Assembly (NCBI GenBank): GCA_025362315.1
Contig: JANYGP010000059.1
Span: forward strand, 1-64,000
Reading direction: 5' to 3'
DNA length: 64,000 nt
Origin: Polaromonas sp.
GTDB taxonomy: Bacteria > Pseudomonadota > Gammaproteobacteria > Burkholderiales > Burkholderiaceae_C
A model generated the notes under the pieces. It had not been told where the DNA came from and ran no database searches. It saw only the letters and a program-made list of their open reading frames with translations. The position numbers and the translations under genes are program-made. Positions 1 through 64,000 of this stretch are shown piece by piece (the stretch's first letter is position 1; each line of letters begins with the position of its first letter).

Positions 1-200
1 AGCACGATGTAATTGATGGTTTGCCCGCCAATGCTTTTAGGCATCATGGCGATGGTGTTTTTTTCAGGAATGCCCAGCGAAGCAGCCGGCCCGGTGGCCG
101 ATACCGTTACTCCCACATTGATGTCGGCATATGCCGTCAGCATGGTAGCTAGTGTGGAGGCCAAAGTGGCAGCAAGCAACAGTGATTTGCGAAAGGTCAT
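1..200 (-). CDS. Branched-chain amino-acid ABC transporter substrate-binding protein, N-terminal part (runs off the left edge)
   Basis: About 66 codons of a minus-strand gene whose 3' part lies outside the window. The product opens with a Sec signal peptide (MTFRKSLLLAATLAST...YA) followed by INVGVTVSATGPAASLGIPE, the hallmark N-terminus of periplasmic type I binding proteins of the LivK/HAAT class, which bind amino acids, amides or aromatic acids for an ABC importer. The ATG at 198-200 is preceded by AGGA about 11 bases upstream. Transporter partners are not in view, so the ligand cannot be stated. Confidence 0.82.
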   Translation of the reverse strand, partial: MTFRKSLLLAATLASTLATMLTAYADINVGVTVSATGPAASLGIPEKNTIAMMPKSIGGQTINYIV

Positions 201-311
201 GGTGGCTGTGTCCTGAGTTGAAAAAAATTGGGTTTGCCAGTTGGATAAAACGCGCAGCCTCGTCGGTTGCTGTATTTCGCGACAAGATCAACCGCAAATC
301 CCCCTTCACAA

Positions 312-339
312 AGTATAAGACCGCCTGTAACAAAGACAA
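312..339 (-). promoter_or_regulatory. Putative sigma-70 promoter for the binding-protein gene
   Basis: On the minus strand TTGTCT (334-339) and TATACT (312-317) are separated by 16 bases, a 4/6 and 5/6 match to the -35 and -10 consensus. Transcription would begin near 305, giving a leader of about 105 bases before the ATG at 200. Prediction only. Confidence 0.35.
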
Positions 340-531
340 CATAAATTTGCCATGCCGGTCTTCACCTGACCGGTTTCGACTGGGTGCATCTTGCGCTGTC
401 AACCATTGGTGCGGACATGAAAAGCACCTGACTACCGCACATCCGACATTGATTTGAAGCAACGATTTTGTAATTTAAAAGTCGGCTGCCAGCTGCAGGC
501 TGTTGAATCCACGGGCCGAATTTATACGTAA

Positions 532-590
532 TATACGGCTACAGCGCAATAAATACGGGCGTAAAAAGCTATAGATAAAATAGCATAACG
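532..590 (-). repeat. Dispersed palindromic repeat, copy 1
   Basis: Read on the minus strand it contains TATAGCTTTTTACGCCCG, then TATTTAT and GCTGTAGCC, matching the core shared by the other copies in this window (AGCTGC-N2-GCGCCC, AT-rich spacer, GGGCTACAGGCC). It lies downstream of the minus-strand MFS gene. More diverged than the copies at 21841 or 46050. Confidence 0.6.
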
Positions 591-732
591 GTTAGCGCAG
601 CGTATTGTCAGTCTCGCTGCATGTCTGGCAATGCGTTCACGCGGAGGCACGATTTGAGCAACGTTACCCACTTCAACTGGCAGCACCTGCACCGGCGATC
701 CGGGCCTGTCGATACAGCTGAGCAAAGCTGCT

Positions 733-2283
733 TCAATGGCCCAATTTGATGCTACTTGGTTTAGCAAACGGCAAACAAGCCAAAGCCATCACTGTCAAAA
801 TGGCAAGCACACCCCAGGCATCGTTGATCGACTGTGTCAACGCTGCTTTTTCAATCAGCGGCTGCAGCAGCATTTGACTTGTAGCGTCAAGCGGGCTGCT
901 TCGTTGTGCCGTAAACATATCAAGCGGAATCCCCACGAATGAGGCTGTTGCGACATCGCCAGCCATCAGCTTTTGCCTGATGTCGGCACCGTGCATGGGT
1001 GCACGGCTGTAGATCACCGTGTCAATCAGGGCCAGGCCAATGGCACCGCCCAGATTTCGCATCAGGTTAAAAAGACCACTGGCATCAGGCACCTGACTGG
1101 CCTGTAATGCGCCAAGAGCCAGCCGCGTGGGCGGCAGCAAGCACAGCATGATGGCCGCACCCCGCACCACCTGCGGCCAGAACATGCCGTCATGGTCGGT
1201 TTGAGGTGTCTGGAATGCACTCATCCCCAAGCCCAGCGCAAACAGGGCAAAGCCAGCCGCTGTCAGCAGCCGAACATCAATGCGCCGCTCCAGTGTGACG
1301 GCAACCGGGGCAATGGCGAGCTGGGCAACGCCTGTTACCAGCATGATCATGCCGATCTCCAGCGCATTGTGCCCACGCACAAATGCCAAAAAAACCGGCA
1401 TCAGGTAGACCGATCCAAAAAGTCCCAAGCCGAGTACAAAACTCAAAATACAGCCCACCGTGAAGTTGCGGTCTGCAAAAGTTTTAAGCTCGACAAGCGG
1501 GCGCGATGACTGCAGGCAGCGCTGTACAAAGGACAACATGCTTGACGCACTGATCAACAACAAGCCCAATACCAGAGGCGATGCCCAACCTCTGCCAGGA
1601 GCTTCTTTAAGTGCAATTTCAAGCGTGGAAAGCGACAGCGCCACCAAAGCCAGCGACCAACCGTCAAGCGTTATCGCCTCCTGCCACTGCACATGGGATC
1701 TGGGCAGCAAGATACCCGCAACGCTTGCTGCAACAATGCCCGGCACGATGTTGATCAGAAAAAGCCAGTGCCATGAATAAGTCTGGGTGATCCAGCCGCC
1801 CACCACGGGGCCAACAGTTGGCGCAAGCACCGCCAGCACGCCCGCCAGCATGGTCGCAAGTGCCTGGCGCGGCACTGGAAACAACAAAAACACGGCAGAA
1901 AAAACAGCGGGTATCAATGTGCCGCCGGCAAAACCCTGAAACACCCGCCACGAAACCAGCGCAGCAAAACTGTTGCTTGCCGCACAACCCAGCGAGGCTA
2001 GCGTAAATACCGTTATTGCCAGCACAAACAGGCGGCGCATGCCCAGCAGTCGCGTTAAAAAACCAGTCAGGGCAATGGCGATCACTTCTGCAATCAGGTA
2101 TGCCGTTTGAATCCAGCTCATCTTGTCTGGTGCAATCCCCAAGGCGTCCTGCATGGTGGGCAGCGAGGTGGCAACAATCTGGATGTCCAGAATCGCCATG
2201 AACATGCCCACGCACATCATGGCAAAACCAATCCATGTGCGGTCTGTAGATTGCGGAGTGAAGGTCAAATCAGCTTGGCTCAA
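733..2283 (-). CDS. DHA2-family (EmrB/QacA-type) MFS drug/metabolite exporter
   Basis: About 516 residues with the 14-helix layout of DHA2 proton antiporters. The first helix holds the family signature MFMAILDIQIVATSLPTMQ, and motif C-like residues follow (LAPTVGPVVGGWI). The reading frame is open further upstream, but that part overlaps the methyltransferase gene antiparallel to nothing useful and looks non-coding, so I place the start at the TTG at 2281-2283, just after the upstream stop; a second TTG at 2268 is possible. Last gene of a three-gene minus-strand unit (type III PKS, methyltransferase, MFS); an export role for the polyketide product is inferred from this order. Confidence 0.85.
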   Translation of the reverse strand: MSQADLTFTPQSTDRTWIGFAMMCVGMFMAILDIQIVATSLPTMQDALGIAPDKMSWIQTAYLIAEVIAIALTGFLTRLLGMRRLFVLAITVFTLASLGCAASNSFAALVSWRVFQGFAGGTLIPAVFSAVFLLFPVPRQALATMLAGVLAVLAPTVGPVVGGWITQTYSWHWLFLINIVPGIVAASVAGILLPRSHVQWQEAITLDGWSLALVALSLSTLEIALKEAPGRGWASPLVLGLLLISASSMLSFVQRCLQSSRPLVELKTFADRNFTVGCILSFVLGLGLFGSVYLMPVFLAFVRGHNALEIGMIMLVTGVAQLAIAPVAVTLERRIDVRLLTAAGFALFALGLGMSAFQTPQTDHDGMFWPQVVRGAAIMLCLLPPTRLALGALQASQVPDASGLFNLMRNLGGAIGLALIDTVIYSRAPMHGADIRQKLMAGDVATASFVGIPLDMFTAQRSSPLDATSQMLLQPLIEKAALTQSINDAWGVLAILTVMALACLPFAKPSSIKLGH

Positions 2284-2294
2284 AGTCTTGCAAA

Positions 2295-2792
2295 TTATAA
2301 GTTCCGCAAATTTGCCAGGGCCGCATTTTCTGCCTTGATTCGAATTGCAAGAATTGCGGCATTGGCCAGTGAAAAAACCAGCGCAAACCAGGGCAAGCCC
2401 AGGCACAGGGGCAACACGGCAATCTCGCCTACTACCACCACATAGTTGGGGTGAGTCAACCAGCGGTAAGGCCCACTGGTCACCAGCGGCTGGCCGCTCA
2501 GCACAATGATGCGCGTGGTCCAGCGCGGGCCAAGCGTTGCCAGCACCCACAACCGCAACACCTGCAGCAGCAAAAACATCGCCAGCCATCCGGTATGGAC
2601 TGGCTGGTCCCAGCCCAGCACCCACAGCCCCACCAGCCACAGCGCATGCAGGATGACGATCAATGTGTAATGTTGCGGCGCCATTTCAATAGCGCCCTGC
2701 TTCATCAGCGCTGCGGTATTGCGACGCGCCAGCCACAACTCGCCCAGTCGTTCAGCCGTAACAAGCGCCAGCAAAATCATGGCAGCTGTCAT
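2295..2792 (-). CDS. Isoprenylcysteine carboxyl methyltransferase (ICMT)-family membrane methyltransferase
   Basis: 165-residue multi-spanning protein with the ICMT/phospholipid methyltransferase signature GPYRWLTHPNYVVVVGE, which contributes the S-adenosylmethionine site. The family is regularly paired with bacterial type III PKS genes (SrsB with SrsA in Streptomyces, BpsB with BpsA in Bacillus), where it O-methylates alkylresorcinols or alkylpyrones. Here its ATG overlaps the PKS stop by four bases (ATGA), indicating coupled translation, so the same role is a good inference. Bacterial members lack a prenylcysteine substrate despite the family name. Confidence 0.85.
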   Translation of the reverse strand: MTAAMILLALVTAERLGELWLARRNTAALMKQGAIEMAPQHYTLIVILHALWLVGLWVLGWDQPVHTGWLAMFLLLQVLRLWVLATLGPRWTTRIIVLSGQPLVTSGPYRWLTHPNYVVVVGEIAVLPLCLGLPWFALVFSLANAAILAIRIKAENAALANLRNL

Positions 2793-3841
2793 TGAGCAGC
2801 TTTCAAAGACACGCAGCTGGTGGTAAAGCCCGGGCCCATGGCTGTGAGCAGCGTGCGCTCAGGCAGGCCGGCTTTGATCACCCGGTCAAGCACAAACAGT
2901 GCAGTAGGTGCAGACATGTTGCTGTGCCCGGCAAGAACATCGCGTTCATGGTCCAGACTGCCAGATGCCAGGGAAAACGCACGCTCCAGCGCGGTGATGA
3001 CTTTCTGGCCGCCCGGGTGAAACGCAAAGCGGTCTATGTCAGTCAGCGCAAGCCTGGAGCGCGCCAGAATGCCGCCGATCGCATCTGCCATGTGCGCCTC
3101 GGCAAACGGCGCAATAGCCCGGTCAAAAATAACGCCCAGACCTTGCGCATCCACCGACCAGCCCATGATGTCCAGCGTGCCTGGCCAGGTGTGCTGGCCG
3201 CTCAGCTCCACCTCGGCGATGCCAGCATCTCCCGTCTGCAACACACAAGCCGCTGCCCCATCACCAAACAGGGCCGTGGCCACAATGTTGGCCTTGGTCA
3301 GCTCATCAAGCCGAAATGAAAGTGTGCACAGCTCAACAGCCACCATCAACACCACACTGCCAGGACGGGACTGGGCCAAGCGGGAGGCAACGCCCAAACC
3401 CGTCACACCACCCGCACAGCCCAGGCCAAACACAGGCACACGCTCGACGTCGTCCCGAAAGCCCATCGCCTGAGCAGCCCGGGCCTCCAGACTGGGCGTG
3501 GCGATGCCGGTGGATGACACAGTGACGATCGTGTCCACATCAGCAGCACGCAGCCCCGCAGCATCCAGCGCCGCAGTGGCAGCATCAACAAACAGGTTCA
3601 CAGCGCCTTCCAGATAAGCCGCATTGCGCTCAGGCCAGCCCAGTGGCTGAAAATACCATTCCAGCGGCTTGACGGCATACCGCTGGTGGATGCCCGATGT
3701 TTCAAAAACACGGGAAAGACGTTTAAAAGCGCCAAAGCGAGACTCAAACCCTTTGTGAGCAGCATCGGCCACGTCAGTTTGCTTCAGGCAATAAGGCGGC
3801 ACCGCGGTGGCAACAGACAACAGCTTGGCATTAGGAGACAT
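2789..3841 (-). CDS. Type III polyketide synthase (chalcone/stilbene synthase family, BpsA/SrsA-like)
   Basis: 350 residues, a usual length for the family. The catalytic triad is visible: Cys142 in GLGCAGG, His275 in FAFHPGG and Asn308 in GHSNMS. The N-terminus (LLSVATAVPPYCLKQTDV) is that of bacterial enzymes that extend long-chain acyl starters with malonyl-CoA to alkylpyrones or alkylresorcinols. First gene of the operon with an ICMT-family methyltransferase and an MFS exporter. Product chemistry cannot be read from sequence. The upstream region 3842-4180 is AT-rich and probably carries the promoter. Confidence 0.92.
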   Translation of the reverse strand: MSPNAKLLSVATAVPPYCLKQTDVADAAHKGFESRFGAFKRLSRVFETSGIHQRYAVKPLEWYFQPLGWPERNAAYLEGAVNLFVDAATAALDAAGLRAADVDTIVTVSSTGIATPSLEARAAQAMGFRDDVERVPVFGLGCAGGVTGLGVASRLAQSRPGSVVLMVAVELCTLSFRLDELTKANIVATALFGDGAAACVLQTGDAGIAEVELSGQHTWPGTLDIMGWSVDAQGLGVIFDRAIAPFAEAHMADAIGGILARSRLALTDIDRFAFHPGGQKVITALERAFSLASGSLDHERDVLAGHSNMSAPTALFVLDRVIKAGLPERTLLTAMGPGFTTSCVSLKAAQ

Positions 3842-4180
3842 GTCACCTTTGGTTGGATATTTGGATGTCAGGATGAGGCGCGGCTTTGGGCTCCCGTATT
3901 TGAGTCAACTGCCAGCCTGTTCCCACTGACAAAACTGATGCAAATCAGATTGAAGCTACATAGAGCGTTCACATATTTAAAACTGTTGGATATTTTAAAT
4001 AGCTCCTGCAAGACTTTTTGTAGGCAATCAGCGAATTATTTACGCCTCAAACACGGGGTTGTTTGCAGAGCAAAAGTCAGTGTCTTGCATGGATGACCCC
4101 AAACACTCAGCGGGCGGCTGCTGACAATGTGGTATGGATCGCCGGAGGGCATGATTTGGCGCTTTCACGTATGTTTTCGA

Positions 4181-4230
4181 CCTATAGCCTAACTAATACG
4201 GGCGCAAGCAGCTATTTAATTTATAGCATC
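4181..4230 (-). repeat. Dispersed palindromic repeat, copy 2
   Basis: On the minus strand: TAGCTGCTTGCGCCCGTATT followed by AGTTAGGCTATAGG. Near-consensus left half. Confidence 0.75.
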
Positions 4231-4235
4231 TAAAT

Positions 4236-4382
4236 TCAATTTTTGAGTACCAACACCATGCCAGGCAATATGATTCGGATCAACAATCCAGTGCTGTTTG
4301 CTTTAAGTTTTCCATGCTGGAACCACTCACGGGCTGTATACGGCGTCACACCCACTGAAAAAATCACGAGCTGGTTGCCCAT
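4236..4382 (-). pseudogene. Possible fragment of an excisionase-like helix-turn-helix protein
   Basis: A 48-codon frame containing VGVTPYTAREWFQHGKLKA, which resembles the winged-helix recognition segment of MerR/excisionase-type DNA-binding proteins (x-P-x-T-x-R-x-W-x-x-x-G-x-L). No ribosome-binding site is obvious, and the C-terminus runs into the neighbouring repeat. It lies in otherwise decayed DNA, so I treat it as a remnant; it may be chance. Confidence 0.2.
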
Positions 4383-4501
4383 AAATTAAATGCCTGACCG
4401 TCAGTAATCAACGCCGATAAATGGGTAAACGCATATGCATAGTTTCTTTACAGGCGGTGTTTTCATTTAAAGAACGATTTAACGGCAGGCTCTTTAATTA
4501 A

Positions 4502-4624
4502 AGAATTCTTTATCCGGATGGCAATGGCCATATTGGCGATTTATTTATCTCTGCCATGATTGAGCACTTTGGCTTGTTGCCCGAGCCGCTGATGTGCTCG
4601 AGCAGCTATTCACATTGCAGTTGA
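4502..4624 (+). pseudogene. Remnant of a Fic-family protein (AMPylase-type) gene
   Basis: The open stretch translates with YPDGNGHIGDLF then HFGLLPEPL. Fic enzymes carry the catalytic loop HPFxDGNGRxGR followed by a helix and a GLLPEPLL-type segment, so both parts and their spacing match. The catalytic His and the final Arg of the motif are lost, stop codons bound the stretch on both sides (TAA at 4499, TGA at 4622), and the rest of the gene is gone or unrecognisable. Non-functional. Confidence 0.55.
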
Positions 4625-4840
4625 AGTGACAAGGCAAAAGCAAAACGACAGTAACAGCTGTCGGTCATATATCGACCTGATGACAAACTGACAAAACAGA
4701 TCCTGCGCAGGCATACCTGATCGGTAAAGCTGCCAGACCACCAGGACGCAGCCGTTGAGCTGGTGCTGGAGCAGGTGCAGTCCTTTGGGGATGGCTGGGG
4801 AGGCTGATTTTAAGGTTTCAGGATCAAATTTGAAAGTATT

Positions 4841-4900
4841 TAAGGCCTCTAGCCCACATAAATCCAGCGCTTGCAGCTATTAAATGAGTAGCAAATAGCA
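4841..4900 (-). repeat. Dispersed palindromic repeat, copy 3
   Basis: On the minus strand: TTTGCTACTCATTTAATAGC, then TGCAAGCGCTGGATTTATGT and GGGCTAGAGGCC. Lies 11 bases 3' of the tRNA-Arg gene in the direction of tRNA transcription. Confidence 0.75.
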
Positions 4901-4910
4901 AGCTTGCCGC

Positions 4911-4985
4911 TGGTACCACCAACAGGAATCGAACCTGTATCTAGCGCTTAGGAGGCACTCGTTCTATCCGTTGAACTATGGCGGC
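4911..4985 (-). tRNA. tRNA-Arg (anticodon CCU)
   Basis: 75 bases including an encoded CCA end. Acceptor stem GCCGCCA/TGGTGGT, D-arm GTTC/GAAC, anticodon stem AGTGC/GCGCT around loop CTCCTAA (anticodon CCT), T-arm ACAGG/CCTGT with loop TTCGATT. A -10-like TACAAT lies at 4995-5000, a proper distance upstream on the minus strand. It decodes the rare AGG codon. The decayed region immediately 3' of it fits the habit of mobile elements to use tRNA 3' ends, but no att duplication was found. Confidence 0.95.
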
Positions 4986-5012
4986 GGCTCTCAAATTGTA
5001 TGCGCTGCCTGT

Positions 5013-8000
5013 TCAGTCGTACGGGATGGTGAATATCAAATCCACAGCGCTTTGCTGGCCGGCTTGGGCGCGAATGGTAAAGCGTTGGGACAGGTCGTAA
5101 AACACCAGCAGCGTGCCCAACGCGCCCGATATGCTGCGTTCATAGGCTACGTAAAAATTGCTGGAAAAGCGCTTGCCCAGTGTGACTGCGCCGCTGCTGG
5201 TGGTGCCGTCTGCGTTGCTGGATGCAGAACGATAAGACAGCTCGTCCAGCCCCAGGCTGGAGGCCAGGCCGCCGGACATGCCGCCGTCCTTGCCGCCCAA
5301 CAGGGCAAGCGCTGCCTGCTGAAGCAGCGCGGCCTCACCCCCGCCACTGGCTGACGCTCGGCCCAGAACCAGCCACGAAAGCTTTTCAGCTTCTGGCAAT
5401 TCGGGCTGGGCATACAGGCTGACCCGCGGCAGCAGTGCAGTGCCCAAAATTTGCACACCCACGCGTTGGTCAACCCGACTCAGGGTGGGGCGTATGGCCA
5501 GAATGTCGAGCGTGGGGTTGTCCAGCGGGCCATTGAACCGGATCACACCGCGCTCGACATTGAGTTGCTGGCCGTAGGCGCGATAGCTGCCCTCAAAGGT
5601 ATTGACAATGCCGACCAGACGCGGCTGCGCAAGCGACTGGCCCGTCAAAGCCAGTGTGCCACGCAGCTGGGTGCTCAGGCCCTTGCCTTCCACACGCAAG
5701 TCCTCACCCAGATCAAGCTGAACGTTCAGCTTAAAGCTGCGCTCATTGTTTGGCGGCGTGGCTGCAGCTTCCTGCGGTGGTTTCGCGCCGCCTTGCTTTG
5801 TGGCCCCTGCCCTGCCCCGCACCACCACATCGTTGCCCAGCTGCGGCACACCTTCGTCAGGCAAGGCAAAGCGCGCCTGGTCGACTTTCAGGACGCCCGT
5901 TAACTGCGTTTGCTTGCCCGTCAATGCAGCCTGCAAACTGCCCGACAGCATGACCTGCCTGTCGCTGCGCGAGCTGGCGCGCAGGCGGTTGATCCGGGCG
6001 TCAAGCGTGACCGATGGCTGGCCGTTGATCCATGCGGCTTCGCCGGATGCTGTCAAGTTGCCCCCACTTTGGCCACCCTCGCCACCTGCACCCTGCAGCG
6101 TCAACTGCGTGATACGCATGCGGCTGCCATCAAGCGTGGCGCGCAGTTTGCCATTGCCGAACTCGATGCCGTCCACCACCGAACGCAGTGCGAGGTCGTC
6201 TGCCTGTAAATTTCCGCTCAGTTGAGGCGCAGCGCGCGTGCCGGCAATGCTGATGTCTGCAGCAAACGCCCCCCGCAAGCGCCAGCCGGGCGGTGCCAAT
6301 GCAGACCACACACCAATGCGCGGCAGTTGTGCCTTGATCTGCCCGGCAAGGGGTGCATCTTGCGGCCACTGCCAGCCTTCAGTGGGTGATTTCGCCAGCC
6401 GCGTTTTGAGTTGCCCATCTACTGTGCCTGCGCGTTCGCTGTCCCACTTCAAGGCCACGGTCACGTCATTGCCCAGGCTGTCAAGCGTGATGCGTGCCTG
6501 GCGCACACCAGCTGAAATGCGCGTGCCTGCAGTCAGTGCACCAGCAGATTGGCCACTGGCAAGTTGCGCGGACGCAAGCTGGCCACCTTCTGGCTGCATG
6601 CTGATGTCACCACTGGTGCGCGAAAGTGAGGCTTTGAGTGCCAGCGAGTCCCCCAGTTTTGCGTCCCATGCACCGTCAAACATCAGGTTACCTTTCAAGC
6701 CAATGCCTGCTGTTTGAGGACCGGCGATCAACTCTACCCAAGCCATCGGCAAGTTGCTGATGTTGCCTGAAGAAGTAGCAAAGCCGGCTTGCCATTTGAC
6801 AGGTTGCCAGGCAATCAGCGCGGGCGTGCCCTGCGTGGGTGCGGTCAGCAATGCCTGCCCAGCGCTGCTTTCAAACGCTCCTGGCATCCACTTGACAGCC
6901 ACCGAGCTGCGCGTGGCCAGCTGCCATGTGCCGGCACCGAGTGCCGGGTCATCGACCCGCAAGGCAAGCTGTTTGACCACTGCTTGCCAGGCATCGCCTT
7001 TTGGCCCTTGTGATTTGCCGCCATCTGCTGCGGCTTGCAGGGCGTAGCGGCGCTGTCCGGATTCAAGCCGACCTTGCGCGGTCAAGCTGGCCTGACTGAG
7101 CTTGCCATTCAGGTTGACCTCAACGGCGCGAAACTTGAGCAGCGTAGGCGTTGCAACCACAGCGGTCGCCTCAGGCGTGATGTCCAGCAATGGAAGGCTC
7201 AATCGTGCCTGGACCCGCGGCGTATTGGGGGTGACTTGCCAGCCGCCTTGCCACGATGCCGTCACCTCACCGTTGCCCGCAGCTGTTGCCTTTGTCAAAG
7301 CTGCAGGCATGCCAGGCAGCTGCCGAAGCCAGCGCAGTGCCAGCACTGCATCGGGGATGCGCAGGGCCAACTCGCCCTTGCCGGTGGCTTTGCGCAGCTC
7401 ACCATTGACTTTGACTGCCAGGCCGGGCGCTGTCAGCGTGACGTTTGCCTTGCCGCCTTGCGCTGCTGGCTCGGCGAGCAGTGTGCCAAGCAACTGCGCT
7501 TCGCGCGTTTTTAAATTCAGCGTTGTGAGAGCCAGCGTACCGCCTGCCCGCACAGCGTCCCAGGAGCCCTCTACTCGCCCATTCAGCGGCAGTGCGGCCA
7601 TCTGGGTGTGAAGCGCTCCCAGCTTGATGTTTTTAAGTGCAGCCTTGAACGCCCAGGTCTGCGTGCCTGCCGTTTGCCCACTGGCCTGCAAGGTCCCGCC
7701 GCCCAACTGGGCTTCGAGCGACTTGACCAGAACCATGCCGTCCCGCCACTGCCCTTCAGTGACCAGTTTGTCGAGGGGCAAAAGATTTTTATCCCACGGC
7801 CCGGGCAGGCGGTTGACAGCTTGCAGTTGAAGCGCCCAGGCCGCTGTGCTGATGGCGGTGATCGGCGCAACACTGGCACTGCCTGTCAGCAAGGTCTGCG
7901 GCGCTCCAGGCCACAGTGCACCCACATCGAGATGTTGAAAAACAGCATCCGCCTGCGGCACAGGCTGGTCTGCCCAGGGCGTGATGCGCGCCGTCAGGCT

Positions 8001-8780
8001 GGCCATGGGCTGCGCTGCTACCGCCGGGATAGCAACAGAGTTGATTTTTAAAAATGCCCGTGCCTGCATATCCCGCAGCGTGCCTGTTGCTGCGGCATCA
8101 AAGCTGAGCGGTATGGTTTGACTGGCGCCCGGCACAGCTGTTGTCACTGCGCCTGCGATTGCTGCATTCAATGCAAAAGGTTTGTCAGCACCCACGCTGG
8201 CCCGGCCCCGGTACAGACCACTGGCAACCGTGGCACGGCTCAAGCCCAACGCGTGCTGCTGTCCGTCAAAGCTGTAGCTGCCCGCAATGTTCGCTGCACT
8301 GAAGGCAGTCTTGCCGGTCACACCGAGTTGCGCAACCGCAAAATCGTTCAACACGACACTTAAAGGCAGGCTTAAAGATTCAGGCGGTTTGGCTGGGCCT
8401 TTTGCGGGTTGCTGATCATCCACCGTGACGCTGGCCGCTGCCAGGCGGTCCAGCTGAAGCGTGTTGCTGACCAGAGCCAACGGCTGCCACGCCAGCGTCA
8501 CGTCGGCTGCATCCACCTTTAAGCCGTCACGTTGCCACGTGATGCGGTCAACATGGCCACCCGCACGCAAGGAGCCGCTGGCGTTTTGCACACGGATGTT
8601 GCTGGTCAACTGCGGCGCATAGCTGTCGGCCCAGCGCAAAGCTGTGGCCAGCGAGCCATCGGTGCCTGTCCACCACCACAGGCCAGCTGCCAACAATGCA
8701 AGCATTCCCAGCAAGCCAAAGAGGCTCAGCAGTAAATTTCTCAGACCACGGGCCAGCTTTTGCCCTCTGGTGGCAGCCAT
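5013..8780 (-). CDS. tamB: Translocation and assembly module inner-membrane subunit TamB (DUF490)
   Basis: 1255 residues: one N-terminal membrane anchor (about residues 14-36, LLLSLFGLLGMLALLAAGLWWW), a very long repetitive beta-rich periplasmic region (AsmA/TamB-like groove), and the conserved C-terminal TamB domain ending FDLSQRFTIRAQAGQQSAV...FTIPYD. TamB spans the periplasm and works with TamA in outer-membrane protein insertion and phospholipid transport. Its ATG follows the tamA TAA with no gap, so the two are translationally coupled. Minor codon shadowing in other frames is ignored. Confidence 0.94.
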   Translation of the reverse strand: MAATRGQKLARGLRNLLLSLFGLLGMLALLAAGLWWWTGTDGSLATALRWADSYAPQLTSNIRVQNASGSLRAGGHVDRITWQRDGLKVDAADVTLAWQPLALVSNTLQLDRLAAASVTVDDQQPAKGPAKPPESLSLPLSVVLNDFAVAQLGVTGKTAFSAANIAGSYSFDGQQHALGLSRATVASGLYRGRASVGADKPFALNAAIAGAVTTAVPGASQTIPLSFDAAATGTLRDMQARAFLKINSVAIPAVAAQPMASLTARITPWADQPVPQADAVFQHLDVGALWPGAPQTLLTGSASVAPITAISTAAWALQLQAVNRLPGPWDKNLLPLDKLVTEGQWRDGMVLVKSLEAQLGGGTLQASGQTAGTQTWAFKAALKNIKLGALHTQMAALPLNGRVEGSWDAVRAGGTLALTTLNLKTREAQLLGTLLAEPAAQGGKANVTLTAPGLAVKVNGELRKATGKGELALRIPDAVLALRWLRQLPGMPAALTKATAAGNGEVTASWQGGWQVTPNTPRVQARLSLPLLDITPEATAVVATPTLLKFRAVEVNLNGKLSQASLTAQGRLESGQRRYALQAAADGGKSQGPKGDAWQAVVKQLALRVDDPALGAGTWQLATRSSVAVKWMPGAFESSAGQALLTAPTQGTPALIAWQPVKWQAGFATSSGNISNLPMAWVELIAGPQTAGIGLKGNLMFDGAWDAKLGDSLALKASLSRTSGDISMQPEGGQLASAQLASGQSAGALTAGTRISAGVRQARITLDSLGNDVTVALKWDSERAGTVDGQLKTRLAKSPTEGWQWPQDAPLAGQIKAQLPRIGVWSALAPPGWRLRGAFAADISIAGTRAAPQLSGNLQADDLALRSVVDGIEFGNGKLRATLDGSRMRITQLTLQGAGGEGGQSGGNLTASGEAAWINGQPSVTLDARINRLRASSRSDRQVMLSGSLQAALTGKQTQLTGVLKVDQARFALPDEGVPQLGNDVVVRGRAGATKQGGAKPPQEAAATPPNNERSFKLNVQLDLGEDLRVEGKGLSTQLRGTLALTGQSLAQPRLVGIVNTFEGSYRAYGQQLNVERGVIRFNGPLDNPTLDILAIRPTLSRVDQRVGVQILGTALLPRVSLYAQPELPEAEKLSWLVLGRASASGGGEAALLQQAALALLGGKDGGMSGGLASSLGLDELSYRSASSNADGTTSSGAVTLGKRFSSNFYVAYERSISGALGTLLVFYDLSQRFTIRAQAGQQSAVDLIFTIPYD

Positions 8781-10679
8781 TTAAAAAACAAATCCCACAC
8801 TGGTATGAAGGCGCAGGCGTTTGGCCTGCACGCCGTAAGCCAGGTCTATTTGCAGTGGGCCAATCGGGCTTTTCCAGCGCACACCTGTGCCAATGCCCAC
8901 CGAGGGCCGCAGTGCCTGCGTCCGGTCTGCCACGCCGCCCGCATCAATGAACAACGTGCTTTCAAAGTCTGATGGCATGCTATCGCGCTGGAGGGGGCGT
9001 TGCCATTCCACACTGCCGACTGCCATGTAGCGGCCGGGCCCAATGTTGCCGCTGGGCAGCTTGACGCCAATGTCCCGGTAGCCGTAGCCACGCACAGTGG
9101 TGTCACCGCCTGTGCGAAACAGTGCCGTGCTGGGCAGGCGTGCGTCGTCCTTGGCCAGCACCGCACCGGCTTCTGCCCGCATGGCAATGCGGCTGCCATC
9201 CAGCATGTAAATGCCCAGCCAGCGGGCCACACCGCGGGTGAACGGCTGACGCCGGGCGTTTTCTGCTGCGCTCAATGTGAACCCACCGCCCACCTCAAAC
9301 CCAAGCCCATAGCCACTGCGCGGAAAGGGCAGACTGTCAAAGTACCGGCCGGTCCACACGTAGTTGCCACTAAGGGCCGAGCCATCGCCAGTATTGGCCC
9401 GGGTGTCGACCGCCGCGGCTGTGCCCATGACAGTGGCCCGTTCGTATTGAACATAAATGTTGCGATCAATGCGCTCGGTTTGCTGCGTGCGCCCAAACCG
9501 CAGCCGCTGGGCACTGGTTAGAAGTGCCCTGTCATTGAAGCGTTCAGCCCTGCCCAGGCCCACCCAGCGCCAATTGGCCTCGTCAGGCAACGATGTCCAT
9601 TCGGACTGCACAAAAGGCGCTTTTTTCTCCAGTTGCAAACGTGTCACGGCGCGCCAGTCGGTACCAGCGGCCTTGTTGTGAATGTGTTCCAGCGACACAC
9701 GCGGCCCGCTGTCGGTGCTGACGCCCACGCCGAGTACCACTTTTTGCAGACGCGCCTCACGCACTGTGATTTGAATGGGAATGGCCGCTGGGTCACCTTC
9801 TGGATCCATGAACACATTGGCTGAATCAAAGTAACCACTGGCACCGATGCGCTGCTGGGCGTCAATCAATGCCTTCTGGTCGTACACCAAACCGGGCGGC
9901 AATTGCGCCAGGCGCGGCACCAGGACCGGGTTGTAGCGCGCCACGCCTGTGATCTGTAGCGGACCCAGACGGTACAAGGGGCCCGAGTCAAGCCCGATGG
10001 ACAAATTTGCCTGGCTGGTGAGGGGGTCAATGTCTGCCAGGCTGTCAGTCACCCTGCCTGCCGGATACCGACGTGCCACCAGGCCGCGCAATGCCTGCGC
10101 TTTGGCGCTGCTCCACGCGTCCTGCGTAAAACGCTGACCGTTTGGCAGCAGCCAATTGTTTTGCAAAACACTTTTTTGCGCTTGGGCATTGATGTCGGGC
10201 GACGTGGCAATGTCGCCCGCGAAATTAAAGCGCGTCGTAGCCACCACCGCTGCAGGCCCCGGCTGAAGCGTGACAACAATGATTGGGCGCAGCGCTGCGT
10301 CCTCACGCGTGATACGAATGTCTGGACTGAAGTAACCGAGCGTGCCGACCAGCTTGCGCACATCATCTTCAGCCAAAACCAGCAGACGTGCCAGTTCGGC
10401 TTCTTCCAGGTCAGACACAGCCTGGTAGCGCTTGAGCTCAAAGTGCCTTTCTACCAGCTCACGCAGCGCATTGAACTGCGGCGGAGCGCGCACTGCAATG
10501 TCAAAGGCGATAGCGTTGGGGTTGGGGTTGGGGTTGGGGTTGAAAGTGCCAATCGCAGTCGATAACTGGGCAATGGCCTGAAAAGCCAGCAACATCAAGC
10601 CTGTGCAGATACACACTTGTCCACAAATGCGTCTGTATGTGCGTTGAAATCCGCTTTGCAAAAATATTGTTGAAGTCAC
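8781..10679 (-). CDS. tamA: Outer-membrane assembly factor TamA (BamA/Omp85 family)
   Basis: About 632 residues: signal peptide, an odd NPNPNPNPN linker, POTRA domains (about residues 60-270), then an Omp85 16-strand barrel with GDTTVRGYGYRDIG (the conserved surface-antigen segment, VRGY/F) and the terminal aromatic signature SVGFVF. No clear ATG precedes the signal peptide; I use the GTG at 10677-10679, with a TTG at 10719-10721 or a later GTG as alternatives. Forms the TAM complex with the adjacent tamB. The Asn-Pro linker is encoded by a hexanucleotide tract (see 10516-10542). Confidence 0.92.
   Translation of the reverse strand: MTSTIFLQSGFQRTYRRICGQVCICTGLMLLAFQAIAQLSTAIGTFNPNPNPNPNAIAFDIAVRAPPQFNALRELVERHFELKRYQAVSDLEEAELARLLVLAEDDVRKLVGTLGYFSPDIRITREDAALRPIIVVTLQPGPAAVVATTRFNFAGDIATSPDINAQAQKSVLQNNWLLPNGQRFTQDAWSSAKAQALRGLVARRYPAGRVTDSLADIDPLTSQANLSIGLDSGPLYRLGPLQITGVARYNPVLVPRLAQLPPGLVYDQKALIDAQQRIGASGYFDSANVFMDPEGDPAAIPIQITVREARLQKVVLGVGVSTDSGPRVSLEHIHNKAAGTDWRAVTRLQLEKKAPFVQSEWTSLPDEANWRWVGLGRAERFNDRALLTSAQRLRFGRTQQTERIDRNIYVQYERATVMGTAAAVDTRANTGDGSALSGNYVWTGRYFDSLPFPRSGYGLGFEVGGGFTLSAAENARRQPFTRGVARWLGIYMLDGSRIAMRAEAGAVLAKDDARLPSTALFRTGGDTTVRGYGYRDIGVKLPSGNIGPGRYMAVGSVEWQRPLQRDSMPSDFESTLFIDAGGVADRTQALRPSVGIGTGVRWKSPIGPLQIDLAYGVQAKRLRLHTSVGFVF
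10516..10542 (+). repeat. (TTGGGG)4 tandem hexanucleotide tract within tamA
   Basis: Four perfect TTGGGG units plus TTG on the plus strand, encoding alternating Asn-Pro on the minus strand just after the TamA signal peptide. Four runs of four G make it a textbook G-quadruplex candidate on the template strand, identical in unit to Tetrahymena telomeric DNA. Copy number could vary in steps of two codons without frameshift. Confidence 0.9.
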
Positions 10680-10725
10680 CCGGACAATATAGCGTCCAGG
10701 ACACCTGTTGCCTGAAAGCAAATGT

Positions 10726-11934
10726 CTATTTCGACAAAAGCCGCATGGCCTCTTCCAGCCCTTTGACAGTCAGCGGGTACATGCGCTGGCTGACCAGTTG
10801 CTGCATCACGCTGATCGACTGGCGGTATTGCCACACGCCCTGCGGCTCCGGGTTGATCCACGCAAATTTAGGGAAGGCGTGGGTCAGCCGCTGCATCCAC
10901 TCGGCGCCGGCTTCCTCGTTGTTGTATTCCACACTGCCGCCGGGCTGCAAAATCTCGTACGGGCTCATGGTGGCGTCGCCCACAAAAATCAGTTTGTAAT
11001 CCTTGTTGTATTTGCGGATGATGTCCCAGGTTGCAAACTTTTCACTGAAGCGGCGGCGATTGTTCTTCCACATGAAGTCATACACGCAGTTGTGAAAATA
11101 GTAAAACTCCAGGTGCTTGAATTCAGTCTTGACCGCTGAAAACATTTCCTCAACACGGCCAATGTGTTCGTCCATCGTGCCGCCCACATCCATCAGCAGC
11201 AACACTTTGACATTGTTGTGCCGCTCGGGGACCATCTTGATGTCCAGCCAGCCAGCGTTGGCAGCCGTGGAATGGATGGTGTCTGGCAAATCCAGCTCTT
11301 CAACGTTGCCCAGCCGCGCAAACTTGCGCAGGCGGCGCAGCGCGACTTTGATGTTGCGGGTACCCAGTTCCTGCGTATCGTCGTAGTCTTTGTAGGCACG
11401 CTGGTCCCATACTTTGACGGCACTTTTGTTACGGCTTTTTTCCTGGCCGATGCGGATGCCCTGCGGGTTAAAACCGTTGGCGCCAAAAGGTGATGTACCG
11501 CCGGTGCCAATCCATTTGCTGCCCCCTTCGTGGCGTTCTTTTTGTTCTTCAAAACGCTTTTTCAGCGTTTCCATCAACTCGTCCCAGCCCATTTTTTCTA
11601 TTTTTGCTTTTTCCTCAGGGCTCAACTCCAGCTCCAGGTTTTTACGCAGCCATTCCAGCGGAATGTCCTTGGTAAAGTCCGCCACCATTTCTACACCCTT
11701 AAAGTACGCAGCAAAGGCGCGGTCAAACTTGTCGTAGTGTTTTTCGTCTTTGACGAGGATGGTTCGGCTCAAATAATAGAAATCATCGATTCTGTAAGCG
11801 CCAGCGTCATCATCAGACGTGCCGCTGCCGGGTCCCACAACCCCAGCCTGCAGCGCCTCCAGCAGCATCAGGAATTCCTTGACGGATACCGGCAGCTTGG
11901 CTGAACGCAGGGTGTAGAAAAAATCAATCAGCAC
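10726..11934 (-). CDS. VWA domain protein, CoxE-like
   Basis: 402 residues. C-terminal half is a von Willebrand A (CoxE family) domain with the metal-site strand LLLMDVGGTMDEHI; the usual DxSxS of the MIDAS is replaced by DxGGT. A second site aspartate may be GDATMSP. The N-terminal half is charged and helical. CoxE/YehP proteins act with MoxR AAA+ ATPases in maturation or metal insertion. The matching MoxR gene lies three genes upstream on the same strand, with gaps of no more than 15 bases, so they form one operon. The substrate is unknown. Confidence 0.88.
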   Translation of the reverse strand: MLIDFFYTLRSAKLPVSVKEFLMLLEALQAGVVGPGSGTSDDDAGAYRIDDFYYLSRTILVKDEKHYDKFDRAFAAYFKGVEMVADFTKDIPLEWLRKNLELELSPEEKAKIEKMGWDELMETLKKRFEEQKERHEGGSKWIGTGGTSPFGANGFNPQGIRIGQEKSRNKSAVKVWDQRAYKDYDDTQELGTRNIKVALRRLRKFARLGNVEELDLPDTIHSTAANAGWLDIKMVPERHNNVKVLLLMDVGGTMDEHIGRVEEMFSAVKTEFKHLEFYYFHNCVYDFMWKNNRRRFSEKFATWDIIRKYNKDYKLIFVGDATMSPYEILQPGGSVEYNNEEAGAEWMQRLTHAFPKFAWINPEPQGVWQYRQSISVMQQLVSQRMYPLTVKGLEEAMRLLSK

Positions 11935-11947
11935 GGCAGTATCAATT

Positions 11948-12544
11948 TCAGTGTTTATTCAGGCCATAAAGCAACTGCGCCTTGGCCTCCGGCCATTCCC
12001 CGGCGCGCATGCTGTACATCACAGTGTCGCGGATGGTACCGTCACGGCGCAACGCGTGGCCGCGAATCACGCCGTCTTTGTGTGCCCCCAGGCGCTCAAT
12101 GGCTGCCTGGGATGCAAAGTTGAAATTGTCTGTGCGCCAGCCCACCACGTTGCAGCCCAGTGTTTCAAACGCATGCGTCAACAGCAGCAACTTGCATGTC
12201 GAGTTCACGTGGGTGCGCTGGTGGCGTTTGGCATACCAGGTGTAGCCTATTTCAACGCGTTTGACGGCCGGCAAAATATCATGGTAGCTGGTGCATCCCA
12301 TGACCTCGCCGGTTTGCTCTTCAGTCACAGCAAAGGCAAACCGGTCACCCGCCTCGCGCATTTTGAGGGCGGTGGCAATGTAAGCCGCGGTGTTGACAGG
12401 TTCAGGAACCGATGTAACGCGCAGTTGCCACAAATCGCCATCCGCAGCAGCAGCTCTCAAACCCGCTTCATGGTCAGCCGTGAGGGGTACCAGACGCACC
12501 CCACGCCCGACAAGGTTGACAGGTTCTACAAAAGCCGTTGTCAC
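11948..12544 (-). CDS. GNAT-family N-acetyltransferase (RimJ/RimL type)
   Basis: 198 residues with the Acetyltransf_3 pattern: N-terminal LVGRGVRLVPLTADHEAGL, EIGYTWYAKRHQRTHVNSTC around the acetyl-CoA loop, and LGAHKDGVIRGHALRRDGT near the end, as in RimJ/RimL-like enzymes. Start is the GTG at 12542-12544, overlapping the upstream stop by four bases. Its presence inside a MoxR/CoxE operon suggests acetylation of a protein linked to that system, but the substrate is unknown. Confidence 0.85.
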   Translation of the reverse strand: MTTAFVEPVNLVGRGVRLVPLTADHEAGLRAAAADGDLWQLRVTSVPEPVNTAAYIATALKMREAGDRFAFAVTEEQTGEVMGCTSYHDILPAVKRVEIGYTWYAKRHQRTHVNSTCKLLLLTHAFETLGCNVVGWRTDNFNFASQAAIERLGAHKDGVIRGHALRRDGTIRDTVMYSMRAGEWPEAKAQLLYGLNKH

Positions 12545-12777
12545 AGTTTTTCACTGTTTTGGGTGCTTATCAATCTGGCTCGCAGTTTGCGGGCAGCCTG
12601 CAAGCCCAAACCGCCACCCAGTCCGAGCAGACCGATTCCCAGAATGCTGCTGTTGCTGTAACCAGGGTCAAAGACATTCAGTCCGAGGGCCACGCACAAG
12701 CCGTAAGCCAGCATGGCACCAGCAACAAAGCCTGCTGCATCGACCAGTCCTTCTATCAACATCTGTTTGGCGTTCAT
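12541..12777 (-). CDS. Small membrane protein of unknown function (78 aa) in the MoxR operon
   Basis: Two hydrophobic segments (about VDAAGFVAGAMLAYGLCVAL and ILGIGLLGLGGGLGLQAA) followed by a basic tail (RKLRARL). ATG at 12775-12777 has AAGGA four bases upstream; a TTG at 12789 is less likely. Sits between moxR and the acetyltransferase, coupled to the latter by a GTGA overlap. I do not recognise the family. Confidence 0.7.
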   Translation of the reverse strand: MNAKQMLIEGLVDAAGFVAGAMLAYGLCVALGLNVFDPGYSNSSILGIGLLGLGGGLGLQAARKLRARLISTQNSEKL

Positions 12778-12792
12778 GGAGTCCTTCAAGTT

Positions 12793-13647
12793 TTACCGGT
12801 TGTTGCGTTGCATAAACACCAGCTTTTCAAACAGTGTCACGTCCTGTTCGTTTTTAAGCAATGCGCCTACCAGCGGGGGTACGGCTACTTTGTCTTCTTT
12901 GCTCTGCAATGCTGCAAGAGAGATGTCCTCGGCCACCAGCAATTTGAGCCAGTCCAGCAGCTCGCTGGTCGACGGCTTCTTTTTCAGCCCCGGCAAATTG
13001 CGCACATCGTAAAAAGTTTTCATGGCAGCTGCCAGCAACTCTTTTTTCAGGCCCGGGAAATGGACATCCACAATTTGCCGCATCGTCTCTGGATCAGGAA
13101 ACTTGATGTAATGGAAAAAACAGCGGCGCAAAAACGCATCGGGCAGCTCTTTTTCATTGTTCGACGTGATAAACACCAGCGGACGGTGCTTTGCCTTGAT
13201 CAACTCGCGCGTCTCGTATACGTAAAACTCCATGCGGTCAATTTCACGCAGCAAGTCGTTGGGAAACTCAATGTCTGCCTTGTCAATTTCGTCTATCAGC
13301 AGTGCCACCGGGGTTTCTGACGTAAACGCCTGCCACAGCACGCCCTTGACGATGTAGTTGTGAATATTCTTGACCTTTTCACCGCCGTCAACCGTTGAAA
13401 GCTGGGAATCCCGCAGGCGCGACACGGCGTCGTATTCATACAGGCCCTGCTGCGCTTTTGTGGTGGACTTGATGTGCCACTGCAGCAAAGGCAGGCCCAG
13501 GGCAACAGCCACTTCTTCAGCCAGCATGGTCTTGCCGGTACCGGGTTCACCCTTGACCAAAAGCGGTTTTTTAAGCGTTGCTGCAGCATTGACAGCCAGC
13601 ATCAAATCCTGGGTCGCAACGTAGTTTTTGGAGCCTTGAAATTTCAT
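12793..13647 (-). CDS. MoxR-family AAA+ ATPase
   Basis: 284 residues with Walker A GEPGTGKTML (about residues 37-46), Walker B LLIDEIDKAD and sensor 1 VFITSNNEKELPD; the C-terminal lid domain is short, as in MoxR proteins. MoxR ATPases are chaperones that remodel partner complexes together with a VWA protein; the partner here is the CoxE-like gene at 10726. First gene of its operon, divergent from cytochrome c4 across 174 bases. Confidence 0.93.
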   Translation of the reverse strand: MKFQGSKNYVATQDLMLAVNAAATLKKPLLVKGEPGTGKTMLAEEVAVALGLPLLQWHIKSTTKAQQGLYEYDAVSRLRDSQLSTVDGGEKVKNIHNYIVKGVLWQAFTSETPVALLIDEIDKADIEFPNDLLREIDRMEFYVYETRELIKAKHRPLVFITSNNEKELPDAFLRRCFFHYIKFPDPETMRQIVDVHFPGLKKELLAAAMKTFYDVRNLPGLKKKPSTSELLDWLKLLVAEDISLAALQSKEDKVAVPPLVGALLKNEQDVTLFEKLVFMQRNNR

Positions 13648-13821
13648 GTTGGATGTTGATTCCTGGCGTGGATTGAAAGTTTTGGAAAGAAACAGTGCAT
13701 TTTGCAGCAGAGCGGTGTGGCAATACCAGCCCAGATATAATTGGAACTTGGTATTTCATCGCTGCCACTGCCTTATTTCCACTGATTTTTATCTGTTTTT
13801 CCACTGAATTGTGCTCGCAAA

Positions 13822-14490
13822 ATGAACAAGCTGTTATCCATCATTTCCGCATTGGCTGTCTCTTGTGTGACGGTTACTGCACTGGCGCAGGACATCAAAG
13901 GCGATGCCAAGGCTGGCGAAAGCAAAAACGCCATGTGCATTGGTTGCCATGGCATTCAGGGCTATCAGGCCAGCTTTCCTGAGGTGTACAAGGTGCCGAT
14001 GATTTCGGGCCAGTCTGCAAAGTACATCATGTCCTCCTTGAACGCCTATAAAAAAGGGGAGCGCAAACATCCCAGCATGCGGGGCATTGCAGAGACCCTG
14101 AATGATCAGGACATGGCTGATCTGGCGGCTTATTACAGCGTCAGCGGGGTTGTGGCAAATGTTGCGGCCCTGCCCGACAAGCCATCTAAAGAGCCAGGCG
14201 AGAAAGTTCAGGCGCTGTTGAACAAGGCAAACTGCTCCTCGTGTCATGGCGCCAACTTCAGCAAGCCGATTGATCCGTCTTACCCAAAACTGGCGGGCCA
14301 GCATGCTGACTATCTGCTGGTGGCCCTGAAGTCCTACAAAGTAGAAAATAACGCCAAGGTTGGGCGGGGCAATGTCATCATGGCTGGCATGGCCAAGCAA
14401 TATACGAATGCCGAGCTGAAAGTTCTGGCCAGCTATTTGTCGTCGCTCGACGGTGAACTCAAGACCGTGCAACCAAGCCGGTTTCGTTAA
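13822..14490 (+). CDS. Diheme cytochrome c4
   Basis: 222 residues with a Sec signal peptide (LLSIISALAVSCVTVTALAQ) and two cytochrome c domains, heme sites CIGCHG and CSSCHG, each followed by the expected distal Met region (KVPMISGQSAKY and GMAKQYT). Cytochrome c4 is a periplasmic electron carrier between the bc1 complex and terminal oxidases. Single gene with its own terminator at 14509. The closely facing MoxR operon may share a control region. Confidence 0.9.
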   Translation: MNKLLSIISALAVSCVTVTALAQDIKGDAKAGESKNAMCIGCHGIQGYQASFPEVYKVPMISGQSAKYIMSSLNAYKKGERKHPSMRGIAETLNDQDMADLAAYYSVSGVVANVAALPDKPSKEPGEKVQALLNKANCSSCHGANFSKPIDPSYPKLAGQHADYLLVALKSYKVENNAKVGRGNVIMAGMAKQYTNAELKVLASYLSSLDGELKTVQPSRFR

Positions 14491-14508
14491 CTGCAATTCA
14501 GGCTTTTG

Positions 14509-14534
14509 AAAAACCGCTGGCACAGCGGTTTTTT
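14509..14534. terminator. Rho-independent terminator between cytochrome c4 and the DUF1841 gene
   Basis: Perfect stem ACCGCTG/CAGCGGT with a three-base loop, flanked by A5 on one side and T6 on the other, so it can serve both convergent genes. Confidence 0.85.
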
Positions 14535-14543
14535 ATCTCTAGA

Positions 14544-14978
14544 TCAGTCCCGCGTGGCCCGACGCTGCACACAGTCAATGTAAGCCGCACCATCAGGCGG
14601 TCTGCCTGCACGCTGGCTTTCCCACATCATCTGACCCAGGCATTCCATCGTTTCATGATGCGCATCGTGCAATGAGTCGCGTCTGGCTGTCAGCAGTTCA
14701 ACTGCCCGACGTATGCCACGCGGCTGGTCGATGGCGCATTGCTCACTGATAGACAGGTGCATGGACAGGTGCAGGAAGGGATTGGTCTTGTTGCTCTGAA
14801 CGTCACCCATGTTCGCCAGCGCCACATCGACGTCCGAAAAATCTGCCCGGTATTCGGGGTGTTCAGCCAGCCATTGACTTGCTATGGTTTCAAGAGCTTC
14901 CAGCGGTTTATTTGATTGGGCATTAGCCTGAACTGAGCAGAAAAATCGACGAACATCGGCTTGTGAAGGCGTAAACAT
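14544..14978 (-). CDS. DUF1841 family protein
   Basis: 144 residues, full family length, with the diagnostic segments TNPFLHLSMHLSISEQ, DQPRGIR and HETMECLGQMMWESQR. The family is common in beta- and gammaproteobacteria; no function is established. Soluble, no signal peptide. It is convergent with cytochrome c4 and divergent from pcaI. Confidence 0.88.
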   Translation of the reverse strand: MFTPSQADVRRFFCSVQANAQSNKPLEALETIASQWLAEHPEYRADFSDVDVALANMGDVQSNKTNPFLHLSMHLSISEQCAIDQPRGIRRAVELLTARRDSLHDAHHETMECLGQMMWESQRAGRPPDGAAYIDCVQRRATRD

Positions 14979-15084
14979 GCTTTCAGCTTAGCATGCAGAC
15001 GCAAACCATGTTTTTGCGGCAAACTGTTTTATGGCTGGCGCAACAATGTGTCTCTGATAATGGCGTTGTAATGAAGACACCAGC

Positions 15085-15801
15085 ATGATTAACAAAGTTG
15101 CCCGCTTCATCGCGGATACGCTGGCAGACGTGCAAGACGGCGCAACGGTTTTGATTGGCGGCTTTGGCACGGCCGGCATACCAGACGAGCTGATTGACGG
15201 CCTGTTGGCGCAAGGAGCCAAAGACCTGACAGTTGTCAACAACAATGCTGGCAACGCAGAGGCAGGACTGGCAGCCCTGCTCAAAGCCGGCCGGGTACGC
15301 AAAATCATTTGCAGCTTTCCGCGCCAGACGGACAGTCATGTGTTTGACAGCTTGTACCGCGCTGACAAACTTGAACTGGAACTGGTGCCCCAGGGCAATC
15401 TGGCCGAGCGTATCCGGGCTGCGGGCGCAGGCATAGGCGCTTTTTTTTCGCCTACCGGTTATGGCACCGATCTGGCCAAAAATGCTGACGGCAGCATGAA
15501 GGAGACGCGTGAAATCAATGGCAAAAACTACGTTCTTGAAATGCCGATTCATGGCGACCTGGCATTGATCAAAGCCGAGCAGGGCGACCGCTGGGGCAAC
15601 CTGACATATCGCAAGTCTGCGCGCAACTTTGGCCCGGTCATGGCCACCGCCGCCAAAAAGACAATTGCCACTGTGCATGAAATTGTGGCGCTTGGCGCAC
15701 TGAACCCGGAACATATCGTCACACCCGGCATTTTTGTTCACGCCATTGTTAAAATTGACAGGGTGAAAACACAACCCGGTGGTCAAAAGAAAGTGGCATG
15801 A
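15085..15801 (+). CDS. pcaI: 3-oxoadipate CoA-transferase, alpha subunit
   Basis: 238 residues of the type I CoA-transferase A subunit with the CoA-binding loop GGFGTAGIPDELIDGL near residue 28. Transfers CoA from succinyl-CoA to a 3-oxoacid together with the beta subunit whose gene overlaps it by four bases. Calling it PcaI rather than ScoA/AtoD rests on the following beta-ketoadipyl-CoA thiolase gene. First gene of the unit; no regulator is visible nearby. Confidence 0.85.
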   Translation: MINKVARFIADTLADVQDGATVLIGGFGTAGIPDELIDGLLAQGAKDLTVVNNNAGNAEAGLAALLKAGRVRKIICSFPRQTDSHVFDSLYRADKLELELVPQGNLAERIRAAGAGIGAFFSPTGYGTDLAKNADGSMKETREINGKNYVLEMPIHGDLALIKAEQGDRWGNLTYRKSARNFGPVMATAAKKTIATVHEIVALGALNPEHIVTPGIFVHAIVKIDRVKTQPGGQKKVA

Positions 15802-16466
15802 ATATGCGCTACCAACAACGTACCAGAGACCAGCTGGCCGCTCGCATTGCGGCAGACATCCCCGAAGGCGCCACGGTCAACCTGGGCATCGGCATGCCCA
15901 CACTGGTGGCCAACCATATTCCTGCAGGATTCGAGGTGCTGCTGCACAGTGAAAACGGCATTTTAGGCATGGGCCCAGCACCGGCAAAGGGCGATGAAGA
16001 CTATGACCTGATCAACGCGGGCAAACAACCTGTGACCTTGCTTGAAGGTGGCGCATACTTTCACCATGCAGACAGCTTTGCCATGATGCGCGGCGGGCAC
16101 CTGGACATCTGCGTGCTGGGTGCGTTTCAGGTGTCCAGCACGGGTGACCTGGCCAACTGGAGCACAGGAGAAATTGGCGCCATTCCAGCAGTCGGTGGCG
16201 CGATGGACCTGGCTGTTGGCGCCAAACAAACCTGGGTAATGATGGACTTGCTGACCAGACAGGGCACAAGCAAAATCGTCGACCATTGCAGTTATCCGTT
16301 GACCGGTATTGGCTGCGTCAAGCGCATTTACACAGAGCTGGCGACGCTGGCCTGCACACCGCAAGGCTTGAGATTGATTGACAAGATCGATGGACTTGAA
16401 CACGCCGAGCTTGAGCTGATCGTTGGTCTGACTATTGCTAATGAATGCTCAATGAATGCTCAATGA
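15798..16466 (+). CDS. pcaJ: 3-oxoadipate CoA-transferase, beta subunit
   Basis: 222 residues with the catalytic glutamate, Glu52, in HSENGILGMGP, and NLGIGMPTLVANHIP upstream. The ATG overlaps the pcaI stop (ATGA). The last codons contain an 11-base direct duplication (AATGCTCAATG twice), adding a few residues (NECSMNAQ) to the C-terminus compared with what a single copy would encode; this lies outside the fold core and is probably harmless. Confidence 0.86.
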   Translation: MNMRYQQRTRDQLAARIAADIPEGATVNLGIGMPTLVANHIPAGFEVLLHSENGILGMGPAPAKGDEDYDLINAGKQPVTLLEGGAYFHHADSFAMMRGGHLDICVLGAFQVSSTGDLANWSTGEIGAIPAVGGAMDLAVGAKQTWVMMDLLTRQGTSKIVDHCSYPLTGIGCVKRIYTELATLACTPQGLRLIDKIDGLEHAELELIVGLTIANECSMNAQ

Positions 16467-16489
16467 ATTTTAATTTTTGAAAACACGAT

Positions 16490-17692
16490 ATGAACCACGC
16501 TTTTATTTGTGATGCCATCCGCACTCCATTCGGCCGCTATGGCGGCGCATTGAGCAGCGTGCGAACCGACGATTTGGGCGCGATTCCGCTCAAGGCGCTG
16601 ATGGTGCGCAACCCGAATGTGGACTGGTTGGCTGTGACCGATGTGATCTATGGATGCGTGAACCAGGCCGGTGAAGACAACCGCAACGTGGCCCACATGG
16701 CAACACTTCTGGCGGGTTTGCCGATGGAGTTGCCCGGTGCAACCATCAACCGCCTGTGCGGCTCCGGGCTGGATGCAATCGGTACGGCAGCCCGCGCCAT
16801 CAAAGCGGGGGAGGCTTCCATGATGATAGCGGGCGGTATTGAAAGCATGAGCCGTGCGCCATTTGTGATGGGCAAGGCTGAAAGTGCTTTCAGCCGCGCT
16901 GCGCAGATGTACGACACCACCATTGGCTGGCGCTTTGTGAACAGGCTGATGCGCGAAAAGTACGGCGTTGACGCCATGCCGGAAACAGCCGAAAACGTGG
17001 CCACAGACTACAACATCAGCCGCGAAGACCAGGACAGAATGGCCCTGGCCAGCCAGCTCAAAGCAGTGGCCGCGCAAAAGGCCGGTTTCTTTGATGCCGA
17101 GATCACGCCTGTGACCATTGCTCAGAAAAAGGGAGACGCCATTGTTGTCAGCAAGGACGAACATCCACGCGAAACCAGCCTGGAAGCTCTTGCCAAACTC
17201 AAGGGTGCAGTGCGGCCTGATGGCAGCGTGACAGCCGGCAATGCTTCTGGCGTCAATGACGGTGCCTGTGCATTGCTGCTGGCAGACGAAGCCACTGCCG
17301 CCAAAAACGGGCTGACGCCACGCGCCCGTATCGTTGGCATGGCGACTGCTGGCGTGGCGCCTCGCATCATGGGCATTGGCCCCGCACCTGCTACCCAAAA
17401 GGTGCTGGCGCTGACAGGCTTGACGCTGGCGCAGATGGACGTGATTGAATTGAATGAGGCATTTGCTGCGCAAGGCCTGGCTGTGCTGCGCCTGCTGGGC
17501 CTGCAAGACGACGATGAGCGCGTCAACCCCAATGGCGGCGCCATTGCGCTTGGCCACCCGCTGGGCGCATCAGGCGCAAGGCTGGCTACCACTGCTGTCA
17601 ACCAGCTGCACAAAACCTCGGGCCGCTACGCCCTGTGCACCATGTGCATTGGGGTTGGACAGGGCATTGCGCTGGTGCTTGAGCGAGTCTGA
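16490..17692 (+). CDS. pcaF: Beta-ketoadipyl-CoA thiolase
   Basis: 400 residues. Thiolase catalytic residues are Cys90 (NRLCGSGLD), His356 (GHPLGASGAR) and Cys386 (CTMCIGVGQG). The long form with GCVNQAGEDNRNVAHMATLL is typical of PcaF/PaaJ, which cleaves 3-oxoadipyl-CoA to succinyl-CoA and acetyl-CoA. With pcaIJ it completes the lower beta-ketoadipate pathway; aromatic-ring genes are not in the window. A PaaJ role in phenylacetate degradation cannot be excluded. Confidence 0.88.
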   Translation: MNHAFICDAIRTPFGRYGGALSSVRTDDLGAIPLKALMVRNPNVDWLAVTDVIYGCVNQAGEDNRNVAHMATLLAGLPMELPGATINRLCGSGLDAIGTAARAIKAGEASMMIAGGIESMSRAPFVMGKAESAFSRAAQMYDTTIGWRFVNRLMREKYGVDAMPETAENVATDYNISREDQDRMALASQLKAVAAQKAGFFDAEITPVTIAQKKGDAIVVSKDEHPRETSLEALAKLKGAVRPDGSVTAGNASGVNDGACALLLADEATAAKNGLTPRARIVGMATAGVAPRIMGIGPAPATQKVLALTGLTLAQMDVIELNEAFAAQGLAVLRLLGLQDDDERVNPNGGAIALGHPLGASGARLATTAVNQLHKTSGRYALCTMCIGVGQGIALVLERV

Positions 17693-17693
17693 A

Positions 17694-17755
17694 TGCTATG
17701 TATAACATAGCTGTTAGCGCCCGTTCAGATTGGGTTAGAGGCACTTTTTACTTGT
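17694..17755 (+). repeat. Dispersed palindromic repeat, copy 4
   Basis: Begins two bases after the pcaF stop: ATGCTATG...ACATAGCTGTTAGCGCCCG then a diverged right arm TGGGTTAGAGGCACTTTTT. Confidence 0.75.
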
Positions 17756-17815
17756 ATTTACGACGCGAGGCAAGCCACTTTCCTGGGCTACACTTGTTTT
17801 TTTGAAAGTCAAACC

Positions 17816-18412
17816 GTGTCTGCTTACAACGCCCTGCCTCAAGCCAGCCTGAATCAACTTTTCTCGGATGCGCGTACAGCCAACGGCTTTACTGACCAGC
17901 CGGTGCCGCTGGCCTTGCTTGCACGGGTGTATGATCTCGCCAAAATGGGCGCAACATCAATGAATGCGCAGCCCACGCGCTACGTTTTTTTGATCAGTGC
18001 GCCATCGCGTGCCCGTTTGCTGCCAGCACTGATGCTTAGCAATGTCAGCAAAACGAAAGCAGCGCCGGTCACTGTCATCGTGGCGACCGACACACGGTTT
18101 TATGAGCACATGCCGCAAGTCTGGCATGAGCCGGGTGCCAGGCATATGTTTGAGGCTGATTTGCCCATGGCCCGGGCCACAGCTTCGCGCAATGGCACGC
18201 TGGGGGCAGCTTATTTCATGATGGCAGCCCGCGCCGTGGGACTGGACTGTGGGCCGATGAGCGGCGTGAACCTGACCCAGGTCAACACCGAATTTTTTCC
18301 TGATAGGCGATTTGAAACCAATTTTCTGATCAATCTGGGGTACGGGGACAACAGCAAACTTTTTGCCCGCAATCCGCGCTTGAGTTTTGAGCAGGCGTGC
18401 ACCGTCCTGTGA
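17816..18412 (+). CDS. RutE/HadB-like nitroreductase (malonic semialdehyde reductase family)
   Basis: 198 residues of the FMN nitroreductase fold with family features: ARTANGFTDQPVP, MGATSMNAQPTRYVFL (FMN loop) and INLGYGDNSKLFARNPRLSF at the C-terminus, as in RutE. RutE reduces malonic semialdehyde to 3-hydroxypropionate in pyrimidine catabolism, but no other rut genes are here, so the substrate is uncertain. The start is GTG at 17816. Lies 123 bases after pcaF with a repeat between. Confidence 0.83.
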   Translation: MSAYNALPQASLNQLFSDARTANGFTDQPVPLALLARVYDLAKMGATSMNAQPTRYVFLISAPSRARLLPALMLSNVSKTKAAPVTVIVATDTRFYEHMPQVWHEPGARHMFEADLPMARATASRNGTLGAAYFMMAARAVGLDCGPMSGVNLTQVNTEFFPDRRFETNFLINLGYGDNSKLFARNPRLSFEQACTVL

Positions 18413-18422
18413 TGTTTTCCTG

Positions 18423-19178
18423 ATGCTCAACATCATCAGCGATCCGTTTTTTTACGTGGTTGCGGTACCGGCTGTGCTGCTGCTGGGAATCAGCAAAAGC
18501 GGTTTCGGTGCAGGCTTTGGCTCACTCGCTGTTCCCATCATGGCCTTGAGCATCAGTGTGCCGCAAGCCGCTGCGATTTTGATGCCTGTGCTGCTGTTGA
18601 TGGACGTGCTGGGCATGGCTGCTTTTCGCAAGGACTTCGACAAGCAGCTGCTGAAGTTTCTGGTGCCGTTTGCTTTGGTGGGTACAGCCATCGGCGCGTT
18701 CCTGTTCAAACTGCTGGATGCCCATATCGTTGCTGGCATGGTGGGCGCATTCACCCTGCTATTTCTGGTGCAGCGCTTGTTGTTCCCGCCCCGCCCTGAC
18801 AGCCCGCCCCCGCCCCGGTGGACAGGTGCACTGTTGACCATGACATCGGGGTTCACCAGTTTTGTTGCCCATGCCGGCGGGCCGCCCATCAATGCCTACC
18901 TGATCCCCATGCGCTTGCCTCCGATCAAGTTCACCGCCACGATGGCATTCCTGTTTTTTGTGATCAACCTGTCCAAGTGGATACCTTACGGCTGGTTGGG
19001 TTTGCTGGATGCGCGAAACATGGGAACCTCGCTGGTATTGCTGCCACTGGCACCGCTGGGGGTGTGGGTTGGTCTGCGTGTGGCCAGGCATATCAGCCCG
19101 TTCCTTTTTTACCGATTCATCTACTGGGGCATGTTCTTGACCGGCACCAAGCTGCTGTGGGATGGCTTTGCCGGATGA
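18423..19178 (+). CDS. TauE/SafE family sulfite/organosulfonate exporter
   Basis: 251 residues, eight or nine hydrophobic segments. The N-terminal half holds the family glycine motif GISKSGFGAGFGSLAVP; the second half contains TSFVAHAGGPPINAYLIPMR. The frame is open further upstream but the ATG at 18423 gives the normal N-terminus. Ten bases after the nitroreductase gene, so probably cotranscribed. The transported anion is not known. Confidence 0.88.
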   Translation: MLNIISDPFFYVVAVPAVLLLGISKSGFGAGFGSLAVPIMALSISVPQAAAILMPVLLLMDVLGMAAFRKDFDKQLLKFLVPFALVGTAIGAFLFKLLDAHIVAGMVGAFTLLFLVQRLLFPPRPDSPPPPRWTGALLTMTSGFTSFVAHAGGPPINAYLIPMRLPPIKFTATMAFLFFVINLSKWIPYGWLGLLDARNMGTSLVLLPLAPLGVWVGLRVARHISPFLFYRFIYWGMFLTGTKLLWDGFAG

Positions 19179-19233
19179 CTGGCTGCTACATTGATGCTTT
19201 TGCTGCCTGTAATGACGCTTGGACTCACTACCG

Positions 19234-19768
19234 GTGACCACCGTTGTCTTCGCCGATCTTGTAGACAGCATGGGCCCCATGCTTTTGCGCGGACGCACAG
19301 ATGCCAGTCACGTGTACCGGGTTGAATGGCAACCTGGACGTGATAAAGACTCCACACTGGTAGGGCGCTCCATTTCAACGCAAATCCAGAGCACATGCCT
19401 GGAGCTGGCTTAGGCTGGCTTAGGCTGGCCAGGTCGTGCGGGTTCAGCCGTGGGGTGGCAGTGTTGCTTTGGGCCGCGCTATTGACGCCAGTTTGCCCAT
19501 CAATGATCCCCGTGTGTCACGCATGCATGCAACGCTCGTGTGGCGCAGAGGTCAATTTGTGCTGACAGCTGCATCAAGTTACGGGACCTGGGTGTACATG
19601 GGCAACCAGAGCCACGCACTGGAGTTGCGCTAAACCGAATGCAGCCTGGAAGGCAGTGGGCAAATTGTGCCGGACTGTGAAAAAGCGGACCCGGGGGCGC
19701 CTGTTATAGAGTTTTCAACCCAATACATCGCAAACGCCGACTCCGCAGGAAATTACGCTGCAACATAA
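19234..19768 (+). pseudogene. Broken adenylate/guanylate cyclase-FHA domain gene
   Basis: The first codons read VTTVVFADLVDS, the start of a class III nucleotide cyclase, but then jump straight to GPMLLRGRTDASHVYRVEWQ, the linker after the cyclase domain: the catalytic core is deleted. A TAG at about 19411 follows, with a 10-base tandem duplication (GCTGGCTTAG twice) that shifts the frame; removing one copy brings the downstream frame back in register. The FHA domain follows (DPRVSRMHATLVWRRGQFVL, SSYGTWVYMGNQ), is stopped by TAA at 19631, and the remaining residues (TECSLEGSGQIV...GAPVIEF) continue in frame to 19768. Upstream neighbour of a Ser/Thr kinase, with which such FHA proteins commonly work. 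Confidence 0.85.
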
Positions 19769-19829
19769 TGTAAAGTGGCTGGTTGCAAACTTTGCGCCGC
19801 TGCGAAATGCCTGTTGACATGATACTCTC

Positions 19830-21821
19830 ATGAGTCTGAAAAAACTTGGTCGCTACGACCTGATCCGCGTACTTGGCAAGGGTGCGATGGGATTGGTGTA
19901 CGAGGGACGTGACCCCAACCTGGACCGCCGGGTGGCGATCAAAACCATCAAGGTTGAAAACCTTTCTGATGAAGCAGCCGCGGAATACGAGGTGCGTTTT
20001 CGCACTGAGGCACGCTCCGCGGCACGCCTGCAGCACCCCAACATCGTCAGCGTTTATGACTCGGACCGTGACATTGACATTGCCTATCTGGTGATGGAAT
20101 TTGTCGAAGGTCAGGACCTCAAGCATCACCTGGACAACGGGCAGGCATACACACTTGAGCAGACACAGGTCATCATGGCTGATTTGCTGTCAGCACTGAG
20201 CTATGCGCATCAGCAAAATGTGGTGCACCGCGACATCAAGCCGGCCAATTTGCTGGTGATTGCAGGTGGGCACATCAAGCTGTCTGATTTTGGTGTGGCA
20301 CGTATCCAGGACTCAGGCGACATCACGCGCACCCAGGGCACCATCATTGGCACCTTGAAATACATGTCGCCAGAGCAGCTGGAAGGCAAACCAATCGATG
20401 CGCGTACCGACCTGTTTGCAGCAGGCGTGGTGCTGTATCAGCTGCTGACCGGGAAACGCCCTTTCGATGGTGACACTGATTTTGCGGTGATCCAAAAAAT
20501 CGTCAGCTTCCAGCCGCCATCTCCTACGTCATTGAATGCCAAATTGCCGCCTGCGCTGGATGCGGTGGTGGCCAAATCGCTGGCCAAGGCGCGTGCTGCG
20601 CGATATGCCACAGCGCAAGAATTTTCTGCCGCCCTGCAGTCAGCCTGCAAACAGGCCAGTGACATGACCATTGCGCCTGTTGTTACGGCTCTTGCCAAGG
20701 GCAGCAACACCACCTGGACAGCCACGGTGATGCCCGGCGAGTCACTGATTGCGACGCAGTCAGGGGGCAACACCAACAGCGGCACCAGCACATCCCTGGT
20801 CACACAAGAAGTTGAACTGGTGTACTGGAAAGACATCAAGGATTCCAGCGATGCCGATGATCTGTACGGCTTTCTGGATAAATTTCCAGCGGGTATTTAC
20901 GCTGACTTGGCCCGTCGGCGACTTAAAAATCTGAAAGCGTCTGCGCCGTTTGACATGGATGAAGCAACCCGACTCATGGCAAAACGGCCCATGACAGATG
21001 TGAATGCCAGCGGTAACGCAGTGCTGCTTGCCGAGTCTGGAACTCTTGCAGCCAGTGACGGTTTTGCTGACACTGAAATCCTGGTGACAACTGAGCCTGT
21101 TTTACCGGTCAAGCCCAAGGCCATACCCAAACAGCCTAAGGGCGCCATACCCAAACAGCCTGAGGCAATATCCAAACATTCAACGGCTTCAAAGGCAGTG
21201 CTGGCCAAGCCCGCCTTGCCGACACGCAAAGCGGCTGACAAAAGCCGCCTGCTCTGGCTGGTGGCTGCCCTGGTGCTGACTGGCGCAGGTGCTGCTTTCA
21301 GCATGTTCAGTGGATCAGGCAAGGTGCCTGATCTGGCCGCACAAACAGTTGCGCCCGTCGTGGCTGCAGCTGTCCTCGTCGCCAATGCGCCAGCCCCGGC
21401 TTTGGGAGCAGCATCCGTTGCAACAACAGGGGCCAGCATGCCTGAGCTTGTAGTGCCTGCAGCCCCAGTGATCATTGCGCCGGCAGCTGCAGCATCCACG
21501 CCCGCCAAACTTGTTCGCCCGGCGTTGGCGGCATCAAAAACGCCCAATGCTCTGGCAATTAAAGCGCCTGTCAAATCAGAAGTTCAACCACCCAGGCAAG
21601 AACCCATCCGTGCCGCTGAGGCTGCAGTGACTGCACTGCCGCAGATAGGTGCTGTGGCAGTTGCAAGCAATCCAAAGGCGGCTTGTGAGGGTCGGATTTT
21701 GTTTGGCTTTCAAAGCTGCATGAACGAGCAGTGCGCCAAAACCGTGTTTGGCCAGCACCCCCAATGCATTGAAAGGCGCATCATGGATGAAAATCGACGA
21801 GAAGCAGAACGCAATCGCTGA
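19830..21821 (+). CDS. Membrane-anchored Hanks-type serine/threonine protein kinase
   Basis: 663 residues. Kinase domain about 9-270: glycine loop GKGAMG (16-21), Lys38 in VAIKT, HRDIKPAN with catalytic Asp135, DFG at 153-155, activation segment TQGTIIGTLKYMSPEQLEG. Then a low-complexity linker with KAIPKQPKGAIPKQPE repeats, one transmembrane helix (about 472-492, LLWLVAALVLTGAGAAFSMF), an Ala/Pro-rich periplasmic stretch and a Cys-containing C-terminal motif (ACEGRILFGFQSCMNEQCAK) probably disulfide-bonded. No PASTA repeats. The adjacent cyclase-FHA partner is a pseudogene and no PP2C phosphatase gene is beside it, so the local signalling cassette is incomplete. Confidence 0.92.
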   Translation: MSLKKLGRYDLIRVLGKGAMGLVYEGRDPNLDRRVAIKTIKVENLSDEAAAEYEVRFRTEARSAARLQHPNIVSVYDSDRDIDIAYLVMEFVEGQDLKHHLDNGQAYTLEQTQVIMADLLSALSYAHQQNVVHRDIKPANLLVIAGGHIKLSDFGVARIQDSGDITRTQGTIIGTLKYMSPEQLEGKPIDARTDLFAAGVVLYQLLTGKRPFDGDTDFAVIQKIVSFQPPSPTSLNAKLPPALDAVVAKSLAKARAARYATAQEFSAALQSACKQASDMTIAPVVTALAKGSNTTWTATVMPGESLIATQSGGNTNSGTSTSLVTQEVELVYWKDIKDSSDADDLYGFLDKFPAGIYADLARRRLKNLKASAPFDMDEATRLMAKRPMTDVNASGNAVLLAESGTLAASDGFADTEILVTTEPVLPVKPKAIPKQPKGAIPKQPEAISKHSTASKAVLAKPALPTRKAADKSRLLWLVAALVLTGAGAAFSMFSGSGKVPDLAAQTVAPVVAAAVLVANAPAPALGAASVATTGASMPELVVPAAPVIIAPAAAASTPAKLVRPALAASKTPNALAIKAPVKSEVQPPRQEPIRAAEAAVTALPQIGAVAVASNPKAACEGRILFGFQSCMNEQCAKTVFGQHPQCIERRIMDENRREAERNR

Positions 21822-21840
21822 CGCTGGTAAAAAACGAATT

Positions 21841-21900
21841 TGCTACATAATACGTAGCGGCTAGCGCCCGTATGTAAAGGGCTACAGGCCAAAATAGCTG
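21841..21900 (+). repeat. Dispersed palindromic repeat, copy 5
   Basis: Clear consensus copy: TGCTACATAATACGTAGCGG, CTAGCGCCCGTATGTAAAGG, GCTACAGGCCAAAATAGCTG. Starts 20 bases after the kinase stop. Confidence 0.9.
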
Positions 21901-21971
21901 ATTATTAACTAGTTTTTAGATGACTGGGCAGTCCGGCTGGCAAATCCCGGGTTTTACTTTTTTTACAGTCC

Positions 21972-23126
21972 TTAGGACTGCACCAGCCGCTTGGCTTTGG
22001 CAATCGACATCAGGATGCCCACCGCCAGCCCCAGCGTGACCATGGCGGTGCCGCCGTAGCTGATGAACGGCAGCGGCACGCCCACCACCGGCAAAATGCC
22101 GCTGACCATGCCCATGTTGACAAACGCGTAGGTAAAAAAGATCATCGTTGCTGCCCCAGCCAGCAATCGTGAAAACAGCGTTGCAGCGTCCATGGCGATC
22201 ATCATGCCGCGCAAAATCAAGAAAACAAATCCGGCCATCAGCAGCAAATTGCCTGCCAGCCCAAACTCTTCAGAAAACGCAGCAAATATGAAGTCGGTGG
22301 TGCGCTCAGGGATGAATTCAAGGTGAGTCTGCGTGCCGGCCATGAAACCCTTGCCAAACAGGCCGCCCGATCCAATGGCAATCATCCCCTGAATGATGTG
22401 AAAACCCTTGCCCAATGGGTCACGGGACGGATCAAGCAGGGTGCAGATGCGCTGCTGCTGGTAGTCATGCAGCACCGGCCAGCGCACACCGTCAGCGCAG
22501 AGCGCGGGCTCAAACCATACTATTAAAAAGACACCAATGAGTCCAATAACAACGGGCGGCACAATCAGCTTCCAGCTCAAGCCTGCAAAAAATATCACTG
22601 CCAGCCCCGCAGCGAGAACCAACAGCGACGTGCCCAGATCAGGCTGCTTCATGATCAGGCCCACCGGAATGATCAGCAGGACGCCAGCCACGATGAAGTC
22701 CAGCGGCCGCAACTGGCCCTCACGCTTTTGAAACCACCATGCCAGCATCAGCGGCATGGCAATTTTCAGGATCTCGCTGGGCTGAATGACGATGCCAATG
22801 TTCAGCCAGCGGCGCGCGCCTTTTTTGGTAATTCCGAAAATGGCCACCGCAATGAGCAGCGCCACCCCAAAAGCATACAGCGGCACAGCCAGTGTCATCA
22901 ACCGCTGCGGCGGGATTTGCGCCACCACAAACATGATGAAGCCCGCGATCAACATGTTGCGGCCATGGTCAACAAACCTGCTGCCATGGTCATAACCTGA
23001 CGAATACATGATCAGCAGCCCGGCACTGGCCAGCAAAAACACGGCAAAGGCCAGCGGGCCGTCAAAGCCGCTGAACAGCGGCGCAGCACGCTTGAAAAGT
23101 GAAGGTTTGTCGAAAACTGCGGCCAT
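21972..23126 (-). CDS. rodA: Rod-shape-determining peptidoglycan glycosyltransferase RodA
   Basis: 384 residues, SEDS family with ten predicted membrane segments. Typical parts: GARRWLNIGIVIQPSEILKIAMP, KQPDLGTSLLVLAAG (containing the catalytic Asp), PERTTDFIFAAFSEEFGLAG and LPFISYGGTAMVTLGLAVGIL. RodA polymerises glycan strands in the elongasome with PBP2; mreBCD-mrdA are not in the window, probably just beyond other loci. Divergent from the RNB ribonuclease across 85 bases. Confidence 0.95.
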   Translation of the reverse strand: MAAVFDKPSLFKRAAPLFSGFDGPLAFAVFLLASAGLLIMYSSGYDHGSRFVDHGRNMLIAGFIMFVVAQIPPQRLMTLAVPLYAFGVALLIAVAIFGITKKGARRWLNIGIVIQPSEILKIAMPLMLAWWFQKREGQLRPLDFIVAGVLLIIPVGLIMKQPDLGTSLLVLAAGLAVIFFAGLSWKLIVPPVVIGLIGVFLIVWFEPALCADGVRWPVLHDYQQQRICTLLDPSRDPLGKGFHIIQGMIAIGSGGLFGKGFMAGTQTHLEFIPERTTDFIFAAFSEEFGLAGNLLLMAGFVFLILRGMMIAMDAATLFSRLLAGAATMIFFTYAFVNMGMVSGILPVVGVPLPFISYGGTAMVTLGLAVGILMSIAKAKRLVQS

Positions 23127-23211
23127 GCCCGATTATCGGCTACTGAGGGTGATGGCTGCCTGATTACACTGAGACGCTGCACCATCATCCAACGATTGTT
23201 AGGCACCCATT

Positions 23212-25263
23212 TTGTTTGTATTGTTTGAAGAGGCCGGCAAGCACCTGGCTGGCCGTATTTTGTCTGAGGCAGACAGCTCATTGCAGGTAGAGCTGGACTC
23301 TGGCAAGCGCGTGAAGGTCAAGTCTGCCAATGCGCTTTTGAAGTTTGAAAAGCCTGCGCCCGCTGACTTTGTAGCTGCCGCGCAAAAGTTAAGCAGCGAC
23401 ATTGACCTTGAGCTGGCCTGGGAGTTTGCCAGCGAGGATGAGTTTGACTTTTCTGACCTGGCGCGTGACTACTTCAGTGCAGACCCGGCCAAACCTGCCA
23501 CGCTGGAGCAGCAGGCAGCAGCCCTGTTCAGATTGTTCGACGCACCCCACTATTTCAGGCGTTCGGGCAAAGGCCGGTTCAAAAAAGCGCCGTTTGAAAT
23601 TTTGCAACTGGCCCTTGCGGCAATTGAAAAGAAAAAGCAGCTTGGCTTGCAAATTACCGCCTGGGCCACAGACCTGGCGCAAGGCACATGCCCTGAAGCG
23701 ATACGCGAGCAGCTGTACAAAATATTGTTCAAACCCGATAAAAACAGCGCGGAGTACAAGGCAGTCGTTGAAGCGTCAAAGACCACACACGTTGCACCAC
23801 TGGACCTGTTGCAGCAATCGGGCGCCATTTCCTCGCCCTACCAGTTTCACTACAAGCGTTTTCTGTTTGAAAACTTTCCCAAAGGCACAGGTTTTCCGCA
23901 GCTTGAAGCACCAGTGCACACCGAGCAGCTGCCGCTGGCAGATGTACAGGCTTTTTCCATCGACGACTCGGCCACCACCGAGATTGACGATGCCCTGTCT
24001 GTGAAAGGCATTGGTTCGGGCACCGTCACACTGGGCATTCATATTGCGGCACCTGGCCTGGCCATCCAGCCGGGCAGTCCGGTCGATGTGCTGGGCCGTG
24101 CCCGACTGTCCACGGTGTACATGCCGGGTTACAAGCTGACCATGCTGCCAGACGAGGTGGTGCAAAACTACACGCTGATGGCGGGGCGCAATTGCCCGGC
24201 CGTGTCGCTGTATGTGACGCTGGACGAAGCCACATGTGACATCAAAGGCACAAGCACCCGACTGGAGCTGGTAAGCATTGCGGCCAACCTGCGCCATGAC
24301 GTGCTGGACAGCATTTTCAATGAGGCATTTTTTGCTGCTACAGAAAACGCAGCTGCCAGCGCCGATATCGCTTGGGCTACAGAGCTTATTTACCTGCATA
24401 AACTGGCAAAACATCTGAAATCGCAGCGCGAAGTGGCCCGAGGCAAGCCCGAGAACTTCAATCGCCCGGATTACAACTTCAAGCTTGACAACCCCAGCGG
24501 CGAAGAGCCGCGCGGCAACGAACGCGTCACCATCACCACCCGTCAGAGGGGCGCGCCGCTGGATCTGATCGTGGCTGAAGCGATGATTCTGGCCAACAGC
24601 ACCTGGGGCCAATGGCTGGCCGAGCACGGCGTGCCGGGCATTTACCGCAGCCAGGCCAGCCTGGCACCCGGCGTGAAAGTGCGCATGGGCACCAAAGCAT
24701 TGCCGCATGCAGGCCTTGGTGTGCCCAGCTACGCCTGGTCCACCTCACCGCTGCGCCGCTACACCGACCTGGTCAACCAGTGGCAAATCATTGCCTGCGT
24801 CAAGCATGGTCGCACGGCAGCGCTGGTTGCGCCGTTCAAACCCAAAGACACAGAGCTTTTTTCCATCATTTCAGGATTTGATGCAGCCTACAGTGCCTAC
24901 AACGCCTACCAGAACGGCATTGAGCGTTACTGGACGCTGAAGTACCTGCAGCAAAACAGCATGACAGAGCTGACGGCCACGGCTTTCAAGGACAACCTGG
25001 TTCGGGCAGATGATTTGCCACTGGCGTTGCCTGCAACCGGGGCTCTAGGCTTGCCGCGCGGGGCAAAGGTACGCATCAGGTTGGGCGAGATTGACGAGAT
25101 CACACTGGATGTCACGGGGGCCGTACTTGAGCGACTCGATGTGGTGTCACCAGGCCTGGGTCAGGACGAAGCGACTGAGGACGACGATGACACTTCAGCG
25201 GGTCCGATTGCCATTGCGGTGGACTTGAGCGAGCCTGCTGAATTGCCCACTACAAGCAGTTAA
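23212..25263 (+). CDS. RNB-domain exoribonuclease (RNase II family)
   Basis: 683 residues. The RNB catalytic core begins at about 240 with FSIDDSATTEIDDALSV (metal-binding Asp residues of the active site) and continues to LRRYTDLVNQWQI (RRYxDLxxQ motif). The N-terminal FVLFEEAGKHLAGRILSEAD is the form seen in betaproteobacterial homologues, which supports the TTG start at 23212 although no good ribosome-binding site is seen. Degrades RNA 3' to 5'. Carries a copy of the dispersed repeat in frame (24331-24391). Confidence 0.9.
   Translation: MFVLFEEAGKHLAGRILSEADSSLQVELDSGKRVKVKSANALLKFEKPAPADFVAAAQKLSSDIDLELAWEFASEDEFDFSDLARDYFSADPAKPATLEQQAAALFRLFDAPHYFRRSGKGRFKKAPFEILQLALAAIEKKKQLGLQITAWATDLAQGTCPEAIREQLYKILFKPDKNSAEYKAVVEASKTTHVAPLDLLQQSGAISSPYQFHYKRFLFENFPKGTGFPQLEAPVHTEQLPLADVQAFSIDDSATTEIDDALSVKGIGSGTVTLGIHIAAPGLAIQPGSPVDVLGRARLSTVYMPGYKLTMLPDEVVQNYTLMAGRNCPAVSLYVTLDEATCDIKGTSTRLELVSIAANLRHDVLDSIFNEAFFAATENAAASADIAWATELIYLHKLAKHLKSQREVARGKPENFNRPDYNFKLDNPSGEEPRGNERVTITTRQRGAPLDLIVAEAMILANSTWGQWLAEHGVPGIYRSQASLAPGVKVRMGTKALPHAGLGVPSYAWSTSPLRRYTDLVNQWQIIACVKHGRTAALVAPFKPKDTELFSIISGFDAAYSAYNAYQNGIERYWTLKYLQQNSMTELTATAFKDNLVRADDLPLALPATGALGLPRGAKVRIRLGEIDEITLDVTGAVLERLDVVSPGLGQDEATEDDDDTSAGPIAIAVDLSEPAELPTTSS
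24331..24391 (+). repeat. Dispersed palindromic repeat, in-frame copy inside the RNB ribonuclease gene
   Basis: TTTTTGCTGCTACAGAAAAC, GCAGCTGCCAGCGCC, then GCTTGGGCTACAGAGC follow the same order as the intergenic copies (TGCTAC ... AGCTGC-N2-GCGCC ... GGGCTACAG). It encodes roughly FFAATENAAASADIAWATEL without breaking the frame. A diverged copy; chance similarity is possible but less likely given three matched blocks. Confidence 0.5.
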
Positions 25264-25303
25264 CGCGTGATTTGGCGTTGATCATTTCAATGATAATTTA
25301 GTT

Positions 25304-26152
25304 GTGAGAACCTTCAGCACATTGCAAATAGCCCTGGGCGCATCCGCGTTGCTCCATGCAGTGGTGCTGACCACGCGGTTCGTCGATCCGCAAAGTTTCA
25401 ACCGCGTTTTCAAAGACACACCGCTTGAAGTTATTCTGGTCAATGCCAAATCCAATGACAAGCCGGAATTTGCCAAGGCCATTGCGCAAAGCTCTCTGGC
25501 AGGCGGGGGTGAGATGGAAAAAGGCCGCGCAACGTCCCCCTTGCCGCCATCAGCGCTGACAGATCTGGGCGATGCAGCCGAAGACGCGCAAAAAAAAGTG
25601 GAAGCCATGCAGGAGCAGCAAACCCAGCTGCTGGCGCAAATCAAAAAACAGCTGGCAACCATGCCACCGCCTGACCCAAAGGTAGCTGCCAACGACCCGG
25701 TCCAGGCTGAACGCGAGGAAAAGCGCAAGCAGCTGATCAAAATCCTGGCTGAAATTGAAAAGCGCATCAACGAAGAAAGCGCCCGGCCCAAAAAGCGTTA
25801 CATCAGCCCGGCAACGCGCGAAGCGGTGTATGCCATTTATTACGACAGCCTGCGCCGCAAGATTGAAGAAAAGGGCACCAGCAACTTCCCGGAGCTGGCG
25901 GGCAAAAAGCTCTACGGTGAACTGACCATGATCGTGACCGTCAACTTTGACGGCCGCATTCTGGCAACCGAAGTGGTGGAGACTTCGGGCAACCTGACGC
26001 TGGATCGCCGGGCACAAAGCATCGTCAAAGGCACCGGTCCGTTTGACAAATTTACCGACGCCATGCGCCGCAAAGCTGACCAGATTGTGGTGGTGTCACG
26101 CTTCAAGTTCACGCGTGACGAAACGCTTGAGACCAAGCTCACAAGTCGCTGA
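25304..26152 (+). CDS. TonB-like energy-transducer/cell-envelope protein
   Basis: 282 residues: one N-terminal transmembrane helix (LQIALGASALLHAVVLTT), a charged coiled-coil middle (AAEDAQKKVEAMQEQQTQLL and AEREEKRKQLIKILAEIEKR), and a TonB C-terminal domain (YGELTMIVTVNFDGRILATE...LDRRAQSIV). The start is GTG at 25304. The coiled coil in place of a Pro-rich spacer is a common betaproteobacterial form, closer to TonB/TolA-like envelope proteins than to a classical iron-uptake TonB; no exbBD nearby. Confidence 0.85.
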   Translation: MRTFSTLQIALGASALLHAVVLTTRFVDPQSFNRVFKDTPLEVILVNAKSNDKPEFAKAIAQSSLAGGGEMEKGRATSPLPPSALTDLGDAAEDAQKKVEAMQEQQTQLLAQIKKQLATMPPPDPKVAANDPVQAEREEKRKQLIKILAEIEKRINEESARPKKRYISPATREAVYAIYYDSLRRKIEEKGTSNFPELAGKKLYGELTMIVTVNFDGRILATEVVETSGNLTLDRRAQSIVKGTGPFDKFTDAMRRKADQIVVVSRFKFTRDETLETKLTSR

Positions 26153-26172
26153 CGGGCAAGCATGAGAGCCCC

Positions 26173-26955
26173 ATGAAAGCATTCTTGCGCTTGTTGTTGC
26201 TGGTGGTTTTGTCCGGCTTGTCCTTGCAACTTTACTTTGTGGGCCGCATTGCGCTGATGGCAGCCGTAAATCCGGAATCCACTGCATTTGAACGCTCTGC
26301 TGTTTACAGCGTGTTCACCACCACTGGCAGCTTGAAATGGCACCAGCAGTGGGTGCCGTATGACAGCATTTCTGACAACCTCAAACGCGCCGTCATTGCG
26401 TCTGAAGACGCCAGCTTTGTAGAGCATGACGGCGTGGATGTGGAAGCACTGGAAAAAGCCTGGGACAAAAACACGAGAGAAAACGCCAAAGCCGAACAGC
26501 GCGCGCAGCAAGTGATCAAAAAACCCGACGCTGGACTGAATGCCGGCTCCAGTACGGCTTCCGGTGCCAAACTCGCCAAAACGCCCAAAATCATCGGTGG
26601 CTCCACCATCACACAGCAGCTGGCCAAAAATCTTTTTTTGTCAGGCGAGCGCACCCTGCTGCGCAAGGGACAGGAGCTGGTGCTCACGCTGCTGCTGGAA
26701 AAGCTGCTGGACAAACAGCGCATTCTGGAAATTTACCTGAACAGTGTTGAGTGGGGAGAAGGCATTTTTGGCGCAGAGGCGGCGGCCCAGCACTACTTTC
26801 GCAAAAGCGCTGAAAAATTGAGCGCCTACGAAGCGGCCCGGCTGGCGGTGATGTTGCCGCGTCCCAAACACTTTGAAACCCGGCCACAGTCGGGTTACCT
26901 GTCGTCCCGCGCCAGCACCATTGCGGCGCGCATGGGTGGGGTGGAGCTGCCATGA
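26173..26955 (+). CDS. mtgA: Monofunctional biosynthetic peptidoglycan transglycosylase
   Basis: 260 residues, GT51 family: one N-terminal membrane helix, the catalytic Glu in VIASEDASFVEHDGVD and the motif GGSTITQQLAKNLFLSGERT, followed by EIYLNSVEWGEGIFGAEAAA. An Ala/Lys-rich insertion (about residues 95-140) sits between the first two motifs. Polymerises lipid II into glycan strands. Twenty bases after the TonB-like gene, so cotranscribed. Confidence 0.93.
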   Translation: MKAFLRLLLLVVLSGLSLQLYFVGRIALMAAVNPESTAFERSAVYSVFTTTGSLKWHQQWVPYDSISDNLKRAVIASEDASFVEHDGVDVEALEKAWDKNTRENAKAEQRAQQVIKKPDAGLNAGSSTASGAKLAKTPKIIGGSTITQQLAKNLFLSGERTLLRKGQELVLTLLLEKLLDKQRILEIYLNSVEWGEGIFGAEAAAQHYFRKSAEKLSAYEAARLAVMLPRPKHFETRPQSGYLSSRASTIAARMGGVELP

Positions 26956-26983
26956 TTTTTCAGCGGGCCAGGCCCGGACAAAC

Positions 26984-27595
26984 ATGCTAGCCAAGCTCAT
27001 GGGCTTGTTTCTGCTCGGGCTGATTCGCGTTTTGACCGGCGCACAGGCCCGCTGGCAGGGCTGCCCGCCAAAAGCGGAGCAGCGCATTTACTTTGCCAAC
27101 CACCAAAGCCATGCGGACCTGGTGCTGATGTGGGCTGCATTGCCTGAAGAATTGCGCAGCATCACCCGGCCCATCGCCGCCAAAGACTACTGGACAAAAA
27201 CCCCGTTCAAGCGCTGGGTCACCACAGCTGTGTTCAACGCCATTTATGTGGATCGCGTCCAGACCGGCGATCAGGACCCGCTGGAGCCTTTGATGAACGC
27301 GCTGGCCAGCGGAGACTCCATCATCCTGTTTCCTGAAGGGACACGCGGCAATCAGGAAGACCCGCAAAAGTTCAAATCCGGCCTGTACAACCTGGCGCAA
27401 AAATTTCCCGATGTGGTGCTGGTGCCCGCCTGGATCAACAATGTGCAGCGCGTCATGCCCAAGGGTGAGGTGGTGCCCGTGCCGATTTTGTGTTCGGTCA
27501 CTTTCGGTGCGCCCATTGCGCTGGGGCTTGATGAAGACCGTCATTTGTTTTTGACCCGCGCGCGTGATGCTGTCATGGCGCTGCGGCAATCCTGA
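26984..27595 (+). CDS. 1-acyl-sn-glycerol-3-phosphate acyltransferase family protein
   Basis: 203 residues with the PlsC motifs NHQSHADL (HX4D-type catalytic motif) and FPEGTRG (glycerol-phosphate binding). The frame is open upstream of 26984 but overlaps mtgA; the ATG at 26984 gives a hydrophobic N-terminal anchor (LMGLFLLGLIRVLTGAQA). Makes phosphatidic acid or a related acyl-lipid. Directly precedes a cdsA-like gene, giving two consecutive phospholipid steps. Confidence 0.88.
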   Translation: MLAKLMGLFLLGLIRVLTGAQARWQGCPPKAEQRIYFANHQSHADLVLMWAALPEELRSITRPIAAKDYWTKTPFKRWVTTAVFNAIYVDRVQTGDQDPLEPLMNALASGDSIILFPEGTRGNQEDPQKFKSGLYNLAQKFPDVVLVPAWINNVQRVMPKGEVVPVPILCSVTFGAPIALGLDEDRHLFLTRARDAVMALRQS

Positions 27596-27605
27596 CCTGG
27601 CTGAC

Positions 27606-28628
27606 ATGCTCAATACTTTTTTGCTCGGTTTGCAGCCATCCCAACAGGTGGGGTTGCTGTTCGTTTTGCTGTTTGGCATGTTGTCTTTGATCAGTGTGTA
27701 TGCCGTTGTGCAAACACTGCGCGAACGCCCGGAAGGCGTACTGGAAGATTCGCAAACAGTGGCGCAAACCATGTCGCAAAAGGAATTTAATGGTGTACTG
27801 CAGACATCTTGGGTCATGGCCACGGTGTTCTGGGTTGGCTGGGCACTGGGCGAGACAGTGGCAACGGTGCTGTTTGCTTTTGTCGCATTTTTTGCCTTGC
27901 GCGAGTTCATCACGCTGTCGCCCACCCGCCAGGGCGATCACCGCAGTCTGGTGCTGGCTTTTTTCATGGTGCTGCCCGTGCAGTTTGCACTGGTGATCAC
28001 GCGGCACTTTGATCTGGTCACGGTTTTTATTCCGGTCTATGTTTTTTTGGCCATCCCGGTGGTCAGTGCACTGGCCAATGACCCTGAACGATTTCTGGAG
28101 CGTAACGCCAAACTTCAGTGGGGCATCATGGTGTGCGTTTACGGCATCAGCCATGTACCGGCGCTGCTGCTGCTGAAGTTCCCGGACTACCATGGCAAGA
28201 ATGCGTTTTTGGTGTTCTTTTTGGTGTTTGTGGTGCAAAGCTGCATGGTGGTTCAGTACCTTGTTGACAACCAGCTCAAACGCAGACGCCCTGCCCTGTT
28301 CAAGCTTGTTGCGCCACAAATCAGCACAACATTCAACTGGATTGGCTGGCTGGTGGCAGTGGTGGTTGCCAGCCTGATTGGTGGCCTGATGTCAGCGCTG
28401 ACACCATTCAAACCTGCGCAGGCAGTGGCCATGGCCCTGATTGCCTGCGTGGCCGGCTCGCTGGGGCATCTGGTCATGAAAGCGCTCAAGCGGGACCGGG
28501 GCATCACCAACTGGGGCAAGGAAGGCAAGTCCATCACAGGCGCCAGCGGGCTGCTGGACCGGGTCGATGCGCTGTGCTTTGCGGCACCGGTGTTTTTTCA
28601 CTCCGTCAGGTGGTATTTTGGGATATAA
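27606..28628 (+). CDS. Phosphatidate cytidylyltransferase (CdsA-like)
   Basis: 340 residues, at least eight membrane segments. The C-terminal block KRDRGITNWGKEGKSITGASG and LLDRVDAL is the CTP_transf_1 signature, though the usual PGHGG before LDRxD is replaced by TGASG, as in CdsA paralogues that accompany PlsC-like proteins. It converts phosphatidic acid and CTP to CDP-diacylglycerol. ATG at 27606, ten bases after the acyltransferase stop. Confidence 0.83.
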   Translation: MLNTFLLGLQPSQQVGLLFVLLFGMLSLISVYAVVQTLRERPEGVLEDSQTVAQTMSQKEFNGVLQTSWVMATVFWVGWALGETVATVLFAFVAFFALREFITLSPTRQGDHRSLVLAFFMVLPVQFALVITRHFDLVTVFIPVYVFLAIPVVSALANDPERFLERNAKLQWGIMVCVYGISHVPALLLLKFPDYHGKNAFLVFFLVFVVQSCMVVQYLVDNQLKRRRPALFKLVAPQISTTFNWIGWLVAVVVASLIGGLMSALTPFKPAQAVAMALIACVAGSLGHLVMKALKRDRGITNWGKEGKSITGASGLLDRVDALCFAAPVFFHSVRWYFGI

Positions 28629-28630
28629 AT

Positions 28631-28685
28631 CAGCCTATAGCCCTTGTATTATGGGCGCTAGCAGCTCCTGAATATATAGCAAATT
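28631..28685 (-). repeat. Dispersed palindromic repeat, copy 6
   Basis: On the minus strand: TTTGCTATATATTCAGGAGC, TGCTAGCGCCCATAATACAA, GGGCTATAGGCTG. Two bases after the cdsA-like stop, in reverse orientation to it, and directly upstream of ruvC. Confidence 0.88.
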
Positions 28686-28704
28686 ATCTTGTGTGAATGA
28701 ACCC

Positions 28705-29214
28705 ATGCGTATTCTTGGCATAGACCCTGGTTTGCAGATCACCGGCTTTGGCGTGGTGGATGTGGACGGCCAGCAGCTGACGTATGTTGCCAGCGGCACC
28801 ATCAAAACCGCACATCTGGAAAAAAAAGATCTGCCGGGCCGACTGAAGGTGCTTTTTGATGGTGTGCGGGAAGTTGTCGAGCGCTACCAGCCCGACTGCG
28901 CGTCAATCGAGATTGTGTTTGTCAATGCCAATCCGCAGGCAACCCTGTTGTTGGGACAAGCCAGAGGTGCCTGCATCACAGCGCTGGTGTCTGCCAATTT
29001 GAGCGTGGCGGAATACAGCGCCCTGCGGCTGAAAAAATCGATTGCAGGCTATGGCAAAGCCGGCAAGGCCGAGATGCAGCAGATGGTCATGCGGCTGCTC
29101 AAACTGCCAAGCCTGCCTGGCAAAGACGCCGCAGACGCGTTGGGACTGGCCATCACGCATGCCCATGCAGGCAAGGCACATGCGCTGGTGACGGCAGCAC
29201 TCAATAAATCCTGA
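28705..29214 (+). CDS. ruvC: Crossover junction endodeoxyribonuclease RuvC
   Basis: 169 residues from the ATG at 28705 (a GTG at 28693 would add four). All four acidic catalytic residues are present: Asp7 (GIDPGL), Glu69 (SIEIVF), Asp141 and Asp144 (KDAADALG). Resolves Holliday junctions with RuvAB, which are not in the window. The dispersed repeat lies immediately upstream, so the promoter must overlap or lie within it. Confidence 0.95.
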
Positions 29215-29238
29215 GCGCCAAGCCAGGGTGTTGATCAG

Positions 29239-29421
29239 TCAAGCAGTTGTCAGGCGCTGAAAAATCAGCACGGCGAAAAAGCCAAACCCTGCCAGCAACG
29301 TCCACTGCAGCACCACCAGGCCCCATTGTTTGTACCGGGCCTGACCAGTCAATGCGTAAAGCAGAAACAGCAACGCACAGGCTACAAGCAGCAACAAAAC
29401 AAAAGCACGTACAAAACCCAT
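29239..29421 (-). CDS. Small membrane protein (60 aa) downstream of lpxC
   Basis: Two transmembrane segments (VRAFVLLLLVACALLFLLYAL and VVLQWTLLAGFGFFAVLIF) separated by TGQARYKQWG, a charged turn. Starts 20 bases after the lpxC stop and ends just short of ruvC. Similar short proteins occur beside lpxC in related genomes as I recall; function unknown. Confidence 0.68.
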   Translation of the reverse strand: MGFVRAFVLLLLVACALLFLLYALTGQARYKQWGLVVLQWTLLAGFGFFAVLIFQRLTTA

Positions 29422-29441
29422 TGGGCGGATGGCCTGCCGCG

Positions 29442-30365
29442 CTACCAGGCACGCGCCAGGGTTGCAAAACCCTGAGGGGCCTGGTTTTCATCTTCAAAAG
29501 TGATGACCTCATACGCATCTGCTTGCGCCAAAAGCGCCCGCAGCAACTTGTTGTTCAACGCGTGACCTGAGCGGAATGCACTGTACGCAGCCAGCAGCGG
29601 TTTGCCCAGCAAATACAAATCACCCATCGCATCGAGGATTTTGTGCTTCACAAACTCATCGTTGTACCGCAGGCCCTCGCTGTTGAGCACTTTGTAATCG
29701 TCCATCACGATCGCGTTGTCCAGACCACCACCCATGGCCAGTCCACTGGCACGCATCATTTCAACGTCTTTTGTAAATCCGAAGGTTCGCGCCCGGGCAA
29801 TGTCCCGGGTGTAGGAACCTGTGCTCATGTCAAACTCGAGTCGCTGGCCCGTTGAATCAACTGCCGGATGGTCAAAATCAATTTCAAAACCCAGTTTGTA
29901 GCCCTCATAAGGCGACAGTCGCGCCCATTTCACATTTGGGCCCACACCGTCCCGGACTTCAACTTCTTTCAATACCCGGACAAAGCGCTTGGGGGCATTT
30001 TGAAGTTCAATGCCAGCCGATTGAAGCAGAAACACAAACGACGAAGCAGAACCATCCAGGATGGGAACTTCCTCAGCCGTGATGTCAATGTACATGTTGT
30101 CCAGCCCCAGCCCCGCACACGCGGACATCAAATGTTCAACCGTGAAGACTTTTGCATTGCCGTTGGAGACAGTCGATGCGAGCCGGGTATCAGTTACTGC
30201 CAACGCCGAAATTGCGATGTCAACGGGCTGCGGCAAATCAACCCGGCGAAACACAATGCCCGTATCAGGCGCAGCAGGCCGCAAGGTCAACTCCACTCGC
30301 TGCCCACTGTGAAGTCCCACGCCAACAGCTTTGGTGAGCGATTTAAGGGTTCTCTGTGCCAGCAT
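29442..30365 (-). CDS. lpxC: UDP-3-O-acyl-N-acetylglucosamine deacetylase
   Basis: 307 residues. Zinc ligand His78 in [22 protein letters not shown] for the second His/Asp pair, and a terminal His in [12 protein letters not shown] for catalysis. The committed step of lipid A synthesis, in the cytoplasm. Usually it ends the division/cell-wall cluster (ftsZ-lpxC); ftsZ would be expected upstream but here tldD is divergent 76 bases away, so that linkage is broken. Confidence 0.96.
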
Positions 30366-30441
30366 GCCTGTATTTTAGGCGCGCGCAAAGGCCAAGCAAC
30401 CCGTGGGGACGCCGCTGGCACAGACTGCCTACAATTACGGC

Positions 30442-31977
30442 ATGACTTCACTCACCTTCAATACATCGTCGGCACTCAACGCGTCCATCACCTCATCAAC
30501 GGTCAAACCAAACCAGACTTCCACGTCAAACCGGCTGGACATTGCACAGCAGTTGCTGCTGAAGCCGTTCGGCTTGACAGAATCGCACTTGTCCAAAGCC
30601 TTGGCAGAGATTACTTCCAAAGGTGCGGACGACGCAGACCTGTACTTTCAATACACCCGCAGTGAAGGCTGGAGCCTGGAAGAAGGCATTGTCAAAACCG
30701 GCTCTTTTAGCATTGACCAGGGCGTGGGCGTGCGGGCTGTCAGTGGTGAAAAAACTGCTTTTGCCTATTCAGACGATATTTCTGAAGCGTCGCTGATGGA
30801 TGCTGCACGCACTGTGCGCAGCATTTCAGGTGCGGGGAAATCTGCCAAGATTAAAACGCCCAGCCGCAAAGTTGCCAACAGCCGCACGCTGTATGAAGGC
30901 CATGACCCGATTGCCACACTGGGCAGCACAGCCAAAGTCAAACTGCTGGAGAAAGTGGAAAAACTTGCCAAAGCCAAAGACCCGCGCATCGTGCAGGTGA
31001 TGGCTGGCCTGGCCAGTGAATACGACGTGGTGATGGTGGCGCGCGCCGACGGCACGCTGGCTGCTGATGTACGGCCGCTGGTGCGCTTGTCAGTCAGTGT
31101 GATTGCCGAGCAAACTGTTGGCGGCCAGGCCAGGCGCGAGACCGGCTCGGCAGGTGGCGGCGGCCGCTTTGGCCTGGCGTATTTTGACGATGCGCAAATT
31201 GGCCAGTATGTGGACGAGGCTGTCAAAGCGGCACTCACCAACCTGCAAGCGCGCCCTGCACCGGCCGGTGAAATGACAGTGGTTCTGGGCTCTGGCTGGC
31301 CCGGCATTTTGTTGCACGAAGCAATTGGGCATGGGCTGGAAGGTGACTTCAACCGCAAGGGGTCGAGTGCATTTGCGGGCAAGATTGGCCAGCGCGTGGC
31401 TGCTAGAGGGGTGACGGTGCTGGACGACGGCACCATTGCCGACCGGCGCGGTTCGTTGAATGTGGACGACGAAGGCAACGCCAGCCAGCGCAATGTGCTG
31501 ATTGAAGATGGCATTTTGAAGGGCTACATTCAGGATTCACTGAATGCGCGCTTGATGAACGTCAAGCCCACTGGCAATGGCCGCCGCGAAAGCTATGCCC
31601 ACACGCCCATGCCGCGCATGACCAACACCTACATGCTCGGTGGTGACAAGGATCCGCAGGAAGTTGTCGCCAGCATCAAGAAGGGTTTGTATGCCACCAA
31701 CTTTGCGGGCGGCCAGGTTGACATCACATCGGGCAAGTTTGTGTTTTCAGCCAGCCAGGCATATTGGGTTGAAAACGGCAAAATTTTGTACCCGGTAAAA
31801 GGCGCAACGATTGTTGGCAGTGGCCCGGAGTGCCTGAAAAAAGTCAGCATGATTGCCAACGACATGGCACTCGACAGCGGCGTGGGTACCTGCGGCAAGG
31901 AAGGCCAGAGTGTGCCGGTAGGCGTTGGCCAACCGACGCTGCGGATCGATGGGTTGACTGTTGGTGGAACAGCCTGA
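30442..31977 (+). CDS. tldD: Metalloprotease TldD
   Basis: 511 residues, U62 family. The zinc motif HEAIGHGLEGD is at about residue 291; GYIQDSLNARLMNVKPTGNG and RMTNTYMLGGDKDP follow as in TldD. Acts with TldE/PmbA on peptide substrates (microcin precursors, CcdA). The ATG at 30442 gives a Ser/Thr/Asn-rich extension of about 25 residues before the conserved start (LLLKPFGLTESHLSKAL), so a later start is possible, though no better codon is evident. Confidence 0.94.
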   Translation: MTSLTFNTSSALNASITSSTVKPNQTSTSNRLDIAQQLLLKPFGLTESHLSKALAEITSKGADDADLYFQYTRSEGWSLEEGIVKTGSFSIDQGVGVRAVSGEKTAFAYSDDISEASLMDAARTVRSISGAGKSAKIKTPSRKVANSRTLYEGHDPIATLGSTAKVKLLEKVEKLAKAKDPRIVQVMAGLASEYDVVMVARADGTLAADVRPLVRLSVSVIAEQTVGGQARRETGSAGGGGRFGLAYFDDAQIGQYVDEAVKAALTNLQARPAPAGEMTVVLGSGWPGILLHEAIGHGLEGDFNRKGSSAFAGKIGQRVAARGVTVLDDGTIADRRGSLNVDDEGNASQRNVLIEDGILKGYIQDSLNARLMNVKPTGNGRRESYAHTPMPRMTNTYMLGGDKDPQEVVASIKKGLYATNFAGGQVDITSGKFVFSASQAYWVENGKILYPVKGATIVGSGPECLKKVSMIANDMALDSGVGTCGKEGQSVPVGVGQPTLRIDGLTVGGTA

Positions 31978-32014
31978 GTCTGGTCCTGATTTAACCTGTG
32001 CTACATTTCTAGCC

Positions 32015-32089
32015 ATGCACCAGGCATCGTTTTATTTTGGTTATTTTTGGTTCTCAAGCGCTTCAGGCGGTAGAGAGAATTTTGCGTAA
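32015..32089 (+). CDS. Leader peptide of the DAHP synthase gene (24 aa, aromatic-rich)
   Basis: ATG at 32015, TAA at 32087-32089. Codons 6-13 (32030-32053) encode FYFGYFWF: seven of eight are Phe, Tyr or Trp. Phe, Tyr and Trp are the end products of the pathway started by the downstream DAHP synthase, and a terminator hairpin with an alternative pairing partner follows, which is the layout of ribosome-mediated attenuation (compare the E. coli pheA and trp leaders). No strong ribosome-binding site is visible; an extended -10-like TGCTACATT at 31999-32007 would start transcription only a few bases before the ATG, or the promoter lies further upstream. Confidence 0.75.
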   Translation: MHQASFYFGYFWFSSASGGRENFA

Positions 32090-32145
32090 CCCCAACTAAC
32101 GCTCGAATCTTTCAAAAACCGCCGGACACCCGGCGGTTTTTTTTT
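32051..32145 (+). promoter_or_regulatory. Transcription attenuator: antiterminator/terminator pairings upstream of the DAHP synthase gene
   Basis: GGCGGT at 32066-32071, inside the leader ORF, is complementary to ACCGCC at 32118-32123, the 5' arm of the terminator stem. A ribosome stalled on the aromatic codons (32030-32053) would leave GGCGGT free to pair with ACCGCC and prevent termination; a ribosome reaching the stop at 32089 would cover GGCGGT and allow the terminator. TTCTC (32051-32055) and GAGAG (32073-32077) could form a first, protective stem. Confidence 0.65.
32114..32145 (+). terminator. Rho-independent terminator of the DAHP synthase leader
   Basis: Stem ACCGCCGG/CCGGCGGT with loop ACAC, extended by A-T pairs, followed by nine T. 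It sits 46 bases before the DAHP synthase ATG, so it ends transcription before the structural gene. It could also terminate read-through from tldD. Confidence 0.9.
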
Positions 32146-32190
32146 GGCTTTCAGAGTATTTGATTTTCGATTTAAAAAAGGAAACCCGTG

Positions 32191-33300
32191 ATGACCACCT
32201 CAACTGCCACCTGGTATGCGCCCGCCGACAAAACCAGCCAGACCGACGACGAACGCATCAAGGACATCACCGTGTTACCACCGCCCGAGCACCTGATTCG
32301 CTTTTTCCCGATTCAGGGCACACCGGTTGAAGCGTTGATCACCCACACCCGCAAGAGCATTCACAACATCATTGCAGGCACCGATGATCGTTTGCTGGTG
32401 GTGATGGGGCCGTGCTCAATTCACGACCCAGCTGCTGCACTTGACTACGCGCGGCGTCTGGTCGAGCAACGCAAAAAGTACGCTGGCACATTAGAGATCG
32501 TGATGCGTGTGTATTTTGAAAAGCCCCGTACGACTGTCGGCTGGAAGGGCCTGATCAACGACCCCTACCTGGATGAAACGTACCGCATTGATGAAGGCCT
32601 GAGAATCGCCCGCCAGTTGCTGATTGACATCAACCGCATGGGCTTGCCCGCGGGCAGCGAATTTCTGGACGTCATTTCGCCGCAATACATTGGCGATTTG
32701 ATTGCCTGGGGCGCAATTGGCGCGCGCACCACTGAAAGTCAGGTGCACCGTGAACTGGCCTCGGGCCTGTCTGCACCGATTGGCTTTAAAAATGGCACAG
32801 ATGGCAACATCCGGATCGCAACCGATGCCATTCAGGCCGCCGCACGCGGGCACCACTTTTTGTCGGTGCATAAAAATGGCCAGGTCGCCGTGGTGCAAAC
32901 CAACGGCAATCCGGATTGCCACGTTATTTTGCGCGGCGGCAAGTTGCCCAACTACGACGAAGCCAGTGTGACGGCCGCCTGTACAGAGTTGGCAGCTGCC
33001 AAATTGCCGCCCGCACTGATGGTGGACTGCAGCCACGCCAACAGCTCAAAGCAACATGAAAAGCAGGTTGATGTGGCACGCGATATTGCAAGGCAGGTCA
33101 CCCAAGGTTCAAGGCAGGTTTTCGGCCTGATGATTGAGAGCCACCTCAACCCGGGTTCTCAAAAATTCACGCCCGGCAAAGACGACGCCAGCAAGCTCGA
33201 ATACGGCAAAAGCATCACCGACGCATGCCTGGCCTGGGACGATTCACTCCAGGTGCTGGACGTGCTGTCGGATGCCGTTTCGGCCCGCAGAGCTGGATAA
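32191..33300 (+). CDS. aroG: 3-deoxy-7-phosphoheptulonate (DAHP) synthase, class I
   Basis: 369 residues. Contains GPCSIHDPAAALDYARRL, VYFEKPRTTVGWKGLINDP, GARTTESQVHRELASGLSAP and MVDCSHANSSK, all diagnostic of the AroF/G/H type. Condenses phosphoenolpyruvate with erythrose 4-phosphate at the entry to the shikimate pathway. ATG at 32191 with AAGGAAA upstream (a GTG lies just before it). Control by an aromatic-codon leader and terminator is inferred from 32015-32145. Which end product inhibits the enzyme cannot be told, so the aroG symbol is by similarity only. Confidence 0.94.
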   Translation: MTTSTATWYAPADKTSQTDDERIKDITVLPPPEHLIRFFPIQGTPVEALITHTRKSIHNIIAGTDDRLLVVMGPCSIHDPAAALDYARRLVEQRKKYAGTLEIVMRVYFEKPRTTVGWKGLINDPYLDETYRIDEGLRIARQLLIDINRMGLPAGSEFLDVISPQYIGDLIAWGAIGARTTESQVHRELASGLSAPIGFKNGTDGNIRIATDAIQAAARGHHFLSVHKNGQVAVVQTNGNPDCHVILRGGKLPNYDEASVTAACTELAAAKLPPALMVDCSHANSSKQHEKQVDVARDIARQVTQGSRQVFGLMIESHLNPGSQKFTPGKDDASKLEYGKSITDACLAWDDSLQVLDVLSDAVSARRAG

Positions 33301-33321
33301 AACGTTACCAGAGAATCTCAA

Positions 33322-33342
33322 GCAAACGTTCAAGGCGTTTGC
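33322..33342. terminator. Hairpin between convergent genes, possible terminator
   Basis: Stem GCAAACG/CGTTTGC with a seven-base loop, between the DAHP synthase stop and the convergent gene at 33354. No T-run on either side, so termination would be weak or Rho-assisted. Confidence 0.3.
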
Positions 33343-33353
33343 CTGTTGTCGCC

Positions 33354-34358
33354 TCAGTTGTCCCAGTCACCGCCACCCGCATCGGCACTGCCTGCATCGT
33401 CCCACGACGCGCTGTCATCCATGCCGAAGTTCTGGCCACCCAAATCAGCATTGCCGGGCAAAGGATCAAAGCGATTGCCTGCACTGTCGTTCAAATGCCC
33501 AGCATTGTTGCTTTCATTGTTGGCGTCACTTTTAGCGTCATGGCCCATCAAGTTCTTGCCAATCGCCTGCGCGGCCATCACACCGGCGCCTACAGCCAGT
33601 CCAGTGGCCAGGCCACCCATAACACGGCCACCGATGCCCGCAGTGGCAGGTGCCTGGCCATATCCCGGCTGACCTTGCTGACCTGGCTGACCTGGCTGAC
33701 CTGGCTGGCCCGGCTGGCCTGATTGGGCATAGCCGGTTTGTCCATAGCCGGGTGCCGGGGCTGCACCTGCTCCAAAAGTTTGCGGGCCATTCAAGCCACT
33801 GCCGACCCCCATCCCGGCATGCATGCCCGTGGGACTACCAGCAGGAGCGCCAAATGTTGTAGCTGTTGCCGGCTTTCTCCGGATCAACCACACCACCAGG
33901 CCAACAACGCCCGCGCCCAAAAGCAGCAACAATCCGGAAGGCACAGTCGATGTGGCAGTTGCAGGCGTCTCCATGCCAAAGCCCTGTTTGGCAGGTGCGG
34001 CCACCGGGCCAGGCTTTGATGTCAATTGCGTGCGCAAAGCCTGAACTGCTTCGGGCTTGGCAAAGGGCAAACCCGGCGCAAGTCTGTCCGCTGCAGAGAG
34101 CGCATCCCGCGCTTTGGCAGACAAACCTTGCCGGGCAAACAGCTCAGCCTGCACAAAATGCGCCTTGGCACTGCTGGGGTGCATGACCAGCACCTGCTGC
34201 ACCATGGTTTGCGCCTGATCCAGCTTGCCTGCTTGAGCGGCTTCGTAAATCTGGTTGATGGTGGGCTCTGCTTGTGCAAGCGCAGGTGCATTCGCCATGA
34301 AAGACGCAGCTGCCAGCGTCAGGCAGGCCGCAAACCGCAAGATTGACTTTTTTAGCAT
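33354..34358 (-). CDS. TPR-like, Gly/Gln/Pro-rich membrane protein of unknown function
   Basis: 334 residues from the ATG at 34358. Parts in order: signal peptide (LRFAACLTLAAASFMANAPALAQA), a tetratricopeptide-like region (INQIYEAAQAGKLDQAQTMV; about 27-100), a transmembrane helix (SGLLLLLGAGVVGLVVWLI), a Gly/Tyr/Gln/Pro-rich stretch with four GQP repeats, a second hydrophobic Gly-rich segment (GGLATGLAVGAGVMAAQAI), and an Asp-rich end (GGDWDN). The GQP run is encoded by 9-base tandem units around 33690-33720. I do not recognise a named family; C-terminal similarity to DUF2076-type tails is possible. Confidence 0.72.
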   Translation of the reverse strand: MLKKSILRFAACLTLAAASFMANAPALAQAEPTINQIYEAAQAGKLDQAQTMVQQVLVMHPSSAKAHFVQAELFARQGLSAKARDALSAADRLAPGLPFAKPEAVQALRTQLTSKPGPVAAPAKQGFGMETPATATSTVPSGLLLLLGAGVVGLVVWLIRRKPATATTFGAPAGSPTGMHAGMGVGSGLNGPQTFGAGAAPAPGYGQTGYAQSGQPGQPGQPGQPGQQGQPGYGQAPATAGIGGRVMGGLATGLAVGAGVMAAQAIGKNLMGHDAKSDANNESNNAGHLNDSAGNRFDPLPGNADLGGQNFGMDDSASWDDAGSADAGGGDWDN

Positions 34359-34421
34359 GACTGGCCTTTGTGTGTGTTTGTCACAGACATTCAAATGGCG
34401 ACATCGATTTAAAAAACAAGA

Positions 34422-35921
34422 TCAGTTTTTTCGGCCAATGGCGGCATACAGCTCACCGAGCGGCACCATGCGCCCATGCAGCGGCAGGATTTGTGCCACA
34501 TCCAGCTTCAAGCGCTCGATGTTTTGCAACAGATTGACATTCAGGGCATTGGGCACAGCGGGTGCAGGCGTGTTGGGCAGCCCAGGCGTAAAGGCGTCGG
34601 CCTCGATCAGTATTCTTTCTTTCGGCAAATACACCATCAAAAAGCCATCGGCATGCACGCTGCCGTCAATGTAGTACACCTCAACGACCCGATTGCCATC
34701 GGTAAAGCTGCGTTTGCCACTCACGCCGGCGACCACTGCTTTTTTGCCAGAGGCTTGCATGGCGTCTGGCCTGATGCTGTTCGGGTTTGCCAACGTCGTT
34801 TCAAAATAAGGTCGAGCCAGCTCGCTGGTCACCAGCGTTGCGCCTTCAGCGACTGCGCTGCGCAGGCCGCCTGAATGGTCGAAGTGGTGATGAGAATTGA
34901 CGACAAAGCGGATCGGCTTGTTTCCCGCCAGTTTTTTGGCTTCTTGCAGCGTGGGCACGGCGCGGCCGTCGTACAGTGGACTTTCAACCACCATGACGTG
35001 GTCTTTCATTTCAATGGCCACGCTGTTGTGCGAGCCGCCGGCCAAAAACCAAACACCCTCGGCGGCCTGGGCAGATTGCACACGTTCAGCAAAGGCTGTG
35101 ACGAGTGCCGGCACCTCAATGGCTGCGGCACTGTTGGGTTTGACATCTGTGACCGCCAGGTCCAGCACCGGGAACCCGCCCATTTCCTGCTGGATGCGCA
35201 TGGGGAACATCACGCCACTGGCATCCTTGTAATCAGAAAAGACAATTTTTGACACCGTGTCGCCACTGACCGGATGCGGCATCGCGGAATCAATTTGCTC
35301 AACCAGTCCTGCAGCATTGATCAGCGCGGTAGCCCGGTATGCGCCTGGCACGGCGAAGGTCACAGCAGTCATGGCTTTTCCACCCACCATACGCATGCTC
35401 ACAGTGGGGTTGTTGGCCATTGCTGCCTTGATGATGCCGTGCGGCGTGGTCCAAAGGTCATGGACACGCATGTCATACGCCACGGGCGCGGCGACGGGTG
35501 CGGGGCCTGCCATGTTCCAGGCACTGGCACCGCGCATGAAGCCGCTGGTGCGCTGCTCGCCCGTGCCCATCAGCGGCACGGCGCCGCCACCATTGGGCTC
35601 CGACCGGCTGCGGGCAGCGTCTTCCCTGAAGGCAACATTTTCATAATCAGCCACGCGCGAAAAACTCGAATAAGTGATCTTGGGCCAGGCTTGACCCGGC
35701 AGGTATGCCTGCCCAAAGGTGGCACCGGTCCCAGTGCCAGAAAAAGCAATGCTCTTCAACGTCGAGCCGCCCATGGCGGTGCTGGCGCGCTGCAGTGCAG
35801 CACCGGCGCTTTCCTCGGGCAGGCTGGCACACGACGCCAGACCCAGCAAAGCTGCGCTTGCCAGAGCCCATCGAAACACGCTCAGGTGGCTGGCAGTTGA
35901 ATTTTGATCACAAGGGTTCAC
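34422..35921 (-). CDS. MBL-fold metallo-hydrolase, probable lipoprotein
   Basis: 499 residues from the GTG at 35919-35921, which has GGAGA eight bases upstream; an ATG further up (35957) would put extra residues before the signal peptide. The signal sequence ends LLGLASCAS, a lipobox. The N-terminal 250 residues are a beta-rich region; the C-terminal half holds the metallo-beta-lactamase motif SHHHFDHSGG (HxHxDH) and later GSVHADGFLMVYLP and ADAFTPG. Hydrolyses an unknown, probably periplasmic or surface substrate. Divergent from the gabD-like gene. Confidence 0.82.
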   Translation of the reverse strand: MNPCDQNSTASHLSVFRWALASAALLGLASCASLPEESAGAALQRASTAMGGSTLKSIAFSGTGTGATFGQAYLPGQAWPKITYSSFSRVADYENVAFREDAARSRSEPNGGGAVPLMGTGEQRTSGFMRGASAWNMAGPAPVAAPVAYDMRVHDLWTTPHGIIKAAMANNPTVSMRMVGGKAMTAVTFAVPGAYRATALINAAGLVEQIDSAMPHPVSGDTVSKIVFSDYKDASGVMFPMRIQQEMGGFPVLDLAVTDVKPNSAAAIEVPALVTAFAERVQSAQAAEGVWFLAGGSHNSVAIEMKDHVMVVESPLYDGRAVPTLQEAKKLAGNKPIRFVVNSHHHFDHSGGLRSAVAEGATLVTSELARPYFETTLANPNSIRPDAMQASGKKAVVAGVSGKRSFTDGNRVVEVYYIDGSVHADGFLMVYLPKERILIEADAFTPGLPNTPAPAVPNALNVNLLQNIERLKLDVAQILPLHGRMVPLGELYAAIGRKN

Positions 35922-36004
35922 GTTGTTGTCTCCGGCTGTTAAAAAAATAATCGGCATATGCTAGTCTCAATTGCCTGACTTCACAATCTTGAAAGCACCT
36001 TTCC

Positions 36005-37477
36005 ATGGACATGAAAACCTCCCCCCTGTCGCTGCTCAATGACCCAAGCTTGTTAAAAACCGATGCCCTCATCAATGGCCAGTGGCTGGCAGGCAACGCC
36101 CGGTTTGATGTGTATGACCCGTCAAACGGGCAAAAATTGGCTGATGTGGCAAACCTCGATGCCCAGTCTGCCAGTGATGCGATTGACGCTGCCAATGCTG
36201 CCTGGCCCGCATGGCGCAAAAAGACCGGCAAAGAACGCCACGCAATTTTGATGAAATGGTTTGCCCTGCTGATGGCCAACCAGGACGATCTGGCGCGCAT
36301 CATGACGGCCGAGCAAGGTAAGCCGTTTGCCGAGGCCAAAGGCGAGATTGCATATGGTGCCAGCTTTGTGGAATGGTTTGCCGAGGAAGCCAAGCGCATC
36401 AATGGACAGACCCTGCCGCAGTTTGACAACAACCGCCGCCTGATGGTGACCAAAGAGCCAATCGGCGTGTGCGCAGCGATCACGCCCTGGAACTTTCCGC
36501 TGGCCATGATCACCCGCAAAGTAGCGCCTGCACTGGCTGCAGGTTGCCCGGTGGTTATCAAACCTGCCGAACTGACACCACTGACGGCACTGGCCGCTGC
36601 TGAACTGGCCATGCGGGCAGGCATTCCGCCCGGTGTGCTCAATGTGGTGACCAGCACGCACAGCTCCGAAGTGGGCAAGGTGCTGTGCGCCAGCCCCATC
36701 GTGCGGCATTTGAGTTTTACCGGGTCAACCCAGGTGGGTCGCATTTTGATGGCGCAGTGCGCGCCGACCGTGAAAAAGTTGGCCCTCGAGCTGGGCGGCA
36801 ACGCGCCTTTTATTGTGTTTGACGATGCCGACATTGACTCAGCTGTTGACGGCGCAATGGCCAGCAAGTACCGCAACGCGGGCCAGACCTGTGTGTGCGC
36901 AAACCGCATTTATGTGCAGGATGCGGTGTACGGCCAGTTTGTTGAAAAGTTCGCAGCCAAGGTCAAAACATTGAAGGTAGGAAACGGTTTTATAGATGGC
37001 GTGACGACAGGCCCGCTGATTGAGGAAAAAGCGGTGGCCAAAGTGACTCAGCATGTGGCCGATGCACTGGCCAAAGGCGGTAAATTGCTGGCAGGCGGGA
37101 AAAAACTCGATGGGCAGTTTTTTGAACCGACGCTGGTTGGCGACGCAACTGCCGACATGCTGTGTGCCAAAGAAGAAACCTTTGGACCGTTTGCGCCTGT
37201 GTTCAGGTTCAAGACTGAACAGGAAGCCATTGATGCGGCCAACAACACGGAGTTTGGTCTGGCCAGCTACTTTTACAGCCGTGATGTGGGCCGCATCTTC
37301 CGCGTGGCTGAGGCGCTGGAATACGGCATGGTCGGCATCAATGTGGGCGTGATTGCCACCGAGCATGTGCCGTTTGGCGGCGTCAAGCAATCAGGTCTGG
37401 GACGTGAAGGCTCGAGCCACGGCATTGAAGAGTATGTCGAGTTGAAATACCTTTGCATGGGTGACATTCAAAAGTAA
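36005..37477 (+). CDS. gabD: NAD(P)-dependent succinate-semialdehyde dehydrogenase
   Basis: 490 residues. The aldehyde dehydrogenase core shows TPWNFPLAMITRKVAPALAAG, FTGSTQVGRILM, catalytic Glu in LALELGGNAPF and catalytic Cys in NAGQTCVCANR (about residue 296). The N-terminal WPAWRKKTGKERHAILMKWF and the C-terminal GVKQSGLGREGSSHGIEEYVE match GabD. Oxidises succinic semialdehyde to succinate. Two in-frame ATGs (36005, 36011) are possible. Stands alone, with a repeat and tRNA-Gly downstream. Confidence 0.92.
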   Translation: MDMKTSPLSLLNDPSLLKTDALINGQWLAGNARFDVYDPSNGQKLADVANLDAQSASDAIDAANAAWPAWRKKTGKERHAILMKWFALLMANQDDLARIMTAEQGKPFAEAKGEIAYGASFVEWFAEEAKRINGQTLPQFDNNRRLMVTKEPIGVCAAITPWNFPLAMITRKVAPALAAGCPVVIKPAELTPLTALAAAELAMRAGIPPGVLNVVTSTHSSEVGKVLCASPIVRHLSFTGSTQVGRILMAQCAPTVKKLALELGGNAPFIVFDDADIDSAVDGAMASKYRNAGQTCVCANRIYVQDAVYGQFVEKFAAKVKTLKVGNGFIDGVTTGPLIEEKAVAKVTQHVADALAKGGKLLAGGKKLDGQFFEPTLVGDATADMLCAKEETFGPFAPVFRFKTEQEAIDAANNTEFGLASYFYSRDVGRIFRVAEALEYGMVGINVGVIATEHVPFGGVKQSGLGREGSSHGIEEYVELKYLCMGDIQK

Positions 37478-37487
37478 GTTGGAACTG

Positions 37488-37545
37488 ATGCTACTTTATC
37501 AATAGCTGCTTGCGCACATAATACGTGCGCTGGCGGCCAATATGA
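37488..37545 (+). repeat. Dispersed palindromic repeat, copy 7
   Basis: GATGCTACTTTATCAATAGC, TGCTTGCGCACATAATACGT, GCGCTGGCGGCCAATATGAG. Begins about ten bases after the gabD stop. Confidence 0.82.
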
Positions 37546-37616
37546 GTCTTGAAAACAGGCGTTTTGTGTGTTTTGGAGACATCGGTTTCCCCTACTCACT
37601 GTAAAATCAGGCCATC

Positions 37617-37690
37617 GCGGGTGTAGTTCAATGGCAGAACGGCAGCTTCCCAAGCTTCAGATAAGGGTTCGATTCCCTTTACCCGCTCCA
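37617..37690 (+). tRNA. tRNA-Gly (anticodon CCC)
   Basis: 74 bases with an encoded CCA. Acceptor GCGGGTG/TACCCGC, D-arm GTTC/GAAC, anticodon loop TTCCCAA, T-arm AAGGG/CCCTT with loop TTCGATT. The anticodon stem GCAGC/GCTTC has one C-T mismatch, which is unusual. TAAAAT at 37602-37607 is a plausible -10 element. Confidence 0.92.
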
Positions 37691-37728
37691 GACATCTGCT
37701 CCAGACATCTGCTCCACACATCCGCTCC
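37685..37728 (+). repeat. 13-base tandem repeat beginning at the tRNA-Gly 3' end
   Basis: Units of GCTCCAGACATCT: two identical (37685-37697 and 37698-37710), one diverged (GCTCCACACATCC, 37711-37723) and a partial GCTCC. The first unit includes the last six bases of the tRNA, so the tRNA 3' tail has been duplicated. dusC ends at 37745 on the opposite strand. Confidence 0.85.
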
Positions 37729-37744
37729 TCAATTTACGCTTCAG

Positions 37745-38731
37745 CTACGCTGCCTCCAGAGCCAGGTCAAACCGGCTCAGCTCCCTGTCCATCCAGACCT
37801 GAACCAGCGCCGGATTGTCGATGGTTTTCAGCGATTGGTAAGCAGTCTCTGCCTCAGGAAAACGCCGCCTGAGAAAGTTCAGCCATTGTTTGAGGCGACC
37901 GGCCTGGGCTTTGCTGTCCAGACGCGTGGTGACGATATCCCAGAAGCCGGATACCAGCGGCAGCAGCTGTGCCCAGGTCACAGCACCAGCGGGCAGGTTG
38001 CATGAAGAAGCCTTGATCGCCAAACCCAGGCCAGGATCGGCAACCGCGCCACGCCCAATCATCAGCATGTTGCAGCCCGAGACCTCGCGGCAACGGCGTG
38101 CATCTTCCACATTCCATATTTCGCCATTGGCCACCACCGGTATGCTGACTGCAGACCGAACATCGGCAATGCGTTCCCAATATGCTGGCGGGCGGTAGCC
38201 TTGGGCTTTGGTCCGGGCGTGTACCACCAGCTCGTCAGCACCCCCTTCGCTGATAGCCAGGGCGCATTGTTCAGCATGTGAATCGTCCAGGTAGCCCAGC
38301 CGCATTTTGGCCGAGACGGGCATGTGTGCCGGCACAGCGCGGCGCACAGCCCGAACAATGGCATAAATCGTTTCCGGCTCTTTGAGCAGCGCAGCGCCAC
38401 CGCCATGGCGGTTGACGATATTGGCCGGGCAGCCAAAGTTCAGGTCAATGCCAGCAGGCCCCAGACTGGCCAGACGTGCCGCGTTTTCAGCCATGCAAAC
38501 CGGGTCTGAACCCAGCAGCTGGGCGCGCACAGGCACACCGGCAAATGTGCGGCCGCCGTTGTACAGCTCGGGCACGATGCGGGTAAAAACGCGTTCCGGC
38601 AGCAGCTGGTCAGTGATGCGTATGAACTCGGACACGCACCGGTCAATGCCGCCCAGGCGCGTCAAAATATCGCGCAGCACAAAGTCAAGCAGCCCCTCCA
38701 TCGGGGCAAGAAGAATGACGGGCTCCCGCAT
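37745..38731 (-). CDS. dusC: tRNA-dihydrouridine synthase (DusC type)
   Basis: 328 residues from the ATG at 38731. FMN-binding TIM barrel with LAPMEGLLDFVLRDILTRLG, GIDLNFGCPANIVNRHGGG (catalytic Cys) and IPVVANGEIWNVEDA, and the Dus C-terminal helical domain. Reduces a specific uridine (U16 in E. coli DusC) in the tRNA D-loop. Seven bases downstream of the methyltransferase gene, so in one unit, and convergent with tRNA-Gly. Confidence 0.92.
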   Translation of the reverse strand: MREPVILLAPMEGLLDFVLRDILTRLGGIDRCVSEFIRITDQLLPERVFTRIVPELYNGGRTFAGVPVRAQLLGSDPVCMAENAARLASLGPAGIDLNFGCPANIVNRHGGGAALLKEPETIYAIVRAVRRAVPAHMPVSAKMRLGYLDDSHAEQCALAISEGGADELVVHARTKAQGYRPPAYWERIADVRSAVSIPVVANGEIWNVEDARRCREVSGCNMLMIGRGAVADPGLGLAIKASSCNLPAGAVTWAQLLPLVSGFWDIVTTRLDSKAQAGRLKQWLNFLRRRFPEAETAYQSLKTIDNPALVQVWMDRELSRFDLALEAA

Positions 38732-38738
38732 CAGTCCA

Positions 38739-40109
38739 TCAAACCGCAACAAGCCGCCAAAGCGAAGTGAGCTCACAGCCTCGCGCTTGCGCTAACGGAT
38801 CGGCGGGGTCAAGCGCTTTGGGGTGCTGGGGTTTGACATCCATGCGGTCAATGACTGTCAAGCCGCCAGCTTTGATTGCGGCCAGCAACTCGTCCCGTGT
38901 TCTCAAGCCCAGGTGTTCCGCCAGATCTGAAAGGATCAGCCAACCCTCACCGCCGGGCACCAGATGGCCCGCCAAACCCTTGAGAAAGCCCAGCAGCATA
39001 CGGCTGTCCTCGTCATAAACGGCGCCTTCCAGAGCTGAGGCTGGCCGTGCAGGCAACCACGGCGGGTTGCACACAACGACCGACGCAAGCCCCTCGGGAA
39101 ACAAATTGGCTTTCATGACTTTGACCGGGTTGGGCAACCGGAGCCTGTAGATGTTTTCCTTGGCGCAAACCAGTGCACGCTCATCCTGATCAGTGGCGAC
39201 CACCTGGTCAACCTCACGCAATGCCAGCACTGCCGCCAGCACGCCAGTGCCAGTGCCAATGTCAAACACCACATATTTGGCTGGGCGCTGCGCCGGCGTG
39301 TGTTGGGGCAACGGCGCCGTTGCAACCAGGTCGACATACTCGCCTCGCACTGGTGAGAACACGCCGTAGTGCGGATAAATGCGGTTATTGGGTGCGGCTT
39401 TGGCAATGGCTGACCCACTGGACGTCAGGGCAGGAATTTCAACGCCTTTTTTGCGCCACTCATGTGCACTGATGATGCCCATCAGCTCCCGCAACGATGC
39501 AACGCTGGGGCCGGCGTCAACGCGTTCCGCCGACAGGCCGCCCTTGGCAGACAGGGGAAGCGGAACAGCCCCTTCGTCAGGTGAAAGGGGCAGCGAAGTC
39601 CGCGAAGCGACAGGTGTGGTGGCACTGCTGTTCCAGGCTTCGGCACATGCCAATTTTGCATCCGGCGCGCGGCGCAGAGCAATCGAATAGTCACCTGCGA
39701 ATTCGATCAGCACCATGCCAAGTACCCGCGCACGCTGCGATTTGGTTTGCCGGTACAAATGAAAGGCTTCGCCCTCGGGTGCGCCTGTTTCGGCTTGTGC
39801 CAATGCTTTTTTACGGCCCATCCTGGCGGTCTTCGATGCCTTGGGCGGCTTGTCAATTCGCCGTGCCAAGGCTTGCAGCAACAGGCGCGCATTTTGAAAA
39901 TCACCTCGCCACAGCAAGCCTGTGCCTTCGCAGGCCATGCGGTAGGCGCTGTCAGCGCTCAAGGTGTCGTCAGCCAGCACCACCCGTTTGGGCGGCGCAG
40001 CGCCGCGCTCGGATCGCCACAGGGCGGTGCGCGGCTGTTTGTCCTCAGTCCACTGAATGACAGGTGCAGGCAGCTCAGGCGGGGAAAGCATCACATTTGG
40101 GGAGGTCAT
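38739..40109 (-). CDS. Class I SAM-dependent methyltransferase (MTS/small-methyltransferase fold)
   Basis: 456 residues from the ATG at 40109. The SAM site VVFDIGTGTGVLAAVLAL is at about residue 275 and the catalytic VVCNPPWLP (NPPW/Y motif of N-methyltransferases acting on RNA bases or protein amides) at about 345. The N-terminal half is a poorly conserved domain and holds a Ser/Pro/Leu-rich insertion coded by a GC-rich element (39525-39610). Resembles RlmG/PrmC-type enzymes; substrate unknown. Cotranscribed with dusC, which suggests an RNA-modification role. Confidence 0.8.
   Translation of the reverse strand: MTSPNVMLSPPELPAPVIQWTEDKQPRTALWRSERGAAPPKRVVLADDTLSADSAYRMACEGTGLLWRGDFQNARLLLQALARRIDKPPKASKTARMGRKKALAQAETGAPEGEAFHLYRQTKSQRARVLGMVLIEFAGDYSIALRRAPDAKLACAEAWNSSATTPVASRTSLPLSPDEGAVPLPLSAKGGLSAERVDAGPSVASLRELMGIISAHEWRKKGVEIPALTSSGSAIAKAAPNNRIYPHYGVFSPVRGEYVDLVATAPLPQHTPAQRPAKYVVFDIGTGTGVLAAVLALREVDQVVATDQDERALVCAKENIYRLRLPNPVKVMKANLFPEGLASVVVCNPPWLPARPASALEGAVYDEDSRMLLGFLKGLAGHLVPGGEGWLILSDLAEHLGLRTRDELLAAIKAGGLTVIDRMDVKPQHPKALDPADPLAQARGCELTSLWRLVAV
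39525..39610 (-). repeat. GC-rich element inserted in frame within the methyltransferase gene
   Basis: On the minus strand it encodes roughly TSLPLSPDEGAVPLPLSAKG, a low-complexity stretch in an otherwise globular region. The DNA contains CCCCTTTC and GGGGCTGTTCCGCTTCCCC-type complementary blocks and GGCCGCCC-TTGGCA, the last also seen at the element near 52060. I suspect a small interspersed element; it could also be a naturally variable linker. Confidence 0.4.
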
Positions 40110-40180
40110 CACAGGTCAAGCAAAAAAATGAATCGCCTGTTGTAACAGATGGCAGCAGTCAAAGCCAAAAACATCCCAAC

Positions 40181-41124
40181 TTAGCTACGCACTCGCTTGA
40201 AAAGTGTGACTGCCGCAAGCACCAGCGCGCCGGTGAGCAAACCCACCATTGCATCCATCAAGAGCGGCGCAATGCTGCTCATCACACCACCAATTTTTTG
40301 TGTGAACTGCTCAATGACGTGGTGCAGCGGCTTGATACCGTGCACCAAAATGCCGCCGCCAACCAAAAACATGGCGGCAGTGCCAGCAACTGACAGCCCT
40401 TTCATCAACCACGGCGCCAGCCACAAAATGCCTCGGCCCAGGCTGCGCTCAAAGCGGCGCACCGGGCTGTAGCCGAGCCTCTGGCTTAAATAAAGCCCTG
40501 CATCGTCGAGTTTGACAATGCCTGCCACCAGGCCGTACACCCCAATCGTCATGATGACAGCGATGCCAACAAGTACCGTGACCTGCGTCACGAACGGGCT
40601 GTCCTGCACGGTCCCCAACGTAATCACGATAATTTCTGCCGACAAAATGAAATCAGTGCGCACCGCACCCTTGATTTTTTCTATTTCAGGTCCCACCCTT
40701 TCAGCTGCCGGGGCAGTAACCGCATTAATCGCATTAACCGCAGTAACCGCAGCAACCGGGGTTTGCTGCTGGGCCACTGGCCCAGTCTTGTCGTGCACGT
40801 ATTTGTGTGCCAGTTTTTCAAAACCTTCAAAGCAAAGGTATGCACCACCGACCATCAAAAGCGGCGTGACCGCCCAGGGTGCAAGGCTGCTGATGAGCAA
40901 GGCAGACGGCACCAGGATTGCCTTGTTGACGAATGAACCTTTGGCAACTGCCCATACCACGGGCAGCTCCCGGTCGGCTTTGACACCGGCTACCTGCTGG
41001 GCATTGAGTGCCAGGTCATCACCCAATACACCTGCAGTTTTTTGGCTGCCACCTTTGATAGCAAAGCCACATCATCCAGGACACTGGCAATGTCATCAAC
41101 CAGTAAAAAAAGGCTGGCAGGCAC
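40181..41124 (-). pseudogene. DUF808 (YedI-like) inner-membrane protein gene with a single-base frameshift
   Basis: The main frame begins internally at GDDLALNAQQV. The missing N-terminus is just upstream in another frame: GTG at 41124 starts MPASLFLLVDDIASVLDDVA... to VAAKK at 41038, then the frames should join as AAKK-TAGVLGDD. The join lies in a run of six A (minus strand, 41038-41043); seven would restore one 314-codon gene of normal DUF808 length with about six membrane segments. A repeat-expanded loop (AVTAVNAINAVTAPAA) lies at about 40700-40760. Either a true pseudogene, a variable homopolymer or a sequencing error. Confidence 0.85.
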
Positions 41125-41164
41125 TGGGTTTACTTGCTGGGTTACTTGCTGGGTTTGTCACACA

Positions 41165-41187
41165 TTAAAAAACCGCCTGAGCGGTTT
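41165..41187 (-). terminator. Rho-independent terminator for the DUF883-type gene
   Basis: Stem AAACCGC/GCGGTTT with a four-base loop, followed on the minus strand by a T-run, 23 bases after the stop at 41210. Confidence 0.75.
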
Positions 41188-41209
41188 GCATGGATGAAAA
41201 ACTTGGGGC

Positions 41210-41551
41210 TTACCTGGCTGTCATGCGGCCATAAATAAAACCGATCGCCAGTGCAATGCCCACTGCCTGCAAAGGCCGGTCCCGGATGCAGGTCTGGGTG
41301 TAATTCAGTGCTTTGCCAGGTGCATCAGCTATCTTGCGGGTTTGGTCAGCAACGCGGTCCGCCACATGGCTTGCGCCACTGGCGATTGTTGAGACCGTGT
41401 CGTGCGCGGTCGATGAAAAGCTGTCGACGGTGTTGCGCACAGGCGTTGTAACTTTGTCAATGCCCTGGTGTAGCGCAGAACCTGCCGACTCAACGCCACG
41501 CTGGACCGCGCCGCTTTTTGACTCAGTCGCAAAAGAGGTGGCTGTGTTCAT
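41210..41551 (-). CDS. DUF883 (ElaB/YqjD)-type membrane-anchored protein
   Basis: 113 residues: amphipathic helical, Ala/Ser/Thr/Val-rich body and a single C-terminal membrane helix with the family signature RDRPLQAVGIALAIGFIYG. The E. coli relatives bind stationary-phase ribosomes at the membrane and are RpoS-regulated. ATG with GGAAG upstream. Own terminator follows, so it is probably a single-gene unit. Confidence 0.85.
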   Translation of the reverse strand: MNTATSFATESKSGAVQRGVESAGSALHQGIDKVTTPVRNTVDSFSSTAHDTVSTIASGASHVADRVADQTRKIADAPGKALNYTQTCIRDRPLQAVGIALAIGFIYGRMTAR

Positions 41552-41682
41552 GTTGCTTCCTTAAAATTTAGCAATGCAGATCGGAATAATCTGGCTCAAT
41601 TGAATTTAGAAACATTGCGATGCAAAGTCCATTGCCCATGTCAGCAATCGCCTGTAGGACAAATCCCTGACTGAGGATGACT

Positions 41683-42204
41683 TCAGTCCACCGATCGTTT
41701 CAGGCGTATTTCCTCAAGTTTGACACTGCCATAAGACGTGGCACGCAATGATGGCATTTCACGTTTGAAGCCAGCCGCCTGCTCGTAAAACTGCAGCGCT
41801 CGTTCGTTGGCCACCAGGGACCACAGCGTCACCTGGGTACAGCCTTCTTCTTTCAGACCATCGCGTGCGCCGTCCCACAGGGCCAGCCCTGCGCCTTTGC
41901 GCCAGTGCGCTGGCGTGACATACATGGCCCAGATCTCTCCCACGGATGACTTGGTACCCGGGTCACGTGATCGGTCAAAGCCCACAAAGCCGATCACCGT
42001 GTCGCTGTCCAGCGCCACCAGCAATTGCGGGTCGCTGAATTCAATGGCCTCTTTCCAGTAAGCCAGGCGCTTTTCAAAAGTCATGGCCTTGAGAACATCG
42101 TCAGGGATCAATCCCTGGTAGGCCGCTTGCCAGGTAGCCACATGAATTTCAGCAATGGCTTTGGCGTCGCGTGGAGCAACGGGTCGAACAGAATAATTTG
42201 ACAT
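41683..42204 (-). CDS. GNAT-family N-acetyltransferase
   Basis: 173 residues, complete Acetyltransf_1 fold: N-terminal VRPVAPRDAKAIAEIHVATW, GEIWAMYVTPAHWRKGAGLALW (acetyl-CoA pyrophosphate loop R/Q-x-x-G-x-G/A) and NERALQFYEQAAGFKRE near the end. Substrate unknown. Divergent from the ferredoxin gene. Confidence 0.88.
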   Translation of the reverse strand: MSNYSVRPVAPRDAKAIAEIHVATWQAAYQGLIPDDVLKAMTFEKRLAYWKEAIEFSDPQLLVALDSDTVIGFVGFDRSRDPGTKSSVGEIWAMYVTPAHWRKGAGLALWDGARDGLKEEGCTQVTLWSLVANERALQFYEQAAGFKREMPSLRATSYGSVKLEEIRLKRSVD

Positions 42205-42270
42205 TGAAAATTGTGGGTAGTTTTAAAACAACCCGCGATTGTCGCGCATGCTGTAATTCAAAGGGTCATG

Positions 42271-42612
42271 ATGAAACACACACCCATGCGTACACCCATC
42301 GCCACATCACCCAACACCCTTTCCAGCACACCCCGTTTCACAGTGCGTGTTGATGGCACAGACCTGCATTTCACTGCTTTGGCTTGTCTGACATTGCTGC
42401 AATCGGCCGAGGGTGCAGACATTGCGGGCTTGACGCTGGAAAGCTCATGCAGAAACGGCACATGCCGCGCTTGCATGTGCCAGCTTGTTGATGGCCAGAT
42501 TGCTTACCGGATCGACTGGCCAGGCCTGAGTCCTGATGAAAAACGGGACAGGCTGATACTGCCCTGTGTCGCGTATCCGATGTCCGATATTGTGATCAGA
42601 CTGCTGGTGTGA
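42271..42612 (+). CDS. Plant-type [2Fe-2S] ferredoxin domain protein
   Basis: 113 residues from the ATG at 42271 (AAAGGG just upstream; an ATG immediately before it is possible). Cluster ligands CRNGTCRAC (C-x4-C-x2-C) and a fourth Cys in LPCVAYP 28 residues later. About 35 residues of Thr/Ser/Pro-rich N-terminal extension precede the core. Electron-transfer protein; no partner reductase or oxygenase lies nearby, so the client is unknown. Confidence 0.87.
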   Translation: MKHTPMRTPIATSPNTLSSTPRFTVRVDGTDLHFTALACLTLLQSAEGADIAGLTLESSCRNGTCRACMCQLVDGQIAYRIDWPGLSPDEKRDRLILPCVAYPMSDIVIRLLV

Positions 42613-42640
42613 CTGCAATTGTGAATGTGATTGCCGCGGC

Positions 42641-44086
42641 TTAAACCGCCATGATCGACACGGCCTTGGTGATCAGATAGGCCTCCATCGCTTCCGGGCC
42701 GCCTTCAGAGCCGTAGCCAGAATCCTTGGTGCCGCCAAACGGCATTTCGGGCGATGGCGCAGCCGGTTGGTTGATCCACAACATGCCGACCTCCATTTGA
42801 TGCGACAACACATGCGCGTTCTTGATGGACCTGGTGAAGGCATAGCCCGCCAGGCCGTAAGGCAATCGGTTGGCCTCCAGGATTGCTTCTTCGAGCGTGT
42901 CGAATCCGCGAATCGCTGCAACCGGACCAAAAGGCTCGTTGTTGAACACGTCAGAATCAAGAGAGACATTGGTCAGCACCGTCGGTGCAAAAAAGTTGCC
43001 GTCTGTGCCAACGCGCTCTCCGCCAGTTGCCACTGTGGCGCCAGTTTTGCGTGCGTCGTCCAGCACTTTGGCCATGGCTGTCAAACGCCGCGCGTTGGCC
43101 AGTGGGCCCAGCGTGACGCCTTCTGTCAGGCCATCGCCCAGCTTCAAGCTCTCGGCGTGGCTGACCATGAGCCTGGCAAACTCATCCTTGATGCTGTTGT
43201 GTACCAAAAATCGTGTGGGTGAAATGCAGACCTGACCAGCGTTGCGAAACTTCGCGCCACCTGCCGCCTTGACGGCCAGTGCAACGTCGGCGTCTTCGGC
43301 CACGATCACCGGCGCGTGACCGCCCAGCTCCATGGTCGCGCGCTTCATGTGGGACCCGGCCAACGCCGCCAGCTGTTTGCCAACGGGTGTAGAACCAGTA
43401 AAAGTCACTTTACGAATGATGGGGTGAGCAATCAGGTGACTGGATATTTCAGCCGGATCCCCGAACACCAGGCCGACAGTGCCGGGCGGCACGCCTGCAT
43501 CAACAAAACACTGCAGCAACGCAGCGGGCGATGCTGGGGTTTCTTCGGGCGCCTTGACAAGAAAAGAGCAGCCGCTGGCCAATGCGGCCCCCAACTTGCG
43601 AACAATCTGGTTGACGGGAAAGTTCCACGGCGTGAAAGCCGCCACCGGGCCCAGCGGCTCCTTGAGCACCAGTTGCTGGGCAGCCAGATTGCGCGACGGC
43701 ACGATGCGGCCATACACCCGGCGACCTTCATCGGCAAACCATTCAATGATGTCAGCACCGGCCAGCACTTCGCCGCGGGCTTCGGCAAATGGTTTGCCCT
43801 GCTCCTGTGTCAGCAGGCGGCCAATGTCTGCTGCACGCTCACGCAGCAGGCCTGCGGCTTTGCGCAGGGTGCCTGCACGCTCGTTGGCCGGGATTTTTTT
43901 CCAGACGTCAAAGCCTTTTTGCGCGGCATGTAGCGCCCGGTCCAGATCAGGTATGCCGGCGTGCGCCACTTTGCCGATGGGTTGACCCGTGGCAGGATTG
44001 ATCACCACAATTGTCTTGCCACTGGCAGCATCGCACCATTCGTTGTTGATCAGCAGTTGCGTGTCTTTGTAGGGTACGGTGGTCAT
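42641..44086 (-). CDS. Aldehyde dehydrogenase, NAD-dependent succinate-semialdehyde dehydrogenase type
   Basis: 481 residues from the ATG at 44086 (the frame stays open upstream but there it only mirrors the M14 peptidase gene). [32 protein letters not shown], catalytic Glu in [11 protein letters not shown] and catalytic Cys in [11 protein letters not shown]. Closest in character to SSADH/GabD-II and alpha-ketoglutaric semialdehyde dehydrogenases; the second such gene in the window after 36005. Substrate uncertain. Confidence 0.9.
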
Positions 44087-44218
44087 TTTGATGTCCGGTG
44101 TTTGTAGCGAGCCAGACAGTTTAATCAGCAACGCATCCTGAGGTTCAGCAAGTTTTGACCACAAAGCTGGCACCCATCCCGACATCAAACCGTCACCCGG
44201 GCCTGTCAGGATGGACGA

Positions 44219-45313
44219 ATGAGCCTTTTGTATACAAGTGACCAGCCCGGCACCAGCAGCATTCTGGCGTTGGCTGGTACGCAAGACACCACCGCTACCT
44301 TTGCTGAGCATGAAGAACTCAAAACCATTTTGCGGGCAGGCTACACCCAATTTGCCATCCAGGCGGTGTGTGATGTGCACACCCGAAGCGCGCCGTTCCC
44401 CGTCTTCCCCGTTTTTACCGCCAGCATTGGCTCTGCTGACCCACTGGCGCCGGTCGTCGGGTTTTTTGGCGGTATCCATGGCTTGGAGCGCATTGGGTCC
44501 CAAGTGATCCTGCACTACATGCGGGCTCTGCTTTTCAGGCTGGAGTGGGATGAGTTGCTGCACCAGCAGCTTGAAAAAGTTCGCCTGGTGTTCATGCCCA
44601 TCGTCAATCCGGGCGGTATGTGGGCGCACAAACGGGCCAACCCGCACGGTGTCGATTTGATGCGCAATGCGCCGCAGCGGTCAGACGGACGTGTGCCTTT
44701 TCTGGCGGGCGGGCAAACCATCAGTTCCCTGCTGCCCTGGTATTGCGGCAAGCCGGGTGCGCCCATGCAGGCAGAAAGCGCGGCGCTGCTGGCAGTCGTA
44801 CGCACGCAGCTGGCCAGCCGGCCATTCAGCCTGGCGCTGGACTGCCATTCCGGTTACGGCTTTGATGACAGCATCTGGTTTCCGTATGCCAAAACGCGGC
44901 GCATGATGGCGCACCTGCCTGAGATGTTTGCGCTCAAAACCATGCTGGAACAATCCCACCCACACCACAGCTACAGCTTTGAGCCGCAAAGCAACCAGTA
45001 CCTGCTGCACGGTGACCTGTGGGACCACGCCTATGACGAGGCACCATCTGGCAACGTGTTTTTACCAATGACGCTGGAGCTGGGCTCCTGGCTGTGGATC
45101 CGCAAGAACCCGCGGCAACTGTTTTCACGTCACGGTTTTTTCAATCCAATCAAGGCGCATCGCATCAAGCGGGTGCTGCGCCGCCACGCTGACCTGCTGG
45201 ACTTTTTGACGCGGGCGGCGTTTGCTGCACCGCGCTGGCTGCCGCCTGAAGACCGCCGCGCTGAATTACAACAACTGGCCACAGCCTACTGGCGGCCAGG
45301 GCGGCTGCCATGA
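44219..45313 (+). CDS. M14-family zinc carboxypeptidase
   Basis: 364 residues. Zinc ligands His87 and Glu90 in [10 protein letters not shown], the third His in [10 protein letters not shown] (about residue 209), and the catalytic Glu in [10 protein letters not shown] (about 286). [26 protein letters not shown] is the usual M14 substrate region. No signal peptide, so cytoplasmic. Overlaps the following alpha/beta hydrolase by four bases (ATGA), a linkage which suggests a two-step hydrolysis of one compound; the substrate is unknown. Confidence 0.86.
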
Positions 45314-46065
45314 GCTGGGTTTTGCTGCGCGGCCTGACACGCGAAGCACGGCATTGGGGCAGCTTCACAGCCCAGTTTGCAGCACGGGTGGCACCCGCCG
45401 AAGTCATTGCGCTTGACCTGCCAGGCAACGGCAAGTTTCATCAGCACTTGTCGCCCTGGCATGTGCCGGGTATGGTCGAGTTTGCGCGCCAGCAGTTGCT
45501 TGCACAAGGCATCGGGCCGCCTTACCAGCTGATGGCCATGTCGCTCGGTGCCATGGTGGCCACTGACTGGGCGCAACGCTTTGCGCAGGAAATTGATCGC
45601 CTGGTGCTCATCAACACCAGCATGAGGCCGTTTAGCACCGTTGCCCAGCGCCTGCAGCCCCACAACTGGCTGGCCCTCATGACTCTGGCAGTTCGCTGGC
45701 GCGATGTGGATGACACGGAACGCTGCATTCACCGGCTCACCTGCAACCAGTCGGGGCACTGTCATGCAGACCTGATGGCCTGGCAGCAGATCCGGCGCAG
45801 CGCCCCTGTCAGCCACGCCAACGCCCTGCGCCAGCTGGCAGCGGCAGCCCGCTTTGCCAGCGCTGTGCAAACCCCTCGCTGCCCGGCATTGGTGCTGTCA
45901 TCCAGCGCAGACCGTTTGGTCAACCCAATTTGTTCCGCCCAGTTGGCAGTTGCATGGCAAGTGACGCAACACATTCATCCCTGGGCTGGGCATGACCTGC
46001 CCCATGATGACGCGACGTGGGTCTGTGAGCACGTGGCCGACTGGCTTTTACTATTAAATCAGTAG
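45310..46065 (+). CDS. Alpha/beta hydrolase
   Basis: 251 residues. Nucleophile Ser78 in the elbow MAMSLGAMV (S-x-G variant without the first Gly), Asp in SSSADRLVNP and His in WAGHDLPHDD. The N-terminus LLRGLTREARHWGSF resembles BioH-like esterases. Coupled to the M14 peptidase gene. Its last four codons and stop fall in the start of a dispersed repeat (46050 onwards), so the C-terminus may have been reshaped by it. Confidence 0.82.
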   Translation: MSWVLLRGLTREARHWGSFTAQFAARVAPAEVIALDLPGNGKFHQHLSPWHVPGMVEFARQQLLAQGIGPPYQLMAMSLGAMVATDWAQRFAQEIDRLVLINTSMRPFSTVAQRLQPHNWLALMTLAVRWRDVDDTERCIHRLTCNQSGHCHADLMAWQQIRRSAPVSHANALRQLAAAARFASAVQTPRCPALVLSSSADRLVNPICSAQLAVAWQVTQHIHPWAGHDLPHDDATWVCEHVADWLLLLNQ

Positions 46066-46112
46066 CTGCCTGCGCCCGATTTATATGGGCTACAGGCCGA
46101 TTTGACAAGTAA
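46050..46112 (+). repeat. Dispersed palindromic repeat, copy 8
   Basis: CTATTAAATCAGTAGCTGCC, TGCGCCCGATTTATATGGGC, TACAGGCCGATTTGACAAGT. A near-consensus copy that provides the stop codon (TAG of GTAGCTGCC) of the hydrolase gene. Confidence 0.93.
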
Positions 46113-46133
46113 TTTTGGATATCCAGAATATTT

Positions 46134-46811
46134 TCAAGGTTTTGACGCCGTGTGTGTTGACAATGCCGAACGCCGCGCAAGCAAAAAGGCCATCAGCAGT
46201 TCGTCATAGTCCGACCGAGCTGCTTCCTTGACAGATGCGCGTTGAGCCAGGGCGACTCGCCAGGCGATGACTTTGGGCATACCCTTAAAAAATCCAAATT
46301 CACCCACCTTGTCCAACACATCAAAGTAGCGAAACACCGGACCAAACACAGCGTCCACCATTGAAAAGCTGCTGCCGGCAAAGTAAGGCTCTTTCGTCAA
46401 CACCGCTTCAAGCTGCACAAACTTGTGATGAATGTCCAGCGCACTGGCGGCCAGCACGTCATCAACGGCGGCATTGTAAAAACCGGCAATGGCATTTAAA
46501 ACGCTGGAGCCAAACTCCATCCAAGAGCGGTGCTGCGCCCGCGTCAGCGCATTTTGTGGGTGTAGGGCCGGCAGCAACGTGTCGTCGAGGTATTCGCAAA
46601 TTACGGCAGATTCAAAAATCGGCTGGCCGTCAACCAGCAGCACAGGCGTTTTGCCCAGCGGCGATATTGCCATGAACCAGTCTGGCTTGTTGGCCAGGTC
46701 AATGTCAATGCGCTCGCAGGGCTGGCTTTTTTCAGCCAGCACGATGGCGGCGCGCTGCACATCGGGGCACAGGCTGTGGCTGATGAGTTGCAGTTTTTGG
46801 GTGGTCGTCAT
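46134..46811 (-). CDS. Glutathione S-transferase family protein
   Basis: 225 residues from the ATG at 46811, with AGGAAAG upstream. N-terminal thioredoxin-like domain: LISHSLCPDVQRAAIVLAEK (Ser/Cys active-site region), PLGKTPVLLVDG (cis-Pro) and FESAVICEYLDD, followed by a helical C-terminal domain. Directly downstream of the broken doxX gene and in the same orientation, so the two were probably one operon under the divergent LysR regulator. Confidence 0.88.
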   Translation of the reverse strand: MTTTQKLQLISHSLCPDVQRAAIVLAEKSQPCERIDIDLANKPDWFMAISPLGKTPVLLVDGQPIFESAVICEYLDDTLLPALHPQNALTRAQHRSWMEFGSSVLNAIAGFYNAAVDDVLAASALDIHHKFVQLEAVLTKEPYFAGSSFSMVDAVFGPVFRYFDVLDKVGEFGFFKGMPKVIAWRVALAQRASVKEAARSDYDELLMAFLLARRSALSTHTASKP

Positions 46812-46830
46812 GATTGGACTTTCCTTGGCT

Positions 46831-47262
46831 TTAGAAGCTGGGCGCAAACCTATTGCTGCGCTTCAAACTTAGCGCGCCATCACCTGCTAACCACACCGCA
46901 ACAGAGGCACAAATCAGGAAAACCGGATACTCCCATCCACCGCCCGCGCTGGTGTGTACCCAGCCGTTGCCAATGTGCACGCTGGTAGCTACCGCCAAGA
47001 TGGAGACCAGCAGCAACGCCGCTTGACGTGCATAAATGCCCAGCACCAGCGCCATGCCGCCCAGCAGCTCCACAATAAAAACCGGGTAAGCCAAAAAGCC
47101 CGGCAACCCGACGCTTTCAAAGAACTGCGCCGTGCCTGCCAGGGTAAAAACAAAAAGCTTGAGCAGTGCGTGGGCGACCTACATGATGCCCAGACTGACG
47201 CGTAAAAGTGTGATGCCGTAGTCAGTGGCGTAAGGTGTGTGGGATGCGGTAACTGTGTTCAT
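46831..47262 (-). pseudogene. DoxX-family membrane protein gene with an in-frame amber codon
   Basis: From ATG at 47262 the frame reads MNTVTASHTPYATDYG then TLLRVSLGIM, TAG (47179-47181), then VAHALLKLFVFTLAGTAQFF and the rest of a complete DoxX protein to 46831 (LPGFLAYPVFIVELLGGMAL, GWEYPVFLICASVAVW). Removing the stop gives 143 residues, four membrane segments, normal DoxX length; homologues have Tyr (LGVMYLAH) at the stop, so TAC or TAT to TAG is the probable single change. An internal start could still produce the C-terminal three helices. Confidence 0.85.
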
Positions 47263-47348
47263 TTGGGTCGCCTGTTCAGGCCTTGAGTTAAAGATGAAGG
47301 TAATAAAGTATTTCTGAAACGCAATTAAATTAGGCAAAAAAGAAAACA

Positions 47349-48236
47349 ATGATTGCAAAAACGCAATACAAATTAAGCGCGGGTGATGTCGATGTGGTGC
47401 TGGCGCTGACCCGCGCTGGCACGCTGCCAGGCGCGGCAGATCGCCTCTCGGTTGATGCTTCAACCGTATTTCGAACCCTCAAGCGGATTGAGAAGGGGCT
47501 GGGGCAGCGCCTGTTTGAAACGTCGCGTGCCGGCTACTTGCCATCGGAGCTGGCGCAGGCCCTGGCTGGCCACGCCGAGCAGATGGAAGCGCAGCTGGAG
47601 GCCGCACGCTCTGCCGCCCAGGCGCTGCCCACCGAAGTCTCAGATACCGTGCGCATCACAACTACCGACACGCTGCTGCATGGACTGGTCGCACCTGCGC
47701 TTAAAACACTGCGCGGCATTCACCCGTTGCTAACGTTCGACCTGCGTGAAGGCAACGAGCTGGCCAGCCTGACCCGGCGCGACGCCGACATCGCTGTACG
47801 CGCCACTAAAAAGCCACCGCAACACTTGGTAGGCAAGCACGTAGGCGCGATTCGTGTGGCATTGTTTGCCGCCAAAAAAGGCGGCCCAAAAACATTTGAT
47901 GCAGCCACCGCAAACGACACGCCGTGGATCGCACCCGACGACGCCATGCCCGAGCACCTGAGCGTCATCTGGCGAAAAAAACACTTCCCTAAAGTCATGC
48001 CCACCTACCGCGTCAGCAGCATATTGACAGTGGCCGAGCTGGTCGGGCGTGGCCTGGGGCTGGGCCTGCTGGCACTGTTCTTGGCGCAAGGCAGAAGCGA
48101 CGTGAAGCAGCTGACCGAGCCGCTGGACGAATGCCAGACCGAGCTTTGGCTGCTGACGCACACCGAGTCACGCCATTTGCGGCGCATCTCAAAGGTGTTT
48201 GGGCATCTGTCGCAAAGCCTGCGGCTGCATGAATAA
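47349..48236 (+). CDS. LysR-family transcriptional regulator
   Basis: 295 residues: N-terminal winged helix-turn-helix (VLALTRAGTLPGAADRLSVD, STVFRTLKRIEKGLG) and a LysR substrate-binding domain (VRITTTDTLLHGLVAPALKT...ADIAVRATKKPPQHLVGKHV). Divergent from doxX-GST across 86 bases, the classical layout for LysR control of that unit. That intergene holds an AT-rich stretch with the palindrome AATTAAATT near 47321. The effector is unknown. Confidence 0.92.
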   Translation: MIAKTQYKLSAGDVDVVLALTRAGTLPGAADRLSVDASTVFRTLKRIEKGLGQRLFETSRAGYLPSELAQALAGHAEQMEAQLEAARSAAQALPTEVSDTVRITTTDTLLHGLVAPALKTLRGIHPLLTFDLREGNELASLTRRDADIAVRATKKPPQHLVGKHVGAIRVALFAAKKGGPKTFDAATANDTPWIAPDDAMPEHLSVIWRKKHFPKVMPTYRVSSILTVAELVGRGLGLGLLALFLAQGRSDVKQLTEPLDECQTELWLLTHTESRHLRRISKVFGHLSQSLRLHE

Positions 48237-48241
48237 TCAGT

Positions 48242-48300
48242 TTGCTATACAAAAAGGAGCTATTAGCGCCCGTAATGTATGGGCTACAGCCATAAACTGC
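48242..48300 (+). repeat. Dispersed palindromic repeat, copy 9
   Basis: TTGCTATACAAAAAGGAGCT, ATTAGCGCCCGTAATGTATG, GGCTACAGCCATAAAC. Starts six bases after the LysR stop. Confidence 0.9.
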
Positions 48301-48375
48301 ATCTAAAAACGGTCAAAAGCCAATTAAAAAGGGTTTTAAAGCCTAGGCATCGTCAAAGCTTTTATTAAGGGAAAA

Positions 48376-49146
48376 TTGAAAGTGACTGCCATCCGTGCTG
48401 GTTCCACTTTTATGACCCTAACCCTGATAAATACGCATTTGCTACGCTGGCTGATCACCGTCTGCCTGGCTCTTTTGGCGGCCAACATTGCAAGCGCTGC
48501 CCCCAGCTTCAAAGACGACATGGCCCAGCGCACACTGGCCTGCACAGCCTGCCACGGGTCGCAAGGCCGCGCTGCACCCGATGGTTACTACCCCCGGCTG
48601 GCCGGCAAGCCAGCCGGGTATTTGTACAACCAGCTGGTCAACTTCAGGGAGGGCAAGCGCCACTACGCGCTGATGACGCAACTGATTGCGCCACTGACGG
48701 ACGCGTATTTGATGGAGATGGCGCAGCATTTTTCAAACCTGGAAGTGCCTTACCCCGCGCCTGAAAAATCAAATGCCAGCCCCGCTGCACTGGCACGTGG
48801 CCAGCAACTGATTTTGAAAGGCGAGCCAGCGCGCGGCATACCGGCTTGCGTGCAGTGCCACGGCAGTGCCATGACAGGGGTTGCGCCCAACGTGCCCGGC
48901 TTGCTGGGCCTGCCGCGTGACTATCTGAATGCCCAGCTGGGCGCATGGAAGACAGGCAAACGCCGTGCCCATGCGCCCGACTGCATGAAAGCTGTGGTGG
49001 CCGTGCTGTCTGACGAAGACATCAATGCCGCCAGCAATTACCTCGTCGCCCAGCCGCTGCCCGCCAACACCAGGCCAGCAGCCAGCGCGCCGCCCCTGGC
49101 CTTGGGTCAGACAGCCGCCAATTGCGGCAGCGCGCCCAAGCCATGA
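48376..49146 (+). CDS. Diheme cytochrome c (c4-like)
   Basis: About 256 residues. Signal peptide (LLRWLITVCLALLAANIASA) then two heme c sites, CTACHG and CVQCHG, in two cytochrome c domains separated by about 110 residues. The start is uncertain: TTG at 48376 has AAGGG five bases upstream; GTG at 48382 and ATG at 48412 would also give a signal peptide. Overlaps the next cytochrome gene by four bases. A periplasmic electron carrier. Confidence 0.88.
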   Translation: MKVTAIRAGSTFMTLTLINTHLLRWLITVCLALLAANIASAAPSFKDDMAQRTLACTACHGSQGRAAPDGYYPRLAGKPAGYLYNQLVNFREGKRHYALMTQLIAPLTDAYLMEMAQHFSNLEVPYPAPEKSNASPAALARGQQLILKGEPARGIPACVQCHGSAMTGVAPNVPGLLGLPRDYLNAQLGAWKTGKRRAHAPDCMKAVVAVLSDEDINAASNYLVAQPLPANTRPAASAPPLALGQTAANCGSAPKP

Positions 49147-50420
49147 AGACCATCACAAACTGGGTTACAGGCCTGTGCAGCATGCTGGCAATTGCAATGG
49201 TTGCAACGGTTACGGTGTGGCTCTTGGACACAAAAAGCGATCCGCTGGCGCGTCTGGTTGAGCCGCCTCTTGCTGCCACCAGCACAGCCGAACGCGGTGC
49301 CTATCTGGCTCAGGTTGGCAACTGCGCAGGCTGCCATACAGCGCGCGGCGGTCAGGCCTATGCCGGCGGCCTGGCGATTCAAACGCCTTTTGGCAGCGTG
49401 TTTGCCAGCAATCTCACCCCGGATGCAGCAACAGGCATTGGCAGCTGGACGCGCGCAGACTTTTGGCAAGCCATGCACCACGGCAAGTCAAAAGATAAAC
49501 GCCTGCTGTACCCTGCTTTTCCGTACACCAGCTACACCCTGGTCACCCGGGACGATTCAGATGCGCTCTTTGCGTATCTGAGCAGTCTGCCTGCTGCAGT
49601 GCAGGCCAACACCGCGCCAACGCTGCGCTTTCCGTACAACTCGCAAGCAGCGCTGGCTGTGTGGCGCGCGCTGTATTTCAAGCCGGGCAGTTACCAGGCC
49701 AACGCCAGTCAAAGCGCTGACTGGAACCGGGGTGCTTACCTCACAGAAGGTCTGGGCCACTGCAGCGCCTGCCACGCTGCGCGCAATGCACTGGGAGCCA
49801 CTGACGGGCTGAATCTGGCGGGCGGGCTGATACCGGTGCAAAACTGGTATGCGCCTTCACTTGTTGCACCACAAGAAGCCGGCTTGCAAAACTGGCGCAT
49901 TGAAGACATCAAGGCGCTTTTTAAAACAGGCATGACAGCGCAAGCATCTGTCAATGGCCCAATGGCAGAGGTGGTGCTGAGCAGCACCCAGCACTGGAAT
50001 GCTGCAGACCTGAACGCGATGGCGGTGTACCTGAAGGCACTGCCGCCTTCAGGCGTGACACCCGCATCAGCACCGCCAGGCATCGCAACAGCGCGGGGCG
50101 CCGAACTGTATGAGCAGCACTGTGCGCAATGCCATGGCGATGACGGCCAGGGCATCCCCAATGCTTACCCTGCCCTGGCCGGCAACCGTGCAGTCGTGAT
50201 GCCGCAAACAGCCAACCTGGTGCAAATGGTGCTGAATGGCGGCTACGCACCTGCGACTGAAGGCAGACCCCGCCCGTTTGGCATGCCGCCTTTTGTGCTG
50301 GTGCTCAGCGACGCCGACGTGGCTGAAGTGCTGACGCATGTCCGGCGCAGCTGGGGCAACCAAGTTGGCGGCCTGTCTGCACTCGATGTCAACCACGTAC
50401 GAACGTCTGGGGCGCAATAA
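49143..50420 (+). CDS. Membrane-anchored triheme cytochrome c (dehydrogenase cytochrome subunit type)
   Basis: 425 residues from the ATG at 49143. An N-terminal membrane anchor (CSMLAIAMVATVTVWLL), then heme sites CAGCHTARGG, CSACHAARN and CAQCHGDDGQG in three domains. The layout is that of the cytochrome subunit of membrane alcohol, gluconate or aldehyde dehydrogenases (AdhB-like). No catalytic dehydrogenase gene is in the window beside it; with the diheme partner it may instead pass electrons to a terminal oxidase or nitrous oxide-type system. Confidence 0.9.
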   Translation: MKTITNWVTGLCSMLAIAMVATVTVWLLDTKSDPLARLVEPPLAATSTAERGAYLAQVGNCAGCHTARGGQAYAGGLAIQTPFGSVFASNLTPDAATGIGSWTRADFWQAMHHGKSKDKRLLYPAFPYTSYTLVTRDDSDALFAYLSSLPAAVQANTAPTLRFPYNSQAALAVWRALYFKPGSYQANASQSADWNRGAYLTEGLGHCSACHAARNALGATDGLNLAGGLIPVQNWYAPSLVAPQEAGLQNWRIEDIKALFKTGMTAQASVNGPMAEVVLSSTQHWNAADLNAMAVYLKALPPSGVTPASAPPGIATARGAELYEQHCAQCHGDDGQGIPNAYPALAGNRAVVMPQTANLVQMVLNGGYAPATEGRPRPFGMPPFVLVLSDADVAEVLTHVRRSWGNQVGGLSALDVNHVRTSGAQ

Positions 50421-50510
50421 CCTGCAATAAAGATTGCAACAGCTCGTGCCTGCCGTGCATGACTGAAGCGATGGCTGGCAGTTAACATCAGGTTCTATAA
50501 AAAGGGTTTT

Positions 50511-51821
50511 ATGCAGCGTATCGTCATCATCGGAGGGGGTGCCGGAGGCCTGGCACTGGCCACCCAGCTGGGCAAACGCCTGGGCAAGAAAAAACTGGCC
50601 AGCATCACACTGGTGGACAGTGCCCGCACCCATGTCTGGAAGCCACTTTTTCACCAGCTGGCCGCTGGTAGCTTTGACACCCATGCGGAAGAAATCGAAT
50701 ACCTGGCACAAGCACGGTGGAACCATTTCAAATTTCGACTTGGCAGCCTGACAGGGGTTGACCGGGTCAACAAAACTGTGCAGCTGGCTGCCAGCCACGA
50801 CGCCGCACGCCGCGAGATCACGCCTGCGCAATCACTCAGCTATGACACGCTGGTCATTGCTGTCGGCAGCCAGACCAACGACTTTGGCACGCTGGGCGCA
50901 GCTGAGCACACCATCAAGCTCGACAGCCCGGCTGCAGCGAAATATTTCAATGCGCGCCTGGTCAACGCCTGCCTGCGTGCACAGACATTGCCGCGCGTTG
51001 AGGGCAAAAGCATGCTCAGTGTCGTCATTGTGGGCGGCGGCGCAACAGGGGTGGAGCTGGCAGCCGAGCTGCATTCAGCAGCGCGCGTGATGGGCAATTA
51101 CGGCTTTGAAAATATCAACCCTGAAAAAGACCTGCAAATCGTGCTGGTCGAGGCCGGGCCGCGCCTGCTGGCGCAATTGCCTGAACGCCTGGGCAATGCG
51201 GCTGAAAATGAATTGCGCAAGTTGGCCATTGACGTCTTCACCAGCGAAAAAGTTATTGAGGTCAAGGAAGGCAGTGTCATCATGGCCAGCGGCCGGGTGA
51301 TTGATTCGACCCTCACAGTCTGGGCAGCGGGCGTCAAGGCAGCAGACTTTTTAGGCGCGCTGGGCGGCGCGCAAAAGCTCGAAGTCAACCGGCTGAACCA
51401 GCTGGTTGTGAACAGCAATCTGCAAACCAGCCTGGATCCAGACATTTATGCCTTTGGTGATTGCGCTGCCTGCCAGCAGGTGGACGGCACCTGGGTGCCA
51501 CCGCGCGCGCAAGCCGCTTACCAGCAAGCCATGTACCTGGTCAAGGCACTGCCCCAGCTGACGGCGGGGAAGACTTACAAACCGTTTACCTACACTGACC
51601 AGGGCTCGCTGGTGTCGCTGGCCGAATATTCCTCGGTTGGCTCGCTGATGGGCAGTTTGAGCAAGGGCAGCTTTTTTGTCGAAGGCCAAATCGCCAAGCT
51701 GATGTACTGGGCACTGCACAAACAGCACCAGCTGGCGCTGGGTGGCGTGAAGAAAACAGCGCTGGTCACGTTGTCAGAATTGATTGACCGCGCGCACCGG
51801 CCACGCATCAAGTTGCATTGA
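50511..51821 (+). CDS. ndh: Type II NADH:quinone oxidoreductase (NDH-2)
   Basis: 436 residues. FAD-binding IVIIGGGAGGLALATQLG (residues 4-21), NAD-binding VVIVGGGATGVELAAEL (about 165-181), and the flavin contact IYAFGDCAACQ (about 315). SLAEYSSVGSLMGSL and the amphipathic C-terminus are typical of NDH-2, which oxidises NADH without pumping protons at the inner membrane. About 90 bases after the triheme cytochrome; may be a separate unit. Downstream are small genes with own ribosome-binding sites. Confidence 0.93.
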   Translation: MQRIVIIGGGAGGLALATQLGKRLGKKKLASITLVDSARTHVWKPLFHQLAAGSFDTHAEEIEYLAQARWNHFKFRLGSLTGVDRVNKTVQLAASHDAARREITPAQSLSYDTLVIAVGSQTNDFGTLGAAEHTIKLDSPAAAKYFNARLVNACLRAQTLPRVEGKSMLSVVIVGGGATGVELAAELHSAARVMGNYGFENINPEKDLQIVLVEAGPRLLAQLPERLGNAAENELRKLAIDVFTSEKVIEVKEGSVIMASGRVIDSTLTVWAAGVKAADFLGALGGAQKLEVNRLNQLVVNSNLQTSLDPDIYAFGDCAACQQVDGTWVPPRAQAAYQQAMYLVKALPQLTAGKTYKPFTYTDQGSLVSLAEYSSVGSLMGSLSKGSFFVEGQIAKLMYWALHKQHQLALGGVKKTALVTLSELIDRAHRPRIKLH

Positions 51822-51873
51822 TAATTCCGTTCTGAATTTATTTTTATCCACGGTTAACACTCAGGAGATCGCC

Positions 51874-52017
51874 ATGGCAAAAGGTCAACAAAACAGCAGC
51901 AAGATGGTCAAAAAACCGAAAAAAGACACGTCACCCCCAAAAACCGTGTCACCTGATGCGGTGCGTCCCACTGTCGTTACCCAAGTACCGCTGCGCGGCA
52001 AACTGAAAAACAAGTGA
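51874..52017 (+). CDS. Small basic protein of unknown function (47 aa)
   Basis: Lys/Pro/Ser/Thr-rich (MAKGQQNSSKMVKKPKKDTS), no hydrophobic stretch. ATG at 51874 with AGGAG ten bases upstream, a strong site. Ends in a GTGA overlap with the VF530 gene, which supports that it is expressed. Possibly nucleic-acid binding given its charge; no family recognised. Confidence 0.68.
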   Translation: MAKGQQNSSKMVKKPKKDTSPPKTVSPDAVRPTVVTQVPLRGKLKNK

Positions 52018-52484
52018 CGACAGCTGACCAGCCTGAAATTAATAAAGTGGACGCACGCAGCGACGGGCCGCCCCTGGCAAGTACAGCCCCCTCGGGGCTG
52101 GCGCCTGCAGCCCCGAACCTGCTTGAGCAGGTTCGGACGGGTGACAGAAGCGATGCCTCTGGCGAGAAGCGGCCCGCAAGGTGCAGCGGATCACACGCAG
52201 TGAAAAGCGTGGGGGCCGAACAACCACTGCATGGGATGACCCTTCAGGCCATTGTTGTTGCCTTGAGTGAACATTTCGGCTGGGAAGAGTTGGGCCAGCG
52301 CATACCCATCCGTTGTTTTCAGAGCGAGCCCAGTGTGGCGTCCAGCCTGAAATTTTTACGCAAGACCCCCTGGGCACGTGACAAGGTTGAGGGGCTGTAT
52401 CTTTTCATGCTGCGGAATATCCGTCGCAGCGGCCCGACCATTCATAACTTTCCACCTCCGGCCAACCAGACACCTCGTGAGTGA
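52014..52484 (+). CDS. VF530 family (DUF2132) DNA-binding-type protein with an N-terminal GC-rich insertion
   Basis: 156 residues from a GTG overlapping the previous stop. Residues from about 75 form a VF530 domain: LHGMTLQAIVVALSEHFGWE, SEPSVASSLKFLRKTPWARD and VEGLYLFMLRNIR. Residues about 16-70 are low complexity and encoded by a GC-rich element (52060-52210), so the native protein was probably about 90 residues. VF530 from Vibrio fischeri has a helical fold thought to bind DNA. Overlaps the pseudouridine synthase start. Confidence 0.8.
   Translation: MTTADQPEINKVDARSDGPPLASTAPSGLAPAAPNLLEQVRTGDRSDASGEKRPARCSGSHAVKSVGAEQPLHGMTLQAIVVALSEHFGWEELGQRIPIRCFQSEPSVASSLKFLRKTPWARDKVEGLYLFMLRNIRRSGPTIHNFPPPANQTPRE
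52060..52210 (+). repeat. GC-rich interspersed element fused in frame to the VF530 gene
   Basis: Contains GACGGGCCGCCCCTGGCAAG, the hairpin CAGCCCC-CTCGGGGCTG and the hairpin GAACCTGCTTGAGCAGGTTC. Such hairpin-rich modules are usually intergenic; here the reading frame passes through it. It shares GGCCGCCC-TGGCA with the element at 39525. Confidence 0.5.
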
Positions 52485-53133
52485 TGAGCTCGACACTGTT
52501 TTTGCGGATACAAAACTGCTGGTCTTCAACAAGCCTTCAGGTTTGCTGTCTGTGCCTGGCAAGGGTAATGACAAGCAGGACTGCCTGAGCAGCAGGGTTC
52601 AAAAGCGCTACCCAGATGCCCTGATCGTTCACAGACTGGACATGGCCACTTCGGGCCTGATGATGATGGCACGCGGAGCTGCCATGCAAACTGCGCTTTC
52701 AAAAATGTTTGAAGCCCGTGATGTCTGCAAACGCTACATCGCGGTGGTGGCTGGCAAGATGCCCAGGACCATTGCACAAAAACAAGGTGACGGCTGGCAA
52801 CTGATTGACTTGCCGATTGCTCTGGACTGGCCAAATCGGCCCCTGCGCATCATTGATGTGGCAGGCAAACCCAGCCAGACCCGGTGGCGCGTTTTGCACC
52901 ATGATGAGATGGCAGGCACCACACGACTTGAGCTTGAACCCGTCACGGGCCGCTCACACCAATTGCGTGTGCATTTAAAGGCACTGGGCCGTCCAATCAT
53001 CGGCGATGCACTTTACGCGCCTTTTGATACAGCGCATAGAGCCGTGCGTTTGCAGCTCCATGCATACACACTGGACTTTATGCATCCAGCAACGGGCGCA
53101 AAATTGCGGTTTGAAAGCCCTGCTCCGTTTTAA
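52477..53133 (+). CDS. RluA-family RNA pseudouridine synthase
   Basis: 218 residues from the GTG at 52477. FNKPSGLLSVPG (motif I), IVHRLDMATSGLMMMAR with the catalytic Asp (motif II) and PVTGRSHQLRVHLKALGRPI (motif III) are all present, with no S4 domain, similar to RluA itself, which modifies 23S rRNA U746 and tRNA U32. Overlaps the VF530 stop by eight bases and is followed within 22 bases by an SDR gene. Confidence 0.9.
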   Translation: MSDELDTVFADTKLLVFNKPSGLLSVPGKGNDKQDCLSSRVQKRYPDALIVHRLDMATSGLMMMARGAAMQTALSKMFEARDVCKRYIAVVAGKMPRTIAQKQGDGWQLIDLPIALDWPNRPLRIIDVAGKPSQTRWRVLHHDEMAGTTRLELEPVTGRSHQLRVHLKALGRPIIGDALYAPFDTAHRAVRLQLHAYTLDFMHPATGAKLRFESPAPF

Positions 53134-53155
53134 TGCCATGACCAAAAGGACTGCC

Positions 53156-53911
53156 ATGACCCGACATCTTTTCATTTTGACTGGCGCCTCGCGCGGTATG
53201 GGACTCGCTATGGCACAGCAGCTGCTTGTGCCCGGCAACAGCCTGCTTTGCATTTCACGTCAGGTCAACAATGCGCTTGCCGTGCAGGCTGTAAACGCTG
53301 GCGTGCTACTGCTGCAGTGGGCGCAAGATTTGGCCAGCGGCGCACATGTCAGCACCATGCTGGCGCATTGGTTGCACGAACAAAAAAGTCACGAGTTTGC
53401 CAGCGCCACCCTGATCAACAACGCCGGAGCAATCCCCCGGATTGTTCCCTTGCGCGATGCTGAACCCGATGATTTGAGCCATGCGCTGCGTGTCGGGTTG
53501 GAGGCGCCCATGTTGCTGACGAGTGCCTTTTTGCGCGCCACACAAGACTGGCAGGGACAGCGCAAAGTGTTGAATATTTCGTCAGGCTTGGGTCGACGCG
53601 CCATGGCATCACAGGCGGCGTATTGCGCCGCCAAAGCGGGTATGGACCATTTCACACGCTGCATCGCACTGGAAGAGGCCAGTCAGGCCAACGGCGCCAA
53701 AGTCTGCTCACTGGCACCGGGCGTTATTGACACTGACATGCAAATTCAGTTGCGCACTGCAGATGCAAAAGTCTTCCCGGATCAAGGCAGTTTTGTCAAT
53801 CTTAAATCCAGCGGATCCCTGGCGTCGCCAGCTGATGCAGCACAGCGTGTGCTGACCGTATTGATGCGCAGTGATTTTGGCTCGGAGCCCATCAGCGATG
53901 TCAGAAAGTAG
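53156..53911 (+). CDS. Short-chain dehydrogenase/reductase (sepiapterin reductase-like)
   Basis: 251 residues. NAD(P) site LTGASRGMGLAM, NNAGAIPR, catalytic Ser in LNISSGLG and YCAAKAGMD (YxxxK). The long helical insertion and LAPGVIDTDMQ resemble sepiapterin/benzil reductases. I choose ATG 53156 because AAAAGGA lies six bases upstream; ATG 53138 would add six residues. Substrate unknown. Confidence 0.88.
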   Translation: MTRHLFILTGASRGMGLAMAQQLLVPGNSLLCISRQVNNALAVQAVNAGVLLLQWAQDLASGAHVSTMLAHWLHEQKSHEFASATLINNAGAIPRIVPLRDAEPDDLSHALRVGLEAPMLLTSAFLRATQDWQGQRKVLNISSGLGRRAMASQAAYCAAKAGMDHFTRCIALEEASQANGAKVCSLAPGVIDTDMQIQLRTADAKVFPDQGSFVNLKSSGSLASPADAAQRVLTVLMRSDFGSEPISDVRK

Positions 53912-53920
53912 GCAGCCAAT

Positions 53921-54133
53921 TCAGCCTTGCTGCAAACGCTGGTAAATCTGGTCTTTCAGACTCAACCGGTTTTTTTTCAGTATCTCCAGTGCCTCCTCAG
54001 TGATGACTGCGCCGCCAAGTTCGTATTTTCGAATAGCATGGTTGCCCTCATCAAATTCATGGAAAAGCTTTGCAAAATGCGCGTCAGAAACCTTCAGGGA
54101 ATGAATTTTTTTCCAGATGTTCCGGAAATTCAT
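53921..54133 (-). CDS. DUF465/YdcH family small protein
   Basis: 70 residues from the ATG at 54133, helical throughout. SDAHFAKLFHEFDEGNHAIR and LKKNRLSLKDQIYQRL carry the conserved YdcH pattern (LKKxRLxLKD). Small cytosolic coiled-coil protein of unknown function, common in proteobacteria. Convergent with the SDR gene. Confidence 0.8.
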   Translation of the reverse strand: MNFRNIWKKIHSLKVSDAHFAKLFHEFDEGNHAIRKYELGGAVITEEALEILKKNRLSLKDQIYQRLQQG

Positions 54134-54261
54134 GTGCAATGTCGTGGTTAAGTAAATCCATGTTGGCCTTTGTGACGGATTAAAAATAGCTGTAAGCAGA
54201 CCAGTTTGCATGCAACACAACCGGCCAACTATCAGACAACGCGCCGAACGCACAAGCTGTC

Positions 54262-54543
54262 TCAAGCCTCGATCTTGACACCCTTCCAGAACGCCACATG
54301 GCCTTTGATTTCATCGGCTTCAGGTTTTGGATTGGGATAAAACCACACAGCGTCAGTGTTCATCTCGCCATTGACCAGCAAAGAGTAATAACTGGCCTGG
54401 CCCTTCCAGGCACACATGGTGTGGTGGTTGCTGAACGTGACATAGTCACGGTTGAGTGACGTCTCAGGGAAATAATGGTTGCCTTCCAGCACCACGGTGG
54501 CTTCACTTTGCGCAATCACTGCGCCGTTCCAGACTGCTTTCAT
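54262..54543 (-). CDS. DUF427 domain protein
   Basis: 93 residues, complete for the family: MKAVWNGAVIAQSEATVVLEG with the characteristic CAWKGQASYYSL and WFYPNPKPEADEIKGHVAFW. The ATG at 54543 has AAGGTCC upstream. Often found near metabolic enzymes; function unknown. Confidence 0.87.
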   Translation of the reverse strand: MKAVWNGAVIAQSEATVVLEGNHYFPETSLNRDYVTFSNHHTMCAWKGQASYYSLLVNGEMNTDAVWFYPNPKPEADEIKGHVAFWKGVKIEA

Positions 54544-54618
54544 GGGGACCTTCTGAGTTGTAAATGCTAACAGTTGTCATGCTACCTGCAATCAGAAAGA
54601 CAAAGGTATTTGTGCCCT

Positions 54619-54765
54619 TTAGTTTTTCCAAACCATGGCGGTTGCAAACGCCAGCAAGGCAGTCGCCAGCAAAGTTGCAAGCGGCACAACAATTCTGCTG
54701 TGGCGCAACCGGTACATGATGCTGGGTTGAAAGGTCGAATAAAAGGGAACTGGGTTGTTTCGCAT
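54619..54765 (-). CDS. Possible single-span membrane protein (48 aa)
   Basis: ATG at 54765 with AGGAA nine bases upstream, product MRNNPVPFYSTFQPSIMYRL followed by a basic stretch and one hydrophobic helix (IVVPLATLLATALLAFATA). Nothing else explains the stretch. No family recognised, so this remains a prediction. Confidence 0.42.
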   Translation of the reverse strand: MRNNPVPFYSTFQPSIMYRLRHSRIVVPLATLLATALLAFATAMVWKN

Positions 54766-54917
54766 GGTTGATTCCTGGTTACGAGTTCTATTTTTACCAA
54801 CCAGACAAGGTCGGCCATGTAGGAAAACTTCTATTTATGTGTGCAGAAGTTACCGTGAAAATACCTGTACAGGCAAGAACCGTGCGCCTGCTGCAATATC
54901 ATTTATGCCCAGAAACC

Positions 54918-55430
54918 TTACATACCGCCCTGCGGGTGGGTTGGGTCAATCCACAGCACCGTATCCGGCATTTCAACAGGAACAATGTCCAGGTTGACGG
55001 CAACGGCCTCACCATCACTGCGGCACAGCACACACTCCAGCAACTCGGTGGCACTGGCGTTTATTTCCTGGTGCGGCACATAAGGCGGCACATAAATGAA
55101 GTCCCCTGGCCCTGCTTCAGCCGTGAATTCCAGCTGCTCTCCCCATCGCATGCGGGCATGACCTTTGACGATGTAAATCACACTTTCCAGATGGCCATGA
55201 TGGTGTGCACCAGTTTTGGCATCTGCGTGAATGGTGACCGTACCAGCCCATAACTTTTGAGCCCCCATGCGCGCAAAGTTCACAGCCGCTTTGCGGTCCA
55301 TGCCGGGTGTCTGAGCGGTGTTGCTGTCAAGCTGAGTGGCTTTCACCACACGAACGCCATCGTGCTTCCAGGCGGTTTCAGCCGGTTGATCATGTGGGTG
55401 ATCATGCGAAGGGATGTTATCGTTGTTCAT
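54918..55430 (-). CDS. Cupin-fold protein
   Basis: 170 residues. A His-rich N-terminus (PSHDHPHDQPAE) precedes a single cupin barrel: TGAHHHGHLESVIYIVKGHA (metal-binding G-x5-HxH-x3,4-E) and PGDFIYVPPYVPHQEIN (second motif, P-G-D-x4-P-x2-x-H). Probably a metal-dependent enzyme or sensor. It follows the short MetE-like gene by nine bases on the same strand, so they are likely cotranscribed. Confidence 0.85.
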   Translation of the reverse strand: MNNDNIPSHDHPHDQPAETAWKHDGVRVVKATQLDSNTAQTPGMDRKAAVNFARMGAQKLWAGTVTIHADAKTGAHHHGHLESVIYIVKGHARMRWGEQLEFTAEAGPGDFIYVPPYVPHQEINASATELLECVLCRSDGEAVAVNLDIVPVEMPDTVLWIDPTHPQGGM

Positions 55431-55439
55431 GCGTATTTC

Positions 55440-56471
55440 CTATGCGTAACGCTCCCGTGCCAGCGCAGCACCTAAACCCAGCGCATTGAGTTTTTGAATG
55501 GCGATTTCACGGCTCATCGGTGCCAGGCCGCAGTTGGTGCACGGGATCAGGCGGTTTTTGGGCACGTACTCGAGCGCCCTGCCAATCGTCTCCAGGATCT
55601 GCTCTGGTGTTTCAATCACATCGCTGGCCACGTCGATCACACCCACCATCACGTCTTTGCCTGCCAGCAGCGCCATCAGATGGGGCGGCACATGCGATTG
55701 GTAGCACTCCAGGCTGACTTGGTCAATGCTGCTTGTGGCCAGGGCCGGCAGCACCTCTTCGTATTGCCGCCATTGGTCACCCAGTGTTTTTTTCCAGTCG
55801 TCGTTGGCCTTGATGCCATAGCCGTAACAGATATGCACGGCAGTGGTGCAAGTCAAGCCGCGCGCGGCAACTTCAAGCGCGCGCACGCCCCAATCAGCGG
55901 CTTCTTTCATGTAAACATTGAACGCGGGTTCATCAAATTGAATGATGTCCACACCATCGGCCTGCAGTGCCAATGCTTCCTGGTTCAGCAGTTCGGCAAA
56001 GGCCATTGCCATGGCAATTTTGTCGCCATAAAACTGGTCAGACACAGTGTCCACAATCGTCATCGGGCCCGGCAATGTGAACTTGATTTTTCTGGCTGTG
56101 TGAGCGCGCAGCAGCTTGGCCTCGGTGGCGTGTACGCGGCCTTTGAGTTTGAGCGTTGAAACCACCTGCGGCACCATCGCGTCATAGCGGTTGTTGCGGA
56201 TGCCCATTTTGACTTTGTGCGCAAAATCAATGCCGTCCACCTGCTCCAGAAAGCCGTGCACGAAATGCTGGCGCGACTGCTCGCCGTCACCAATCACATC
56301 CAGGCCAGCGTCTTCCTGTGCCTTGATCCAGAGCAGTGTGGCATCTGCCTTGGCCTGTATCAATTCATTGCCTTCAGCCTTCCACTGCGGCCAGAGTTTG
56401 TTGGTCTCCGAAAGCCAGGCTGGTTTGGGCAGACTGCCTGCAATGGCTGTGTTGAAGAGTTTTGTTGTCAT
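55440..56471 (-). CDS. Short MetE-like methionine synthase (cobalamin-independent catalytic domain only)
   Basis: 343 residues, corresponding to the C-terminal zinc barrel of MetE without its folate-binding N-terminal domain. Zinc ligands: His and Cys in AVHICYGYG, Glu in SLECYQSH, Cys in PCTNCGLAPMS. Begins AGSLPKPAWLSET, as in the folate-independent families described as core-MetE and MesA-D. In aerobic proteobacteria the MesD type works with a DUF1852 partner (MesX), which is not in this window. The methyl donor therefore cannot be assigned. Confidence 0.85.
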   Translation of the reverse strand: MTTKLFNTAIAGSLPKPAWLSETNKLWPQWKAEGNELIQAKADATLLWIKAQEDAGLDVIGDGEQSRQHFVHGFLEQVDGIDFAHKVKMGIRNNRYDAMVPQVVSTLKLKGRVHATEAKLLRAHTARKIKFTLPGPMTIVDTVSDQFYGDKIAMAMAFAELLNQEALALQADGVDIIQFDEPAFNVYMKEAADWGVRALEVAARGLTCTTAVHICYGYGIKANDDWKKTLGDQWRQYEEVLPALATSSIDQVSLECYQSHVPPHLMALLAGKDVMVGVIDVASDVIETPEQILETIGRALEYVPKNRLIPCTNCGLAPMSREIAIQKLNALGLGAALARERYA

Positions 56472-56502
56472 GTGCGGCTGTCTCGTTGTATTTAAAAATC
56501 AA

Positions 56503-57513
56503 TCAAAAAAACTCATGCGCAAGAATTTCATATAACCGCCGCTGTGCTGCGGGGTCATGCGTCCAGGTGATGACCACCAGCTCATCGACCTCGAACAATT
56601 CAGCCAGCGCCCGCAGTCTGGCTGCCACTTGCGCCCCGCTGCCGACCAGCGCACTGGCATGCAGCTGGTCTGCCTGTAATTGCTCGGCTGCGCTGTACGG
56701 CCGTGCCGCAACCTCTTGGGGTGAAGGCAGCGGACCGATTGCGCCCTTGTTTCTGTCAATCTTCCAGCGCTCACGGCTTGAAAAATAATAGCGTGCTTCA
56801 GCCTCGGTATCCGCAGCCAGTGCCCACACGCACAACACCGCCTGCGGCGTGGGATGCAGCACGCTGGGACGGTACAGCCGGCGATACAAGTCAAGTGCCT
56901 GACTGGCGCCCTGCCCGTCTGTGATGAAGTACGCAAATGCATAAGGCAGCCCAAAATGCGCTGCAAGCTGCGCGCCGTAGTCAGAACTGCCCAGCATCCA
57001 CAATGTTGGGCTGGTGGGCCCTGTGGGGTTGGCTGTCACGCCATAACCTGGGTGGCCTTCAGGCAAATCAATGCCAGAAACCCAAGCCTGCAGCTCACAT
57101 ACCTGAAGCGGAAAATCATCACTTGAGGACTGTGGGCTTTGCCGGAGCAACCGTGCAGTGCGCATGTCGGACCCCGGCGCGCGGCCCACGCCCAGGTCAA
57201 TGCGGCCAGGAGCCAGCGCTTCGAGCACCCTGAACTGCTCCGCCACCTTCAGCGGCGCATAGTGCGGCAGCATGACGCCTGCACTGCCAATGCGGATACG
57301 GCTGGTAGTGGCAGCAATGGCTGCCATCAGCACTTCAGGCGCTGAGCCAACAATGCTGGGGTGGCTGTGGTGCTCACTGACCCAAAAGCGGTGATAGCCC
57401 AGTGCCTCGGCGTGACGGGCCAACGCCAGCGTCTGACGGATGGCCATAGCTTCACTCTGACCGGTCACCGCAGCAGATTGGTCCAGAACAGAAAGCTTCA
57501 GTGTTGCAGGCAT
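56503..57513 (-). CDS. LLM-class flavin-dependent oxidoreductase (luciferase-like)
   Basis: 336 residues from the ATG at 57513. TIM-barrel luciferase family: LSVLDQSAAVTGQSEAMAIR, YHRFWVSEHHSHPSIVGSAP, GSAGVMLPHYAPLKVAEQFR and RIDLGVGRAPGSD. This is the MsnO8/alkanal monooxygenase-like subgroup that uses reduced FMN or F420. Thirty-one bases upstream of the short MetE-like gene on the same strand, so probably the first gene of that unit. Confidence 0.88.
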   Translation of the reverse strand: MPATLKLSVLDQSAAVTGQSEAMAIRQTLALARHAEALGYHRFWVSEHHSHPSIVGSAPEVLMAAIAATTSRIRIGSAGVMLPHYAPLKVAEQFRVLEALAPGRIDLGVGRAPGSDMRTARLLRQSPQSSSDDFPLQVCELQAWVSGIDLPEGHPGYGVTANPTGPTSPTLWMLGSSDYGAQLAAHFGLPYAFAYFITDGQGASQALDLYRRLYRPSVLHPTPQAVLCVWALAADTEAEARYYFSSRERWKIDRNKGAIGPLPSPQEVAARPYSAAEQLQADQLHASALVGSGAQVAARLRALAELFEVDELVVITWTHDPAAQRRLYEILAHEFF

Positions 57514-57600
57514 GCAATGACTATAGCCAAAGGCGCATCCTGCTGCCCAGCACCGCTCTGTTCCAATACAGGTACCTGCATTTAAAAAAAGAAGCTCCTC

Positions 57601-58158
57601 ATGGCACTCAAAGCCACCATTTACAAGGCCCAATTGGCCATTGCCGACATGGACCGCAGCGTCTACGCCGACCACAATGTGATCATTGCCCGGCACCCCT
57701 CAGAGGCCGACGAGCGCATGATGATCCGGCTGCTGGCATTTGCCTTGAACGTTCCTGGTGATGACAAGAAAGGCAAACTTGAATTTGCCAAGGACCTGTG
57801 GGACGTAGACGAAGCGGCCCTGTGGCACAAGGATTACACCGACCAGATAGTGCACTGGATAGATGTGGGCCAACCTGACGACAAGCGCCTGATGAAAGCC
57901 GCAGGCAGGGCTGAGCGGGTGACCGCATACAGCTTTTCAAGCAGCACTGCAGTCTGGTGGAAAGGCATTGAAACCAAATTGACCCGCGCCAGCAATCTGG
58001 TGGTGTGGCAAATAGAAGCTGCCCAGAGCCAGGCCCTGGCCAGGCTGGCCGAACGCAGCATGCAGCTGCAAGTCACGGTGCAAGACGGCACGGTGTGGAT
58101 GAGTACCACGGCAGATTCGGTCGAGATCACGCCAAAGCGGTTGACAGCTGGGGATTGA
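57601..58158 (+). CDS. yaeQ: YaeQ family protein
   Basis: 185 residues, full family length: MALKATIYKAQLAIADMDRS, LARHPSE-like IIARHPSEADERMMIRLLAF, GQPDDKRLMKAAGRAERV and VWQIEAAQSQALARLAERSM. YaeQ has a PD-(D/E)XK nuclease-like fold and can complement rfaH loss in E. coli; its biochemical role is unsettled. GAAGCTCCT before ATG is a weak ribosome-binding site. Confidence 0.9.
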   Translation: MALKATIYKAQLAIADMDRSVYADHNVIIARHPSEADERMMIRLLAFALNVPGDDKKGKLEFAKDLWDVDEAALWHKDYTDQIVHWIDVGQPDDKRLMKAAGRAERVTAYSFSSSTAVWWKGIETKLTRASNLVVWQIEAAQSQALARLAERSMQLQVTVQDGTVWMSTTADSVEITPKRLTAGD

Positions 58159-58205
58159 GGGCTAAATTTTCCCCGTATTTTCCTTGCATATTCGTCACAG
58201 CGAGC

Positions 58206-59049
58206 GTGATAAGCAAGGATGTTTCTCGAATCAACCAAGCAGTTATTGCTGAACATCCAGGCTGGAGCCCTGCGGTTGGCATATCAGGAGCGTGCCAGGT
58301 TGGCAAAACCACCCTGGCCAAGTCCTTTGCCCGCAACCCTGAAACAGGCGTTTACGTTGATTTTGACAGCCCGCAGGCACAAGCCAGACTGGGCAACGCC
58401 AGCGCTGAACAGGCATTTTTTAAATACTGACTTGCCTGCACTTGGCATCAGTGTGGATCCGCAGCTGATGCATCGCTACTGGCGCAGGCTGGCACATTTG
58501 CAGGGGCAGCTTTTCAATGCATCAACGCTTGCAGGTTCGCTGGGCATATCGGCATCCAGCAGCACACGCTATCTTGACCACCTGTGTGACACATTGATGG
58601 TGCGCCGGCTGGAGCCGCATTTTGTCAATTTGATCAAGCGCCTGGTCAAGTCACCCAAAGTGTCTGTGCGTGACAGCGGTTTGCTGCACAGCCTGCTGTC
58701 AATTCATTAAATCAACGATTTACTGGGTCACCCTTGCACTGGCGCCTCGTGGGAGGGTTTTGTGGTCGAGCAAATTGCCAACCAGTTGCCTCGAAGCGCA
58801 AGAATGAACTTTTACCGCACAGCTGCGGGTACCGAAATGGACGTGGTGGTCGAAATGGGGCAACGCAAAATCGGTTTTGAAGCCAAGTTTTCAAGCGCCC
58901 CGAAAGTCACCAAAGGTTTTTGGCAAGCTTGTGATGATTTGCAGCTGGATGCTGCGTATGTCGTAGCGCCAGTAGCTGTTGGCTGGGCCATGAAAACGCC
59001 AGGCAGCGTCATCTCAGTCATGGACATTGTAGAAAAACTACAGCCTTGA
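58206..59049 (+). pseudogene. Decayed DUF4143 ATPase gene
   Basis: Starting at GTG 58206, the first part reads to GACQVGKTTLAKSFARN (Walker A) and VYVDFDSPQAQARLGNASAE. At about 58425 it jumps, with a frame change, to TDLPALGISVDPQLMHRYWR, the start of the DUF4143 region; the Walker B half of the AAA domain and the segment after it are missing. The rest (KRLVKSPKVSVRDSGLLHSL) is stopped by TAA at 58708, then resumes in frame (INDLLGHP...SWEGFVVEQIA, GFEAKFSSAPKVTKGFW) to 59049. Intact relatives are about 400 residues and often belong to toxin-antitoxin-like or horizontally moved loci. Its end overlaps the end of folK. Confidence 0.85.
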
Positions 59050-59508
59050 AATAACCTGGCTTTTCACTGCATCCAGCATGTCGGGCGCAACCAGCCCAGG
59101 CGCTATTTCAGCCAGCGGTACCAGCACAAAAGCTCTTTGCCACATGCGCGGATGCGGCACTGTGAGCATGGATGATTCGATGTGGCCATTGCCATACAAA
59201 AGCAGATCTAAATCCAGATTGCGGGGTGCATTGATATACGGGCGCTGGCGGCCAGCAATCATTTCCAATTGCTGCAAATGTTGTAGCAAATCAGGCGCAG
59301 TCAATCCGGTTTTGACTTCAACCACAGCATTGATGTAATCGTCGCATGGTGCGTAGCCTGACAGCATTTCCATTGGCGCTGTCCTGTACAGACTGGAGGC
59401 TTTTTTAACCCTGCATTGAGGCAAGGCGTCAATTGCTTCAATGGCTTGCCGAACGGCCTGCGCTGCATCGCCCAGATTTGCACCGAGTGCAATATAGGCC
59501 GTCACCAC
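59038..59508 (-). CDS. folK: 2-amino-4-hydroxy-6-hydroxymethyldihydropteridine pyrophosphokinase
   Basis: 156 residues. YIALGANLGD, SSLYRTAPM, NAVVEVKTGL and PRNLDLDLLLYG with VPHPRMWQRAFVLVPLAEIAP are the HPPK signature, including the Asp pair that binds magnesium. Transfers pyrophosphate from ATP to the pterin in folate synthesis. Starts with GTG at 59508, five bases after the pcnB stop; pcnB-folK is a conserved pair. Confidence 0.95.
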   Translation of the reverse strand: MVTAYIALGANLGDAAQAVRQAIEAIDALPQCRVKKASSLYRTAPMEMLSGYAPCDDYINAVVEVKTGLTAPDLLQHLQQLEMIAGRQRPYINAPRNLDLDLLLYGNGHIESSMLTVPHPRMWQRAFVLVPLAEIAPGLVAPDMLDAVKSQVISRL

Positions 59509-59513
59509 AGTGC

Positions 59514-61139
59514 TCAGTCCAACACTGAGTCAACTTGCCCATCGCTTTGGCTACCTTCACCCCGATTGGTAGGCTTGCGGCGACGGCGGCGTTTTCTGGC
59601 GGGGGCATTTGGCTCGCTATTAGCCCCGTTACTGCCTTGCAGTTGGTCTGCATCTGGCGCAGGATTCATTGGCTCGGCAAAACGCACATCAGTCAGTGGC
59701 GCGTCTAACTTCTTGACCCGCACACGCGACTGCTGCGGCTTTTGCAATTGCGCAAGGCGCTGGGTTTCAATCATTTCGTGTCGCTCATCGTCATACGCCG
59801 TTGAAAACTTTTCCCACCACTCGGCCAGCTCCATCTCGACTTCGCCGATTTGCGCGCGCAAGCGCAGAAAGTCAAAACCAGCGCGAAAGCGTGGCTGCTC
59901 CAGCATAGAGTAGGGCGACGAGCCTACCCGCTTGTCAAAGCGGATTTGCATCGCCCATATTTCGCGCATGTCCCCGCCAAGCTTGCCGCGGCCTGATACA
60001 TCACCTATCCGGGCATTGAAAGTGGCATCAATTGCATCATGCAGCGCAGGCAATGTGTGCTCCCCGCTGGCCAATCGTTGGTGCCAGCCGTCACGCACAT
60101 CAGCCCACAGCACACAGGTCAGCAAAAAGCTGGGTGCAACTGGCTTGCCTTCGCCCACGCGGCGGTCGGTGTCCTGCAGTGCCAGTTTCAAAAACGGCTG
60201 GTTTGCGTTTTCAACGACCACATCGAGCAGCGGGTAAATGCCGCTCAGGCCCAAGGTCTTGAGCTGATCAATGCTGGCCAGTGCATGCCCGGTTTGCAGC
60301 AGCTTGAGCATTTCATCAAACAGACGCGACTGCGGCACATCTGCCAGCAACTTGACCATGCCCTTGATGGGCTGCACGGTTTTGTCTTCAAAGGCAAAGC
60401 CCAGCGCATTGAGCTTGGCTGCAAAGCGCACCGCACGAATGATGCGCACCGGGTCTTCGCGGTAACGCACAACCGGGTTGCCAATCATGCGGATGATTTT
60501 CTTTTTTGCGTCCTTGATGCCGTTGTGATAGTCCACCACCACCTGGGTTTGCGGGTCGTAATACATGGCATTGATGGTGAAGTCGCGCCGCGCGGCGTCT
60601 TCCTGCATCGGGCCCCACACGTTGTCGCGCAGCACCCGGCCAGCGCTGTCAACGGCATGCGTCATGCCGGCCAATGCGCTTTTGCTGGTGCGCTCGTTGC
60701 CACCAACCTGTTCGGCCTGGCTGCTGTCCAGATACGCCCGAAATGTTGACACTTCAATCATTTCATGTTCACGGCCCCGGCCGTAAATGACATGCACAAT
60801 CCGAAATCGCCTGCCAATGATGAAAGCCCGTCTGAACAAGCGCTTGACTTCTTCAGGCGTGGCATCTGTGGCGACATCAAAGTCCTTGGGTGTCAATCCA
60901 ACCAGCATGTCTCGCACCGCACCGCCCACAATGAATGCCTGAAAACCCGCTTTCTTTAGCGTGAGCACCACGTCCAGTGCGCGCTCATCGACCAGCTTGG
61001 GATTGATGTTGTGCTCAGTGACAGGGATGTCGTGGCGCATGCCGAATGGCGATTTTTTGGATGCTTTGGCACTGATGTCAGCGTCGCTGCTGCTGGCGCT
61101 GCTCTTGCCAAACAATTTGTCGATGAATTTTTTTATCAT
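59514..61139 (-). CDS. pcnB: Poly(A) polymerase I
   Basis: 541 residues. Nucleotidyltransferase core with VGGAVRDMLVGLTPKDFDVA (catalytic Asp pair), RRFRIVHVIYGRG, RRDFTINAMYYD and the arginine-rich C-terminus (ARKRRRRRKPTNRG) typical of PcnB rather than tRNA CCA-adding enzyme. Adds 3' poly(A) tails that mark RNA for decay. Upstream of folK and probably preceded by its own promoter near 61150-61190. Confidence 0.93.
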   Translation of the reverse strand: MIKKFIDKLFGKSSASSSDADISAKASKKSPFGMRHDIPVTEHNINPKLVDERALDVVLTLKKAGFQAFIVGGAVRDMLVGLTPKDFDVATDATPEEVKRLFRRAFIIGRRFRIVHVIYGRGREHEMIEVSTFRAYLDSSQAEQVGGNERTSKSALAGMTHAVDSAGRVLRDNVWGPMQEDAARRDFTINAMYYDPQTQVVVDYHNGIKDAKKKIIRMIGNPVVRYREDPVRIIRAVRFAAKLNALGFAFEDKTVQPIKGMVKLLADVPQSRLFDEMLKLLQTGHALASIDQLKTLGLSGIYPLLDVVVENANQPFLKLALQDTDRRVGEGKPVAPSFLLTCVLWADVRDGWHQRLASGEHTLPALHDAIDATFNARIGDVSGRGKLGGDMREIWAMQIRFDKRVGSSPYSMLEQPRFRAGFDFLRLRAQIGEVEMELAEWWEKFSTAYDDERHEMIETQRLAQLQKPQQSRVRVKKLDAPLTDVRFAEPMNPAPDADQLQGSNGANSEPNAPARKRRRRRKPTNRGEGSQSDGQVDSVLD

Positions 61140-61198
61140 GAAGTCTGGGGTTTCAGGAGCTCACATGCCACTTTGGCTGGCGAGCTCGACTGAAAATA

Positions 61199-61867
61199 TT
61201 AAAACAACTCAAGTATGCGCCATCCGCGCTGCGTGGCCAGCTCGCGCAGGCGTTCGTCCGGGTTGGTGGCAACCGGGTGGTTGACTTTTTCAAGCAGGGG
61301 AAGATCGTTCATGGAGTCGCTGTAAAACGTGGTGTCAACGTCTTGCCATTGCAGGCCACGTGCTGCCAGCCATCCTTCAACCCGCGTGACTTTGCCGTCA
61401 CGAAACGAAGGCGTACCCAAAATATCACCGGTGAATTCTCCGTGTTCGTCACGCACCAGGTCAATGGCAATCAGCTCTTGAATACCAAAAGCTGTGGCAA
61501 TCGGACGGGTCACAAATTCATTGGTGGCGGTCACGACGATGACGATATCACCTGCCGCCTGATGGCCCTGCACCAGGTCTAACGCCGATTTTTTAATGCC
61601 TTTTAGCATCCTGGCGCCCATAAATTGGGCGTGGGCAGCTATGGATTGTGTAGCGCCTTTGTCACGGATGGCCTGAGTGGCAAATCGCACGTACTGGTGA
61701 ATGTCCAGTGTGCCGTCACGGTACTGGGCAAAAAAACCATCGTTGGCGCGCCGAAATGCATCGCCATCACGCCAGCCAAGCTCAATCGTGAATTCATTCC
61801 AGGCGTGGTCGGAGTCAAACGGTATCAGCGTGTGGTCCAGATCGAAAAGCGCAATTTTTGTTGTCAC
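61199..61867 (-). CDS. HAD-superfamily (subfamily IB) phosphatase
   Basis: 222 residues. Motif I ALFDLDHTLIPFDSD (nucleophile and acid Asp), motif II VVTATNEFVTRP, motif III Lys in FRDGKVTRV and motif IV YSDSMNDLPLLE. HAD-IB members include phosphoserine phosphatase and PGP phosphatase; this one resembles the SerB-like/CicA type of unknown substrate. Residues about 72-90 are encoded by an in-frame copy of the dispersed repeat (61598-61655). Its start is immediately before the hda stop. Confidence 0.9.
   Translation of the reverse strand: MTTKIALFDLDHTLIPFDSDHAWNEFTIELGWRDGDAFRRANDGFFAQYRDGTLDIHQYVRFATQAIRDKGATQSIAAHAQFMGARMLKGIKKSALDLVQGHQAAGDIVIVVTATNEFVTRPIATAFGIQELIAIDLVRDEHGEFTGDILGTPSFRDGKVTRVEGWLAARGLQWQDVDTTFYSDSMNDLPLLEKVNHPVATNPDERLRELATQRGWRILELF
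61598..61655 (-). repeat. Dispersed palindromic repeat, in-frame copy inside the HAD phosphatase gene
   Basis: On the minus strand: GCTACACAATCCATAGCTGC, CCACGCCCAATTTATGGGCG, CCAGGATGCTAAAAGG. Aligns with copy 8 (AGCTGCCTGCGCCCGATTTA then GGGCTACAGG) over most of its core. It encodes roughly ATQSIAAHAQFMGARMLKGI. Confidence 0.65.
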
Positions 61868-62554
61868 TCAGGTGTTTTCCATCATCGATTTGATCAGCGG
61901 AACCGTCATCGCCCGCTGGGTTTGCAGCGCATAGCTATCCATCTGGTCCAGCAGTAGCATCAGGCTGCTCAGGTCGCGCGAAAAGCGCTGCAGCATGAAG
62001 TCCATCACCTCGTCGCTTAAAAATACGCCCCGTGCATCGGCTTCAACCCGCAGCACGGCACGGCGCTCGGGCTCGGTCAGGGTGTGCAGCTGATAGACGT
62101 GGCCCCAGCCCAGTCGGCTGCGCAAATCGTCCCGCAGGACCAGGTCAGCAGGTGGCACGCTACCAGCGGCAAGTACGCCGCAAGCCTGACGGTCTGAGCT
62201 GCTGACTGCATTGACAAACCAGTTGAAAGCAGCGTGCTGCTGGATGGCGGTGTACAGATGGCATTCGTCGAAGACAACAGCAGACCATGCATCACTGAAT
62301 GCGGGCGGCTCGGCAACTGCAGCGTCCAGCCAGCCAATGCGCGCACCTTGCGCCTGCAGAGCAGCCACTGCAGACTTCAGCAAATGGGTCTTGCCGCTGC
62401 CCGGCTCACCCCACAAATAAGTGGGCACCGGGGACCGCAATGCGCTGCCAGACCACAACTGCAAATGCGCCAGCACTGCATGGTTGGGCCCCGCAAAATA
62501 ATTGCTGAAAGCTGGTGCCCTTGCCAGGCCAATGTCCAGCGCAATCTGCTTCAT
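61868..62554 (-). CDS. hda: DnaA regulatory inactivator Hda (DnaA-homologue AAA+)
   Basis: 228 residues of a DnaA-like AAA+ domain only: Walker A WGEPGSGKTHLLKS, Walker B AVVFDECHLY, sensor RDDLRSRLGWGHVYQL with the arginine finger. Begins QIALDIGLARAPAFSNYFAG, with the QxxLD/L-type clamp-binding motif (QIALDIG) that recruits the sliding clamp. Promotes hydrolysis of DnaA-ATP after initiation. Lies between perM and the HAD gene, the usual betaproteobacterial order. Confidence 0.93.
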   Translation of the reverse strand: MKQIALDIGLARAPAFSNYFAGPNHAVLAHLQLWSGSALRSPVPTYLWGEPGSGKTHLLKSAVAALQAQGARIGWLDAAVAEPPAFSDAWSAVVFDECHLYTAIQQHAAFNWFVNAVSSSDRQACGVLAAGSVPPADLVLRDDLRSRLGWGHVYQLHTLTEPERRAVLRVEADARGVFLSDEVMDFMLQRFSRDLSSLMLLLDQMDSYALQTQRAMTVPLIKSMMENT

Positions 62555-62567
62555 GTGCGGGCTGCAG

Positions 62568-63641
62568 TCATTGGCCTTTGTACAGTTTGCTGTTCATGTA
62601 ACGCTCTTTGACACGGCGCAGTGCAACCAGGAGCACAGCGCTGAGCGGCAGTGCAATCAGCACACCCACAAACCCGAATACCTGGCCAAACGCCAGCAAC
62701 GCAAAAATAACCGCCAACGGATGCAGGCCGATGCGTTCGCCCACCAGGCGCGGTGTCAGCACCAGGCTTTCAATGACCTGGCCAATGCCAAACACCACAG
62801 CGACCATGACAATTGCCTTGATGGACACGAACTGCAGCAGCCCGGCCAACACAGCCAATATCAGGCCGATGCCAAAACCAAGATAGGGAATGAACATGGC
62901 CAGGCCGGTGAAAATGCCGATGGGAAGAGCCAGGTCCAGCCCAAACAGCGACAGTCCAATCGCGTAAAAAGCGGCCATGGCCAACATCACCAGGAGTTGC
63001 CCGCGCAAATACTGTCCCAGCACTGAATCCGCCTCGTCCGTGAAGCTGTCAAAAGCACTGCGCATGGGTGTGGGCACCAGTTCAAGCAGCCGGGCCACAA
63101 ACTGGTCCCAGTCCATCAGCAGGTAAAACAGTGCCACCGGAATGAGTACAGCGTTGCCAATAACAGCCAGCGCCACACTGCCGCCCAGGCGAACCGACGA
63201 CACGACCGAGCCAAACATTTCCTCGTAGTTGGCATTCAGATATTTCAGAGCCAGCGTTTTCAGGCTGCCCACATCCAGCGGAATCCGGATGCCAAACTGC
63301 GCCAGCCACGGCGTCACGCTGGTGTTGATGCGGTCAGCCAGCAGCGGGATCTGCTCTCGCAGCAAAGGAATTTCTTTGGCGACAATGGGAACAATCAGCA
63401 GCACCAGGCTCAAAGCCGCCACAATAAACAGCAGCTCCACCACAATCACTGCCAGCAAACGCGGCATGCGGCCGCGGCCAAGGCTGTCCAGCTTGTTCAC
63501 CAGGGGTGTGAGTGCATAGGCCAGCACCGCGGCCACCACAAAAGGTGTCAGCACCGGCCCCAGCAGCCACAGCGCCAGCACCATCAGCACTGCAATCAGG
63601 CACCAGGCAGACGCGCGTTTTTGGGTGGGGGTGAATTGCAT
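62568..63641 (-). CDS. AI-2E family transporter (PerM-like)
   Basis: 357 residues, about eight membrane segments with LWLLGPVLTPFVVAAVLAYA and the late block GIFTGLAMFIPYLGFGIGLI as in the AI-2E/PerM family. Several members are putative permeases or ion antiporters; TqsA exports autoinducer-2. Substrate here unknown. Divergent from purM across 74 bases. Confidence 0.9.
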   Translation of the reverse strand: MQFTPTQKRASAWCLIAVLMVLALWLLGPVLTPFVVAAVLAYALTPLVNKLDSLGRGRMPRLLAVIVVELLFIVAALSLVLLIVPIVAKEIPLLREQIPLLADRINTSVTPWLAQFGIRIPLDVGSLKTLALKYLNANYEEMFGSVVSSVRLGGSVALAVIGNAVLIPVALFYLLMDWDQFVARLLELVPTPMRSAFDSFTDEADSVLGQYLRGQLLVMLAMAAFYAIGLSLFGLDLALPIGIFTGLAMFIPYLGFGIGLILAVLAGLLQFVSIKAIVMVAVVFGIGQVIESLVLTPRLVGERIGLHPLAVIFALLAFGQVFGFVGVLIALPLSAVLLVALRRVKERYMNSKLYKGQ

Positions 63642-63715
63642 GGTGCCTTTAGAATGTGCAGACTCATTCTATCGGGGTCGCACGGGGTGGCGCCATACAA
63701 ACACAACAAACACAC

Positions 63716-64000
63716 ATGACAACGTCAACCCACGCCACATCCATCAGCTACAAAGACGCAGGCGTTGACATGGATGCTGGCGATGCGCTGATTGAACGCA
63801 TCAAGCCGCTGGCCAAAAAAACCATGCGTGAAGGTGTGTTGGCCGGTATTGGCGGCTTTGGCGCGATGTTTGAGGTGTCCAAAAAGTTCAAGGAGCCGGT
63901 ATTGGTCAGCGGCACTGACGGCGTGGGCACCAAGCTCAAACTGGCGTTTGAATGGAACATGCACGAGACCGTTGGCATCGACCTGGTCGCCATGAGTGTG
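63716..64000 (+). CDS. purM: Phosphoribosylformylglycinamidine cyclo-ligase, N-terminal part (runs off the right edge)
   Basis: 95 codons from the ATG at 63716. [30 protein letters not shown] and [14 protein letters not shown] are the AIR synthetase N-terminus (ATP/FGAM binding); [14 protein letters not shown] reaches the edge. Fifth step of purine synthesis. purM divergent from perM and followed upstream by hda is a conserved betaproteobacterial arrangement. Confidence 0.95.

Follow-up and report, generated by a model that had tools for sequence, protein, structure and literature searches.

A ribosome-mediated transcription attenuator that responds to the charging of aromatic tRNAs very probably precedes the gene for type I DAHP synthase (DAHPS; AroFGH family) in the Polaromonas sp. 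DNA analyzed here (the whole stretch of 64,000 nucleotides, hereafter the window), judging from sequence comparison and predicted folds. For Burkholderiales and a second order, such an attenuator would represent a concrete and testable switch acting on the enzyme that opens aromatic synthesis. The features of the region are listed below in terms of window coordinates.

31999..32007, + strand: extended -10 element (TG-C-TACATT), ending 7 nt before the leader ATG
32015..32089, + strand: leader ORF of 24 codons, MHQASFYFGYFWFSSASGGRENFA; ATG at 32015-32017, stop codon TAA at 32087-32089, without a Shine-Dalgarno sequence
32030..32053, + strand: aromatic control region FYFGYFWF, 7/8 residues aromatic
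32049..32062, + strand: element 1, partner of element 2 in the 1:2 hairpin that folding predicts in the absence of a stalled ribosome
32066..32087, + strand: element 2, 5' side of the predicted antiterminator; GGCGGT 32066-32071, GAGAGA 32073-32078, GCGT 32084-32087
32099..32123, + strand: element 3, 3' side of the predicted antiterminator; ACGC 32099-32102, TCTTTC 32108-32113, ACCGCC 32118-32123
32114..32145, + strand: intrinsic terminator (3:4 hairpin and T-run), stem 32114-32125 / 32130-32141
32188..33300, + strand: type I DAHPS, the putatively regulated gene, identified by profile matches
30403..31977, + strand: tldD, upstream neighbor outside the switch (NCBIfam metalloprotease TldD, 643.5 bits; the listed start codon is mechanical)

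Leader ORF, terminator and candidate promoter

Reading of the individual bases reproduced exactly the anatomy given in the initial annotation, that is, the leader ORF, FYFGYFWF at 32030-32053, GGCGGT at 32066-32071, ACCGCC at 32118-32123, the terminator, and the gap of 46 bases between the end of the terminator T-run (32145) and the DAHPS ATG at 32191. This ATG is preceded by AAGGAA, and an in-frame GTG is present at 32188. The product of the gene matched Pfam DAHP_synth_1 (5e-94) and TIGR00034 (524.8 bits), and its relatives included DAHP synthases in PDB. The leader ORF does not appear to have arisen by chance because its aromatic density was unique among the 1378 distinct-stop ORFs of the window (10-50 codons, both strands): no other ORF had at least six aromatics in eight codons, and five in eight were observed in one other. 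Among the loci of 62 relatives, 59 ORFs reaching this density of at least six in eight were found in total, of which 58 were the leader. The terminator had the most stem pairs (12) of seven terminator-like sites detected in 2.6 kb (shuffle mean of 3.4 sites), and folding gave a z of -3.1.

It had initially been stated that neither a clear ribosome-binding site nor a promoter could be recognized. The first part held, as the window's leader has no clear ribosome-binding site, whereas a promoter candidate was found in the extended -10 element at 31999-32007. With the pattern TGnTAnnnT and at least four of six positions matching TATAAT, 61 of 136 leaders, including that of the window, had an extended -10 element whose end lay 6-9 nt ahead of the start codon; in shuffled sequences, the mean number with such an element at 4-9 nt was 0.32 (mononucleotide) or 0.36 (dinucleotide), with a maximum of 2 in both cases. 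Because the extended -10 element sits 6-9 nt before the start codon, these data suggest that the transcript starts at or within ∼2 nt of this codon and that translation is leaderless or nearly so. The start codon was ATG in 134 and GTG in 4 of 138 leaders, and a Shine-Dalgarno-like 4-mer was present in 5 of the 138. No promoter was listed at the leader by a simple promoter scanner, probably because no -35 box accompanies the extended -10 element. In Burkholderia- and Oxalobacteraceae-like loci, inspection by eye revealed TATAAA or TATAGT ∼25-40 nt upstream instead, also without a Shine-Dalgarno sequence.

Distribution of the leader among DAHPS genes

A DAHPS protein search provided 80 loci, which were the best 80 of at least 587 and thus skewed toward close relatives. 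A locus was counted as positive when at least five aromatics in eight codons were followed by a terminator. On the basis of this definition, the leader and terminator were identified in 62 of these best 80 loci. The others comprised L081, in which a leader-like ORF has no terminator, L018, which has no upstream sequence, and 16 loci below the cut-off, among them loci of Polynucleobacter, two of Cupriavidus and L025, which fell just short with 4/8 aromatics and does have a terminator. A further Cupriavidus locus, L079, carries the leader. Both leader and terminator were missing from seven Polynucleobacter or Polynucleobacter-like loci (L026, L027, L029, L053 and L182-L184; G304, G348, G496), the first four of which retain tldD before DAHPS, and both were present in L145, which comes from a genome of 1.2 Mb in the same family. 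Four loci (L044, L048, L049 and L081) were on MAG contigs labeled Planctomycetota, Verrucomicrobiia, Gemmataceae and Anaerolineae; their DAHPS was 61-67% identical to that of the window, possibly reflecting misbinning or transfer. The aromatic ORF of L081, the one without a terminator, reads MSRYFSFFSWYGYF.

We also used a covariance model, R1 (136 positions, built from 58 sequences), to search genomes at several levels. It should be noted that R1 includes the leader itself and that the sets reached through it share that selection effect. In the window's own genome, R1 had one match that was significant as a whole, the window's leader (E 7.7e-19); the next matches, mostly terminator fragments, had E values of 0.027 or worse. 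Across 300 genomes of the order, 97 matches were found in 91 genomes. Of these matches, 86 were full length, with 77 located directly before DAHPS and 9 elsewhere, and no match without DAHPS was better than E 1.9e-5. A DAHPS relative (E 1e-40) was present in 233 of the 300 genomes, and a DAHPS-linked R1 match was missing from 223 of the 300. Judging from these matches, the putative switch is frequent in the order as a whole but by no means universal. Within the window's own family, 58 of 60 genomes (one per genus) had a full-length match, counted whatever gene adjoins it. A second order of the same class had a match in 24 of 121 genomes, in all 24 cases before DAHPS; this is presumably the order of Dyella, whose locus L077 has a similar leader. 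The class-wide search yielded a match in 10 of 274 genomes, and five matches (L094-L098) were discarded as terminators outside a DAHPS context.

A comparable leader was absent at 20 control DAHPS genes from genomes without an R1 match (none with at least six aromatics in eight codons, two with five). No match was obtained in a plasmid search with the leader of L057, and trpE, which was wanted for comparison, was not found in the window's own genome (88.5% complete). According to the initial annotation, the attenuator would have to be abandoned if the leader ORF or either pairing were not conserved in relatives; the leader ORF, aromatic run, antiterminator core and terminator turned out to be retained across many families and in the second order.

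RNA elements and the proposed switch

The best sequence evidence for the predicted antiterminator is the conservation of GGCGG independently of the reading frame. In 149 of 158 leaders, an exact GGCGG begins 9-24 nt downstream of the first base of the last aromatic codon; 100 dinucleotide shuffles gave 5.6 such cases on average and 12 at most. L002 has GGCCG. Among the 149 leaders, GGCGG was in leader frame 0, 2 and 1 in 40, 103 and 6 cases, respectively, and parsimony on the DAHPS tree gave 13 frame changes (14 on the looser set of 158). Selection at GGCGG acts on the RNA, because the motif stays put while the reading frame changes. The proposal that GGCGGT can pair with the ACCGCC of the terminator was borne out by the predicted fold and by the core being kept in 149/158 leaders. 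This ACCGCC, the last six bases of element 3, doubles as part of the 5' terminator arm.

In the alignment of 58 sequences, the 8-pair antiterminator helix was paired in 85.8% of cases versus 17-58% in slid controls, and it showed 19 double-change cells, a value reached in 0 of 500 shuffles. Two of the five measures were not clearly above shuffles (pairs changed on both sides, 2 vs 1.8; further pair types, 7 vs 5.8), and only 18 of 58 sequences retain the U-A pair located at the core's 3' end. The core pairs were present in the predicted fold of all 63 sequences folded (median z -2.6), and the antiterminator was predicted to fold before arm 4 exists in 157 of 158 leaders. Its second helix, formed in the window by GAGAGA and TCTTTC, beat the median shuffle in 151 of 158 leaders and had p < 0.05 in 37 of these 158 related sequences; in the window, none of 100 shuffles equaled it. 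With regard to the terminator, 94.7% of cells were paired (0/500 shuffles as high) with 25 double-change cells, and on the tree a terminator pair at the same base had 10 and 12 changes with 5 branches in common. The 1:2 hairpin was predicted in 62 of 63 sequences, with an energy slightly better than that of shuffles (median z -0.9).

Covariation flanking the core, at first sight strong support, lost most of its weight in a count on the tree. Pairing beside the core was Watson-Crick in 107 of 158 leaders versus 62 when shuffled; on the tree, joint changes occurred on 2 branches versus 1.4 expected, one of them compensatory, a count that shows mostly old clade differences.

The course of events that we infer, from transcription start through stalling and termination to the response to each amino acid, would be as follows. 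RNA polymerase would start at or beside the leader ATG, and a ribosome would load on the start codon lacking a Shine-Dalgarno sequence and trail the polymerase. When Phe-, Tyr- and Trp-tRNA are charged, the ribosome would traverse FYFGYFWF to the stop codon, where it would cover part of GGCGG along with the second antiterminator helix, or would depart and let the 1:2 hairpin form. With the antiterminator blocked, ACCGCC would pair with the downstream GGCGGT and transcription would end near 32145. When an aromatic tRNA is uncharged, the ribosome would stall at 32042-32053, mask element 1 and free GGCGGT-GAGAGA, which would then pair with TCTTTC-ACCGCC before the second arm of the terminator is made, and DAHPS would be transcribed. 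On the basis of the usual ribosome footprint, the effective stall codons are likely to be Y10-F13 (32042-32053), and stalls at F6-F8 might not mask element 1.

When the window was folded piecewise, with the ribosome placed on the Trp codon and the transcript ending at 32126, the antiterminator was predicted at -20.6 kcal/mol, with pairs between 32066-32071 and 32118-32123, 32073-32078 and 32108-32113, and 32084-32087 and 32099-32102. For a complete leader with the ribosome halted on the last aromatic codon, the more stable predicted structure was still the terminator in 144 of 158 leaders, including that of the window. Because the terminator is stabler once its second arm exists, the switch would have to be kinetic, as attenuation switches are generally thought to be. 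Antitermination would require that the antiterminator forms first and that the polymerase passes before rearrangement. If a ribosome waiting at the stop codon is taken to occupy 18 nt on the upstream and 12 nt on the downstream side of it, its footprint covers or reaches the second helix in 151 and GGCGG in 95 of the 158 leaders.

Amino acids possibly sensed, alternative readings and known systems

At least five aromatics in eight codons were found in 134 and at least six in 117 of 138 non-redundant leaders. The value for leaders reached via R1 (74/78 with at least five in eight) is fairer than 134/138, because 62 loci had been selected by that same cut-off. The residues before and after the aromatic run drift across families, and the run itself remains aromatic. 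It had been suggested that the leader reads all three aromatic tRNAs. Phe is present in the run of all 158 leaders, Tyr in 149 and Trp in 100; all three are encoded in 98 of the 158 runs, but Tyr is missing from 9 and Trp from 58. In the 158 leader ORFs, Phe codons were TTT in 434 and TTC in 223 cases, counted without a codon-usage background. The control codons changed among lineages: Trp was dropped in some, and nearly the whole run decayed in one. Decayed runs were observed in family f214, where L170, L165 and L161 have 1, 3 and 4 aromatics per eight codons and retain GGCGG/CCGCC and the terminator; in L170, the RNA elements are kept and the leader has one Phe.

One reading, which in our view comes close to an even chance, is that a leaderless ORF sums the charged Phe, Tyr and Trp tRNA pools at the entry of the shikimate pathway, with the codon mix retuned in each lineage and the RNA switch fixed. 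E. coli uses separate isoenzymes and repressors, aroF being described as under TyrR and aroH as under TrpR (PMC5343134), whereas here a single leader would integrate the signals. The leaders form a natural series with differing Phe/Tyr/Trp mixes before one enzyme, and would thus allow the relative influence of several tRNA signals on one attenuator to be studied. Trp sensing appears to be the least secure part of this proposal, less certain than that of Phe and Tyr, because the Trp codon of the window overlaps an RNA pairing element and 58 of 158 runs have no Trp.

Both points are also consistent with a possible, somewhat more doubtful reading, in which the same attenuator is effectively a sensor of Phe or Phe/Tyr and the Trp codon is kept as part of RNA element 1 (TGG-TTC-TC, with which the TGG of the window overlaps) or by habit. 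Trp accounted for 104 of 1027 aromatics in the runs (10%) versus 518 of 2746 in DAHPS proteins (19%), which favors such a sensor, as does the AroR leader of C. glutamicum, which has Phe-Tyr-Phe and yet is described in a review as unaffected by Tyr availability. On the other hand, 98 of 115 Trp codons were placed 14-27 nt before GGCGG and thus concentrated in the control zone, and the exact Trp position varies between lineages.

A quite unlikely addition to either reading is that the terminated leader RNA of 130 nt or the peptide it encodes also acts in trans, like rnTrpL/peTrpL of Sinorhizobium meliloti. If leaderless and terminated, the leader RNA would be similar to rnTrpL, which is described as beginning with the ATG of trpL (PMC7298713); the S. 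meliloti leader differs in reading Trp only and in having trpE(G) as its target. However, outside the aromatic run the peptide differs from family to family. The conservation pattern also makes it very unlikely that the aromatic peptide itself stalls the ribosome upon binding of a free ligand: arrest peptides retain specific residues, but across families only the aromatic character was kept here, with the order and number of aromatics and the preceding and C-terminal residues all varying, in spite of a hydrophobic aromatic stretch and a peptide start, MSAKFYFYFFW, that is largely conserved in Burkholderia-like loci. Finally, a plain tldD terminator preceded by a chance ORF is hardly credible and is refuted as a full explanation. 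It is true that tldD is the gene next to the leader on its upstream side in the window and that 47 of the 62 leader loci have tldD in their upstream flank. In the remaining 15, however, leader and terminator occur although no tldD was detected within the flank (up to 2 kb), five loci have tldD without a leader, no other ORF of 10-50 codons in the window has 7 of 8 residues aromatic, and promoter-like elements lie between tldD and the leader.

Leaders responding to several amino acids are known for the branched-chain amino acids (ilv) and for Thr/Ile, so that a leader reading more than one amino acid is not a novelty in itself. Neither is DAHPS attenuation, which has precedents in C. glutamicum and Acholeplasma and has been proposed for E. 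coli and Shewanella. Neshat and colleagues are said to have published the primary paper on the AroR leader in 2014. In the C. glutamicum aroF operon, AroR is described as a leader with Phe-Tyr-Phe that mediates ribosome-dependent attenuation in response to limitation of Phe, not of Tyr (PMC11802643, PMC4046766). As here, an aromatic leader peptide precedes a DAHPS gene; AroR differs in belonging to an actinobacterium and in the three aromatics named for it, without Trp, and the likeness drawn here is one of description. The motif uORFC-13-1, a computational prediction, is reported before aroF in Acholeplasma and environmental sequences (PMC8632094). It shares with the present case an upstream ORF with Phe codon(s) and a terminator before a DAHPS gene, and differs in that its consensus is given with a ribosome-binding site and at least one Phe. 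Attenuators of aroF have also been proposed for E. coli and Shewanella, in the latter for Tyr (PMC2659441, PMC8632094), and likewise have DAHPS as their target. In the open-access (PMC) literature, which formed the scope of our search, we recognized no description of a DAHPS attenuator in Burkholderiales or Xanthomonadales.

At the Rfam gathering threshold, nothing besides two tRNA genes of the window (37617-37687, + strand, and 4914-4985, - strand) was found in the window or in L057, L077, L013 and L068. Phe_leader (RF01859) matched the window with 26.3 bits (E 0.018) over positions 1-125 of 125, short of its gathering threshold of 55, and had no match to L057 or L009 even at E 1. A weak match of the window to ncS54, a Burkholderia sRNA (17.4 bits), was dropped, as this family had no match to the Burkholderia locus L057.

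In Ralstonia solanacearum, reporters of aroG1 and aroG2 are described as rising ∼10-20 fold when the other gene is deleted; in the deletion strains, 1 mM Phe lowers them two- to three-fold, and the wild type responds little to Phe (in rich medium, from 47 to 40 and from 49 to 41 Miller units) (PMC6379268). The words 'leader' and 'attenuat' are absent from that article. If aroG1 and aroG2 carry the leader, the switch might also be relevant to their derepression and Phe response. In glyphosate-adapted Burkholderia anthina, an 11-bp repeat expansion has been reported 'upstream of' DAHP synthase. We found a doubled 11-bp TACCCGCCCGC repeat in one of 61 genomes, at L224 (G694:C2, near 389246), just 3' of another DAHPS paralog. 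The repeat was rejected as a lead on this switch because the adjoining paralog has no leader, and the wording of that report may describe a different arrangement.

Another type of aromatic leader, exemplified by MITFSAVFNAYFYWYRSSRRLQGASLD and MNTQSFLACSYYWYRTPTGGARLE, was observed in L172, L173, L175 and L176, which belong to one genus (f198/g302), and in L177 (f221), with genomic context in L226 and L227. These leaders precede an ORF of ∼180-200 aa that has no Pfam match and is not DAHPS, and they carry GGCGGC together with a GCCGCC..GGCGGC terminator.
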